47,583 nt of DNA from Bacteroidales bacterium (GTDB taxonomy: Bacteria > Bacteroidota > Bacteroidia > Bacteroidales > UBA932). The position numbers and the translations under genes are program-made. The stretch is taken from positions 1 through 47,583 of the forward strand of contig JAGAFU010000026.1 of assembly GCA_017627955.1 (NCBI GenBank), in the 5' to 3' direction. The notes beneath the pieces were generated by a model, which saw only the letters and a program-made list of their open reading frames with translations, did no database searches and was not told the origin of the DNA. Shown piece by piece: positions 1 to 47,583 of this stretch; the stretch's first letter is position 1; each line of letters starts with the position of its first letter.

Positions 1-59
1 ATGGTTTGGACATCCATGAGATCCTCATCGGCGAGGGAGAATTCCCCCAAGTCTTGCAT
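1..59 (-). CDS. Partial CDS, first 19 codons; possibly DUF4956 membrane protein
   Basis: Only the N-terminus is visible, beginning Met-Gln-Asp-Leu-Gly and running off the left edge of the window. The ATG lies 5 nt after the stop codon of the VTC-domain gene, so it is almost certainly the next gene of the same operon. In many bacteria a DUF4956 integral membrane protein sits beside a VTC-type polyphosphate polymerase, which makes that the best guess. The 19 visible residues carry no diagnostic motif, so the family name rests on gene order alone. Confidence 0.5.
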   Translation of the reverse strand, partial: MQDLGEFSLADEDLMDVQT

Positions 60-64
60 TGAAA

Positions 65-838
65 TCATATTACTTGTATTTTTTTATTTATAATCTTTTC
101 TATTGTCCTGACTTTGATCTTGAATCGTCCGCTCTTGACAGAAGGATCCGTCAGTGTCACGGCAATGCAGTATTTGCTGACTCTCACGGGCTTGACCCTG
201 TTGTCCAGAAGGATTCCCTTCATCTGGCTCTCGGCCCTGCCGTCCTGTTTCAGCTCAATGATCACGGCGTCTTGGAGGGAGGCCTTTTTGCCTGTGCGGA
301 AATTATTGAACATCAGGCTCATGTCAATCGTGATCCGCTCTGTCTTGGCTGGGTTCACAAGGGTGATGCGGTCGAAGGCAGTCGAAAGGACAGGGGAGAG
401 CTGGTCGGCGGTGAACATCGAGTGCTCGGCCAAATAAGCGGTGGCGTTTCTGTCGCCGGAGAAATCCTCCATCTCCTCCAGAGGAATCGACATTCTCTTT
501 TTCTTTGTGCGTCCCTTGTTATTCTTCCGCTTGATCTCGAGATAGGCGTCCCCTGAGTTCACATAGACCCTTGTCCTGACTTTCTGCCTTTTCAGCCGGC
601 GGTTGTGATGGTCCAGGAATGTCTTCAGATCCGGTGTGTCGTAATATATTGAGTTATAAGGACTGACCTGGGCTCCTTCCGCCTCCAGGGCCCGGTAGCC
701 GGCCTTGGCCGCATCCTCGAGTACCCGGACGAGGGTGGCCTCGTCCGTAAGGTACTTCGAGTCAATGCGGTTCATCAACTTGATGGAGTCCATCTCCTCA
801 AGGGTGATAGGGGCGAAAATATGAGGGATCTCAGGCAT
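65..838 (-). CDS. VTC-domain polyphosphate polymerase homologue
   Basis: This 257-residue protein fits the VTC domain (polyphosphate polymerase, CYTH/triphosphate-tunnel fold). Visible hallmarks are an early Asn-Arg-Ile-Asp-Ser-Lys-Tyr segment (about residues 23-29), an Arg/Lys-rich strand around LKRQKVRTRVY (about 82-92), the strand YLEIKRK (about 99-105) and a late IELKQD strand. These alternating acidic and basic strands line the tunnel that binds nucleotide and polyphosphate in yeast Vtc4. The bacterial proteins are stand-alone soluble domains, usually paired with a membrane protein such as DUF4956. The gene overlaps the preceding small secreted-protein gene by 8 nt, which suggests translational coupling. 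Polymerase activity is inferred from the family and has been shown for only some members. Confidence 0.85.
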   Translation of the reverse strand: MPEIPHIFAPITLEEMDSIKLMNRIDSKYLTDEATLVRVLEDAAKAGYRALEAEGAQVSPYNSIYYDTPDLKTFLDHHNRRLKRQKVRTRVYVNSGDAYLEIKRKNNKGRTKKKRMSIPLEEMEDFSGDRNATAYLAEHSMFTADQLSPVLSTAFDRITLVNPAKTERITIDMSLMFNNFRTGKKASLQDAVIIELKQDGRAESQMKGILLDNRVKPVRVSKYCIAVTLTDPSVKSGRFKIKVRTIEKIINKKIQVI

Positions 839-1241
839 TTTGGGAAATATATTCGTAAGTCTTCGTGGATATCAGTTTACCCTTGGGATCGTAGGTGTAT
901 TGCACCTTCTTCTTCCCGAACTCATTGTATTCGAACTTCTTGTAGTTCACGAGCTTGTTCCTCTCGTCGTACAGGAGTTCCCTGGTCATCTGGAGGTTCT
1001 CACCCCATTCGAAACGTTTGCGCCATTTCTGCTTGCCGGTGTAGTCATATTCGGTCTCCTCGATCTTTTTCCCTTCGGGGGAGTAGACCGTCATGTGGTC
1101 CATGATCCTGGCTCCCTTGGCGTTGACATTCCATTCCTTGACGACAAGGTTCTTCTTGTCCATGACCTTCGTGGTCTGCTGTGCCCAGGCTCCGATGCAG
1201 GAAGCGAGTATTGCGGTTATTATGAGTATATATCTTTTCAT
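831..1241 (-). CDS. Small secreted protein with YD-like repeats
   Basis: The chosen ATG gives a clean signal peptide (MKRYILIITAILASCIGAWA, then QQ); the upstream in-frame ATG at 1277 would put 12 polar residues in front of it. The mature part, about 116 residues, has repeated aromatic and charged strands of the type EYDYTGKQKW, ELLYDERNKL, FEYNEFGKK and YTYDPKGKL. These resemble RHS/YD or MORN-like beta-hairpin repeats found in many Bacteroidota periplasmic proteins. It lies between the carbohydrate-binding lipoprotein gene (39 nt upstream) and the VTC gene (8-nt overlap), so it belongs to the same operon. No enzyme motif is visible and its function is unknown; an envelope role is the most that can be inferred. 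Confidence 0.75.
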   Translation of the reverse strand: MKRYILIITAILASCIGAWAQQTTKVMDKKNLVVKEWNVNAKGARIMDHMTVYSPEGKKIEETEYDYTGKQKWRKRFEWGENLQMTRELLYDERNKLVNYKKFEYNEFGKKKVQYTYDPKGKLISTKTYEYISQNA

Positions 1242-1280
1242 GGCTGTGCTGAATATTTGATTATCATTTGGTTCCACCTC

Positions 1281-3149
1281 TTACCATCCGCGGCCCCATC
1301 CGCCGCCTCCGTGACCGCCCATGCCTCCGCCGCCCATTCCACCAGAGTAGGTGCTGAGGGTCGAGGTTGATCCGCCGGATATTCCCGAAGTTGCCCAGAT
1401 CCCGTTGCACAGGGCTTCACCGCTGACGCTTGAGCCTTTGTAGGCGGATTTCAGTGAAGGAGCGGAGACCGCGACGGTCGAGACTCCTGAAGGAGCCTTG
1501 AAGGCGGCGATGTAGGAGCTTCCGTTGTGGAGAGCGTTCCAGGATCCCGCGGTGCAGCTCATGCTGTAGACTGTCTGGGATGCGGAATATCCGTTCTCGA
1601 GTCCTCCGTAGGCTACCACGGTGGCTCCGCTGTTGATGTAGAGCTTGTAACCTCCCTCCGTGTTGGCGTCCAAAGCCACTTCAGGAGCGCCCTTTGTCGT
1701 CACGGCAAAAACGTACCCGCCATTGATCTTCATGTTGCCGTTGGAGTCCATCGCGTCGTTCTGGGAGGAGTACGCGTAGACATAGCCGTTGTTGACGTTC
1801 ATCTCTCCCTGGCAGTTGATGGCGTCGTCTGCCGAAGAGGTGACGTAGGTCTCTCCTCCGTTAAAGGTCATGTTGCCCTTGGCTTCGACTCCCTCACTCT
1901 TGGAGACAGACACGACTATCTTTCCGCCGCTGATCATCAGGTTCCCTCCGTAGACGTACTTGTTGCCGGACTTTTCCTTGTAGCCGATCTTGATTCCCTT
2001 GGAGGACACGTCGTTGGACTCGTTCCCGGTTGTGGTGATGCTGAGGGTTCCTCCGGAAATATAACTGTCTGAGAGTTTGTGATTTGTCGCGTCATAGTCA
2101 TAGCTTCCGGCGCTGATGCCCTTGCCTCCGGCTCCCGTATTCTTGATGGTGACCTTTCCTCCGGTCATCGCGAAGTAGTTGTCAGCCTTGATTCCGGCGG
2201 TTCCCTTGTACTCCGCGTCGTCGCTGTCGTAGGCCACTCCGCCGCTGACATTGATCGTGCTCTCTCCGCCTTCCACGAGGACATAGTCGTCTGATCCGAT
2301 GCCTTTCTTCATCGCCGCGGTTGTAGTGACTGCAATGGTTCCGTTGGAGATCTGGACATATTCCTTGCCCCTGATCCCGTGTCCTGCGGCAGATCCGGAA
2401 GAGACTGTGATATAAGGACTTCCCATTATTCTGACATAGTCGTCGGAGACGATTGCGGACTTGCCTTGCTTGTTGGTAGCATTGACCGTCAGTGATCCGC
2501 TGCCGCTGAAGACAAGCTGGCCTTCGCTGAATATGACAGCCTTCATGTCCTCGTCCTCGCTGGTGGAGTAGGCGGCTGACGAACCGTCGGCCAGGGTGTT
2601 GGTGCCCTCTATAATCACGAACGTTCGTTTTCCGCTCTGGTTGTTGATCGCCGCTCCGTCGGGGTTTGTGAGGGAGAGCCCGCTGAGCAGGATGGCCTGC
2701 TTCTTTGAGCTGTAGAGCTTGAACGATCCGTTTGTGCTGCTGCCGGTGAGCTTGTAGATGATGTTCTCGGTGCCGGTGTTCTTGACAGTGACGTGGGCTC
2801 CGCTGGCCGTGACGGAACCATTGTCGTCACCGCTGACGGAAACGGATGAGCCTGAATATGTGACAGTGATCGTCCTGTCGAACGTGGTGTTGGCCACATT
2901 ATCGTCACTGTCATTCCCGGCCTGGTCTTCAGTGGTTGTCCCGGATGTGGTTTCTGTCGTTTCCGGATCCTGGGTCTCCGAATCTGATTGAGTCTGCGGA
3001 TCGGTTTGTGTTTGTGTCTGCGTCTTAGACTGGTTCTCGTCACTTATTATTTCTTCATCGTAGTAGAGGATCTCATCGCCCGCGCAACTCATGGGAAATA
3101 ATGAGACGGACAGTGCGAGGACTGTCCGGATGATTGATGTTGTTTTCAT
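1281..3149 (-). CDS. Carbohydrate-binding beta-helix lipoprotein (Cthe_2159-like)
   Basis: This 622-residue protein starts with a lipoprotein signal (lipobox LFPMSC at about residues 17-22), then a low-complexity linker rich in Gln, Thr, Ser, Asp and Glu (about 35-85). The body is a long repetitive region of the kind ISGGTLSITTTGNES, VYGGNLMISGGKI and MNVNNGYVYAYSSQNDA. These G-G-x-hydrophobic turns spaced 20-25 residues apart are typical of the right-handed parallel beta-helix carbohydrate-binding family typified by Clostridium thermocellum Cthe_2159. The C-terminus is a Gly/Met/His/Trp-rich tail (GGMGGGGMGGHGGGGWGRGW). Family members bind acidic polysaccharides and are often encoded beside VTC and DUF4956 genes, as here. 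It is the first gene of the minus-strand cluster and probably sits in the outer membrane; ligand unknown. Confidence 0.8.
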   Translation of the reverse strand: MKTTSIIRTVLALSVSLFPMSCAGDEILYYDEEIISDENQSKTQTQTQTDPQTQSDSETQDPETTETTSGTTTEDQAGNDSDDNVANTTFDRTITVTYSGSSVSVSGDDNGSVTASGAHVTVKNTGTENIIYKLTGSSTNGSFKLYSSKKQAILLSGLSLTNPDGAAINNQSGKRTFVIIEGTNTLADGSSAAYSTSEDEDMKAVIFSEGQLVFSGSGSLTVNATNKQGKSAIVSDDYVRIMGSPYITVSSGSAAGHGIRGKEYVQISNGTIAVTTTAAMKKGIGSDDYVLVEGGESTINVSGGVAYDSDDAEYKGTAGIKADNYFAMTGGKVTIKNTGAGGKGISAGSYDYDATNHKLSDSYISGGTLSITTTGNESNDVSSKGIKIGYKEKSGNKYVYGGNLMISGGKIVVSVSKSEGVEAKGNMTFNGGETYVTSSADDAINCQGEMNVNNGYVYAYSSQNDAMDSNGNMKINGGYVFAVTTKGAPEVALDANTEGGYKLYINSGATVVAYGGLENGYSASQTVYSMSCTAGSWNALHNGSSYIAAFKAPSGVSTVAVSAPSLKSAYKGSSVSGEALCNGIWATSGISGGSTSTLSTYSGGMGGGGMGGHGGGGWGRGW

Positions 3150-3181
3150 ACCGACAAAATTTAATATGCCGGTAAATAAGT

Positions 3182-3219
3182 GAAAATCAGGCCAGACATC
3201 GGGTGATGCCTGGCCTGAT
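3182..3219 (-). terminator. Intrinsic terminator after rpoC
   Basis: A perfect 10-bp inverted repeat (ATCAGGCCAG / CTGGCCTGAT), extended inward by four more pairs after one mismatch, surrounds a GGGT-type loop. On the minus strand it is followed at once by TTTTC. It lies about 35 nt after the rpoC stop and separates the RNA polymerase operon from the next minus-strand cluster. Confidence 0.85.
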
Positions 3220-3253
3220 CGACCAAATGGTTATTTACGTCGACGAAAGTCTT

Positions 3254-6200
3254 TTACAGATCAATCATCTGGGCCTCGTACTCGTCCTTACGGCCGACCA
3301 GGATGTCCTGGAACTCCTTCTGGCCAGTACCGGCCGGAATGAGGTGACCGCAGATGACGTTCTCCTTGAGGCCTTCGAGGTTGTCCACGCGGCCCCTGAT
3401 CGCTGCCTCGCTGAGGACCTTGGTGGTCTCCTGGAAGGAAGCGGCGGAGATGAAGCTGTTGGTACGGAGGGCGGCCCTGGTGATTCCCTGGAGCACGAGC
3501 TTTGCCGTGGCCGGCTTGGCGTCGCGCGCGGTCATCATCTTCATGCCCTGACGCTCGAGGGAAGCGTTCTCGTTCCTCAAGTCACGGGCATCGACAATGT
3601 CGCCCTGCATGTACTTCTGGCTGTCGCCCGGATCAAGCACGAAGGACTTTCCGAAGATGTTGTCGTTCGTGTCCATGAACTCCCACTTGTCCACGAGCTC
3701 CTCCTGGAGGAATTCGGTGTCGCCGGGATCGGTAATCTGGACCTTGCGCATCATCTGGCGGACGATTATCTCGAAGTGCTTGTCGTTGATCTTCACACCC
3801 TGGAGGCGGTAAACGGCCTGGACCTCATTGACAATGTAGTCCTGTGCCTTGACCGGACCGAGGATGTTGAGGATGTCGGTAGGAGAAGTGCCACCGTCGG
3901 ACAGCTTGGTGCCGGCCTTGACGTAGTCGTTCTCCTGGACAAGGATCTGCTTGGTCGTGGGCACGAGGTAGTGCTTCTCGACGCCGGCCTTGTTCTTGAC
4001 GATGATCTCGCGGTTACCCCTCTTGACCTTGCCCATGAGGACCTCTCCGTTGATCTCGGAAAGGATCGCGGGGGCGGAGGGAGTCCTGGCCTCGAAGAGT
4101 TCGGTGACTCTGGGGAGACCTCCGGTAATATCGCTGGACTTACCGATGGCGCGGGGGATCTTGATGATCACATCACCGACTTTCACATTGTCCCCGTTGT
4201 TGGGGATGATGTGGGCGCCCACAGGCAGGTTGTACTGCCTGACCTGGTTGCCATCCTCGTCGAGAATGATGATGGACGGGTTGCGAGTCTTGTCCTTGGC
4301 CTCGATGATGACCTTGTCCTTATTGACGGCGAACTCGTCGGAGATCTCCTCACGGTAGGTGACACCCTCGATGAGGTTGTCGAACTGGACCTTACCGGCA
4401 GTCTCGACGATGGTCGTGGCGTTGTAAGGATCCCACTCGCAGAGCAGGTCGCCCTTGCCGATCTTGTCACCATCCTTGAAGTAGAGTCTTGAGCCGTAAG
4501 GCACATCGTAATGGGAATAGGTGATACCTGTGTTCTCATCGATGATGCTGACCTCAGTCATACGGCTGACGACTATATCCTCAATCTCACCATTCTCACC
4601 TTCTTTCTGGATGGTCCTGAGCTCCTCGAACACGAGTTTACCGTCGTACTTGGACTCGATGGACGAGTCGGCGGCGGTGCTGGAAGCGGTACCTCCAACG
4701 TGGAAGGTACGCAGGGTCAGCTGTGTTCCAGGCTCTCCGATGGACTGGGCGGCGATGACACCGACGACCTCGCCCTTCTCGACCATCCTGCTGGTAGCGA
4801 GGTTACGTCCGTAGCACTTGGCGCAAACACCCTTGCGGGACTCGCAAGTGAGAACGGAACGGATCTCGACCTGCTCGATGGGGAGTGAGTCGATCAAGTT
4901 GGCGGTGTCCTCGCGGATCTCCTCGCCGGCCTTGATGATCAGCTCGCCTGTCAGAGGGTTGAAAATATCGTGGACGGAGGTACGTCCGAGAATCCTCTCT
5001 CCGAGGGACTCGACGATCTCGTCTTTGTTCTTGATAGCTGTGGCTATAAGGCCTCTGAGGGTGCCGCAGTCTTCCTCGGTGATGATCACATCGTGGGAGA
5101 CGTCGACCAGACGACGGGTCAGGTAACCCGCGTCAGCTGTCTTGAGGGCGGTATCGGCCAGACCCTTACGGGCACCGTGGGTCGAGATGAAATATTCCAG
5201 AACCGTCATTCCTTCCTTCAGGTTGGAGATGATAGGGTTCTCGATGATCTCGGCTCCGGCGGCTCCGGATTTCTGCGGCTTGGCCATAAGGCCTCGCATG
5301 CCGCAGAGCTGCTTGATCTGCTGGGTTGAACCACGAGCTCCTGAATCAAGCATCATGTAGACCGGGTTGAAGCCCTGCTGATCAGCGGAGATCTGCTTCT
5401 CGACGATGCCTGTGAGCCTGTTGTCGATGGAAGTCCAGAGGTCGATGACCTTGTTGTAACGCTCGTTGTTGGTGATGAAACCCATAGCGTAGTTGTTCTT
5501 GACTTCCTCGACCTGCTTGTAGCCCTGCTCGATCAGGTCGGCCTTCTCCTTGGGGATGATGACATCTCCGAGGTTGAAGGATATACCGGCGCGGAAAGCC
5601 TGGTCGTAACCGAGGTTCTTGATGTCGTCAAGGAACTGGGCCGTGCGGGTAACGCCGGTGTTCTTGATGACCTCGGTGATGATCTTGCGGAGAGGCTTCT
5701 TTCCGAGGACCTCGTTGACATAAGGCACCTCGTCCGGGACATACTGGTTGACGATGATCCTTCCGGCTGTCGTCTGGACAATATGCTCACCCTTAGAGGG
5801 ATCCTGCTTGTCGACAGGAAGCTTCACGCCGATCTTCGCGTGCATGTCGATAGCCTTCTCGTTGTAGGCCACGATAACTTCCTCAGGACCATAGAAGGTC
5901 ATTCCCTCGCCCTTCGCTCCGGGACGTATCTTGGTGATGTAATACAGTCCGAGCACCATATCCTGTGAAGGAACGGTGATAGGGGTTCCGTTGGCGGGGT
6001 TGAGGATGTTCTGGCTTCCGAGCATCAGCAGCTGGGCCTCCATGATGGCGGCATTGCCAAGAGGGAGGTGGACAGCCATCTGGTCACCATCGAAGTCCGC
6101 GTTGAAAGCGGTACAGGCGAGAGGGTGGAGCTGGATGGCCTTTCCTTCGATCATCCTGGGCTGGAAGGCCTGGATACCGAGCCTGTGGAGGGTCGGCGCG

Positions 6201-7504
6201 CGGTTCAGCAGGACCGGATGTCCCTTCATGACGTTCTCGAGGATGTCCCAGATGACTGGATCCTTCCTGTCGACGATCTTCTTGGCGGACTTGACAGTCT
6301 TGACGATGCCGCGCTCGATGAGCTTGCGGATGATGAACGGCTTGTAAAGCTCGGCGGCCATGAATTTCGGCAGACCGCACTCATGCATGTTGAGCTCAGG
6401 TCCGACGACGATGACTGAACGGGCTGAATAGTCAACACGCTTTCCGAGGAGGTTCTGGCGGAATCGGCCTTGCTTACCCTTGAGAGAGTCGGACAGGGAC
6501 TTGAGAGCCCTGTTGGTCTCGCTCTTGACGGCGCTGGACTTCTTGGAGTTGTCGAACAGTGAGTCGACAGCTTCCTGGAGCATGCGCTTCTCGTTGCGGA
6601 GAATGACTTCGGGAGCCTTGATCTCGATGAGTTTCTTCAGGCGGTTGTTCCTGATGATAACCCTGCGGTAGAGGTCGTTGAGGTCGGTGGTGGCGAAACG
6701 GCCGCCATCGAGCGGAACGAGAGGACGAAGATCCGGCGGAATGACTGGGATGACCTTCATGATCATCCATTCCGGACGGTTGATGTCCTTTGACTCAAGG
6801 AACCATTTGACGACGCTCAGTCTCTTGAGTATCTCGGTTCTCCTCTGCTGGGAAGTCTCAGTGAACAAGCTCTGGCGCAGCTCTTTGGAAAGCTCGACCA
6901 CATCGATGTCCTTGAGAAGGTCATAAATGCCTTCGGCGCCCATCTTGGCGACGAACTTGTCGGGGTCCCCTTCCGGCAGGTTGCTGTTCTCGGGGATCCT
7001 GGCGAGCACATCGAGGTACTCGTCCTCGGAGAGAAGCTCCATCTTCTCGGTGCCGCTCAATCCGGGATTGACAACTATGTACTTCTCATAGTAAATGACT
7101 GACTCGAGTTTCTTGGCGGGAAGTCCGAGCAAAGCGGAAATCTTGTTCGGGGCGGACTTGAAGTACCAGATGTGGGCCACGGGGACAGTCAGGGAGATAT
7201 GTCCCATCCTCTCTCTGCGGACCTTCTTCTCGGTCACCTCGACACCGCACCTGTCGCAAACGATTCCACGATAGCGGATCCTCTTGTATTTCCCGCAATA
7301 GCACTCGTAATCCTTTGTCGGTCCGAATATCTTCTCGCAGAACAATCCGTCCCTTTCAGGCTTGTAGGTCCTGTAGTTGACGGTCTCCGGCTTCAAGACC
7401 TCTCCGCATGACCTGGCGCTGATGTCCTCAGGGGAGGCCAGGGAGATGCTGATCCTGGAGAAATTGCTCTTTACCTTGTTTTCCTTATTGTTGAAAGTAG
7501 GCAT
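3254..7504 (-). CDS. rpoC: DNA-directed RNA polymerase subunit beta'
   Basis: Full-length beta' (1416 residues), the catalytic clamp subunit of RNA polymerase. The N-terminal zinc ribbon is visible at about residues 67-88 (CYCGK ... VCDRCG). The magnesium-binding catalytic motif NADFDGD lies near residues 467-473. The second zinc cluster ([13 protein letters not shown]) is near residue 884. The trigger-loop/bridge region before it contains [19 protein letters not shown]. The gene lies 24 nt downstream of rpoB and ends at a strong terminator, so it closes the secE-rpoC operon. Length and architecture are normal for Bacteroidota. Confidence 0.99.
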
Positions 7505-7528
7505 ATTCTTGAAAAGGGTTATCTGAGA

Positions 7529-10500
7529 TTAATCCAAAGTGACCTTGAGACCGAGTCCGCGGAGCTCGTGGAGGAGAACGTTGAGGGATTCGGGGATGCC
7601 GGCGTTAGGCATCGGGTCACCCTTGACGATGGCCTCGTAAGTCTTAGAGCGGCCGGTCACGTCGTCGGACTTGACGGTGAGGATTTCCTGGAGGGCGTTG
7701 GCGGCTCCGAAGGCCTCGAGGGCCCAAACCTCCATCTCTCCGAACCTCTGGCCTCCGAACTGCGCCTTTCCACCAAGCGGCTGCTGGGTGATGAGGGAGT
7801 AAGGACCGATAGAACGGGCGTGCATCTTGTCATCGACCATGTGTCCGAGCTTGATCATGTAGATCACGCCGACGGTCGCGGGCTGGTCGAACCAGTCTCC
7901 GGTGCCTCCGTCGCGAAGACGGGTCTTACCGTACCTGGGCACTCCGGCCTTGTCCGTGTAGTCGCAGATGTCCTCAATGCTGGCACCATCGAAAATAGGG
8001 GTGCTGAACTTGAGTCCGAGCCTTGAGCCAGCCCAACCGAGAACGGTCTCGTAAATCTGGCCCAGGTTCATACGTGAAGGCACACCCAGAGGGTTCAGCA
8101 CGATGTCCACGGGAGTTCCGTCCTCGAGGAACGGCATGTCCTCCTGGCGAACGATCTTGGCGACGATACCCTTGTTACCGTGGCGTCCGGCCATCTTGTC
8201 ACCGACAGTTATCTTCCTCTTCTTGGCGATATACACCTTCGCGAGCTGCATGACTCCGTTGGGAAGCTCATCGCCAACCTTGACCTTGTCCATCTGCCTC
8301 TTGCACTCCGCCTCAGACACTTTGTAGGTGATGCAGTAGTTGTTGATGAGGGTTTGGATAAGGGCGTTGGTATTCTTGTCGGAAGTCCACTTGCTGGAGT
8401 TGATATTCTGGAAGTCGATGCTTTTCAGCTTGTCGGTTGTGATGTCTTTCCCCTTGGGGATGATCTCCACTCCGTAGAGGTCGCTTATTCCGGCGCTCTT
8501 CTTGCCCTTGACGAGAACCTCAAGTCTCTTGATGAAATCGGCGTAGAGCTTGTTGGCCTTCTTGTCGAAGTCCTCCTGAAGAACCTCCAGACGGGCCTTC
8601 TGGTCGGTGCGCGCGTTCCTGCGGTTACCTTCCTTTGAAGCCTTGGCATAGAGGGCGGTCTTGATCACGGTGCCGCTCAGTGAAGGATTGGCTTTAAGGG
8701 AGGCGTCCTTGACATCGCCGGCCTTGTCACCGAAGATGGCTTTGAGGAGTTTCTCCTCAGGTGAAGGATCGCTCTCTCCCTTAGGCGTGATCTTACCGAT
8801 CATGATGTCACCGGGCTCGACATGGGCTCCGACACGGATGATACCCTGCTTGTCGAGATCCTTGGTAGCATCCTCGCTGACATTGGGGATGTCAGAGGTG
8901 AGCTCTTCCATACCGCGCTTGGTGTCACGGACTTCCGTGAGATATTCGTCGACATGGACGCTAGTGAGAATGTCCCACTTGACCATCTCCTCGGAAAGCA
9001 CGATGGCATCCTCGTAGTTGTAACCCTTCCAAGGCATGAAGGCGACTTTCAGGTTGCGTCCGAGAGCCAGCTCACCGTTCTGGGTGGCGTAGCCTTCGGT
9101 CAGGACCTGTCCGGCCTCGACCTTGTCGCCCTTGCGGACGATAGGTTTGAGGGTGACGACTGTGCTCTGGTTAGTCCTTCTATATATAGGAAGATTGTAG
9201 ACAGTCTCCTCGGGGCTGAATGAGACGAATTTCTCATCGTCCGTCTTGGTGTAGCGGATCCTGATCTCCTTGGCGTCGACGTAGGTGACAACACCCTTGC
9301 GCTCAGCTATGAACTGGGTCCTGGAGTCCAGGCAGACCCTCTCTTCCAGTCCGGTACCCACGATAGGGGATTCGGGGGAGAGGAGCGGGACGGCCTGACG
9401 CATCATGTTCGCTCCCATGAGGGCGCGGTGAGCGTCGTCGTGCTCGAGGAAAGGAATAAGGGAGGCGGCAACGGAAGCCATCTGGTTCGGAGCCACGTCC
9501 ATGTAGTCCACTTCTTCCTTGGAAACGACAGGGAAGTCGGCCTCGAGACGGCACTGGATGCGGTCGTCGGTGATATTCCCATCGTCATCCATGTTGACTT
9601 TGGCGAGTGAGACGAGCTTGTTCTCCTCCTCCTCGGCAGACATGTAGTGCCATCCCTTCGCGGTGAGGTCGACCTTTCCTTCGTGGACCTCGCGGTAGGG
9701 AGTCTCGATGAATCCGAGCTGGTTGATCCTGGCGTAAACGCACAGTGAGGAGATAAGTCCGATGTTCGGGCCTTCAGGAGACTCGATAGGGCAGAGGCGG
9801 CCGTAATGGGTGTAGTGGACGTCTCGAACCTCGAATCCCGCCCTGTCCCTGGAAAGACCGCCAGGACCGAGAGCGGAGAGACGCCTCTTGTGAGTGATCT
9901 CCGCCAGAGGGTTGGTCTGGTCCATGAACTGGGACAGCTGGCTGGTCCCGAAGAAGGAGTTGATGACGGAAGACAGAGTCTTCGCGTTGATCAGGTCGAT
10001 CGGGTTGAACTGCTCGCTGTCGCGGACGTTCATCCTCTCCCTGATGGTCCTGGCCATTCTGGAGAGACCGACGCTGAACTGGTTGGCCAGCTGCTCTCCG
10101 ACAGTGCGCACGCGCCTGTTGCTAAGGTGGTCGATGTCATCGACTGTGGCCTTGGAGTTGATCAGCTGTATGAGATACTTGATGATCTCGATGATGTCGT
10201 TGTTGGTCAGAACCCTGACCTCAGGATCGGTCGTGAGACCGAGTTTCTTGTTGAGGCGGAACCTTCCCACAATGCCGAGATCGTACCTCTTCTCAGAGAA
10301 GAAGAGCTTGTCGATGACATCTCTGGCGGTCGCCTCATCCGGCGGTTCAGAGTTGCGGAGCTGTTTGTAGATGTAGTTGACAGCCTCGATCTCAGTGTTG
10401 GTGGGATCTTTCTGCAGGGTGTTGTAGATGATGGCGTACTCGTTCGAGTTGGCCTCATCCTTCTGCAGGAATATGGTCTTGACATCGGTGTCACCAATCT

Positions 10501-11347
10501 TCTCGATGGTGTCATCATCAAGGACCTCGCCTCTCTCGACGATGGCGACAGTCCTCTCGATAGGAATGACCTCTCCGGTGTCCTCGTCCTCAAAGTCCTC
10601 CATCCAGGTCTTCAGGACCTTGGCGGCCAGTTTGCGGCCCTTGTTCTCCTCGAGAACCTCAGGAGTGGCTTCGATCTCGTCGGCCAGGCCGAAGATGTCG
10701 ATGATGTCTTTGTCTGAATTGTAACCGATCGCGCGGAGAAGAGTTGTCACAGGCAACTTCTTCTTACGGTCGATGTAGGCGTACATGACATTGTTGATGT
10801 CAGTGGCGAACTCTATCCAGGATCCCTTGAAGGGAATGATCCTGGCCGAGTACAGCTTCGTGCCGTTGGCGTGCATGCTCTGGTCGAAGAACACACCAGG
10901 GGAGCGGTGGAGCTGCGATACGATAATCCTTTCCGATCCGTTGATGACGAATGTGCCGGCGGGCGTCATGTAAGGGATATTGCCCAGATACACATCCTGG
11001 ACCCTGGTATCGAAGTCCTCGTGGTCGGGATCAGTACATGAAAGGCGGAGTTTTGCCTTTAGAGGAACGTTGTAGGTGAGTCCCCTCTCGAGGCACTCCT
11101 CGATGGAATACTGGGGGGGATCGATGAAGTAGTCGATGAACTCGAGCTTGTAGTTGTTCCTCGTGTCCTCGATCGGGAATATCTCTTGGAACACCTGGAA
11201 AAGACCCTCGTCTTTCCTGTTTTCAGGTGTTGTCTCCAGCTGGAAGAAATCCTTGAAAGATTTCAGCTGAACTTCCAGAAGGTCAGGATATTCCAGAATC
11301 TTGGAAGTAGCGAACATTATTCGCTTGTTGTTAGTCTTTTTTGACAT
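7529..11347 (-). CDS. rpoB: DNA-directed RNA polymerase subunit beta
   Basis: Full-length beta subunit (1272 residues). The rifampicin-pocket region at about residues 464-515 reads [29 protein letters not shown] in overlapping parts, with the Asp, His and Ser positions that often mutate in resistance all in their sensitive form. The conserved segment [13 protein letters not shown] follows. The C-terminal switch/clamp region [21 protein letters not shown] (read in two pieces) is intact. The gene follows rplL after about 100 nt that hold an attenuator-like hairpin, and precedes rpoC by 24 nt. The MSKK start is the only plausible one. Confidence 0.99.
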
Positions 11348-11385
11348 GTTCTGCCTTTAGGAAATGGGGAAAAACTTTATACGAC

Positions 11386-11418
11386 AAAAAGGTTTAGAGC
11401 CCACTAGGCTCTAAACCT
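11386..11418 (-). terminator. Attenuator-like hairpin between rplL and rpoB
   Basis: A 12-bp inverted repeat (AGGTTTAGAGCC / GGCTCTAAACCT) with a 5-nt loop is followed on the minus strand by TTTTTG, the full form of an intrinsic terminator. It lies between the ribosomal protein genes and rpoB, which are normally co-transcribed, so partial read-through is the likely behaviour. A smaller hairpin (CCCGC-AA-GCGGG, 11428-11439) lies just upstream in the transcript. Confidence 0.75.
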
Positions 11419-11446
11419 GAAGATTATCCCGCAAGCGGGTAGCTGT

Positions 11447-11821
11447 TTATTTGACCTCAACTTCGGCGCCTGCCTCCTCGAGGGCAGCCTTCAGTTGCTC
11501 AGCTTCCGCCTTGGAGACCTTCTCCTTCACAGTAGCAGGAGCTCCGTCGACAAGATCCTTGGCTTCCTTCAGTCCGAGACCGAGAGCTTCCTTGACGGCC
11601 TTGATGACCTGAAGCTTGGCCTGACCAGCGGAGGTGAGGACAACGTCAAACTCTGTCTGCTCGGCCGGACCGGCCTCAGCGGCGACAGCGGGACCAGCGA
11701 CCGCGACAGCGGCGGCGGCGGGCTCGATACCATACTCTTCCTTAAGAACCTTAGCGAGTTCCTGAACGTCTTTCACGGAGAGGTTAACCAACTCTTCCGC
11801 AAGTGCTTTTACATCTGCCAT
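11447..11821 (-). CDS. rplL: 50S ribosomal protein L7/L12
   Basis: A 124-residue stalk protein. The N-terminal dimerisation domain ([20 protein letters not shown]) is followed by an Ala/Gly/Pro-rich hinge (about residues 33-54) and the globular C-terminal domain with [15 protein letters not shown], the surface that recruits translational GTPases. It lies 36 nt downstream of rplJ, whose product anchors it to the ribosome. The hairpin beyond its stop probably sets the ratio of ribosomal protein to polymerase transcripts. Confidence 0.98.
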
Positions 11822-11857
11822 AATTGATAATTTTTAAATTGTTTATTGTTAATAATT

Positions 11858-12385
11858 TTATTCTTTTTCCGAGAGAGTCTTGACAAGACCGGCGATTGTC
11901 TGTCCGCCACCATTCTGGAGAGCGGAAATGACATTGCGCATAGGAGCCTGGAGGAGGGAGATGATGTCTCCGATGAGCTCTTCCTTGGACTTGATAGCGC
12001 AGAGTTCCTCGAGCTTGTCCGCTCCGATGAAAGCGCACTCCTGAACGTAGGCACCCTTGAGCTCAGGCTTCTCGCCAAGCTCCTTCTGGAGCTTCTTGAT
12101 AAGCTTTGCGGGGGCGTTGGGAGATTCGCTGAACATGACGGCCGTATTGCCCACAAGAAGAGGAAGCATAGCCTGAAGCTCCTCGTTCTCGATGCCCTTG
12201 ATGACATGGGCGAACAAGGTGTTCTTCACGACGTTGAGCTTGATCCCCTGCTCGAAGCAGGCGCGGCGAAGTTTGACGGTGTTCTCAGCATTCAGTCCCT
12301 CGATGTTGGTGAGGTAGAAGTTAGGATACTGCTGGAGCTGCGCTGAGATGCTTTCAATAATCTGAGATTTGAGTTCTTTTTTCAT
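11858..12385 (-). CDS. rplJ: 50S ribosomal protein L10
   Basis: A 175-residue L10. The N-terminal 23S rRNA-binding part includes FYLTNIEGLNAENTVKLRR and the region TLFAHVIKG. The C-terminal helix that carries L7/L12 dimers follows. It lies between rplA (14 nt upstream) and rplL, as in almost all bacteria. The leader between rplA and rplJ is too short to hold the extended L10 autoregulatory RNA known from other phyla, so any such control must act elsewhere. Confidence 0.98.
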   Translation of the reverse strand: MKKELKSQIIESISAQLQQYPNFYLTNIEGLNAENTVKLRRACFEQGIKLNVVKNTLFAHVIKGIENEELQAMLPLLVGNTAVMFSESPNAPAKLIKKLQKELGEKPELKGAYVQECAFIGADKLEELCAIKSKEELIGDIISLLQAPMRNVISALQNGGGQTIAGLVKTLSEKE

Positions 12386-12399
12386 GACTTGAATGCTTT

Positions 12400-13107
12400 T
12401 TATTCAGCGCTTCCGCTAGTGAATGCCTTAACATCGATTTTAAGAGCGGGACTCATGGTGGTGCAGATGGTAGCACCCTTCATGTAAGTACCCTTGAGGG
12501 TCTGGGGTTTGAGCTTCAAGACCTCATTCATGAACGCGGTGGCGTTCTCGCAGATCTGCTGAGGGGTGAAGGAAGCCTTGCCGATACCGGCGTGGATGAT
12601 TCCGGTCTTGTCGACCTTGAAGTCGATCTTACCGGCCTTGACCTCTTTGACAGCGTTTCCGACCTCCATGGTGACCGTTCCGGTCTTGGGGTTCGGCATG
12701 AGGCCCCTCGGTCCGAGGATACGTCCGAGAGCTCCGACCTTGGCCATGACTGAAGGGGTGCAGATGATCACATCCACATCGGTCCAGCCGGCTTTGATCT
12801 TCTCGACATACTCGTCGAGTCCGACATAGTCGGCTCCAGCTTCCTTGGCCTCATTCTCTTTGTCGGGGGTGCAGAGCACAAGGACCCTGACCACCTTTCC
12901 GGTTCCGTGAGGAAGGGTGACAACGCCACGGATCATCTGGTTGGCCTTACGAGGGTCAACACCGAGGTTCGTGGTGATCTCGACTGTGGAGTCGAACTTT
13001 GTGTAAGTTATGTCCTTCAGCATTTCACATGCCTGGGCAAGAGTGTACAGTTTGGAGGAGTCGTACTTCTCGGCGACCGCCTTCTGGTTTTTCGTTATTC
13101 TACTCAT
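12400..13107 (-). CDS. rplA: 50S ribosomal protein L1
   Basis: A 235-residue L1, which forms the mobile stalk at the ribosomal E site. The signature [19 protein letters not shown] is present near residue 130. The N-terminal domain segment [20 protein letters not shown] is also clear. It lies 14 nt after rplK and 14 nt before rplJ, the usual order. The start ([11 protein letters not shown]) follows the rplK stop closely and matches the normal length of the family. Confidence 0.98.
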
Positions 13108-13121
13108 GTCGCGTGTGAAAA

Positions 13122-13565
13122 TTAAAGGTTCTCAGGAAATTCTCCGGTGACCTTGATGCCCATGCTCCTGGCGGTTCCGGCGACCATTCTCATCGCGGAC
13201 TTAAGAGTGAAAGCATTGAGGTCGGGCATTTTGCCTTCAGCAATCGTCTTCACCTGATCCCAGGTGATAGAGGCGACCTTCCTTCTGTTAGGCTCGCCAG
13301 ATCCTTTCTGGAGCTTGGCGGCTTCCTTAAGGGAGATAGCCACAGGCGGCTGCTTGACTTCGAACGAGAAGGACTTGTCCGAGTAAACGGTAATAACTAC
13401 AGGCAGGATCTTTCCAGCGGCGGCTTGCGTCGCGGCGTTGAACTGCTTGCAGAAGTCCATGATGTTCAAGCCTTTAGAACCGAGTGCCGGTCCTACCGGA
13501 GGCGCAGGATTCGCAGCTCCCGCTTTAATTTGGAGCTTGATAAATCCGGTAACTTCTTTTGCCAT
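13122..13565 (-). CDS. rplK: 50S ribosomal protein L11
   Basis: A 147-residue L11, part of the GTPase-associated centre with L10 and L7/L12. The N-terminal motif ([19 protein letters not shown]) and the C-terminal rRNA-binding signature ending in GTARSMGI are intact. It lies 9 nt downstream of nusG and 14 nt upstream of rplA, in the usual order. The N-terminal Pro-rich region targeted by thiopeptides appears wild-type. Confidence 0.98.
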
Positions 13566-13574
13566 GATTGTCTG

Positions 13575-14138
13575 TTATTCTTTTGTTACTTGAGTAAAGC
13601 TGAGTTCCAGCAAGGTCTTCCTGCCGAAAATCACAACTATCACCTTGAGTTTGCTTCGGTCCTCTTCGATGGCGTCCACCGTTCCGCTGAAACCGCTGAA
13701 CGGGCCGTCTGTGATCTTCACAGACTCGCCGAGCTCGAAGTTCACCTCCGTCTCGACAGGGTTGTCAACGTTCTGGTCCTGATTACCAATGATGTACTGG
13801 GCCTCTTCCTCGCGGAGCGGCACAGGCACCCTTTCGGTGAGATTGCCGGAAGTCCTCTTCTCTGTCAGGAAACCGGACATCCCGGGGATGTCATTGCGGA
13901 TTATGTACTCGAGTTCCGGGCTGAGCACGGCCTGAATAAGCACATAGCTGGGGTAAAGCAGCCTTTCGACCACCTTCCTCTTGCCATTCTTAGTCACTAT
14001 CTCGCGCTTGACCGGGACAAGTACCTGCGCTACCTGATCCCCAAGGTTGAACCGCTCGATCTCCTTCTTGAGGTACTCGGCGGCCTTCTTTTCCTTGCTT
14101 CCTGCTGTCCTAAGGACATACCATTTCATGTCACCCAT
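13575..14138 (-). CDS. nusG: Transcription termination/antitermination protein NusG
   Basis: A 187-residue NusG. The NGN domain begins with KWYVLRTAGSKEKKAAEYL and includes LLYPSYVLIQ. The C-terminal KOW domain has the signature ESVKITDGPFSGFSGTVD near residue 137. NusG binds the RNA polymerase clamp and couples transcription to Rho or ribosomes. It lies 12 nt after secE, the conserved pair. The ATG used here opens MGDMKWYV; the internal Met three codons later is an equally possible start. Confidence 0.97.
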   Translation of the reverse strand: MGDMKWYVLRTAGSKEKKAAEYLKKEIERFNLGDQVAQVLVPVKREIVTKNGKRKVVERLLYPSYVLIQAVLSPELEYIIRNDIPGMSGFLTEKRTSGNLTERVPVPLREEEAQYIIGNQDQNVDNPVETEVNFELGESVKITDGPFSGFSGTVDAIEEDRSKLKVIVVIFGRKTLLELSFTQVTKE

Positions 14139-14150
14139 GGTAATCGAAAA

Positions 14151-14339
14151 TTACAACGTGTAAATCGCTGTCATGAGATGCTCGAAAGCGAAGTCGATTA
14201 CGAAGAGCACCAGAGCAAGAATCACAGTCACGACCATGACCAGGAGAGCGGAGCTCTGAAGCTTGCTCCATGTAGGCCATGTGACCTTCTTGGTGAGTTC
14301 TACGTAGGACTCTTTGCAATAGTTAATGAACTTTCTCAT
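14151..14339 (-). CDS. secE: Preprotein translocase subunit SecE
   Basis: A 62-residue single-span SecE. A short amphipathic N-terminus with Tyr-Val-Glu-Leu-Thr-Lys-Lys-Val-Thr-Trp-Pro-Thr, the typical SecE hinge motif, is followed by one hydrophobic helix (SSALLVMVVTVILALVLFVI). It stabilises SecY in the inner membrane. It lies between tRNA-Trp and nusG in the canonical order. Confidence 0.95.
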   Translation of the reverse strand: MRKFINYCKESYVELTKKVTWPTWSKLQSSALLVMVVTVILALVLFVIDFAFEHLMTAIYTL

Positions 14340-14353
14340 CTTTGCATTTAATG

Positions 14354-14384
14354 GATGCCGTGATTTGGAAGCGGATACGGCATC
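14354..14384 (-). other. Hairpin in the secE leader
   Basis: A perfect 8-bp inverted repeat (GATGCCGT / ACGGCATC) with a 15-nt loop lies between tRNA-Trp and secE. It has no T-tract, so it is more likely an RNA-processing or stability element of the tRNA-mRNA transcript than a terminator. Confidence 0.45.
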
Positions 14385-14421
14385 TGTTAAACAATTACCA
14401 AATCGTAACCTTTGATATTTG

Positions 14422-14492
14422 CAGGGGAAGCAGGATTCGAACCCACATCGACGGTTTTGGAGACCGCTGAACTACCCTTGTTCTATTCCCCT
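14422..14492 (-). tRNA. trnW: tRNA-Trp (anticodon CCA)
   Basis: The cloverleaf folds with acceptor AGGGGAA/TTCCCCT, discriminator G, anticodon loop CTCCAAA (anticodon CCA) and T-loop TTCGAAT. The 3' CCA end is not encoded. It sits between tuf and secE, its usual position in many bacteria, and is presumably cut from the same transcript. Confidence 0.95.
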
Positions 14493-14507
14493 ATAAGGTG
14501 GCGCGCA

Positions 14508-14533
14508 AGATTCTTCGCTTCGCTCAGAATGAC
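14508..14533. repeat. Short palindromic repeat, TCATTCTGAG...GAAGAATCT family, copy 1
   Basis: This imperfect palindrome reads, on the minus strand, GTCATTCTGAG, then CGAAGC, then GAAGAATCT. It lies between the tuf stop and tRNA-Trp. A second, slightly diverged copy overlaps the end of the MFS gene at 22640-22666. The sequence matches a dispersed intergenic repeat that I recall as common in Bacteroidota genomes; that identification is from memory. Confidence 0.7.
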
Positions 14534-14560
14534 ATGAGCGCCACTTTGATTCCAGTCAGA

Positions 14561-15754
14561 TTACTCAACAATCTTGATCACCTGGCCAGCGCCGACGGTA
14601 CGGCCGCCCTCGCGGATAGCGAACTGCTGGCCCTCGTTCATAGCGACAGGGGTGATAAGAGTGACGGTGATCTCGACGTTATCGCCAGGCATGACCATCT
14701 CCACACCCTCGGGCAGCATGATCTCACCAGTCACATCAAGTGTACGGATGAAGAACTGCGGACGATAGTGGTTGTGGAAAGGAGTGTGACGGCCACCCTC
14801 GTCCTTCTTCAGGACGTAGATCTGAGCCTTGAACACAGTGTGAGGAGTGATGGACTTGGGCTTGGCAACGACCTCACCTCTCTTGACTTCCTTCTTGTCG
14901 ATACCACGGAGGAGGAGACCTACGTTGTCACCAGCCTCACCCTGGTCGAGGAGCTTGCGGAACATCTCGACACCGGTGACGACAGTCTGACGAGGCTCAT
15001 CTGTGAAACCGACGAGTTCGACAGGGTCGCCGACGTGGATGGTACCAGCCTCGATACGACCGGTAACGACAGTACCACGACCAGTGATGGAGAAGATGTC
15101 CTCGATAGGCATAAGGAAGGGCTTGTCAACAAGACGCTCCGGAAGCGGAATGTAGCTGTCGACGGCGTCCATGAGCTCCATGACTTTGTCTTCCCAGACT
15201 TTCTCGCCGTTGAGGGCGCCGAGAGCGGAACCACGGATGATGGGGCAGTCCTCATCAAACTGGTAGAAAGCGAGGAGGTCACGGATCTCCATCTCAACGA
15301 GGTCAAGCATTTCCTCATCGTCAACAAGGTCGACCTTGTTCATGAAAACGAGGATCTTAGGGACGTTGACCTGACGGGCGAGAAGGATGTGCTCGCGAGT
15401 CTGAGGCATAGGACCATCGGTGGAAGCGACAACAAGGATAGCGCCGTCCATCTGAGCAGCACCAGTAACCATGTTCTTGACGTAGTCAGCGTGGCCTGGG
15501 CAGTCTACGTGAGCATAGTGACGATTGGCGGTCTCGTACTCAACATGAGCGGAGTTGATGGTGATACCACGCTCCTTCTCCTCGGGGGCGTTGTCGATCT
15601 GGTCGAAGGTCTTGATCTTGTCGGCGTTACCAGCGACTCTCTCAGCGAGAACCTTGGTAATGGCGGCGGTCAAGGTCGTCTTACCGTGGTCAACATGGCC
15701 AATTGTACCGATGTTGACATGCGGTTTGGTTCTTTGGAATGTTTCTTTTGCCAT
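14561..15754 (-). CDS. tuf: Elongation factor Tu
   Basis: A 397-residue EF-Tu with all GTPase motifs: G1 GHVDHGKTT (about residues 18-26), G2 ERGITIN, G3 DCPGHADY, G4 NKVDLVDD and G5 near SALGALNG. Domains II and III follow, with [13 protein letters not shown] and the C-terminal GRTVGAGQV. It delivers aminoacyl-tRNA to the ribosome. It lies in a tRNA-rich operon, downstream of tRNA-Thr(GGT) and upstream of tRNA-Trp. Confidence 0.99.
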
Positions 15755-15790
15755 AATATTATGAATTAAAAGTTATTACACACAAAATTG

Positions 15791-15862
<72 letters not shown>

Positions 15863-15871
15863 TTTTTGTGG

Positions 15872-15944
15872 AGCGGAAGACGAGGTTCGAACTCGCGACC
15901 CTCAGCTTGGAAGGCTGATGCTCTACCAACTGAGCTACTTCCGC
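15872..15944 (-). tRNA. trnG: tRNA-Gly (anticodon TCC)
   Basis: Acceptor GCGGAAG/CTTCCGC, discriminator T, anticodon stem TCAGC/GCTGA and loop CTTCCAA give anticodon TCC. It lies 9 nt upstream of tRNA-Thr(GGT). Its 5' end overlaps the perfect inverted repeat described at 15943-15963. Confidence 0.96.
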
Positions 15945-15963
15945 AAAAATCTGCGATTTTTGC
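15943..15963 (-). other. Perfect 9-bp hairpin at the 5' end of tRNA-Gly
   Basis: GCAAAAATC-TGC-GATTTTTGC is a perfect 9-bp inverted repeat with a 3-nt loop. It shares its last two bases with the first two of tRNA-Gly. A second hairpin (AGGTACC/GGTACCT, 15984-16006) occupies the rest of the spacer to tRNA-Tyr. Both may guide cleavage of the tRNA precursor. Confidence 0.5.
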
Positions 15964-16009
15964 GCTAATTTTGGCTGCGCTTTAGGTACCTCGCAGAATG
16001 GTACCTTTG

Positions 16010-16089
16010 TGGGGGGAGGTGGACTCGAACCACCGAACCCGAAGGAGCGGATTTACAGTCCGCCGCAATTGCCGCTATGCGATCCCCCC
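16010..16089 (-). tRNA. trnY: tRNA-Tyr (anticodon GTA)
   Basis: An 80-nt class II tRNA with acceptor GGGGGGA/TCCCCCC, discriminator A, anticodon stem GCGGA/TCCGC and loop CTGTAAA giving anticodon GTA. The long variable arm (CTCCTTCGGGTTCGG) confirms the class. Confidence 0.96.
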
Positions 16090-16119
16090 AAGTTTCTCGA
16101 AACGGTTTGAGAAGGCTAG

Positions 16120-16193
16120 AGCCGAAAGAGGGATTCGAACCCACGACCCCGAGATTACAAATCACGTGCTCTGGCCAACTGAGCTATTTCGGC
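16120..16193 (-). tRNA. trnT: tRNA-Thr (anticodon TGT)
   Basis: Acceptor GCCGAAA/TTTCGGC with discriminator T and loop TTTGTAA give anticodon TGT. The anticodon stem CGTGA/TCTCG has one T-T mismatch. It is the first gene of the tRNA-tuf-secE operon. Confidence 0.92.
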
Positions 16194-16227
16194 GATATTT
16201 CAAAGACCCCCTTTGCCAAAGGGATTG

Positions 16228-16258
16228 CAAAGATAGGCATTAAATCCGATTCTCCAAA
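16228..16258 (-). promoter_or_regulatory. Bacteroidota-type promoter for the tRNA-tuf-rpoC operon
   Basis: On the minus strand TTTG (16258-16255) is followed after exactly 19 nt by TATCTTTG (16235-16228), a full match to the Bacteroidota -33/-7 form. The start point would be about 30 nt before tRNA-Thr(TGT). The element overlaps the last codons of the upstream SUFU-domain gene. Confidence 0.8.
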
Positions 16259-17409
16259 ACTTTTTCAATAAATTTCGGATCATTTGATATATTCTGTTTC
16301 AACTCATCCGCTCCTTCCATCTCTTCTTTTGTCAGAGGGAATATTTGTAGGAAAGATACTGATTTACCGGAGGGAAGGGTTACCCTGGTGTATCCATCAA
16401 CTTCCGGAAGCGGACATAGGAACATTATTCCGGAATACTTCTCGGGAGCCAGCCCTTCGCCAATGCGTACTGTCTCACCCCAGCCATACCAGTCGTCCGG
16501 ATTCTCAACCATCGACGCGGTCTCTCCGAGCAGCACGACTGGCCAACCATATTCATCGCCTATCAGGCTATCGACGTCCGTTTTCCAGCCGGAAGGGAGG
16601 TGGATCATCAATTCCACCCGGTCAGGGATCCTGTGCTCCTGCTGTAGCTTTAGCGGAACACCCATCCTAATTGTCCCGCAACCGATTGTGGTCAAGGTGT
16701 GGTAGGTCCTTTCCCCGTCGGCCGGAATGATCGCGATGTCGGTCCTGACATATTCGGGATCGTTCTCTTCCCAGCAATACGAGATGGCCCCGAAGTTCTT
16801 CTGGATGAAGTCCTTCAGCGCCTCCTTGTCCTTTTCTGAATATGAGCGGACGAACTTTTGGGCCTCATCCGGGTATAAAGCCATCTTCCAGTAGGACCGG
16901 ATTGTCCTTTCCAGGAGCTCGGGATTGTCTGTCCTCATGAAGTATACCGAGCTGTTCGCCTTTCTTTTCATGTAGATGATCGCGTGATCGTCCGAGATGT
17001 GCACCCGGCGGACATCCTTCCAGGAGTCGCCGATCAGCGGCAAGTTGTAGGTTCCGGCTCCGGTGGTCATGACATAGTAGATGCCGGTCGACTCGATCAT
17101 CACGAACGCGTCGTTGCCGGCGAATGTCTCGTGGTACTTCTTAAGGGCCCGGCTGTTCCTCAAATAGTACACGAGGAAAGTCAGCAGAAGCACCAGCGCC
17201 TTATTGAAAAACCCGAAAACAAGGCTGGCGACGAGCGTGCCCACGCCGATAGGGAGCATGACGTATAGGGTCAGCACTTGTGACAGGGAACGGTCGCTCC
17301 AATATGCCTTCATGAAAGAGTGGCGGTCCTTGATGAAGTCTTGGCGAAGATCTTTCTCATCACCGCGGATTTTCCAATCCGCCAATGATTTCGGGGTGAT
17401 ATTTATCAT
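16240..17409 (-). CDS. Membrane protein with YcxB-like and SUFU domains
   Basis: A 389-residue protein with two parts. After about 40 polar residues come two hydrophobic helices (about 44-80), then a beta-rich stretch (about 88-170) of the YcxB/PH-like kind (ESTGIYYVMTTGAGTYNLPL ... SWKDVRRV). The C-terminal half (about 190-380) resembles the suppressor-of-fused (SUFU) domain. It shows RTDIAIIPADGERTYHTLTTIG, the paired WPVVLLGETA ... DWYGWGETVRIGE, and a closing SFLQIFPLTKEEMEGADELK, each read in pieces. Bacterial SUFU proteins often act in toxin immunity or unknown stress roles. Its start overlaps the dxs stop by 4 nt (ATGA), so it is translated with dxs. Function is unknown; the YcxB-like assignment is weaker than SUFU. 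Confidence 0.7.
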   Translation of the reverse strand: MINITPKSLADWKIRGDEKDLRQDFIKDRHSFMKAYWSDRSLSQVLTLYVMLPIGVGTLVASLVFGFFNKALVLLLTFLVYYLRNSRALKKYHETFAGNDAFVMIESTGIYYVMTTGAGTYNLPLIGDSWKDVRRVHISDDHAIIYMKRKANSSVYFMRTDNPELLERTIRSYWKMALYPDEAQKFVRSYSEKDKEALKDFIQKNFGAISYCWEENDPEYVRTDIAIIPADGERTYHTLTTIGCGTIRMGVPLKLQQEHRIPDRVELMIHLPSGWKTDVDSLIGDEYGWPVVLLGETASMVENPDDWYGWGETVRIGEGLAPEKYSGIMFLCPLPEVDGYTRVTLPSGKSVSFLQIFPLTKEEMEGADELKQNISNDPKFIEKVLENRI

Positions 17410-19283
17410 ATTTCATTGAATATTCCGGCCAATGTGGTACGGATACTGTCGGTGTCCAGTCCGCAGCAAGCGCGCTGGGCGGCCTGGGTGTCTTGCGGGA
17501 TGAACTCGTCGGGAACTCCGGCGCCTTTGACGATAATCTCAAGGCCGCGGGAGGCGACATATTCACTGACCTCGCTGAAGAGGCCTCCCTTCATAGTTCC
17601 ATCCTCGACAGTCAGGATCGCCTTGAAGGACGAGATCTCCTCCATCATACCCAAGTCGAATGGTTTGAGGAACCTGACGTTGTACACCGAAGGACATTTC
17701 CCGGACTCCTCTTGGATCCTCGAAGCGGCCTCGAGTGCGCGATGGGCCACAGGGCCGAGCGCCAAGACAGCGACATCGGAGCCTTGGAGAAGCCTCTCGC
17801 TTTTCCCGATCTCAATCTTCGAGGCGGGGACATCTCTCCAAGCCGTCCCTTCGCCCAATCCCCTTGGATACCTTATAATATAAGGACCGTCCTTTATCTC
17901 CAACCCCTTGTAGAGCAGGTCCTTGAACTCTTTCTCATCCTTTGGCGCGGTGATGACAGCGTTCGGCACGCTTCTCATCGCAGCCATGTCGAACACCCCC
18001 TGGTGCGTCGCACCGTCCTCGCCCACAAGACCGGCCCTGTCGAAACACAGTACCACAGGGAGATGCTGGAGCGCCACATCATGGATGATCTCATCGTACG
18101 CCCTTTGGGCGAAAGTCGAGTAGATGCAGCAATATGGCTTCATGCCTCCGGCAGCCATTCCGGCCGCGAAAGTAACGGCGTGCTCCTCGGCGATTCCCAC
18201 GTCGAAGAACCTGTCCGGGAACTCGTCAGCAAAAGCGGTCATGCCGCTGCCCGTGGCCATGGCCGGGGTTATTCCCACCACGTTGGGATCCTTGCGGGCC
18301 AGTTCCCTGAGAACCTCGCCGAACACGTCTTGATAGCGGTCTTTCTGATAAGGGCCAGAAAGCCTTTGTCCGGTCCCGGGGTTAAAGCGGCCGGGAGCGT
18401 GCCATGTCGTCGGATCAGCCTCGGCCGGGGCGTACCCCTTGCCTTTCACGGTACAGGTGTGGAGCAGCTTCGGGCCTTTTATGTCTTTGAGCCTCTTGAG
18501 GGTGCGGGTTACCTCGTTGATGTCGTTGCCGTCGATCGGACCGAAATACCTGAATCCGAAAGCCTCGAAAAGGTCTCCGCCGGATTTGTCGACAAGTCCG
18601 GCCTTGGCCTTCCGGACAAGGCGTTGTACCCAGCTGCGGAACCTTCCGGAACCTAGTTTGTCCCAGACCCTGGTCTTCAGCTTGTTGTAAGCGGGATCGG
18701 TGGTGAAATTCAGGAGATATGAGTGCAGGGCTCCCCGGTTCCCGTCTATTGCCATCTCATTGTCGTTCAAGACAACGAGGATGTCATCGTCGGCTTCTCC
18801 GGCGTTGTTCAGCCCCTCGAGCGCGAGCCCTCCCGTCATGGCTCCGTCCCCGATCATCGCCACCACTTTCTCTCCCGTCCCTTTGAGGTGGGCGGCTCTG
18901 GCCAGGCCAAGGGCGGCGGAAATCGACGTCGAGGCATGGCCGGCTCCGAAGGCGTCGTAAGGGCTCTCGTCCCTGTTGGGGAAGCCGCTGATTCCGTCTC
19001 TTTTACGATTGTTCTTGAAAGCCTCTTTCCTCTCTGTCAATATCTTGTGGGCGTATGCCTGATGGCCGACATCGAAGACAATCTTGTCGGCAGGAGTGTC
19101 GTAGACGTAATGCAAGGCCACGATAAGTTCCACGGAGCCCAGACTTGAGGCCAGATGGCCGGGATTTCCGGCGCAACAGGCGATGATATATTCCCGAAGC
19201 TCTCCGCACAAATCCCGCAGCCCGTCAATGTCGAGTTGCCGGATGTCTTTAGGGGAGCTTATGCTGTCAAGGAGTTTGCCCAT
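17406..19283 (-). CDS. dxs: 1-deoxy-D-xylulose-5-phosphate synthase
   Basis: A 625-residue thiamine-diphosphate enzyme that condenses pyruvate with glyceraldehyde 3-phosphate, the first step of the MEP isoprenoid pathway. Visible motifs are DVGHQAYAHKILT (about residues 72-84), the ThDP motif GDGAMTGGLALEGLNNA (about 145-161), and the transketolase pyrimidine-binding region FDRAGLVGEDGATHQGVFD (about 425-443). The C-terminal transketolase domain is complete. It is the first gene of a two-gene minus-strand operon and is divergent from the MFS gene at 19371. A weak -7 element (TACCTTCG, minus strand, 19296-19289) precedes the ATG. Confidence 0.98.
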   Translation of the reverse strand: MGKLLDSISSPKDIRQLDIDGLRDLCGELREYIIACCAGNPGHLASSLGSVELIVALHYVYDTPADKIVFDVGHQAYAHKILTERKEAFKNNRKRDGISGFPNRDESPYDAFGAGHASTSISAALGLARAAHLKGTGEKVVAMIGDGAMTGGLALEGLNNAGEADDDILVVLNDNEMAIDGNRGALHSYLLNFTTDPAYNKLKTRVWDKLGSGRFRSWVQRLVRKAKAGLVDKSGGDLFEAFGFRYFGPIDGNDINEVTRTLKRLKDIKGPKLLHTCTVKGKGYAPAEADPTTWHAPGRFNPGTGQRLSGPYQKDRYQDVFGEVLRELARKDPNVVGITPAMATGSGMTAFADEFPDRFFDVGIAEEHAVTFAAGMAAGGMKPYCCIYSTFAQRAYDEIIHDVALQHLPVVLCFDRAGLVGEDGATHQGVFDMAAMRSVPNAVITAPKDEKEFKDLLYKGLEIKDGPYIIRYPRGLGEGTAWRDVPASKIEIGKSERLLQGSDVAVLALGPVAHRALEAASRIQEESGKCPSVYNVRFLKPFDLGMMEEISSFKAILTVEDGTMKGGLFSEVSEYVASRGLEIIVKGAGVPDEFIPQDTQAAQRACCGLDTDSIRTTLAGIFNEI

Positions 19284-19320
19284 ATTGTTCGCGAAGGTAC
19301 GATTTTATTCCGGTGAATCC

Positions 19321-19349
19321 TTGAAATCGCAGGAATTGTGTTAATTTTG
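19321..19349 (+). promoter_or_regulatory. Promoter for the MFS gene at 19371
   Basis: TTG at 19321-19323 and TAATTTTG at 19342-19349 are 18 nt apart, close to the Bacteroidota -33/-7 form. Transcription would start near 19356. This excludes the in-frame ATG at 19338 and supports the ATG at 19371. Confidence 0.65.
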
Positions 19350-19370
19350 TCTCCGTTAAATATTATCATC

Positions 19371-21002
19371 ATGTCTGAAACGACTTACAAAACAACTTTG
19401 AGGGATTCCGCGGCGATGAGGTGGATCGCGCTCCTGCTGCTGGCCCTCGGAATGTTCTGCGCCTACATTTTCATGGATATCCTTTCCCCGATCAAGGACC
19501 TTATGGAGTCCACAAGGGGTTGGGATTCCAAGGCTTTCGGTACGATGGAGGGCGCCGAGACATTCCTCAATGTGTTCGTGTTTTTCCTGATATTCGCCGG
19601 GATCATCCTCGACAAGATGGGCGTCCGCTTCACCGCGGTGCTTTCGGGGGCTGTGATGCTGCTGGGCGGTATCATTAAATATTACGCGATCAGCGACTCT
19701 TTCATCGGTTCCGGACTTGAGACCTGGTTCACGAACAATCTCAACTGGCACACCGGGGTCGGCTTCATCGATGATGTATTGCCATTTTACCATGGCATGC
19801 CGGCGTCAGCTAAACTCGCCGCCCTTGGTTTCATGATCTTCGGATGCGGATGCGAGATGGCCGGAATCACCGTCAGCCGCGGTATCGTCAAGTGGTTCAA
19901 GGGTCGTGAGACCGCCCTCGCGATGGGCTCCGAGATGGCTCTCGCCCGTCTTGGCGTCGCGACCTGCATGATCTTCTCGCCCTATTTCGCCAAGCTCGGA
20001 GGGCAGGTCAATGTCAGCCGTTCCGTGGCTTTCGGAGTTGTGCTGCTTTGCATCGCCCTCATCATGTTCATCACATATTTCTTCATGGACAAGAAGCTCG
20101 ACAGCCAGACCGGCGAGGCCGAGGAGAAAGATGACCCCTTCAAGGTCTCTGACATCGGCAAGATCCTCTCCAGCCTCGGCTTCTGGCTCGTTGCCCTTCT
20201 CTGCGTCCTGTACTATTCGGCGATATTCCCGTTCCAGAAATATGCCGTGAACATGCTCCAGTGCAACCTCACCCTGACGGAGCCCGCCGCCGGGTCGTTC
20301 TGGGCCGGTGAGGCTGTCACGATCGTGCAGTACATCATCATGCTCCTGGTTGCCGTCTGCGCTTTCTCCAGCAACTTCATCAAGGGCAACAAGGGACTGA
20401 AATTCGGCTTGATGGCGGCCGCCATCGTGGCCCTTGTCGTCTATTGCGTGATGGGCTTCAAGCGTGGCACCGCCGAGACAATCTTCGCTGTATTCCCGCT
20501 TCTCGCCGTAGCCATCACTCCTATCCTCGGCAACTATGTCGACCATAAGGGGAAGGCGGCCTCGATGCTGCTCATCGGCTCTATCCTGCTGGTGTTCTGC
20601 CACTTGACCTTCGCCTTTATCCTGCCCCTGTTCAAGGGCAGCGCTGTCGGCGGAACAGTCGTCGCTTATGTCACGATCCTGGTCCTCGGCGCCAGTTTCT
20701 CGCTCGTGCCCGCGGCTTTGTGGCCTTCCGTTCCGAAGCTCGTGGACGAGAAGATCATCGGCTCGGCCTACGCGCTGATATTCTGGATCCAGAACATCGG
20801 ACTCTGGCTCTTCCCGATCCTGATCGGCAATGTGCTGACCAGCACCAATGCCCCCGGAACTCCTCCCGACCAGCTGAATTACACCTGGGCGCTCGTCATG
20901 CTGGCCTGCCTCGGTGTCGCGGCCATGTTGATCGGCCTTTACCTCAAGGTCGTCGACCGCAAGAAGCATCTTGGCCTCGAGGAGCCTAACATTAAGGAAT
21001 AG
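19371..21002 (+). CDS. MFS transporter
   Basis: A 543-residue, twelve-helix major facilitator. The first helix (MRWIALLLLALGMFCAYIFM) is preceded by about 16 polar residues. The loop after TM2 has the MFS motif A variant ILDKMGVRFT (about residues 85-94). TM4-5 contain GCGCEMAGITVSRGIVKWFKG, read in pieces. A charged central loop (about 240-260) separates the halves, and TM10 includes LVPAALWPSVPKLV. It is a paralogue of the MFS protein encoded at 22665-24185, sharing these motifs, and lies convergent to it with the RAYT unit between them. Substrate unknown; the overall look recalls the MFSD1-like/peptide-transporter branch, which is only an impression. The gene ends at a perfect hairpin plus T-tract. 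Confidence 0.88.
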   Translation: MSETTYKTTLRDSAAMRWIALLLLALGMFCAYIFMDILSPIKDLMESTRGWDSKAFGTMEGAETFLNVFVFFLIFAGIILDKMGVRFTAVLSGAVMLLGGIIKYYAISDSFIGSGLETWFTNNLNWHTGVGFIDDVLPFYHGMPASAKLAALGFMIFGCGCEMAGITVSRGIVKWFKGRETALAMGSEMALARLGVATCMIFSPYFAKLGGQVNVSRSVAFGVVLLCIALIMFITYFFMDKKLDSQTGEAEEKDDPFKVSDIGKILSSLGFWLVALLCVLYYSAIFPFQKYAVNMLQCNLTLTEPAAGSFWAGEAVTIVQYIIMLLVAVCAFSSNFIKGNKGLKFGLMAAAIVALVVYCVMGFKRGTAETIFAVFPLLAVAITPILGNYVDHKGKAASMLLIGSILLVFCHLTFAFILPLFKGSAVGGTVVAYVTILVLGASFSLVPAALWPSVPKLVDEKIIGSAYALIFWIQNIGLWLFPILIGNVLTSTNAPGTPPDQLNYTWALVMLACLGVAAMLIGLYLKVVDRKKHLGLEEPNIKE

Positions 21003-21032
21003 ACTTTAATTCCCTGTACATACTTACAGCCT

Positions 21033-21070
21033 GCCATGTGTGCCAAGTGTCTGGCACACATGGCTTTTTT
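21033..21070 (+). terminator. Terminator of the MFS gene (perfect REP-like hairpin)
   Basis: GCCATGTGTGCCA and TGGCACACATGGC form a perfect 13-bp stem with a 6-nt loop, followed by TTTTTT. It lies 30 nt after the MFS stop. It shares outer arms with the palindromes of the following array but has a longer perfect stem and a different loop. Confidence 0.85.
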
Positions 21071-21315
21071 ATCCCCCTTCCCCTGCGCCATGCGGTGATT
21101 CGGTTTGGTCCCCCCCTCCTTTCCTGCCATGTGGTGCTTCCGTTTGGCACACATGGCCGGTTTTTCCCCATTCCCTGCCATGTGGCCCTTCCGCTTGGCA
21201 CACATGGCCGGTTTATCCCCCTTTTCCTGCCATGTGGCCCTTCCGCTTGGCACACATGGCAGGTTTGTCCCTCCTCCTTTCCGGCCATGTGGCACTTCCG
21301 CTTGGCACACATGGC
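21033..21315 (+). repeat. REP-like palindrome array upstream of RAYT
   Basis: Five 32-bp units begin at 21033, 21126, 21177, 21229 and 21284; a decayed unit lies near 21087. The standard unit pairs GCCATGTG with CACATGGC, then GCC with GGC across a single bulged A, leaving the 9-nt loop CTTCCGCTT. Spacers of about 20 nt are also conserved (GGTTT, then a C-rich tract ending in CCT). Spacing is 51-55 nt. The units read through as false ORFs on both strands. Confidence 0.9.
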
Positions 21316-21410
21316 GCAGTGGGTTGTTTCTCTATTTGCTTTTTTATTTGGGAAACTGGATTAAAATCCTTATTATTGAGAAGAAATACTTGAACAAAAA
21401 CTTGAACAAT

Positions 21411-22331
21411 ATGAGAAATTTCAAAAATCAGATGCCTTGGCTCTCAAGGGTATCCTATTCTTCTGGAACACTTGAATTTCAGTTAGTTACAACCGATCAT
21501 CTTTCGGAGGGAATTTGGTTCAGAGATGACCAGGATTTTAAGATTGGGATGAATTATGTTGCTATTATCGCAATATCCTCGGGCATAATTGTACTGGGGT
21601 TCATCCTCATGTCCAACCACGTGCACTTAGTCCTCCAATGTTCCCGCGAACAGGCCAATTGGTTTATTAACGAACTTAAGAGGAGGTATTCGGAATATCT
21701 TCATCACCGTTACGGCACGGATGATTTTCTTAGACATATTGCCGTTGATATCCAGGCGGTTGCCATTGAAGATGAATCGCTCGAAAGAGCTCTGGCATAC
21801 ACAATCATGAATTGCGTTGCCGCGAATATTTGTTTGGCGGCAAATGATTATCCATGGAGCAGCGTAGGCTCATATTTCAAGGTAGCCGTTCCTAAATGTA
21901 TGCGCCTCGGCGAACTGTCAATAACTGCCCGAAGGAGATTACTCCATAGCAGAGCCGTCCTGCCTGATGATGTGTTGATCGGGGAAGACGGGTATATTCT
22001 GCCGATGGCTTATATTCCAGTGAAGTTTGTTGAATCCATATTCAGGACTCCTAAGAGACTGAATTACTTTCTGATGAACTCTTCGAAGGCCAAGAAGCGC
22101 CTCGCTTCTGATGAGAGGCTTCCATCTTTCACGGACCAAGTGGTTCTGGCTGCCATCCCCGATTTGTGCAGGTCATTATTCCGGAAGCAGTCAGCGGCGG
22201 TGTTGTCAGAAGAGGAAATGACAGAATTGGTCAAACAGTTGCGACGTCGTTTCAGTTCAGATGTCCATCAGATTTCCCGGTTATTAGGTGTTGAATATTC
22301 AAAGGTTACTCGAATGCTGGAGGATTTCTAA
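21411..22331 (+). CDS. REP-associated tyrosine transposase (RAYT, TnpA-REP)
   Basis: A 306-residue Y1 single-strand endonuclease of the HUH superfamily. The metal-binding motif is visible as MSNHVHLVLQ, with the two histidines at residues 70 and 72. The catalytic-tyrosine helix follows as ELKRRYSEYLHHRYG, with candidates Tyr93, Tyr96 and Tyr101. This spacing and the RRY...RYG pattern are typical of RAYTs rather than of IS200 transposases. The C-terminal 70 residues include a helix-turn-helix-like segment (ISRLLGVEYSKVTRML). The start at MRNFKNQMPW is chosen because in-frame Met codons further upstream lie inside the palindrome array. No frameshift or stop interrupts it, so it should be active. 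Known RAYTs cut and join REP hairpins, and the arrays on either side are the expected substrates. Confidence 0.88.
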   Translation: MRNFKNQMPWLSRVSYSSGTLEFQLVTTDHLSEGIWFRDDQDFKIGMNYVAIIAISSGIIVLGFILMSNHVHLVLQCSREQANWFINELKRRYSEYLHHRYGTDDFLRHIAVDIQAVAIEDESLERALAYTIMNCVAANICLAANDYPWSSVGSYFKVAVPKCMRLGELSITARRRLLHSRAVLPDDVLIGEDGYILPMAYIPVKFVESIFRTPKRLNYFLMNSSKAKKRLASDERLPSFTDQVVLAAIPDLCRSLFRKQSAAVLSEEEMTELVKQLRRRFSSDVHQISRLLGVEYSKVTRMLEDF

Positions 22332-22403
22332 ATACATCCTTTTAGAGGCTATATCTCAGTATTCGGGGCCCTTTTTGTTCCCCTTTTCGTCCCTCCTTTT
22401 CCT

Positions 22404-22594
22404 GCCATGTGGTGCTTCGGTTTGGCACACATGGCTGGTTTGTGCCTCCTTTTCCTGCCATGTGGCACTTCCGCTTGGCACACATGGCCGGTTTGTCCCC
22501 CCATTCCCTGCCATGTGGCACTTCCGCTTGGCACACATGGCCGGTTTGTCCCCCCATTCCCTGCCATGTGGCCCTTCCGCTTGGCACACATGGC
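22404..22594 (+). repeat. REP-like palindrome array downstream of RAYT
   Basis: Four 32-bp units begin at 22404, 22457, 22510 and 22563, an exact 53-bp period. Each has the GCCATGTG ... CACATGGC arms, and three carry the CTTCCGCTT loop. Spacers are conserved too (GGTTTGTCCCCC, then ATTCCCT). Orientation equals that of the upstream array. The array lies between the RAYT stop and the convergent MFS gene. Confidence 0.9.
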
Positions 22595-22639
22595 TGGTTT
22601 GTCCCCCTTTGTCACCGCTGATCTGACCGGGGCTCTTCT

Positions 22640-22666
22640 GTCATTCTGAGCATCAGCGAAGAATCT
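22640..22666. repeat. Short palindromic repeat, TCATTCTGAG...GAAGAATCT family, copy 2
   Basis: GTCATTCTGAG and GAAGAATCT flank a diverged centre (CATCAGC). The element overlaps the stop codon of the minus-strand MFS gene (22665-22667), so its insertion may have supplied the present C-terminus. Copy 1 is at 14508-14533. Confidence 0.7.
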
Positions 22667-24185
22667 ATTTCCTGGAAGGAGCGTCGAGACGAAGCTCTGG
22701 ACGGCGGGCTGAGTCCAGTCGCAGGCCGAGGGCCAGCAACAGGGCGAGGATGCAGACGGTCACGAACATCAGTTCGACGGCGACCGGCCCTTCGACTCCG
22801 CTCAGGGACCGGGAAGCGGCATCCAGTGTCTGGGAAGCGGGCCCTTCGACTCCGCTCAGGGACCGGGAGGCTGCATCCAGGGACCGGGAGGCCAGGATGT
22901 TCCCGGCGAACATCTTAAACAGCATCAGCCCCAGGTTCTGCACCCAATATATTAGCGCATAAGCGGTTCCGAGCACCTTCGCCGGAACGAGCTTGGGCAC
23001 GCTCGGCCACATTGCCGCCGGGACCAGGGAATATCCGAATCCCAGAAATACCATCGACAGATAGCCATAGAACGGCACTCCGGCGGGAGCGAACGCCAGA
23101 AGCAAGTGGGCGACCAGTGCGAGAATAGCGCCTATCACCATCCAGCGGGTGCCCTTTCCGATCTTGTCCACCATGATTCCGAAAAGCGGAGCGAATATGA
23201 CCGTAGAGAACGGAAGCATCGAGACCATCCAACTGGCGGCCTCGACCGGCACTCCGAAGCGGGGGATAAGAATCGCGCTCGCGAATTTCTTGAACGAGAT
23301 GATGCTGCTGTAGAAGAATACGCAAAGCAGGGCTATTGTGATGAACTGCTTGTTCTTCAGCAGTCCCAGCACATCCGAGAAGCGGAACGACTCTTCCTTT
23401 TTCTCCGGCCCTTCGACTCCGCTCAGGGCATCGCCTTCGACTCCGCTCAGGGCACCGCCTTCAGATCCGCTCAGGGACCGGTCGTGCTTTCCGCTCAGGG
23501 ACCGGTTGGTGAGCTGAGTCGAACCACGGTCGAACCTTGCGTCCATCGCTACGAATATCGCCCACAGAATCATCCCGGCGGCCATCAACCCAAGTCCCAG
23601 GAAAGCCGGCCGAGCTGTCTCCGCCAATGAATATATCTCCCCGGGAGCCTTGGCGGCCACAAGTTTCGGGGATATAACCAGGGCGAAAGCGGTGCCAAGC
23701 CTTGCGATCGCCAACTGCAGCCCCATCGCGAAAGCCATAGGCCCGTCCTTGAACCATTTGGCTATCGAACGGGTGACCGCTACCCCAGCGATCTCGCTTC
23801 CCAGACCAAACAGCATGCAGCCAACGTAAGCCACTGACAATGAAGTCTTAGGCGCTAACCCGGAAGTGATCGCCCAGGCGACCAGGGCCGCCCCTCCAGC
23901 CATCATCCCGACGAATATGGATCCAGTTACCCGGACGCCCCATTTGTCCAGGAGCATCCCGCAGATGACCAGCCCGCCGAACACGCAGAGGACTGAATAT
24001 CCGCTCGTGTAGAGCCCGTAATCAGCTGAGTTCCAGCCTAATTCGAGTAGGGAAGGATTCTCGAACAAGTGCGACAGAGTGCTGAACATGTCGTCAAAGA
24101 AGTACGACGCGAACATCGGGACCACGAGACACGCCAGCGCCAGCCAGGGCGCCAGTTTGGGTGAACGGTCGGATTTGACAGCCAT
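22665..24185 (-). CDS. MFS transporter with repeat-derived loop insertions
   Basis: A 506-residue twelve-helix major facilitator, paralogous to the protein encoded at 19371-21002. It shares MLDKWGVRVTGS after TM2, GSEIAGVAVTRSIAKWFKDG, and LVPAAMWPSVPKLV with TAYALIYWVQNLG. Two loops are unusual. The central cytoplasmic loop (about residues 225-270) contains SLSGSEGGALSGVEGDALSG and more of the same. The loop before the last helix has two copies of an ASRSLSGVEGP-type unit. Both are translations of a palindromic DNA repeat (CCCTTCGACTCCGCTCAGGG) in the only minus-strand frame that fits the protein; the paralogue lacks them. The reading frame is intact, so the protein is probably made. Its stop codon overlaps another dispersed repeat. 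A weak -7 element (TATCTTCG, minus strand, 24213-24206) precedes it. Substrate unknown. Confidence 0.87.
   Translation of the reverse strand: MAVKSDRSPKLAPWLALACLVVPMFASYFFDDMFSTLSHLFENPSLLELGWNSADYGLYTSGYSVLCVFGGLVICGMLLDKWGVRVTGSIFVGMMAGGAALVAWAITSGLAPKTSLSVAYVGCMLFGLGSEIAGVAVTRSIAKWFKDGPMAFAMGLQLAIARLGTAFALVISPKLVAAKAPGEIYSLAETARPAFLGLGLMAAGMILWAIFVAMDARFDRGSTQLTNRSLSGKHDRSLSGSEGGALSGVEGDALSGVEGPEKKEESFRFSDVLGLLKNKQFITIALLCVFFYSSIISFKKFASAILIPRFGVPVEAASWMVSMLPFSTVIFAPLFGIMVDKIGKGTRWMVIGAILALVAHLLLAFAPAGVPFYGYLSMVFLGFGYSLVPAAMWPSVPKLVPAKVLGTAYALIYWVQNLGLMLFKMFAGNILASRSLDAASRSLSGVEGPASQTLDAASRSLSGVEGPVAVELMFVTVCILALLLALGLRLDSARRPELRLDAPSRK
22788..22861 (-). repeat. CTCCGCTCA palindromic repeats inside the MFS gene, C-terminal loop
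   Basis: Two exact copies of CCCTTCGACTCCGCTCAGGG begin at 22788 and 22842, inside a 54-bp tandem duplication. On the coding strand each gives SLSGVEG. They lengthen the loop before the last transmembrane helix. Confidence 0.88.
23409..23500 (-). repeat. CTCCGCTCA palindromic repeats inside the MFS gene, central loop
   Basis: Two near-exact copies (23409-23428, 23433-23452) and two diverged ones (23457-23476, 23485-23500) lie in tandem, about 24-28 nt apart. A further decayed copy in the opposite direction may be at 23511-23526. All are in frame, with 24-nt steps preserving the coding sense. Confidence 0.85.
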
Positions 24186-24235
24186 AATCTACAAATTATT
24201 CTATGCGAAGATAGTTATTTTGAATAAATAAATCA

Positions 24236-24257
24236 GGCGCCCCTGACAAGGAGCGCC
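24236..24257 (-). terminator. Terminator of the LRR lipoprotein operon
   Basis: GGCGCTCC and GGGGCGCC on the minus strand pair over 8 bp with one T-G wobble around the loop TTGTCA. A T-rich stretch (TGATTTATTTATT) follows. It lies about 45 nt after the stop of the second LRR gene. Confidence 0.65.
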
Positions 24258-24302
24258 CGGTTTAAAGAAATAAAGAATCAGTAAGGGGTTGGGAAGGCCC
24301 CC

Positions 24303-27071
24303 TTATTCCGTCGGTATCGCCTGGATCACATCAACGCTGTTAAGAGCGGCAATCCAAGAACTATTTGTCTTATAGGCCTCCACGCTTCCGGCAGGAACAA
24401 AGATCGAGAGGCTCGAGTGAGTTCCATTGAAAACTCCATTTCCCAATGTGGGCGGAGTAGTATTGTGAAGCGTTACCTTATAGAGGGCTGAGCATCCGTT
24501 GAAGACCCAGGAACTCATAGATGTTACCGACGAGGGGATATCTATAGTGGTCAGATGAGTGTTATTATAGAATGCCGCCCATCCAATTGAGCGGACAGTC
24601 TCTGGAATAATGGCGGAGTTGAAGTTCGCTTTAGCAAAAGCTTGAGCTCCGATGGATGTGACGCCTTCCGGAATAGTGTAGATTTGGTCCTCCAATCCGG
24701 CAGTGGCAAAGGAAGCAAGAGTCCCGTTCTTTACAAGGCATCGGCCGTCCTCGGAAATCATGTTGTTGGTTCCTGTGAAGGAGCTCAGGCCTTCGCAAAA
24801 GTAAAATGGATTGTCCGATACCGACGTGAGAGCGTCAGGAATGCGAATGGTGGTTATATTGGAACAATTGCGGAATACATGAGTGCCGAGTGTGGTAAGG
24901 CTCTCTGGTAAATCGATTGAATTTAAGGACGAACAACTCTGAAACGCGTTCATTTCGATAGTTGTCAATTTATTCCCGAAATGCACATTCTTAAGGTTTT
25001 GGCAGTTCGCGAAGGCATAGCTACCAATCGACACAACCTCGGAGGGTAAAAACACTTCGGTCAAATTCGTGGTGTTTATGAAGAAATCATTAGGTATATT
25101 GGTGATATTGCTGCCGTATTTGATGACCTTTGTCCCGTCCGGTAAATCCGCCCCGCGGGAGAATCCGTCTGGGAGTGTTTCGGGTGCGACAGAACCATTA
25201 TTGGTCTTGTACCAGATCGCGTATTCCGGCTGCTTAAAGTGGTATCTTGCCTCGTAATCACTCCATAAAGCAGTTGTTTTGTAAGCATCCACAAGGTTGG
25301 AACGAACATAAATCGGGCAAGAACTTCCATCGAACATGTGCCCCTGACTGTCATAGGCTGCTGGCACCTGCGTAGAATTGATCTCAATGAATTCCAGGGC
25401 GCTGCAGCCGCCGAAGGCATATCCTCCGATTCTTGTCAAGTTTGAAGGAATAACTAAGGACTTCAGTTGTCCGCAATTATTGAAAGCATAGGCGAAGATA
25501 GTCTCCACCCCGCCTAATGTCACGCTGCCGATAGTGGCATTGTAGAAAGCGTAAGGTGAGACCGCATAAACTTCCGGCACATGGTAGGGTTGCCCATCCA
25601 TGCCGTTAGTGGCGAAACTGACGAAGTAGGAGTACCCATTCTTATTATTCTCAACAAGCGCCCTTCCGTCTTGCGTGGAGAATTTGCCTTTGAAGCGCTT
25701 AAGATTAGGACAATTACCAAACGGGTTCCCTAAAGGGGCGAGGGAAAGGGGGCTTTCCTCACGGAATCCGAGGTGAGAGACTGACTCCGGAATGGTTATG
25801 CTTTCCAGCAAGGTGCTAGCGAAGGCGAAGGCGCCGATTCTCTCCAGACCCTCTGGAAGAGTTATTGAGGAAAGGGAAGTTCCGTAGAATGAGTAGGATC
25901 CGATGGATTTCAAGCTTGCGCCAAGAGTAACATCGCTTAGAAGTTGACAGGCCTCGAAAGCTCCTTGATGGATAGTCTCCACGCAATCTGGTAATATGAT
26001 TTCCTTGATATTGGTGTTCGAGAAAGCGTATTTGTCGATCTCGGTCACAGGAGCCTTGAACCTCAGGATCCCCACTCCGCCGTTATCCTCCGGCAAAACG
26101 CAATTAGCAATGTCCAACTCATTCCCGGTCTCCTCGGAGAGTTTATAGGCCGAGGGAATGAATGCGATAGTACCATCAGTCGTCCCATCCGCGACCGAAT
26201 ACCAGATTTCATTAAGGGAAGGGCCTTCGGTTCCCGTCACGGTGAGAGAGTAGATTGTTCCGGCATTATATTCTTTTGCGATAGGCCGTAGAGCGTTATA
26301 GGTTGTGCCATCATCTTTTGTTACGCTGATAATCAATGTCTTTCCGTCCATGTTGATAGGGGCGCACATGACATATGCGATCAATTGTGATTCGCTGGCC
26401 AGAGTCACGTCCAAATCCAAGGACGTGGTCTTTGAGAAATTGTCTCCGATTATTTCTGGCTTACTTGCCGTGAGGTCGTAATGTCCTTTTGTTACAAATA
26501 ACGGCTCATCAAGGGTCAATGTCAGCTTGGTGTATTTTCCGGCTGGAAGAGTGATCTTTGGCTTAATGACCAAACTTAAATGCTTGAAGGAAAAGTTGAG
26601 TTTTCCGTCGGCAGCACTTGTGGCCGGAGTGTACATGAAAACGCAAGGCCCAATATTGTCTGCGTTGTCGTTACCTACCTGACGCTGCCCAGAATAATTG
26701 ACAGGAATATTGGTCTGATCCAGATAAAACTCTCCTACGAGGGGAAAATAGCTTCTATATACAGCAGAGGGCTTGAAGTCCCATCCACCACCGTCAAATG
26801 TGGCGCTTGTCGCCCCTCCTCCGCCTTCCATGGAAAAATAAACTTGACTGCCTGAGTTTGGGAAAATCCCCAAGGTGTCTCCATTAGACCAGACGAAAGT
26901 TCCTCCCTGAATACTCGCTTTTGTCTCAGGACTTTCTTCTTGGATGAAATCCGCCGCATTGAACGATATGGTATTCCTGAAATCCTCTGGCCCTGGATTG
27001 TCAAGTTCATTCATCTGGCATGCTGTCAAAGCCAGAGATATAGACAACATTGTGAATATTAGCTTTTTCAT
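24303..27071 (-). CDS. Fimbrillin-like/BspA-type LRR lipoprotein
   Basis: A 922-residue surface lipoprotein. The start at MKKLIFTMLSIS is chosen because it opens a lipoprotein signal with lipobox ALTAC; the ORF continues upstream but only with polar residues. Residues about 30-290 form a fimbrillin/Mfa-like domain (FRNTISFNAADF, TFVWSNGDTLGIFPNSGSQ, FDGGGWDFKPSAVYRSYFP). The rest is a run of BspA-type LRR_5 repeats (for example LTEVFLPSEVVSIGSYAFAN), interrupted by non-repeat spacers such as NMISEDGRCLVKNGT. Such proteins are displayed on the outer membrane and mediate adhesion in other Bacteroidales. Its N-terminal domain is very similar to that of the upstream neighbour, 20 nt away, so the two arose by duplication and are co-transcribed. 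Confidence 0.88.
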   Translation of the reverse strand: MKKLIFTMLSISLALTACQMNELDNPGPEDFRNTISFNAADFIQEESPETKASIQGGTFVWSNGDTLGIFPNSGSQVYFSMEGGGGATSATFDGGGWDFKPSAVYRSYFPLVGEFYLDQTNIPVNYSGQRQVGNDNADNIGPCVFMYTPATSAADGKLNFSFKHLSLVIKPKITLPAGKYTKLTLTLDEPLFVTKGHYDLTASKPEIIGDNFSKTTSLDLDVTLASESQLIAYVMCAPINMDGKTLIISVTKDDGTTYNALRPIAKEYNAGTIYSLTVTGTEGPSLNEIWYSVADGTTDGTIAFIPSAYKLSEETGNELDIANCVLPEDNGGVGILRFKAPVTEIDKYAFSNTNIKEIILPDCVETIHQGAFEACQLLSDVTLGASLKSIGSYSFYGTSLSSITLPEGLERIGAFAFASTLLESITIPESVSHLGFREESPLSLAPLGNPFGNCPNLKRFKGKFSTQDGRALVENNKNGYSYFVSFATNGMDGQPYHVPEVYAVSPYAFYNATIGSVTLGGVETIFAYAFNNCGQLKSLVIPSNLTRIGGYAFGGCSALEFIEINSTQVPAAYDSQGHMFDGSSCPIYVRSNLVDAYKTTALWSDYEARYHFKQPEYAIWYKTNNGSVAPETLPDGFSRGADLPDGTKVIKYGSNITNIPNDFFINTTNLTEVFLPSEVVSIGSYAFANCQNLKNVHFGNKLTTIEMNAFQSCSSLNSIDLPESLTTLGTHVFRNCSNITTIRIPDALTSVSDNPFYFCEGLSSFTGTNNMISEDGRCLVKNGTLASFATAGLEDQIYTIPEGVTSIGAQAFAKANFNSAIIPETVRSIGWAAFYNNTHLTTIDIPSSVTSMSSWVFNGCSALYKVTLHNTTPPTLGNGVFNGTHSSLSIFVPAGSVEAYKTNSSWIAALNSVDVIQAIPTE

Positions 27072-27090
27072 GATAGACAATAATTTATAA

Positions 27091-30000
27091 TTAATACAAC
27101 TCATAGTAACTTGAGAGCGCCGACCAGTTGGTAGCGGCAAAGTAGTCGGATGCCGCTGTCCCAGGAATCCTAAGTTTGCATCCGACCGGCATCAAAGGTT
27201 GAGGATTGCCATTATCGATGAACGCATTGTCGCCAAGAGTCGGTGGTGTGGATCCCTGCATGGTGACAGAGGTTAAATTCGGGCTGTATGAGAATGCGTA
27301 ATTGCCAATTGAGGTTACTGATGCAGGGATTGTCAAGCTAGTAAGATTAGGGCATGAAAACATCGCGTCATCACCTATTGTCTTCAGGCTCGAGGGGAAT
27401 ATGACGCTGGATACACGAGCTTGACTCATTGCATAGGTGTCAATGCTTGTGATGCCTGAGGGTATCTGGAAGGCCCCTGTTGTCGCGGCTGCGAATGAGA
27501 TAAGGTGTCCGTTCTTAGCGAGGCAACGCCCGTTGCTGGTAATGAAAGAGTTGTTACCGGTAAAAGAGGCGAGGGAAATGCAGTCCGCAAAGGGATTGGT
27601 CCCCAGGGTAGTTATGCTGCTGGGCAACTCTACACTTGTGAGATTTTTATTACCCTGGAACGCGTAAGAGTTCAATCTTGTGACAGTGGCGGGTAGACTC
27701 AATGACTTGAGATCACACTGATAGAAAGCGCTTGCTTCGATAGTGGTAACTTTATTCCCGAGCGAGACGTTCTCGAGATAATAGCAATTGCCGAAAGCCA
27801 TCGGCCCGACTGTCACAACTTCCTCTGGAAGGGAAACTGTCTTGAGGGCTTTACCATCGTTTATATTATTAACGTTCAAGAACATTCTGTATGGAATGGT
27901 CGTTATCTCTTTGGAGAATATCATCATTCCATGTCCCTGCGTGTAGATATGACGCACTAAAGAATTACCACTGGGAAGTGCAGAGGGGGTGTCGAGTATC
28001 TCTCCACCGCTCGTTGTGTACCAGATAGATCTATTTGACTGGTAATACTTAAAGTGGCTCTTGATCTCAGGTGAAGACCAAACGGAGGCACTCTCGTACT
28101 CATCAATGGCCGCATCAGGGATGTAAATGGTGTATCCGCCGATGTCGCTGAATGCCGTGGCATTCAATGCCGGAGGTGTCAAACTTAGCATCTTTACGCC
28201 GTAGAATGCTGAACCAGCCATTGCATTCTCTCCGATTGCTGTGACGTTCTCCGGTATGGTGAACACACCATAGGTGGCCGCACAAGCGTATGAAACCATT
28301 GTGCCGTTGTCGCGGACCAGATACAAGCCATCTTCGGAGATAATCGGGTTGTCACCGGTGAATGAGCGTAGACTTGTGCAGCGATTAAAAGGATTGGCTC
28401 CAAGTGCGCTGGAAGTCAGGCTACTGGGAATTCTAACAGAGGTAAGATTGTTATTTCGATCGAATGCGTTGGACATAATCCTGGAGACACTGTCCGGGAG
28501 TTTAAGAGAGGTGAGTCCGCATCTGGAGAATGCCTGTTCCGCAATGGTCTCCAGCCCGCTTCCAAAAATGACCGTTTCAAGATTAGCACATCCTCGGAAA
28601 GCGGCTATTCCTATTGACTCGATATTATCCGGAAGTGTTATTGTCTTAAGAATAATGGCTCCGGTGTTACCCTCTGGATCAAGGGCATCAAAAATGTAAC
28701 TTGGAATCTCAGTCCAAGTAGTGGATGACCTCAATACGCCGATTCCACCGTTGTCATTGGGTGCGATGTTCGTGATAGAGGACGAATAGGCTGAGGGGAG
28801 TGGAACTGCCTCCCCAGTTGTGGTTGTGTAGAGAATCTCATTGTCCTCAGGAAGGATACGATACCGGTTGTATTCGCCGAGTTGGTATCCAAAATCCTCC
28901 CAATATTGTCCGTATGTGTACCAGTTCAGGGTGTTGGCGGGAACATAAATAGGACAATCATTAGTGCAGTCGAACGCAAGCCAGTCGCCATTTTCGCTAG
29001 GGACAGCTTCAATCATTGACTCTGATCGCTTAATCTTAATCCATTCGATGTTCTCTTCGCATTCTGAGAAAGCGTCATAATGGATCTTGGAAACAGAGGC
29101 CGGAATGGTGATGTTCTTTAGGTAGAAGCATTGTGCGAAAGCGCTTGGGCCGATCTCCTCAAGGCCTTCCGGCAGGACGATCTCTCCCAGCGACGTGGCA
29201 CCTGAATAAGCACCCTTGTCAATGAATTTGACTTCAGAAGGAACTTCTTCAGTATAAGTTCCATATTCACCTAGGCCTCCCATTGCGAAAGCCACCAGAC
29301 GGTCGCCGTCTATGACGTGGCGTTCATCATAAACAAAAGCGCTTTCTCCACCGAAGCTCTTGATATAACTGCTGGCCTCGAAGACGCCTGAGCCGATCTC
29401 TTTGAGAGATTCGGGCAATGAGATGTGATTTAATTCGCCGCAATTCCTAAATGCGCCATCATCGATTGATTCAAGACCTTCAGGAAGGACTATTTCCTCA
29501 AAAGCGCAATTCATAAATGCGTCTTTGCCGATATGCTTCACAATGCTTCCGAGATTTACCTCTGAAAGGGCTGAGCAGCCATTGAACGCGTTATCACCAA
29601 TGCTCTCCACACTCTCAGGGAGCGTGATGGAAGCAAGATTGCTCTCACCCTCAAAGGCGGCGGCATCAATCGCAGTCAAAGGTTTGGTGAACGCTATGAC
29701 ATGATAACGAATATTCCCATTTATGTAAGTATACTTCGATTTCACGACGTTACCGGTCGTTCCATCAGGAGTGTAGTTCACATCGCCGTTCTCGTATCTT
29801 TTTGTGTAACGGATCTCGTTGAGCGGCTGAGAACTGGATTCGGAGGCGTTGTCGGTTAAAGTATAAATAGTGCCAGCTAAATATGGTTTAGATATAGACC
29901 TGTGGACCTCGTATGTTAGTCCTTCGCTGTTGGTCACGCTGATTACTAGTGTTTTCCCAGTCATGTCAAGCTGGGCGCACATGATGTAAGCTATAAGTTG

Positions 30001-30687
30001 AGAATCTTGTTCAAGGGATATGTCCAGGTCCATGGAGATGGTATTCGAAAAAGTGTCCCCAATAATCTCTGGCTTATCGGCGGTAAGGTCATAGTGTCCC
30101 TTAATGACAAATAAAGGCTCGTCCAGAGTCAAGGTCAGTTTTTTGTAATTGCCAGCCGGGAGTGAGATTTTGGGTTTAATCACTAAACTCAAGTGGCGGA
30201 AAGACATGTTGAGGGTGCCATCTGAAGCGGTTGTGGCGGGAGTATACATATAGCAGAACGGGCCTATTCCGTCAGCGTTGTCATTTCCGGTTTGTCGCTG
30301 TCCGGAATAGTCCACCGGGATGTTGCTCGCATTAAGGTGAACCTTGCATATATAAGGGTAATAACTCCGATAAACAGAGGAAGGCTTAAAATCCCAACCG
30401 CCACCGTCGAATTGTGCGGAAGAGGTTCCCCCGCCTCCATCAATCGCAAAGAACACCTGGCTTCCGGAGTTTGGGTAAATTCCTAATGTGTCATTGCTGG
30501 ACCAAACAAATGTATTGCCGGGTTTTATAGAGGTCCTGGTTTCCGGATAGCCGTCCTCCATAAATGCAGGAGCGTTGAATACCAGATTCTGTTGTATCTG
30601 ATCATCAAAAGAATTAGTTTCAGATATACTACATGAATTGAGGATAGCAATAATAGCTATCCCCAAAAGGGATATTATGCGTTTCAT
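27091..30687 (-). CDS. Fimbrillin-like/BspA-type LRR lipoprotein
   Basis: A 1198-residue paralogue of the next gene. It has a lipoprotein signal (MKRIISLLGIAIIAILNSC) and a fimbrillin/Mfa-like domain at about 35-290 (TFVWSSNDTLGIYPNSGSQV, FDGGGWDFKPSSVYRSYYP). About 900 residues of LRR_5 repeats follow in several blocks. The blocks are separated by segments such as NRYRILPEDNEILYTT and SNRSIWYTTSGGE, which look like repeated block starts and suggest internal duplication of an LRR block. It is the first large gene after the 40-residue peptide gene. Surface display and adhesion are inferred from the family. Confidence 0.88.
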   Translation of the reverse strand: MKRIISLLGIAIIAILNSCSISETNSFDDQIQQNLVFNAPAFMEDGYPETRTSIKPGNTFVWSSNDTLGIYPNSGSQVFFAIDGGGGTSSAQFDGGGWDFKPSSVYRSYYPYICKVHLNASNIPVDYSGQRQTGNDNADGIGPFCYMYTPATTASDGTLNMSFRHLSLVIKPKISLPAGNYKKLTLTLDEPLFVIKGHYDLTADKPEIIGDTFSNTISMDLDISLEQDSQLIAYIMCAQLDMTGKTLVISVTNSEGLTYEVHRSISKPYLAGTIYTLTDNASESSSQPLNEIRYTKRYENGDVNYTPDGTTGNVVKSKYTYINGNIRYHVIAFTKPLTAIDAAAFEGESNLASITLPESVESIGDNAFNGCSALSEVNLGSIVKHIGKDAFMNCAFEEIVLPEGLESIDDGAFRNCGELNHISLPESLKEIGSGVFEASSYIKSFGGESAFVYDERHVIDGDRLVAFAMGGLGEYGTYTEEVPSEVKFIDKGAYSGATSLGEIVLPEGLEEIGPSAFAQCFYLKNITIPASVSKIHYDAFSECEENIEWIKIKRSESMIEAVPSENGDWLAFDCTNDCPIYVPANTLNWYTYGQYWEDFGYQLGEYNRYRILPEDNEILYTTTTGEAVPLPSAYSSSITNIAPNDNGGIGVLRSSTTWTEIPSYIFDALDPEGNTGAIILKTITLPDNIESIGIAAFRGCANLETVIFGSGLETIAEQAFSRCGLTSLKLPDSVSRIMSNAFDRNNNLTSVRIPSSLTSSALGANPFNRCTSLRSFTGDNPIISEDGLYLVRDNGTMVSYACAATYGVFTIPENVTAIGENAMAGSAFYGVKMLSLTPPALNATAFSDIGGYTIYIPDAAIDEYESASVWSSPEIKSHFKYYQSNRSIWYTTSGGEILDTPSALPSGNSLVRHIYTQGHGMMIFSKEITTIPYRMFLNVNNINDGKALKTVSLPEEVVTVGPMAFGNCYYLENVSLGNKVTTIEASAFYQCDLKSLSLPATVTRLNSYAFQGNKNLTSVELPSSITTLGTNPFADCISLASFTGNNSFITSNGRCLAKNGHLISFAAATTGAFQIPSGITSIDTYAMSQARVSSVIFPSSLKTIGDDAMFSCPNLTSLTIPASVTSIGNYAFSYSPNLTSVTMQGSTPPTLGDNAFIDNGNPQPLMPVGCKLRIPGTAASDYFAATNWSALSSYYELY

Positions 30688-30708
30688 ATTGTTAGGATTA
30701 TTGGAGGT

Positions 30709-30831
30709 CTAACCTTCTTCTTCGTTCATATTCGAAAGATTTCCCGTCAGAGTCGGAGCCGTTATCAACTGGACTTCTTCGACCTCAGGGGTGACATAGG
30801 TGCGGTTGTCGGTTTCGTTAGTCTTTTTCAT
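30709..30831 (-). CDS. 40-residue peptide, leader gene of LRR operon
   Basis: An ORF of 40 codons starting MKKTNETDNRTYVTPEVEEV and ending in NMNEEEG, 21 nt upstream of the first LRR lipoprotein. It has no signal peptide or membrane segment. Its centre, Tyr-x-Thr-Pro-x-x-Glu-Glu-Val-x-Leu ... Leu-Thr, matches the 46-residue peptide at 44018-44158, which likewise precedes a fimbrillin-like lipoprotein gene. Short proteins of this style (YxxPxxExIxxxxxxxxL) are, from memory, frequent hypothetical entries in Bacteroidales. The shared pattern and context argue that it is translated. Function unknown. Confidence 0.65.
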   Translation of the reverse strand: MKKTNETDNRTYVTPEVEEVQLITAPTLTGNLSNMNEEEG

Positions 30832-31203
30832 AATGAGTAGTTTTTAAGATTAAAATATGTTGTTTGTATATTGTCTTATCTCTATGGGTTGAGATTAGGC
30901 CTCGTTTTGGGTTGGGTTTTACCTACTTTCTATTCAACGCCTAATATAAGGCATTTCGCTCATAATTCCAAATTTGGACGAAAAACTTCGAATCTCTTTT
31001 GGTCGCTTGGTCGCCCCGTCAGGCATGGGAATGACTATCTGGCGTGCCTCAACGGCTGGAGTAGAAGGCAATAGAAGGCGGTTATAAGAGCGCAAAACTG
31101 GGCCTTTTTGTACTTTCTCGGCCACCTGTGGTGGTTGTCAGATCATAAAATGCGGTCTTTTTGTGCTTTCTCGGCCACCTGTGGTGATCGTCGCCGTACC
31201 ACC
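30832..31203. other. Gene-free region between divergent operons
   Basis: No convincing gene is present. It must hold the promoter of the minus-strand LRR operon. The best candidate is TTTG (minus strand, within the CCAAATTTGG palindrome near 30970) followed after about 20 nt by TATATTAG, one mismatch from TAnnTTTG. A near-palindrome GCCTAATATAAGGC sits at that -7 position. The right part holds the 53-bp direct repeats. Confidence 0.4.
31101..31192. repeat. Two direct repeats, 53-bp period
   Basis: Two 39-nt copies (31101-31139 and 31154-31192) share CTTTTTGT, then CTTTCTCGGCCACCTGTGGT. They differ at a few positions. Each contains a small hairpin CCAC-CT-GTGG. They are gene-free, and on the minus strand each could read through only as a short false ORF. 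Confidence 0.75.
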
Positions 31204-31277
31204 GGCCCCTTCGGCTCCGCTCAGGGCACCGCCTACGGTTCCGCTTAGGGGCCGGCAAGATCCGCTCAGGGGCCGGG
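31204..31277. repeat. CTCCGCTCA palindromic repeats upstream of the dapE-like gene
   Basis: Three diverged copies of the repeat that also lies in the MFS gene occur in tandem, with cores CTCCGCTCA, TTCCGCTTA and ATCCGCTCA, each followed by GGG(G)C. They end 4 nt before the promoter of the dapE-like gene. Confidence 0.8.
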
Positions 31278-31280
31278 TAC

Positions 31281-31310
31281 TTGATTTATGGAATATATTC
31301 ACTATCTTTG
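31281..31310 (+). promoter_or_regulatory. Promoter of the lysine/DAP operon
   Basis: TTG at 31281-31283 and TATCTTTG at 31303-31310 are 19 nt apart, matching the Bacteroidota -33/-7 form. Transcription would start near 31317, leaving a leader of about 10 nt before the ATG at 31326. There is no room for a lysine riboswitch. Confidence 0.78.
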
Positions 31311-31325
31311 AACGATTATGCGTTT

Positions 31326-32486
31326 ATGAAGATGGATCTGGATTTTTTTCTGGAAATACTTGGTATTGACTCGACTTCGGGGCAGGAGCGGGGACTGGCT
31401 GAGTTCCTGAAGGAGCGGCTGGGGATGCCCGGTCAGGCCGTGCCCTTCGACTCCGCTCAGGGACCGGGCGGTTCGGCTCCGCTCACCGACTGCGCCACGG
31501 CTCCGCTCACCGACCGTACTACGGCTCCGGCAGTTCACGAGTTCGAGGTGGGTGACGGAACGGTCAACCTGCTGCTGGACTGGTCTGGGACAGGTAAGCC
31601 AAGTTTTGTCTTCTGCACACATCTGGACACTGTCCCGCCCTACATCGCTCCCAGCGTTGAACTTGTCAAAGAAGGAGACTTGCTGCCTGACGGGAAGAAA
31701 GCCCTGAAAGACGACACTATCGTGAAGGGTCGAGGAAGTTGTGACGCTAAAGGCCAGATATTCAGTATGTTCTGCGCCTGCCAAAAGCTCAGTCAAGAAG
31801 GCTATAAGGACTTCGGCCTGCTGCTTCTGGCCGGTGAGGAGACCGGCTCGCATGGAGCTAAGGCTTACACGAAGAACAATCCCGGAGGCGATTTCGTCCT
31901 GGTCGGGGAACCGACCGACAATTGCCTGGCCTCGGCCAGCAAAGGAACCAAAGCTTTCGAAGTGACTATCCCGGGAAAGGCCTGTCACTCAGGTTACCCG
32001 GAGCATGGAGCGAGCGCCGTGGAAAGGTTCGTGGACCTTATGAATACCCTAAAACTCGTGGAGTTCCCCGATGATCCGGTCCTGGGACCGACCACATGGA
32101 ATGTCGGTGATCTCAGCAGCTCCAATCCCCAGAATATCCTCAGCCCTGAGGCTCGTTTCAGGATATATTTCCGGACCACCTTCGCCACTGACGAGCTGAT
32201 CCAGAACAAGCTTCTGGGCGCGAGCCCCAAAGGCTCCGTGATCCAGGCTTTCGGCGGAGACACTCCGATGAGGTATTTCTCGGAAGTGTCTGGAATAGAA
32301 TCAAAAGCGGTCTCTTTCGGGAGCGACGCGCCAAGGCTGGATAAATTCGCTCAAAGGGCCATCTGCGGCCCCGGATCGATCCTAACGGCCCACACGGACA
32401 AGGAATATGTCTTGGTTTCCGACCTTAAGACTGCCGTGGAGAACGACATCAAAATATTCAAGACTGTGACAAAAGAGAGACTATAA
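31326..32486 (+). CDS. dapE: M20 peptidase, probable succinyl-diaminopimelate desuccinylase
   Basis: A 386-residue zinc-dependent M20 hydrolase. Metal and catalytic residues are visible: THLDT (His99, Asp101), the bridging Asp140 in GRGSCDAKG, the Glu pair in AGEETGSHG (171-172), and VGEPTDN. The dimerisation domain follows from about residue 205. It heads an operon with lysC, dapB, dapA, dapD and dapF; the presence of the succinylase gene dapD makes N-succinyl-DAP the likely substrate. N-acetylornithine or N-acetyl-lysine deacetylase remains possible from sequence alone. Residues about 38-70 are a translated palindromic repeat (FDSAQGPGGSAPLTD and similar) inserted between the first helix and the first strand of the catalytic domain. 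The start is chosen because the promoter lies over the earlier in-frame ATG. Confidence 0.75.
   Translation: MKMDLDFFLEILGIDSTSGQERGLAEFLKERLGMPGQAVPFDSAQGPGGSAPLTDCATAPLTDRTTAPAVHEFEVGDGTVNLLLDWSGTGKPSFVFCTHLDTVPPYIAPSVELVKEGDLLPDGKKALKDDTIVKGRGSCDAKGQIFSMFCACQKLSQEGYKDFGLLLLAGEETGSHGAKAYTKNNPGGDFVLVGEPTDNCLASASKGTKAFEVTIPGKACHSGYPEHGASAVERFVDLMNTLKLVEFPDDPVLGPTTWNVGDLSSSNPQNILSPEARFRIYFRTTFATDELIQNKLLGASPKGSVIQAFGGDTPMRYFSEVSGIESKAVSFGSDAPRLDKFAQRAICGPGSILTAHTDKEYVLVSDLKTAVENDIKIFKTVTKERL
31443..31515 (+). repeat. CTCCGCTCA palindromic repeats inside the dapE-like gene
   Basis: One exact copy of CCCTTCGACTCCGCTCAGGG (31443-31462) is followed by two diverged copies with the core GGCTCCGCTCACCGAC, about 26 nt apart. 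They are read in the plus-strand frame as FDSAQGP and then as two APLTD-type units, a different frame from that used in the MFS gene. Confidence 0.85.
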
Positions 32487-32510
32487 CGAACTTAATACAA
32501 TAACAAAAGC

Positions 32511-33872
32511 ATGATTATCATCAAATTCGGCGGCACGTCCGTCCAGAACGAAGAAGCTATCGGGAGGGTAATCTCGATAGTTAAAGGGAGACTCAAGGAA
32601 AAACCTCTTGTGGTGGTCTCGGCCCTCGCCAAGGTGACCCGTTTGCTTTGCGATCTTTCCGAGGAGGCTGAGGCACAAAGGGAGGAAAATGTCAAGAATA
32701 TTCTCAAACAGTTGAGGGAGAGGCATTTCAATCTCGCCAAGAACTTGCTGGCTGCCAGGCCTGACCTTCTTGAGGAGTGCCTCGACAAGGTAGAGGAGCG
32801 TATCTCCGCCCTCGAGACCTTTGTCGGAGGAGTTTGCCTGATCGGCGAGCTTTCCTCCAGGAGCCAGGCCAGGATCATCTCCACCGGTGAGCTCCTTTCC
32901 TCCACGATCATCTCGTACGCTTTCAACGCCAATGACATCTCGTGCCACTGGATCGACGCCCGCAGGATGATCACCACCGACGACAATTACCTTAACGCCC
33001 GCCCTGACATGGAAGTGACAGAGGCGAACATCAAGCGGATCGTCGGCCTGGAGTCCAGGGGAGCCGACCTGGTCCTGACGCAGGGCTTTGTCGCCGCCAC
33101 AGAGAAAGGCGCGACCTCCGTCCTCGGGTTCGAGGGCTCGGACTACTCCGCGGCCATCTTCGGAATGGCTCTTGGGGCCGAGCGGGTTGAGATCTGGACC
33201 GATGTTGACGGAATACGTTCGGCTGATCCCCGGGTGGTGAAAGACACTCGGAAGATCGACGTGATTTCCTACGAGGAGGCGGCTGAGATGGCTGCCATGG
33301 GAGCCCGGGTACTTCATCCGCTGACAATCGAGCCGGCGAGGAAAAGGAATATTCCCATCAAGGTGCTGAATTCCACCAACCAGGCATGCGACGGCACCCT
33401 TGTGACTCGCAGTGACCAGTCTCCTGACGGCCCCAAGTCTGTCGCGGTCAGGGATGAGGTGCTTTTTGTCAAGGTCGTGTCTTCCAAGCTTGACGGTGTC
33501 ACGAGGATGTTCGGCAAGGTCTTCGGGTCGCTCTATCCCAGAAGGATTCCGGTGATTCTCGCGAAAGCCACCGAGTCCGAGGTCTATCTTGTCATCCCGG
33601 AGATGGCCGGGGATCTCCTTCCGGAGGCTCTTGAGGAAATAGGGAAATGGGCAGAGGTCATCGTGTACCGCGACAAGGTCCTTATCTCGGTTGTCGGACG
33701 CAACATCGTGGGCTTCGAAGGTCTTGGTGACAAGGTCATCAGCGTCTCCGGCAAGGTTCATCTGGCCAATGTGAGCGCTAACATGATGAGCGAGAATTTC
33801 GTGATCGACAAGGATAGGCTGCAGGTCACCCTGGAAAGTCTGCATGACTACATTTTTAAGATAAACAGCTGA
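32511..33872 (+). CDS. lysC: Aspartokinase
   Basis: A 453-residue monofunctional aspartate kinase that phosphorylates aspartate in the first step of lysine, threonine and methionine synthesis. The N-terminal motif IIIKFGGTSVQNEEA and the substrate-binding segments STGELLSSTIIS and LTQGFVAATEKG are intact. GFEGSDYSAAIFGMALGAE, WTDVDGIRSADPRVV and MAAMGARVLHPLTIEPA follow. Two C-terminal ACT domains (about residues 300-453) suggest feedback control by lysine. No homoserine dehydrogenase domain is fused. It lies 24 nt after the dapE-like gene and 2 nt before dapB. Confidence 0.96.
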   Translation: MIIIKFGGTSVQNEEAIGRVISIVKGRLKEKPLVVVSALAKVTRLLCDLSEEAEAQREENVKNILKQLRERHFNLAKNLLAARPDLLEECLDKVEERISALETFVGGVCLIGELSSRSQARIISTGELLSSTIISYAFNANDISCHWIDARRMITTDDNYLNARPDMEVTEANIKRIVGLESRGADLVLTQGFVAATEKGATSVLGFEGSDYSAAIFGMALGAERVEIWTDVDGIRSADPRVVKDTRKIDVISYEEAAEMAAMGARVLHPLTIEPARKRNIPIKVLNSTNQACDGTLVTRSDQSPDGPKSVAVRDEVLFVKVVSSKLDGVTRMFGKVFGSLYPRRIPVILAKATESEVYLVIPEMAGDLLPEALEEIGKWAEVIVYRDKVLISVVGRNIVGFEGLGDKVISVSGKVHLANVSANMMSENFVIDKDRLQVTLESLHDYIFKINS

Positions 33873-33874
33873 TT

Positions 33875-34555
33875 ATGAAAGTGGTTATCAGCGGCTACGG
33901 CCGCATGGGACACATGGTTGAGGCCGCGCTTGAAGCCAAAGGCATCGAACGCGCCGGAGCCAGCGAAGACATAGCTGCTTTCGACAAGGCTCTCGCGGCG
34001 GAGTGCGTCTGCATCGATTTCACTACTCCTGACGCGTTCCGGGCTAATTACAAAGCCCTGGCCGACAACTTCAAAGCTGTCGTTATCGGCACGACCGGAT
34101 GGAATGACATAAAGGACGAGGTCATCGGATATTTCGAGTCCAAAGGCACCCCGATGATTTATTCCTCCAACTATTCCGTTGGTGTCAATGTCATTTCCGC
34201 CGCTGTAGGGCTGGTGGCCAAGTATCTTGGCCAGGCCGGAGGATACGCTCCCTATATCGTGGAGAAACATCATATCCACAAACTTGACGCTCCTTCAGGC
34301 ACAGCCAAGTCGTTGGCGGCGGTGGTCAAGGAGAATATGGGCGTGAACCCTGACACGGCCTCGGTGCGTGTCGGGGAACTTGCCGGCATCCACACCGTTG
34401 GGTTCGAGGGCCTTAATGACAGGATTACCCTCACCCATGAGGCTTTTTCCCGGAAGGGTTTCGCCGAGGGCGCTGTACTGGCCGCCCAGATGACGGAGGG
34501 GCTTTCCGGAGTTCATGAGTTCAAGGAATTGTTTTTCAAAGAATCAGCGAAATGA
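33875..34555 (+). CDS. dapB: 4-hydroxy-tetrahydrodipicolinate reductase
   Basis: A 226-residue reductase that converts 4-hydroxy-tetrahydrodipicolinate to tetrahydrodipicolinate with NAD(P)H. The Rossmann motif VISGYGRMGHMV opens the protein. VVIGTTGWN and YSSNYSVGVNV follow, then the catalytic EKHHIHKLDAPSGTAKSLA near residue 130. It is shorter than the Escherichia coli enzyme but normal for this phylum. Its stop codon overlaps the dapA start by 4 nt (ATGA), implying coupled translation of successive pathway enzymes. Confidence 0.96.
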   Translation: MKVVISGYGRMGHMVEAALEAKGIERAGASEDIAAFDKALAAECVCIDFTTPDAFRANYKALADNFKAVVIGTTGWNDIKDEVIGYFESKGTPMIYSSNYSVGVNVISAAVGLVAKYLGQAGGYAPYIVEKHHIHKLDAPSGTAKSLAAVVKENMGVNPDTASVRVGELAGIHTVGFEGLNDRITLTHEAFSRKGFAEGAVLAAQMTEGLSGVHEFKELFFKESAK

Positions 34556-35421
34556 CACTTAGAGGATGCGGAACAGCTCTCGCGACCCCGTTCAAGAACG
34601 GCAAGGTCGATTTCGAGGCATATAAGAGGCTTGTCGCCAGGCAGGTGGAGGCCGGAATACATTTTCTCGTACCTCTCGGCTCCACAGCCGAGACCCCATG
34701 TCTGGAAAATGACGAGAAAATAGAACTATTGAAAATTACCAGGGAGCTTTGTCCGGACCGCCCGGTCGTGGCCGGGGTCGGCACCAATTCTCCCGTCGCC
34801 ACGATCCGTAACATCCAGCTTCTGGAGCCTTATGGCCCGGACGCGTGGCTGGTCGTTGTGCCATATTACAACAAACCTACCCAGCAGGGACTGTATGAGT
34901 ATTTCAAGGCTATAGCCGAGAGTACGGACAAGCCCATAGTGGCCTACAATGTTCCCGGCAGGACAGGCACGAACATGACAGCCGAGACAACTTTGAGAAT
35001 AGCTCAGATCCCTGGGATCATCGCTGTTAAAGAAGCTTCCGGCAAGTTGGACCAGATCGAGGCGGTCGTGAAAGGACGCCATGATGGGTTCAAAGTCCTC
35101 AGCGGCAATGACGACCAGACCTTCCCGATCATGCGATTCGGCGGTGACGGCATAATCAGCGTGGCTTCCAATGTGGCACCAGGGTTGATGGTTGAGATGG
35201 TCGAGGCGGCCGAGTCAGGTGATTGGGCGAAGGCCGAAGCGCTCGACAAGAAGCTGGCTCCATTGTACGACGCCTGCTTTGTCGAGAGCAATCCGATCCC
35301 CGCGAAGGCGGCCCTCTCTGTCCTCGGACTATGCGAGCCGGAGATGCGTCTGCCACTCACAACGGCGGTTCCTTCCACATTTGAGACTATGCGTAAAGTA
35401 TTGGAGGACTTGGGAATATGA
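34552..35421 (+). CDS. dapA: 4-hydroxy-tetrahydrodipicolinate synthase
   Basis: A 289-residue class I aldolase that condenses pyruvate and aspartate semialdehyde. Visible are GTALATPFKNGKVD at the N-terminus, VPLGSTAETPCLE (with the TAE of the active site), VVPYYNKPTQQGLYEYF, the catalytic Tyr in AYNVPGRTGTNM, and the Schiff-base Lys in IAVKEASG (about residue 162). It overlaps dapB and dapD by 4 nt each. Confidence 0.97.
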   Translation: MTLRGCGTALATPFKNGKVDFEAYKRLVARQVEAGIHFLVPLGSTAETPCLENDEKIELLKITRELCPDRPVVAGVGTNSPVATIRNIQLLEPYGPDAWLVVVPYYNKPTQQGLYEYFKAIAESTDKPIVAYNVPGRTGTNMTAETTLRIAQIPGIIAVKEASGKLDQIEAVVKGRHDGFKVLSGNDDQTFPIMRFGGDGIISVASNVAPGLMVEMVEAAESGDWAKAEALDKKLAPLYDACFVESNPIPAKAALSVLGLCEPEMRLPLTTAVPSTFETMRKVLEDLGI

Positions 35422-36179
35422 TGAGTTTCGAAGAAGTCGTCAAAGCCTTGGAGGCTGGCACTGTCAGAGTGGCGGAGAAAACATCGGAAGGCTGGAAAGT
35501 CAACGCCTGGGTAAAGGAGGCCATCCTTGAGGGTTTCCGCAAGGGCAAACTTGTGGACATGTCCAAAGAGGAATATTCATTCTTCGACAAGGACACTTTG
35601 CCCCTGAAGCAATTCTCACTTGAGGACAAGGTCAGGATCGTCCCTGGGGGCAGTTCCGTCAGGTGCGGGGCCTATCTTGCCCCGTCCGTGATCATGATGC
35701 CTCCGTCCTATGTGAATATCGGCGCTTATGTGGATGCCGGGACCATGGTGGATTCCCATGCGCTTGTCGGCTCTTGCGCCCAGGTGGGCAAGAATGTCCA
35801 CATCTCGGCCGCTTCCCAGATCGGAGGCGTGCTCGAACCCGCCGGGGCTTTGCCTGTCATTATCGAGGACAATGCTTTCATCGGTGGCAATTGCGGAATC
35901 TATGAGGGGACCATTGTCGGGGAAGCCGCTGTGATCGGGTCTGGGGTTATCCTGACTCGCGGCACAGCCATTTACGACGCTACGACAGGGGAATATGTCC
36001 CCAAATCCGCTTCCGGACAGACGGTTGTCCCTGCCGGAGCGGTTGTGGTTCCTGGTAGCCGGCCGATCCTTAAGGGCCCTGGGAAGGATGCCGGGATTCA
36101 TGTCAGCACTCCTGTCATCGTGAAGTACAGGGATGGGAAAACAGATGCCTCTGTTGAGCTGGAAACTCTTTTAAGATAA
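35418..36179 (+). CDS. dapD: Tetrahydrodipicolinate N-succinyltransferase
   Basis: A 253-residue left-handed beta-helix acyltransferase that uses succinyl-CoA on tetrahydrodipicolinate. After an alpha-helical N-terminal domain (EGWKVNAWVKEAILEGFRKG), hexapeptide repeats run from about residue 75 to 200 (MMPPSYVNIGAYVDAGTMVD, SHALVGSCAQVGKNVHISA, GGVLEPAGALPVIIEDN). The PPSYVNIGAYVDAGTMVDSHA signature separates DapD from acetyltransferases. It overlaps dapA by 4 nt; Met1 or Met2 may start translation. Its presence defines the succinylase branch and supports the DapE call for the operon's first gene. Confidence 0.95.
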   Translation: MMSFEEVVKALEAGTVRVAEKTSEGWKVNAWVKEAILEGFRKGKLVDMSKEEYSFFDKDTLPLKQFSLEDKVRIVPGGSSVRCGAYLAPSVIMMPPSYVNIGAYVDAGTMVDSHALVGSCAQVGKNVHISAASQIGGVLEPAGALPVIIEDNAFIGGNCGIYEGTIVGEAAVIGSGVILTRGTAIYDATTGEYVPKSASGQTVVPAGAVVVPGSRPILKGPGKDAGIHVSTPVIVKYRDGKTDASVELETLLR

Positions 36180-36180
36180 G

Positions 36181-37071
36181 ATGTTACAGAAGTTTTTCAA
36201 ATATCACGGAGCGGGCAACGACTTTCTCCTGGCCGACAATCGTGATGGTTATTTGAGCCTTTCCGCGGATCAGATCCGCCATTTGTGCGACCGTCACACT
36301 GGCTTCGGAGCCGACGGAGTGATGTTGCTGGAGAAAAGTGACAAGAGGGATTTCCGGATGGTCTTTTACAATCCTGACGGAAGTGGAGGAATGATGTGTG
36401 GCAATGGTGGCAGGTGCGTCGTGGCTTTCGCGGCTGATCTCGGGGTTGTCTCTGGCAATTTCCCCATCGAGTTTGACGCTCCGGATGGTAGGCATACGGC
36501 CATCATCGCTAGCATGGCAAGGCGCTCGGCGATAAAACCGGCGGAAGGCGCGGCCCTTATCCGCTTGAAAATGAATGACGTCTCAGGTGTCTCGCTTTAT
36601 CCGGAGGATCAGGCGTGTTTCCTTGACACGGGCACGAGACACCTTGTCAAATTTGTCCATGGGCTTGATGAATATCCTGTTTTTCAGGAGGGTAGCCTTC
36701 TTCGGAACGATCCCCGTTTCGCCCCTCTTGGCACCAACGTCGATTTCGTCGAGCCAATCACCCCCGCCACCCCAGGCGAAGCCCAAGGAGATAATGGGAA
36801 TCTCCTCCGCATCCGCACTTTCGAGAAAGGAGTCGAGAACGAGACCCTGGCCTGCGGCACCGGGATTGTCGCCGCTGCTGTAGCCGCATGCTTCAAGGGA
36901 ATATCACCGGAAGTGTCCACTGACGGCAGGGTTTCCTATGATATTCAGGCCTCCATCTCGAATCTGACCGTTGATTTCGTCCCTGAAGGAAAGGGGCCTG
37001 ATTTCAAGGCGAGAGATATATGGCTCACGGGGCCGGCGGTGTTCATCGGCACTGTGGAGTGTTTTTTGTAG
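36181..37071 (+). CDS. dapF: Diaminopimelate epimerase
   Basis: A 296-residue cofactor-independent epimerase that interconverts LL- and meso-diaminopimelate. Both catalytic cysteines are in place: MMCGNGGRCVVAF (about residue 80) and ETLACGTGIVAAA (about residue 225). The N-terminal FFKYHGAGNDFLL motif is typical. It starts 1 nt after dapD. An aminotransferase (dapC/argD) and lysA are absent from the window, so those steps must be encoded elsewhere. Confidence 0.96.
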   Translation: MLQKFFKYHGAGNDFLLADNRDGYLSLSADQIRHLCDRHTGFGADGVMLLEKSDKRDFRMVFYNPDGSGGMMCGNGGRCVVAFAADLGVVSGNFPIEFDAPDGRHTAIIASMARRSAIKPAEGAALIRLKMNDVSGVSLYPEDQACFLDTGTRHLVKFVHGLDEYPVFQEGSLLRNDPRFAPLGTNVDFVEPITPATPGEAQGDNGNLLRIRTFEKGVENETLACGTGIVAAAVAACFKGISPEVSTDGRVSYDIQASISNLTVDFVPEGKGPDFKARDIWLTGPAVFIGTVECFL

Positions 37072-37106
37072 GATTCCTTTTATTGTTTTTTAGAGTATTC
37101 GTTTTT

Positions 37107-37853
37107 ATGAGAAAATTGACCAAGCTTTTACTGTGCGCTTCGGCACTCGTGTGTGCCGTTTCCTGCATGGATCGCCAGAACTCGTCGGCCACTTTCACCC
37201 AAGGTGTCTCTTTCGAGTTTAATGAACTGTCTATCAGCCAGTATTTTAAGGATAGTCTTTTGTATGCCCCGTTGTTCTCCACGGACCAGTTGATCTATTT
37301 CAAGGCCAAGTGTGACGGAGAGAACTCCGGCTACGCCAGTGGTTTCAAAGTGTCCGCCCTCAAGGGGACCAGCGAGACTCCGGATGACATCGCGGTGTTC
37401 ACTTCCGCGGCTAAGACAGCCGGAATCGGCGGGAGTCTTTTTTACGCGGGCTTCCTCCAGGCTTCTCCGATGGAGGAAAACGATGTTTTCATCAACTTGG
37501 GACAATACTCCAGCGCCGAAAACCAGCTGATTGGGTTCGGTATTTGCAACTCTTTGTATAACAGCCGTTTGGCTGAAGAGAAGATGATCGCTCCGGGAGA
37601 CTATCTCAAGCTTAATGTGGAGTTGTACTACGATAAGAATCTTGTCAGCACCTTGGAGAAATACCTGGTCGACTACAGGGGAACTGAGCTGAAGATGATC
37701 AATGATTGGGAAGAGTGGGACATGACCACTCAAACCAATGTCAAGCTTGGCTCCTTTGACAATATGAAATTCAGGTTGGAGACTAATAGCACCAACCTGA
37801 AACCTTGTTTCTGTCTTGATAATTTCGTGGCCAACTTCTCGGTGACCTACTAG
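37107..37853 (+). CDS. Uncharacterised lipoprotein
   Basis: A 248-residue protein starting MRKLTKLLLCASALVCAVSC, a clear lipoprotein signal; the ORF runs further upstream inside dapF but that part has no signal. The mature protein is beta-rich, with SGYASGFKVSALKGTSE, YAGFLQASPMEEND, GFGICNSLYN and a closing FCLDNFVANFSV. The layout weakly recalls DUF4465-type domains; I would not insist on this. It follows dapF by 35 nt and converges with the aldolase gene, 3 nt away, with no terminator visible between them. Envelope location is likely; function unknown. Confidence 0.7.
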   Translation: MRKLTKLLLCASALVCAVSCMDRQNSSATFTQGVSFEFNELSISQYFKDSLLYAPLFSTDQLIYFKAKCDGENSGYASGFKVSALKGTSETPDDIAVFTSAAKTAGIGGSLFYAGFLQASPMEENDVFINLGQYSSAENQLIGFGICNSLYNSRLAEEKMIAPGDYLKLNVELYYDKNLVSTLEKYLVDYRGTELKMINDWEEWDMTTQTNVKLGSFDNMKFRLETNSTNLKPCFCLDNFVANFSVTY

Positions 37854-37856
37854 ACT

Positions 37857-39164
37857 TTATTCGCCGACGTGGAACGCGACTCTCAAGTCCTCGATCTCCG
37901 CGTCGGTGATGGGTTTCAGAGAACCCAGCGGCGCGGCCAGGATAAGTGACCTGGCGCTGAAGTCAGCCACCTCCAGGCGGTCGAACGTGTTGATCAGCTT
38001 GTCGCCGGTCACGACCACCGAGTCATTCTCCAACATGACGAAAGGCCTGTTGCGGAACTCGTCGGCGAGGGCGGGCAAATGCTCGTCGTACTGGCTTCCG
38101 AAGGGGAAGGTCGGAATGTCCTGAAGGAATATCCAACTCTCGGGAATAGTCCTGACATCGAATTTCACTCCACTGACGCAGAAGCCCATAAGGGCTGGGG
38201 ACTGGGTCAGTATTATCGAGTTCACCTTCGGGTTGCGGCGGTAGATCTCGTAGTGGAGGGCCACGGAGCGGCTCGCCATCTTGCCGGCCTCGACCATGCC
38301 GTCCTTGATCTGGACGATGTCTTCCGGATCGATGTCCCAACGCTGAACATTGGAGGGGGTGATCAGGAAGTCATTGCCTTTCCACCTGATTGAGGCGGTC
38401 CCGTAGGAGCTGCACATCAGGCCCTGTGAGCAAGCCCTGCGCACGATCTTGCAGATCTCTGTGCGAATCGCCCTTTCGTCTGAAGGATGATCCACGTTCA
38501 TGAAATGCTCGAACGGGGTGTTGACGGCCATCTCATGCTTATTGATCTGCTCTTCAGTCAGATACTTGGGCTTTCCGAGAGTCTTCGCGTTCAGGATGGT
38601 CCTGGCGCAGAGCTCAAGCGTCTCAAAACGCTGGTAAGCGTCGGCGATGTCCTCTCCGTAGAGAACCACACCGTGATTCTCCATTATGACTGCCTTGTAT
38701 TCGGGATTCTTCTTGAACTCGGCGACGATCTTCTTGCCGAGGAGCTCACTGCCCGGGAGGGCATATTCAGCGAATCCGACCGGTCCGCAGACGGCGCGGG
38801 CCTGTGGAATGATGCTGGTGTCGGGAGTCTGGTGAACCACGCTGAAGGTCACAAGTCCCGGAGGGTGGGCATGGATGACGGACCTTGCCTTGGGATTCAT
38901 CTTGTAGATCGCCTTGTGGAAGGGATATTCAGAAGAAGGCCTGTGAGGCCCCACAATTGTTCCGTCCGCCTTGACGCACATGATGTCGGCGGGAGTGAGG
39001 GAACCCTTGTCGATTCCTGCGGGGGTGATCCACATGTCTCCGTTGCTGTCCATTATGGAAAGGTTGCCGCCGGAAGTGGTGGTCATCCCGCTGCGATAGA
39101 TCCTGCCGATGATTATCGCGATCTGCTCGGCGGGATGCATGAGTTTGATATCCAGTTGTTTCAT
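37857..39164 (-). CDS. Tandem-domain class II aldolase/adducin protein
   Basis: A 435-residue protein with two class II aldolase/adducin domains. The first (about 10-210) is complete: SGGNLSIMD, the catalytic Glu79 in SSEYPFH, the zinc ligands His98 and His100 in VIHAHPPG, and the third histidine in MENHGVVLYG. The second (about 225-430) keeps the fold (GTASIRWKGNDFLITPSN, VALHYEIYRRNP) but has LTQSPA in place of HxH and LENDS in place of NHG, so it lacks the metal site. Such tandem arrangements are uncommon. The ATG used is preferred over the TTG four codons upstream. It lies 4 nt after the bifunctional aldolase/dehydrogenase gene. The substrate is probably a phosphorylated or free sugar, not determined. 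Confidence 0.85.
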   Translation of the reverse strand: MKQLDIKLMHPAEQIAIIIGRIYRSGMTTTSGGNLSIMDSNGDMWITPAGIDKGSLTPADIMCVKADGTIVGPHRPSSEYPFHKAIYKMNPKARSVIHAHPPGLVTFSVVHQTPDTSIIPQARAVCGPVGFAEYALPGSELLGKKIVAEFKKNPEYKAVIMENHGVVLYGEDIADAYQRFETLELCARTILNAKTLGKPKYLTEEQINKHEMAVNTPFEHFMNVDHPSDERAIRTEICKIVRRACSQGLMCSSYGTASIRWKGNDFLITPSNVQRWDIDPEDIVQIKDGMVEAGKMASRSVALHYEIYRRNPKVNSIILTQSPALMGFCVSGVKFDVRTIPESWIFLQDIPTFPFGSQYDEHLPALADEFRNRPFVMLENDSVVVTGDKLINTFDRLEVADFSARSLILAAPLGSLKPITDAEIEDLRVAFHVGE

Positions 39165-39168
39165 ATTC

Positions 39169-41127
39169 TTAAGCAAGCATTACCTGGCCGCCGGTCACAG
39201 GGATTGCCTGGCCGGTCTCTCCGGTTTGTTCAATGGCGTACATGATGGCCTTGCACACGTCCTCGGGATTGCAGCCCTTGCGCATCGGGACTTTCGACAG
39301 GTAGTAATCCTTCACGTCCTGCACGGTCTTGGCTCCAGGAGCCTTTCCCGCCTTCAGGTACTGGATGAACAGTCCTTTCTCGGGGTCGCTCCAAAGCGGT
39401 CCGTCGTAGTAGTTGCCGGGGCAGATGGAGTTGACTTTGATCCGGAACGGGGCGAGCTCAAGAGCGAAGGACTGCGTAAGTCCGATGCCTCCGAACTTGC
39501 CTCCGGCGTATGCGAAATTGGCTTTGCTTCCGACCAGGCCGCTCTTGGAGTTGATCTGGACGATGTCGGCGAAGTACTCGGGATCGTTGGCCGTCTCGAT
39601 CTTCATGACATGGCTCGCGACCTTGGCGCAGAAGAAATATGCCTTGTAGTTGATGTTGGTGACGAACTCGAAGTTCTCCGGGGTCATGGCCTCAAGATCT
39701 CCAGCCCTGACCACTCCGGCGTTGCTGACGAAAACGTCCAGCGCTCCGAAATTCACGACGGTCTCCTTGATCAGATTGTGAAGGCTTTCCATGTCGGCGA
39801 CATTCGTCTTCACGAATATTGCCTTGGCGGTCCCGGCTATCTCATTGAAGGCGGCGGCAGTCTTCTGTCCAGTGACCTCGTTGAGGTCGGCGACGACGAT
39901 GTTGGCGCCCTGTTTGATCAGTTCTCTGGCGATTCCCTCTCCAAAGCCTTGCGCGGCTCCGGTGACGATTATGGTCTTGCCCTCGACACGGCCCTTGGAT
40001 GCCGTGGAGGCCACCTTGCGGCGGTAATTCTCAACCTCCCAGTTGTCGATGAAGTCTATCTGGCGAGCGGTCATCGGGTGTTCTCCACCGAAGTAAGCCG
40101 CGTACCAAGCGACTTTCATAGAGTCCATGAACACATCGGTAACGGTCTGGGCTTCCTTGGCGTTGGCTCCAACCGCGACAAGACCTATGCCCTTGATGAG
40201 CAACACTTTCGGGGTGTGTCCACGCTTCTCGATATATGCCTCGATTTTTTTCTCGGCCTGCTTAAGCAGATCCTCGGGACCCTTGTGGTCGATGTAGATG
40301 AACTCGCTCTTGCAATAGACGATCCCGTCAGGAGTGAAAGGCTTGAGGACAGGTGCCGCGGCCTCTTTACTCCCGATGAATCCGCTGACAAGGGCGTTAT
40401 TGGTGATTTTCAATGTCTTGAGTCCTCGTCCGGAACGGCTCAGGATCGTCCTGATCGCGGGGATGGTCTCGCTGACACAATCGCAAATAGGGGCATCTCC
40501 TTCCGGAATAGGCTTTACGAGGGCTTCCAGCTTGCCCATCACATCGTCATAGATATTCTCGATCTCACCGGTCGTGTCAGCGCTCACGAATATTCCATGG
40601 TTCTGCAGGAATATCACCTTAGGGTCAGCACCAAAGGCTTTCCGGTATTCCTTTATTTTGTCGTACACCTTCTTGAAAAGGGTGTATCCCGGGTCGGTGT
40701 AGGGAATGTAAAGGGCGTCGGGGAACAGCTCCGCGCATTTCTCGGCGGCGTTCTTCGAGCACATGAGTCCGTTGACCAGGGTGGGGTGGAGATGGACGAC
40801 GAAGGCAGCCTCAAGGCAGTTGTGCATCGAAGTCTCCACGGAAGGACGCTTGTCCTTCGTAACGCATGCGGTGGCGAGGTCGTTCTTGACCTGCTCTTCC
40901 CTCAAGGATGTGTCTTCGCTGTATTTCTTTTCTCCCATCGGGTTCAGCAGCGCTCTGTCAAGCACCGCGAAACCATCTTCCGTGATGGTGGCGAGGGCAT
41001 GGCCGCTAGCCTTGACCCACAGCCTGTCAGCCGTCTTGAACGATGTGTTCCCGCCTCCGGCTATAACGAATCTGGAGTCACTGCCGTACTTGCGCGAGAT
41101 TTCGATCAATTTCTCTATATCCGACAT
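39169..41127 (-). CDS. Bifunctional class II aldolase/short-chain dehydrogenase (RhaD-RhaE-like)
   Basis: A 652-residue fusion. Residues 1 to about 360 form a class II aldolase-like domain (VIAGGGNTSFKTADRLWVK, SVETSMHN, the metal site VVHLHPTLVNG, FLQNHGIFVSA). Residues about 380-652 form an NAD(P)-dependent short-chain dehydrogenase with TGAAQGFGEGIARE (near 387), VSNAGVV, the catalytic YAGGK (near 539) and SICPGNYYDGPLW. This order matches the rhamnulose-phosphate aldolase/lactaldehyde dehydrogenase type of protein. It is flanked at 4-nt distances by a PHP protein and another aldolase, without sugar isomerase, kinase or transporter genes. The substrate is therefore open. Confidence 0.88.
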   Translation of the reverse strand: MSDIEKLIEISRKYGSDSRFVIAGGGNTSFKTADRLWVKASGHALATITEDGFAVLDRALLNPMGEKKYSEDTSLREEQVKNDLATACVTKDKRPSVETSMHNCLEAAFVVHLHPTLVNGLMCSKNAAEKCAELFPDALYIPYTDPGYTLFKKVYDKIKEYRKAFGADPKVIFLQNHGIFVSADTTGEIENIYDDVMGKLEALVKPIPEGDAPICDCVSETIPAIRTILSRSGRGLKTLKITNNALVSGFIGSKEAAAPVLKPFTPDGIVYCKSEFIYIDHKGPEDLLKQAEKKIEAYIEKRGHTPKVLLIKGIGLVAVGANAKEAQTVTDVFMDSMKVAWYAAYFGGEHPMTARQIDFIDNWEVENYRRKVASTASKGRVEGKTIIVTGAAQGFGEGIARELIKQGANIVVADLNEVTGQKTAAAFNEIAGTAKAIFVKTNVADMESLHNLIKETVVNFGALDVFVSNAGVVRAGDLEAMTPENFEFVTNINYKAYFFCAKVASHVMKIETANDPEYFADIVQINSKSGLVGSKANFAYAGGKFGGIGLTQSFALELAPFRIKVNSICPGNYYDGPLWSDPEKGLFIQYLKAGKAPGAKTVQDVKDYYLSKVPMRKGCNPEDVCKAIMYAIEQTGETGQAIPVTGGQVMLA

Positions 41128-41131
41128 GTCA

Positions 41132-42241
41132 TTAAATATTTAAAGTTTTCATTATCAATTCTTCACCTGCGGCTTCGGAGTCCAGCCCAGCCTGATGGGC
41201 GACCACCGCGCGGGCGCCCTTGAAGTTTGTCTGGCGCAGTTTGTCGCTCAGTCCTTCCGGATGGTCCGAGGTCCTCAGTTTGATGGGCTCCATGGCTGGA
41301 GTGTTGTGCTCGGAGCCGAATGTCACGATGAACCCTTCGTCCATAAGGTAGTCCGAATATTCCTCAAGGACCTTGGTGGTGTTTCTTGTCGTGATGAATT
41401 CGACGGAATTGAATCCGCGTTTTTTCAGGGTGTCCGCCGCCTTCTGGAGATCGCCCTCGAAGTCGGTGAACTCTCCTTTGGCGTTGTCGGCAAGGAAAGG
41501 ATAGGTGGGGATGCCGCCAGCGGCCTTGATTATCTCGCAAACAGTCTCCATCGGCAGGAATGCCTTGGGATCCTCGGGCACGAATGCCGCTCCTCCGGAT
41601 TTGAGAAGTTTGCTACGGATCTCGTTCTCGACAGCCGCCACATTGTCCTGCGCGGATTTGAGCGGGGCTCCGCCGAATATCCTCTCATAAGCGTCGGCTC
41701 TCTCTTTACCCTCCTTGAACTTGGCTTCGATGGCCATTCTGAGAGCCTTGGCAAGGTGACGCTCCCTGACGGAACCTTTCGTCAACTCGTCGACGATATT
41801 CTTGAAATCAAGGCTGAATCCGGCTCCGACAGCGTTCAGGTGGTCGTTGAGTTTAGCGCACATCTTCTCGACTTGGGCGTTGGACTCTTCCCTGACTTCT
41901 TTCAGCAGGCTAGCCTCGCGTCCTTTGAGGATGACCGGATAGGCGAGTCCCTTGCCGCTTATGTAGGTGCGTCCCGGATTGTTCGGGTCGTTGACCCTGA
42001 GGCCGGCCGCCTGGTCCTCGCTGTTCAAGGATATGAATTCTATTCCCATGATAGGGCACAGATGCCTTTTCTCGCATCCGGCCTTCCATTCAGAGTATCC
42101 TTCCATGGAATAGAAGTCGTTGATTCCCACCACTCCAACACCTTCTTCAAGAGCCATGTCCAGGGCTTGATTGATCCCGCTGAAGGCGCTGAACGAATAG
42201 GGGGTGTGCATGTGGGCGTTTACGTCGATGATAGTTCTCAT
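41132..42241 (-). CDS. PHP-domain metal-dependent hydrolase
   Basis: A 369-residue protein starting MRTIIDVNAHMHTPYSFSAF, with His10 and His12 the first metal ligands of the PHP fold. Further expected ligands are visible at GINDFYSMEG, in IMGIEFIS and in the late TFGSEHNTPAM. PHP proteins hydrolyse phosphate esters. The longer ORF reaches back into rimM, so the internal ATG, 10 nt after rimM, is taken. Its place between rimM and two aldolase genes suggests dephosphorylation or another hydrolytic step in the same sugar pathway, which is inference. Confidence 0.8.
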   Translation of the reverse strand: MRTIIDVNAHMHTPYSFSAFSGINQALDMALEEGVGVVGINDFYSMEGYSEWKAGCEKRHLCPIMGIEFISLNSEDQAAGLRVNDPNNPGRTYISGKGLAYPVILKGREASLLKEVREESNAQVEKMCAKLNDHLNAVGAGFSLDFKNIVDELTKGSVRERHLAKALRMAIEAKFKEGKERADAYERIFGGAPLKSAQDNVAAVENEIRSKLLKSGGAAFVPEDPKAFLPMETVCEIIKAAGGIPTYPFLADNAKGEFTDFEGDLQKAADTLKKRGFNSVEFITTRNTTKVLEEYSDYLMDEGFIVTFGSEHNTPAMEPIKLRTSDHPEGLSDKLRQTNFKGARAVVAHQAGLDSEAAGEELIMKTLNI

Positions 42242-42251
42242 GTTATTGTGA

Positions 42252-42779
42252 TTATATAAGTCCTTCGGGGAGGTCCAGGACCAATACCCTGTCCTCCTCG
42301 TCAATATCCACTATGAAGTCTTCGTGTAAGGGGATCATCACCGTGCCGTTCCCTGGGGTCTCTATGTAAAGGCATGGATTACCAGGAATAGGCTCGTAAT
42401 CAGTTATTTCTCCAATGAGGTTCCCGTCGCCGTCTCTCAATGACCATCCTATGAAGTCGTCGAGGGATAGCTCTCCATCCTCGTCATCCTCTCCTGATAG
42501 GGAAGATCTGCTCGCAAGGATCTCTCTTCCCACAAGTTCTTCAGCGTCAGCGAGATCACTCACTCCTGTCAGACGAAGGAGAGCCTTTGATGATCCTTTT
42601 CCTTTGAATGATTCGATAAAAAAGGGAACCGGCAGTCCATCGAAGATGATGAACACCGGTTCCTTGAGATTCAAGTCTTCCGGATTCCGGTCGCGGAAAC
42701 CCACGAGGATTTCCCCTTCGGTACCGTAGGACTTCAGTACCCGGGCTATCCGCAGAAGATCTGAAGGAGCCCCGGACAT
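42252..42779 (-). CDS. rimM: Ribosome maturation factor RimM
   Basis: A 175-residue protein that assists 30S subunit assembly at the 16S rRNA head and binds S19. The N-terminal domain has LLRIARVLKSYGTEGEILVGF and the linking LRLTGVSDLADAEELVGREI. The C-terminal PRC-barrel shows LIGEITDYEPIPGNPCLYIE and MIPLHEDFIVDIDEEDRVL. An acidic insertion (SSLSGEDDEDGELSLDD) lies between them. The ORF extends upstream into rpsP in another frame; the start 4 nt after the rpsP stop is the sensible one. The pair rpsP-rimM is conserved, but trmD and rplS do not follow here. Confidence 0.93.
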   Translation of the reverse strand: MSGAPSDLLRIARVLKSYGTEGEILVGFRDRNPEDLNLKEPVFIIFDGLPVPFFIESFKGKGSSKALLRLTGVSDLADAEELVGREILASRSSLSGEDDEDGELSLDDFIGWSLRDGDGNLIGEITDYEPIPGNPCLYIETPGNGTVMIPLHEDFIVDIDEEDRVLVLDLPEGLI

Positions 42780-42783
42780 CTCA

Positions 42784-43335
42784 TTAAGCCTCAGCGGTCT
42801 CCTCGGTTGCCTCTCCGGCTTCCTCGGCGGCCTTTGCGGCAGCCTCTTCAGCGGCTTTACGCTGAGCCTCAGCGAGTTCCTCGGCCTTCTTGGCAAGAGC
42901 GGCGGCCCTTTCCTCGTTGACCTTCTTCTCGGCCGCGACAGCGGCTTTCACCTTTTCGGCGGCATCCTTGACGAGGCCTTCCTTCTTGGCTTTGATCTTG
43001 GCATCCCTCTGAGCCTTCCAGTCATTCCATTTCTGGTCTGCCTGCTCCTGGGTCAAAGCGCCTTTGTCAACACCTTTCTGAAGGTGCTTGCGGAGAAGGA
43101 CACCCTCGTAGGAGAGGATCCTGCGGGTCACGAGAGTGGGCTGGGCACCTACATTGAGCCAAGCGAGAGCCTTCTCACCGTCAAGAATGATGGTGGCAGG
43201 GTTGGTGTTGGGGTTGTAGGAGCCAAGTTGCTCGATGAAACGTCCGTCGCGAGGTGCGCGGGAATCGGCCACGACAATGTGGAAGAATGCGAAATTCTTC
43301 TTTCCATGGCGCTGAAGTCTGATTTTAACAGCCAT
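42784..43335 (-). CDS. rpsP: 30S ribosomal protein S16 with long C-terminal tail
   Basis: Residues 1 to about 85 are the S16 core ([51 protein letters not shown]). The remaining 100 residues are a coiled-coil-like tail of Ala, Glu and Lys ([20 protein letters not shown] and on). Such extensions are usual in Bacteroidota, and the total of 183 residues fits. It is the promoter-proximal gene of a five-gene minus-strand operon that continues into rimM and sugar genes. Confidence 0.97.
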
Positions 43336-43373
43336 TGTGAATCTGTTTTAAAATAAATTAATTAAACCTTTTC

Positions 43374-43403
43374 GCTCCCAGCTCGTGGGAGCGTGCAAAG
43401 ATA
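43374..43403 (-). promoter_or_regulatory. rpsP -7 element and leader hairpin
   Basis: On the minus strand TATCTTTG (43403-43396) matches the Bacteroidota -7 element; the -33 position has TTTCG rather than TTTG. Just downstream a perfect 7-bp hairpin (GCTCCCA/TGGGAGC, 5-nt loop, 43374-43392) would lie at the very 5' end of the mRNA. It may stabilise the transcript or control rpsP. Confidence 0.6.
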
Positions 43404-43430
43404 CGAATAAATATTAAATCGCGAAAAAAT

Positions 43431-43461
43431 TTTGGTATTTCAGGAATATTGTATATTTTTG
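43431..43461 (+). promoter_or_regulatory. Promoter of tRNA-Leu
   Basis: TTTG (43431-43434) and TATTTTTG (43454-43461) are exactly 19 nt apart, a full -33/-7 match. The start would fall about 20 nt before the tRNA. It is back to back with the rpsP promoter. Confidence 0.82.
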
Positions 43462-43487
43462 CAATCCCAATTCAGGGAAACATACCT

Positions 43488-43570
43488 GCGGTAGTGGTGA
43501 AATGGTATACACGCTACTTTGAGGGGGTAGTGGGCACTAGCCCGTGTGAGTTCGACTCTCACCTACCGCA
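43488..43570 (+). tRNA. trnL: tRNA-Leu (anticodon GAG)
   Basis: An 83-nt class II tRNA with acceptor GCGGTAG/CTACCGC, discriminator A, anticodon stem CTACT/GGTAG (one wobble) and loop TTGAGGG giving GAG. The variable arm is TGGGCACTAGCCC. The T-loop is TTCGACT. CCA is not encoded. Confidence 0.93.
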
Positions 43571-43573
43571 CCT

Positions 43574-43612
43574 AAATCGGCTTCAGAGATAATCTGGGGC
43601 CGATTTTCTTTT
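43574..43612 (+). terminator. Terminator of tRNA-Leu
   Basis: AAATCGGC (43574-43581) pairs with GCCGATTT (43599-43606), followed by TTCTTTTGCTTTT. It begins 4 nt after the tRNA. Confidence 0.75.
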
Positions 43613-44017
43613 GCTTTTGGCGACATTTTGGCGAGATAGGGAAGTAGTTGTCATAAGATATGAGGCTTTGGGGAAAGCATAGGATTGCTTCTGGAGATTG
43701 GATCTTTTAGCTGAACAACACCATGCACTTGCCATGGGGAGACGTAAGTCATTATGAATCTTTGATATTTACTCCTTGCTATTTTGAAAAGAATGAGATA
43801 CTTTTGTATTTGTAGATAATTGCAATCGTTGGCAAGCATGCCCCAGATTATTCAATACACGAACAAGTATCCCGTGATGTCCTATCAGGGGGGGGTATAA
43901 GTGCCTTAAAGTCAATCAATTACGCGATCGTTTCCACGAGGCTGTATATGCAGTCCCGTATTTTGTCATGTCAAGAAACCTGAAATCAAGCGAAAAGAAA
44001 CAATAAATGTGAGCATT
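43613..44017 (+). other. Gene-free leader region with promoter and G8 tract
   Basis: No convincing long gene. A likely promoter is TTG (43776-43778), 20 nt, then TACTTTTG (43799-43806), giving a leader of about 200 nt before the 46-residue peptide gene. The leader contains a run of eight G (43888-43895) inside a 20-codon ORF (43838-43900). One extra G would extend that ORF to about 48 codons. Confidence 0.5.
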
Positions 44018-44158
44018 ATGGAAACCTTAGAGAGACTGAATTACGAAGCCCCTTCATGCGAGGAGATCCGCATCCGCGTGGAGGCTGGTATCCTGACAAT
44101 GAGCGGTCGGGATAACGAAGGAGAACTTGGAGGTTACTGGGATGATGACGAAGGATAA
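44018..44158 (+). CDS. 46-residue peptide, leader gene of Ig/FISUMP lipoprotein
   Basis: The ORF starts METLERLNYEAPSCEEIRIR and continues with VEAGILTMSGRD, ending in a Gly/Asp/Glu-rich tail (GGYWDDDEG). It lies 13 nt before the lipoprotein ATG, with the Shine-Dalgarno-like AGGAGG of the latter directly after its stop. Its Tyr-x-Ala-Pro-x-x-Glu-Glu-Ile ... Leu-Thr centre aligns with the 40-residue peptide at 30709-30831. No signal peptide is present. The single Cys and acidic C-terminus are noteworthy. A regulatory, chaperone or precursor-peptide role can only be guessed. Confidence 0.68.
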   Translation: METLERLNYEAPSCEEIRIRVEAGILTMSGRDNEGELGGYWDDDEG

Positions 44159-44171
44159 TAGGAGGACCGTT

Positions 44172-47100
44172 ATGAAAAGGATCAATTACATTTTGGCAGC
44201 CTTAATTATGATGCTTGCCGGTTCTTGCTCCAGGATGGAGGAGAACATCATCGGAAACGACCCGGTTCAAGGTTCAAAACTTACGTTCAAGGCGACCAAC
44301 GGGGATAATCCCGAGACGAAGACCGTCCGTCAGGACGACGGCAGTATATGGTGGTCGAAGAACGACGCCATCAATGTGTTCTGCGGCAACGCCAAAGGAC
44401 AGTTCACGACGGACATCAGCGCGCCTGCGGCCACTGCCTCTTTTACTGGAACGCTTGAAGGGGACGCCGGGGATGCCTCCGTCTATTGGGGCGTGTACCC
44501 GTACAATGAGAGCAACAGCTTCGACGGTACTGGCGTGACCCTTACGATCCCCCCGGAGCAGAAGGGTGTCCCCGGAACCTTCGCCGACAAACTGAACCCA
44601 AGCGTGGCACGTTCAGAGACAGAATCGCTGTCGTTCTACAACGTGGGAAGTTGGTTTGTCTTCACCGTTGCGGGCGAAGGAATCACATCCGCTACCTTCA
44701 AGGGAAACAACGACGAAACAATCGCTGGTAAGGTCAAGGTCACAATGGACTCCGAGGGAAAGCCCGTCGCCGAGGTTCTCGAAGGAGTAAAGGCCATCAC
44801 CATCACTCCGGAAGACGGCGGCTCTTTTACGCCTGACAAGAAGTATCGCATTGTCCTGCTTCCCCAGACCATGGAGAAGGGATACACCATCACCCTTTAC
44901 AAAGGGAATCAGTCAACCGACTGCACCGTGACGAAAGAATCTGCTTTCGAGCGTTCCAAGTTCCGCGGAAAACACACGGTCGACAGTGGCAATTGGCATG
45001 GTGAATATATTGACATGGGTGAAGGCCAGTTATGGGCAACCATGAATATCGGTGCAACCTCTGAGACGGAGGTGGGGTCTTATTTCGCATGGGGAGAGAC
45101 GGAATCCAAGGCTAGTTACGGATGGGACAATTATGCCTGGGGAGAAAACGAGACAGGTCTCACCAAATATGTCCTGCAGAGTTCATACGGCACGGTGGAC
45201 AATCTGTCCGTTCTCGTGCCTTCTGACGATGCTGCCACGGCTGCCTGGGGCGAAGGGTGGCGAACACCGACCATGACGGAATGGATGTGGCTCTATGATA
45301 ATTGCGACAAGTCCATTGAGACAGTTGACGGCGTGACGGGATTCAGGTACACCAGCCGCATTGAAGGATACACCTCCAACAGTATCTTTATACCCGAAGC
45401 AAAGTATTATGATGGCTTATCGTTGGTAGAAGGTGAATCCAAGGTGTCATACTATTGGTCTTCTTCGCTTAATAGCGTGAACAGTGGTTATGCTCAGTCA
45501 ATGGGCCTGTCCCAGACCTACGATATCCTGAATGGGACAACTCCGAAATACCGTTATCAGGGTCTCCCCGTCAGGGCAGTGTGCATTCCTCCGATTCCGG
45601 TTACAGGTATCAATTTAAACAAGTCCTCCATCAGTATGGAGCTTGGAGATACTCCTATAACGCTAGGCGCTACAGTGTCACCTGAGAATGCCACGAACCA
45701 GACAATACTCTGGTCAAGTTCAGACGAATCCATTGCTGGTGTCAACATAAACGGCAACGTATGCAACGTTTACCCTGCGGGGGTCGGAACGGCCACGATT
45801 ACCGCCAAGACGGCAGACGGTGGTTATACGGCTACTTGCAGGGTGACAGTAACGGGTGTCCCGACGACGGGAGTGACGTTGGACAAAACCAGTCTTATTC
45901 TTTCTCCTGGAGAACGTTATGTCTTGACCGCGACCGTCCTTCCCTCTAATGCTTCTGTCAAGACCGTAAGATGGTCCAGCAGTAATCCGACGGATGTCTA
46001 TGTAAGTGAATCGGGAGAGGTGATTGCTCTGGCGGAAAACGGATCCTCCATCATTACCGTCACGACTGATTACGGCGGCTACACTGCCACTTGTGAGGTG
46101 ACGGTTGTGTATGTTCCTGTCACGAGTGTGACACTGGACAAAACCAGTCTGACCCTTCCAATCGGTGAAAGCTATACTTCGACGGCAACGACGTATCCGG
46201 CAGATGCCTCTAATCCTGTCGTTAATTGGTCAACCAGCGATGAATCTGTCGCAACAGTTGATTACAACGGGACCATAACTGCGGTGGAGGATTGCCGGGG
46301 TGGTACAGCAACCATTACTGCTTCATGCGAGGGAGGAACAGTCACAGCCTCCTGCGTGGTAACGGTGACGGTTCCTGTGACAGAGGTGGTGTTATACACT
46401 GATGAGCTATCCCTTGTTATTGGAAGCACATTTCAGCTCGAGGCTTCCGTTCGGCCCATATATGCAACTAACCAGAACATTTTATGGAGTAGTTCTGATG
46501 AGTCCGTGGCTTCGGTGAATTCAAACGGATTAGTAACTGCATTGAAGATTGGTTCTACAATCATTTCGGCGATTAGCGAGGATGGAAGATACATAGATAA
46601 CTGTTGGATCTATGTGAATCCCGCTGAAATTAACGGTCATGCTTATGTGGAGATGGGAGTCACCTCAGCGGACGGCAAGGTCCTCAAGTGGGCAACCATG
46701 AACGTTGGTGCAACCTCCGAAACGGATTATGGTGATTACTTCGCATGGGGCGAGACAACACCATATTACAGTAGCCTGGAGCCGCTGACGTGGAAGGATG
46801 GAAAGAGCGCAGGTTATGCGTGGGAGTCCTATTTTGACACAAATGACAACGGTTCTACCTTTACGAAGTACAAGTACACTGGCGACAATATTATGACGCT
46901 TGAATCCGAGGATGATGCCGCTACGGTGAACTGGGGCAGCACATGGAGGATGCCTACGTATGATGAGTGGACTCAGTTGTGGAAAAAGAGTAATTTCACC
47001 TGGGAATGGGATTCAAACAGAAAGGGAGTAACAGTAACAAGTAAAATGGAAGGATATGTAGGAAATCAAATCTTCCTTCCCGCCGCCGGCTACTGGAATG

Positions 47101-47264
47101 GTACCTACCTCAGCGGTGCCGGCTCCGGCGGGTACTCCTGGTCTACCTCCCTGTACGAGAGCTACTCGGACCGCGCAAGGCGCGTGTACTTCTATTCCGG
47201 AGGGGTGCTCGGGAACTACAGCGCCCGCTGCTACGGGTTGACGGTCCGTCCCGTTTCAGAATAA
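44172..47264 (+). CDS. Fimbrillin-like/Ig-like/FISUMP lipoprotein, probable DGR target
   Basis: A 1030-residue surface lipoprotein. The ATG used is preceded by AGGAGG at 6 nt and opens a signal with lipobox LAGSC. Residues about 30-270 are fimbrillin/Mfa-like (KLTFKATNGDNPETKT, SIWWSKNDAINVFCG). A first FISUMP-type domain (about 275-470) begins YIDMGEGQLWATMNIGATSE. Four bacterial Ig-like (BIG_2) domains follow (about 475-815), each with a V-T-G/S-V-T-L-D-K-T-S-type start and WSSSDES core. A second FISUMP domain closes the protein (about 820-1030). Its last 60 residues are coded mostly by NNC codons (TAC, AGC, GGC, CGC, TGC, GAC), as in the variable region of DGR target proteins; the matching end of the first domain lacks this bias. 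Display on the outer membrane with a diversifiable ligand-binding tip is the inference. Confidence 0.85.
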   Translation: MKRINYILAALIMMLAGSCSRMEENIIGNDPVQGSKLTFKATNGDNPETKTVRQDDGSIWWSKNDAINVFCGNAKGQFTTDISAPAATASFTGTLEGDAGDASVYWGVYPYNESNSFDGTGVTLTIPPEQKGVPGTFADKLNPSVARSETESLSFYNVGSWFVFTVAGEGITSATFKGNNDETIAGKVKVTMDSEGKPVAEVLEGVKAITITPEDGGSFTPDKKYRIVLLPQTMEKGYTITLYKGNQSTDCTVTKESAFERSKFRGKHTVDSGNWHGEYIDMGEGQLWATMNIGATSETEVGSYFAWGETESKASYGWDNYAWGENETGLTKYVLQSSYGTVDNLSVLVPSDDAATAAWGEGWRTPTMTEWMWLYDNCDKSIETVDGVTGFRYTSRIEGYTSNSIFIPEAKYYDGLSLVEGESKVSYYWSSSLNSVNSGYAQSMGLSQTYDILNGTTPKYRYQGLPVRAVCIPPIPVTGINLNKSSISMELGDTPITLGATVSPENATNQTILWSSSDESIAGVNINGNVCNVYPAGVGTATITAKTADGGYTATCRVTVTGVPTTGVTLDKTSLILSPGERYVLTATVLPSNASVKTVRWSSSNPTDVYVSESGEVIALAENGSSIITVTTDYGGYTATCEVTVVYVPVTSVTLDKTSLTLPIGESYTSTATTYPADASNPVVNWSTSDESVATVDYNGTITAVEDCRGGTATITASCEGGTVTASCVVTVTVPVTEVVLYTDELSLVIGSTFQLEASVRPIYATNQNILWSSSDESVASVNSNGLVTALKIGSTIISAISEDGRYIDNCWIYVNPAEINGHAYVEMGVTSADGKVLKWATMNVGATSETDYGDYFAWGETTPYYSSLEPLTWKDGKSAGYAWESYFDTNDNGSTFTKYKYTGDNIMTLESEDDAATVNWGSTWRMPTYDEWTQLWKKSNFTWEWDSNRKGVTVTSKMEGYVGNQIFLPAAGYWNGTYLSGAGSGGYSWSTSLYESYSDRARRVYFYSGGVLGNYSARCYGLTVRPVSE
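47076..47251 (+). other. Candidate DGR variable repeat (VR)
   Basis: The segment runs from the Leu-Pro-Ala-Ala-Gly-Tyr codons to Leu-Thr-Val-Arg-Pro. At positions that in related C-type-lectin-like domains are Asn-rich, the codons are TAC, AGC, GGC, TCC, CGC, GAC, TGC and CTC. All of these can arise from AAC by change of its adenines. The 3' end (GGGTTGACGGTCCGTCCCGT) is poor in adenine, like an initiation-of-mutagenic-homing site. No template repeat is present in the window. Confidence 0.7.
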
Positions 47265-47265
47265 T

Positions 47266-47295
47266 GGCTTGCATGGGCTATCTGCCCGGCAAGCC
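47266..47295 (+). other. Hairpin directly after the candidate VR
   Basis: GGCTTGC pairs with GCAAGCC, and inside a small AT/G bulge GGGC pairs with GCCC around the loop TATCT. It starts 1 nt after the stop codon. It has no T-tract. DGR targets in phage and bacteria carry a hairpin or cruciform at this position. Confidence 0.65.
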
Positions 47296-47329
47296 AACTG
47301 ACTGCGGATGCGGACAAATCTTACAAGCA

Positions 47330-47379
47330 CTGCCGCCATCTCGATCGAAAGGGATGGCGGCAGTTGCTTTTGTTTCTTT
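47330..47379 (+). terminator. Terminator of the Ig/FISUMP lipoprotein gene
   Basis: CTGCCGCCATC and GATGGCGGCAG form a perfect 11-bp stem with a 12-nt loop, followed by TTGCTTTTGTTTCTTT. Confidence 0.85.
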
Positions 47380-47408
47380 CCGGGAGTAAGCCTCCGATGA
47401 ACTGCATA

Positions 47409-47466
47409 TTGTGGCCAGGAGAGATTCTGGCTACATTTGCAAAAAGGTAAGCATCTTTTAGATTTG
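47409..47466 (+). promoter_or_regulatory. Overlapping tandem promoters pointing out of the window
   Basis: TTG (47409-47411), 20 nt, TACATTTG (47432-47439) is one candidate. The TTTG of that -7 element is itself followed after 19 nt by TAGATTTG (47459-47466), making a second. No ORF begins in the remaining 117 nt, so the gene they drive lies beyond the right edge. Confidence 0.6.
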
Positions 47467-47583
47467 CACCGTGATTCCAATATGGAGGTTGCGGTGTACT
47501 TTTTATATTTGCTTTTGATGTGAGAAGGATGGTGCGGATGAACTACTTTTTGGTCTAGACCTCATGTCGACAGGGTGTATTAG

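Follow-up and report, generated by a model that had tools for sequence, protein, structure and literature searches.

A C-terminal lipoprotein tail in a Bacteroidales bacterium as a probable dispersed target of a diversity-generating retroelement

Protein domains of the kind described here are known among the targets of diversity-generating retroelements (DGRs). For example, DUF1566, Fib_succ_major and Big_2 have been listed among the DGR targets of human samples (PMC4159848). In the available text of that study, the gut targets include a lipoprotein with a terminal Fib_succ_major domain, a variable repeat (VR) at the gene end and, among the targets, Ig-like domains, as in the protein analysed here; they were found, however, through DGRscan pairs of template repeat (TR) and VR or through known templates, whereas here no TR or reverse transcriptase (RT) of the same species was found, and the variation is confined to the second of the two FISUMP-like domains. 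Another example is Treponema denticola, in which remote DGR targets have been reported, as well as targets in isolates devoid of RT or TR (PMC4891356). According to the accessible part of that paper, the likeness lies in targets that are several and dispersed, often lipoproteins, and in their presence in strains lacking a core (TR, Avd, and RT), and the difference in the phylum, in the FGE-type target domain and in the unit of comparison, which was strains of one species there and is genomes of many species of one genus here. In Bacteroides, from the same order, DGRs diversify type V pilus tip proteins (Macadangdang et al., cited in the review PMC12632263), described in the available text of the review as surface adhesins derived from lipoproteins. 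Finally, TRs of IMG/VR DGRs (e.g., L223, L238, and L289) code for the same kind of tail, FFPAAGNxNGTSxNN...NNNNRYNG, although these lie on viral contigs and the final residues of the listed tails are mostly RAVQ (39) or RPVQ (12) and not RPVSE. FISUMP-type DGR targets and core-less targets have already been published, and the interesting part of the present case is how often targets occur without a core. Judged by titles and the beginnings of abstracts, a search that covered few subscription papers or preprints gave no publication on FISUMP targets without a core in Bacteroidales.

The window (the whole stretch of 47,583 nucleotides that was analysed) is an entire contig, C12, of a 2.58 Mb assembly of 60 contigs that is 92.6% complete. 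The lipoprotein gene that it carries (Table 1) codes for two FISUMP-like domains with Ig-like (Big_2) repeats in between, four stretches of Big_2 being recognized by Pfam. An initial annotation of the sequence had described the protein as exported and multi-domain; the signal peptide and lipobox-like motif were read by eye. The name FISUMP-like rests on similarity, because the NCBIfam model TIGR02145 (FISUMP) scores 25.8 bits on the 1030-aa protein, below the curated cut-off of 41.65, with its best stretch at residues 358–470, that is, in the first domain. Both domains are 38% identical to each other. A C-type-lectin-like fold is predicted for the second one by modelling; sequence searches of the PDB gave no match, and neither did Foldseek against the PDB at E ≤ 0.001.

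Our main reading, to which we assign a probability of about 0.9, is that positions 47091–47240 are the VR of a DGR, rewritten by cDNA from a template elsewhere. In such a mechanism, a transcribed TR with mostly Asn (AAY) at about 19 positions would be copied by a DGR RT that misreads adenines, and the resulting cDNA would replace the end of the lipoprotein gene, thereby altering a C-type-lectin-like domain at some of its residues; this domain is presumably displayed on the cell surface, where it would bind ligands. At the level of sequence, the comparisons described below established a VR signature, two tails on separate contigs (C12 and C47) and complete congeneric cassettes with the same tail.

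Table 1. Features of the lipoprotein gene and of the adjoining end of the contig
Feature	Positions	Strand	Basis or remark
Lipoprotein gene (variable protein)	44172..47264	+	ATG at 44172, stop ending at 47264, 1030 aa (translation)
Signal peptide with lipobox-like LAGSC	44172..44228	+	Recognized by eye in the translated sequence
First FISUMP-like domain, tail with ordinary codons	44946..45590	+	9/60 codons of the eight-codon set of the initial annotation; A 22.5%
Second FISUMP-like domain	46626..47261	+	Predicted C-type-lectin-like fold (model)
VR core	47091..47240	+	Third-base test against the C47 tail; deviation at TR adenines; AAY columns
3' end of the repeat, apparently unvaried; candidate initiation-of-mutagenic-homing (IMH) region	47241..47264	+	Sequence common to G084
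Two hairpins directly 3' of the stop codon, terminator-like	47265..47369	+	RNA fold
End of IS110-type repeat, contig break	47443..47583		Copies in C19 and C33

The initial annotation had placed the VR at 47076–47251. The site in the tail holds, and the limits are better set as in Table 1, the last 24 bases of the gene (47241–47264) looking unvaried; these have TCCGTCCCGTTTCAG in common with the TR and the VR of the congeneric genome G084, and may represent the IMH region. The tail had also been described as dominated by the codons TAC, AGC, GGC, CGC, TCC, TGC, GAC, and CTC, which account for 25 of its 62 codons (47076–47261) vs 132 of the 968 codons elsewhere in the gene (Fisher p = 6e-7), that is, a strong enrichment but not a dominance. 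The run AGC GCC CGC TGC TAC GGG that had been singled out is present at 47220–47237, and the template guessed for it, AAC AAC CGC AAC AAC GGG, has a near match, AAC AAC CGC AAC TAT GGG, in a TR of G651, a genome from another family. The first FISUMP-like tail, put forward as an internal control, serves as such for codon use (9/60 of the same codons vs 25/62 in the second tail) but not for the adenine test, because its DNA aligned with TRs over 8–41 bases only. Regarding base composition, 23 of the 150 bases of the VR core are A, vs 26% in the remainder of the gene (binomial p = 9e-4). Equally A-poor windows of 150 bases make up 17 of 981 in the gene and 9.6% across the plus strand of the contig, where they are thus not rare, and A-depletion was rejected as sole evidence because of this weakness. 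The strong evidence is comparative.

A DGR-type RT queried from G084 has matches in 51 of 400 genomes of the genus (the host's own included in the set) at E ≤ 1e-5, and in 32 of the 51 at E ≤ 1e-30. Among 20 RT loci fetched, 15 showed a TR/VR pair and five showed none; in the 16 pairs listed, 324 of 345 mismatches are located at TR adenines, in a scan whose scoring favours adenine-mismatch pairs and from which pairs below 70% were dropped. The congeneric cassettes comprise VR, Avd-like ORF, TR, and RT, with TRs that code for the same tail, and in most relatives with a pair the distance between TR and VR is about 0.6–1.2 kb. In the G084 cassette, the VR is followed by an ORF weakly matching Avd (phrog_3206, E 5e-4; no match in Pfam), the TR, and an RT with LPIGNLTSQ; a scan of genome contigs with this RT returned one locus, that of the query record itself (Bacteroidales bacterium, horse faeces). 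The TRs of several relatives translate into the C12 tail itself with Asn at the variable places, as exemplified by G257, whose TR codes for FLPAAGNRNDSSLNNAGSNGNYWSSSLNTDNPNNAYNVNFNSSEVNRNNNNRNNGQSVRPVTE.

Five congeneric genomes (G084, G202, G257, G339, and G404) have both an RT and a TR of the class that matches the C12 tail, and the adenine test was made against these TRs of other species, no TR from the same species having been found. The C12 tail deviates preferentially at TR adenines in all five comparisons (p 2.5e-3 to 3.6e-8); for example, it differs from the G257 TR at 36 of 55 A positions vs 32 of 134 others (p = 1e-7). For the TR of G651, from another family, the values are 36 of 54 vs 35 of 129 (p = 7e-7). 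Non-A positions also differ from the five TRs (32–43 of 134–145), and the concentration at adenines is weaker for the C47 tail (p = 3.7e-4 or 1.3e-5 for the best and 0.049 for the worst). In the 19 columns in which at least 60% of the five TRs have AAY, the C12 tail retains AAY in two and a pyrimidine third base in 18, and the C47 tail in two and 19, respectively. The tail therefore aligns with the TRs of congeneric cassettes and deviates from them mainly at adenines, as the initial reading of a DGR target had it, and the change of a 3'-end VR at TR adenines, seen against TRs of other species only, suggests adenine-mutagenic homing in the host species.

A different kind of evidence comes from the C47 tail, the one other of this kind found in the host assembly, which is the end of a 468-aa FISUMP-like lipoprotein. 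The mismatches between C12 and C47 at codon positions 1/2/3 are 22/16/18 over 64 codons in the tail vs 35/37/68 over 102 codons upstream, where the similarity is only moderate. In the tails, 27 codons differ at positions 1–2, and 22 of them keep the third base, vs 13.6 expected from a permutation with shuffled third bases (p ≤ 5e-5); upstream there is no excess (15 of 50, expected 12.6, p = 0.26). Similarly, 23 of 26 third bases are kept between the tails of C12 and G002 (expected 13.7). This retention argues for template copying with changes at AAY codons and is not predicted by selection at the protein level; the test is stronger than that of adenines because protein-level variability could also alter Asn codons. 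The same behaviour has been observed outside a hand-made list of RT-bearing genomes, the loci of which were dropped: in 424 pairs from 42 loci with an upstream identity of at least 0.6, not all of these genomes having been searched with the RT profile, the third base is kept in 64% of the changed codons in the tail vs 31% upstream. In A-rich control pairs (13 pairs, nine loci) the values are 32 and 39%. The pairs have loci in common, so that the counts are not independent. In a separate set of pairs, from which tails with fewer than 50 profile positions and upstream stretches of less than 200 bases or 60 aligned codons had been dropped beforehand, the VR-like fractions are 0.59 in the tail and 0.29 upstream, and the A-rich ones 0.31 and 0.33. 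These data bear on the alternative that no retroelement is involved and that the tails arose under positive selection, by ordinary if rapid evolution or by recombination between FISUMP paralogues. FISUMP tails are indeed many and paralogous (at least four follow one another on contig C63 of G077), and some of them have many non-adenine differences from known TRs; such evolution, however, would not be expected to preserve third bases in altered codons or to set VR-like pairs apart from A-rich ones, and we regard it as highly improbable.

The stretches upstream of the C47 tail and of its counterpart in G326 are 84% identical over 120 codons, with mismatches of 13/10/36 at the three codon positions, whereas the tails show 25/25/8, with 32 of 63 codons changed and 29 of these 32 third bases kept (expected 14.1). 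The upstream retention is above chance as well (14 of 21, expected 5.7, p = 1.5e-4) because close orthologues have third bases in common, and the telling part of this pair is the excess of change in the tail. In the pair G002 and G458, 92% identical upstream (100 codons, mismatches 2/2/20), the tails show 21/11/15, and 18 of 24 third bases are kept (expected 11.2, p = 1e-3). Judging from these alignments, rewriting would have gone on after some species splits in lineages with no visible core; for single pairs, an exchange of tails between paralogues could also account for the pattern.

A single core can be accompanied by dispersed targets. In G084, one TR corresponds to VRs on three contigs, with 22 of 23, 19 of 19, and 25 of 27 mismatches at TR adenines; a fourth tail (C58, L032) has 25 mismatches at A and 20 elsewhere. 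In G651 (about 10 contigs, 100% complete), there is one RT match, on C3, and tails are found on at least six contigs. Of two tails close to the core, one departs from the core's TR at 24 A and one other position and the second at 25 A and no other, while the remaining VR-like tails fetched have 10 to 56 non-A mismatches, several of them 30–56, which suggests that these remaining tails are older or come from other templates. Contig C5 of this genome carries an A-rich, template-like tail adjoining a VR. Not every tail, therefore, cleanly follows the adenine pattern, as seen in C58 of G084 and several tails of G651. In the host, the two targets lie on separate contigs, and a core would have acted in trans on at least one of them.

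The core itself was found neither in the window, in agreement with the initial annotation, nor elsewhere in the host assembly. RVT_1 detected a single RT, UG26-like and not of DGR type, on C24; the G084 RT gave no match at E ≤ 1e-5, and the DGR-RT profile A2 matched only part of the same C24 gene. The C24 RT was rejected as a partner given its best match, RT_UG26 (E 9e-155), and its motif AGTPTAP where DGR RTs read IGNLTSQ; PADLOC places the RT_UG26 class under DRT. In a blastn search at E ≤ 10 the tail had no further long near-copy, a search with the tail protein gave no near-copy except C47, itself VR-like, and 11 kb around the C47 tail yielded no TR/VR pair. The DGR-type RT and A-rich TR of a complete DGR were accordingly not found in this assembly, which is 92.6% complete. 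The lack of an RT and of an adenine-rich near-copy had been named beforehand, together with a lack of excess variation between strains, as an argument against the DGR target; the first half of this is borne out, in an incomplete assembly and with a contig that ends 319 bases past the stop codon.

Downstream of the gene, the second hairpin (self-inverted match 47325–47369) is partly conserved behind the C47 VR, 47296–47374 matching C47:54889–54968 at 74%. The contig shares its last 141 bases exactly with the end of C19 and its last 137 with C33. A partial match in G067 (query 10–75, 89%) lies about 240 bases before an IS110 transposase with DEDD_Tnp_IS110 and Transposase_20 domains, and the contig end gave no match in a plasmid collection. 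An IS110-type element about 180 bases past the stop codon has probably broken the assembly. Whether a DGR core begins in the terminal 141 bases was also considered, but this was discarded since they are an IS110-type repeat that occurs three times in the assembly.

The TR and RT of the host are either outside the assembly, on a missing contig or mobile element, or lost. We give an even chance to a working TR, Avd, and RT that are absent from the MAG, whether carried by a plasmid or prophage, left on a contig that was not binned, or located past the IS110 break. This is favoured by the incompleteness and the 60 contigs of the assembly, by a contig that ends at a repeat about 180 bases past the gene, by the distance of about 0.6–1.2 kb between TR and VR in most relatives with a pair, and by the C47 and G326 tails, whose kept third bases next to an 84% identical upstream stretch suggest rewriting after the split. 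It is also favoured by viral contigs: in 80 loci kept of 303 found, 61 have an Asn-rich, template-like tail, 43 an A-poor one, and 40 both. On the other hand, one congeneric TR peptide had no match in phage and plasmid collections (nor did viral contigs contain an exact copy of 20 bases taken from the 3' end of the VR), and many high-quality assemblies with tails also show no core.

Among 64 genomes of the genus with a DNA match to the tail (own included), six have a long DGR-type RT match (G084, G202, G299, G048, G314, and G164), the TRs around the RTs of G299, G048, and G314 being of other types; the high-quality subset gives four of 34. This set was chosen by DNA similarity to the tail, with at most two candidates scored per genome, and it contains two of the five genomes with RT and matching TR, so that the share lacking a core is not an unbiased estimate. 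Across the order, 11 of 40 tail-bearing genomes checked, out of 68, have an RT match at E ≤ 1e-20, in some cases partial. In G478, for example, a 100% complete genome in about 10 contigs, there are 12 tails but the RT search gave nothing at this threshold, while its congeners G651 and G724 have cores. Incompleteness alone hardly explains such absences. The second possible fate is that the core was lost and the two host tails are leftovers of past diversification, as core-less targets of T. denticola isolates have been read in the available text of PMC4891356. We put this loss at somewhat below even odds: the reading frames of the tails remain open, with the third-base pattern preserved, the change between C47 and G326 is far greater in the tail than upstream, and several losses would be needed across the genus. 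More broadly, most genomes of the genus with a VR of this type may have no core of their own, and the FISUMP lipoproteins might constitute a standing pool of targets rewritten in trans by transient cores, perhaps on phages or mobile elements with matching templates, a model that we consider unlikely at present.

With the present locus, an uncultured gut Bacteroidales joins the bacteria with dispersed DGR targets, and the conservation of third bases where codon positions 1 and 2 change offers a way to spot targets with no RT nearby. Such targets would be missed by RT-first surveys such as that of PMC8144416, in which, in the available text, the search for targets starts from each RT. If the model of transient cores is true, a core-less cell would retain its repertoire unchanged until it acquired a core; and if core-less targets are as common as they appear to be here, the transfer of cores from cell to cell may be what surface diversification in gut bacteria depends on.

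Downstream of the lipoprotein gene, the assembly is broken by an IS110-type repeat that is present in multiple copies. The ends of three host contigs (C12, which carries the gene, C19, and C33) share 137-141 bases, an overlap that assembly with 141-mers would be expected to leave. The features concerned are collected in the table, together with the reverse transcriptase (RT) of the host; some congeners also carry partial matches that resemble UG26-like RTs in kind.

Locations of repeats, reverse transcriptase and FISUMP tails (VR, variable repeat; G000, host; G077, another genome; G651, member of another family)
Feature	Location	Remarks
IS110-type repeat	window 47443-47583; C19:1-141; C33:5-141	at least three copies in assembly
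Short repeat	window 47385-47448	3' of gene; 95% identity to C7:19792-19855
Host RT	L009:1270-2571 (G000:C24)	UG26 (DRT-type) enzyme; sole RT detected in host assembly
Run of FISUMP tails	L174 (G077:C63:1-12000)	at least four tails, several VR-like
A-rich, template-like tail	L349 (G651:C5:105300-106900)	adjoins VR

Two other loci (L130 and L304) each hold two VR-like tails within a single open frame, one internal and the other near the end, and no RT of a diversity-generating retroelement was detected in the genome of G077, which carries the tail run. In G651, the RT match lies on contig C3, and the template-like tail on C5 is possibly a template repeat without its own RT. Finally, 61 of the 80 viral-contig loci kept from IMG/VR (e.g., L223, L238, and L289) have a template-like tail that is rich in Asn and belongs to the same FISUMP type, and therefore one target module is common to viral proteins and host lipoproteins.
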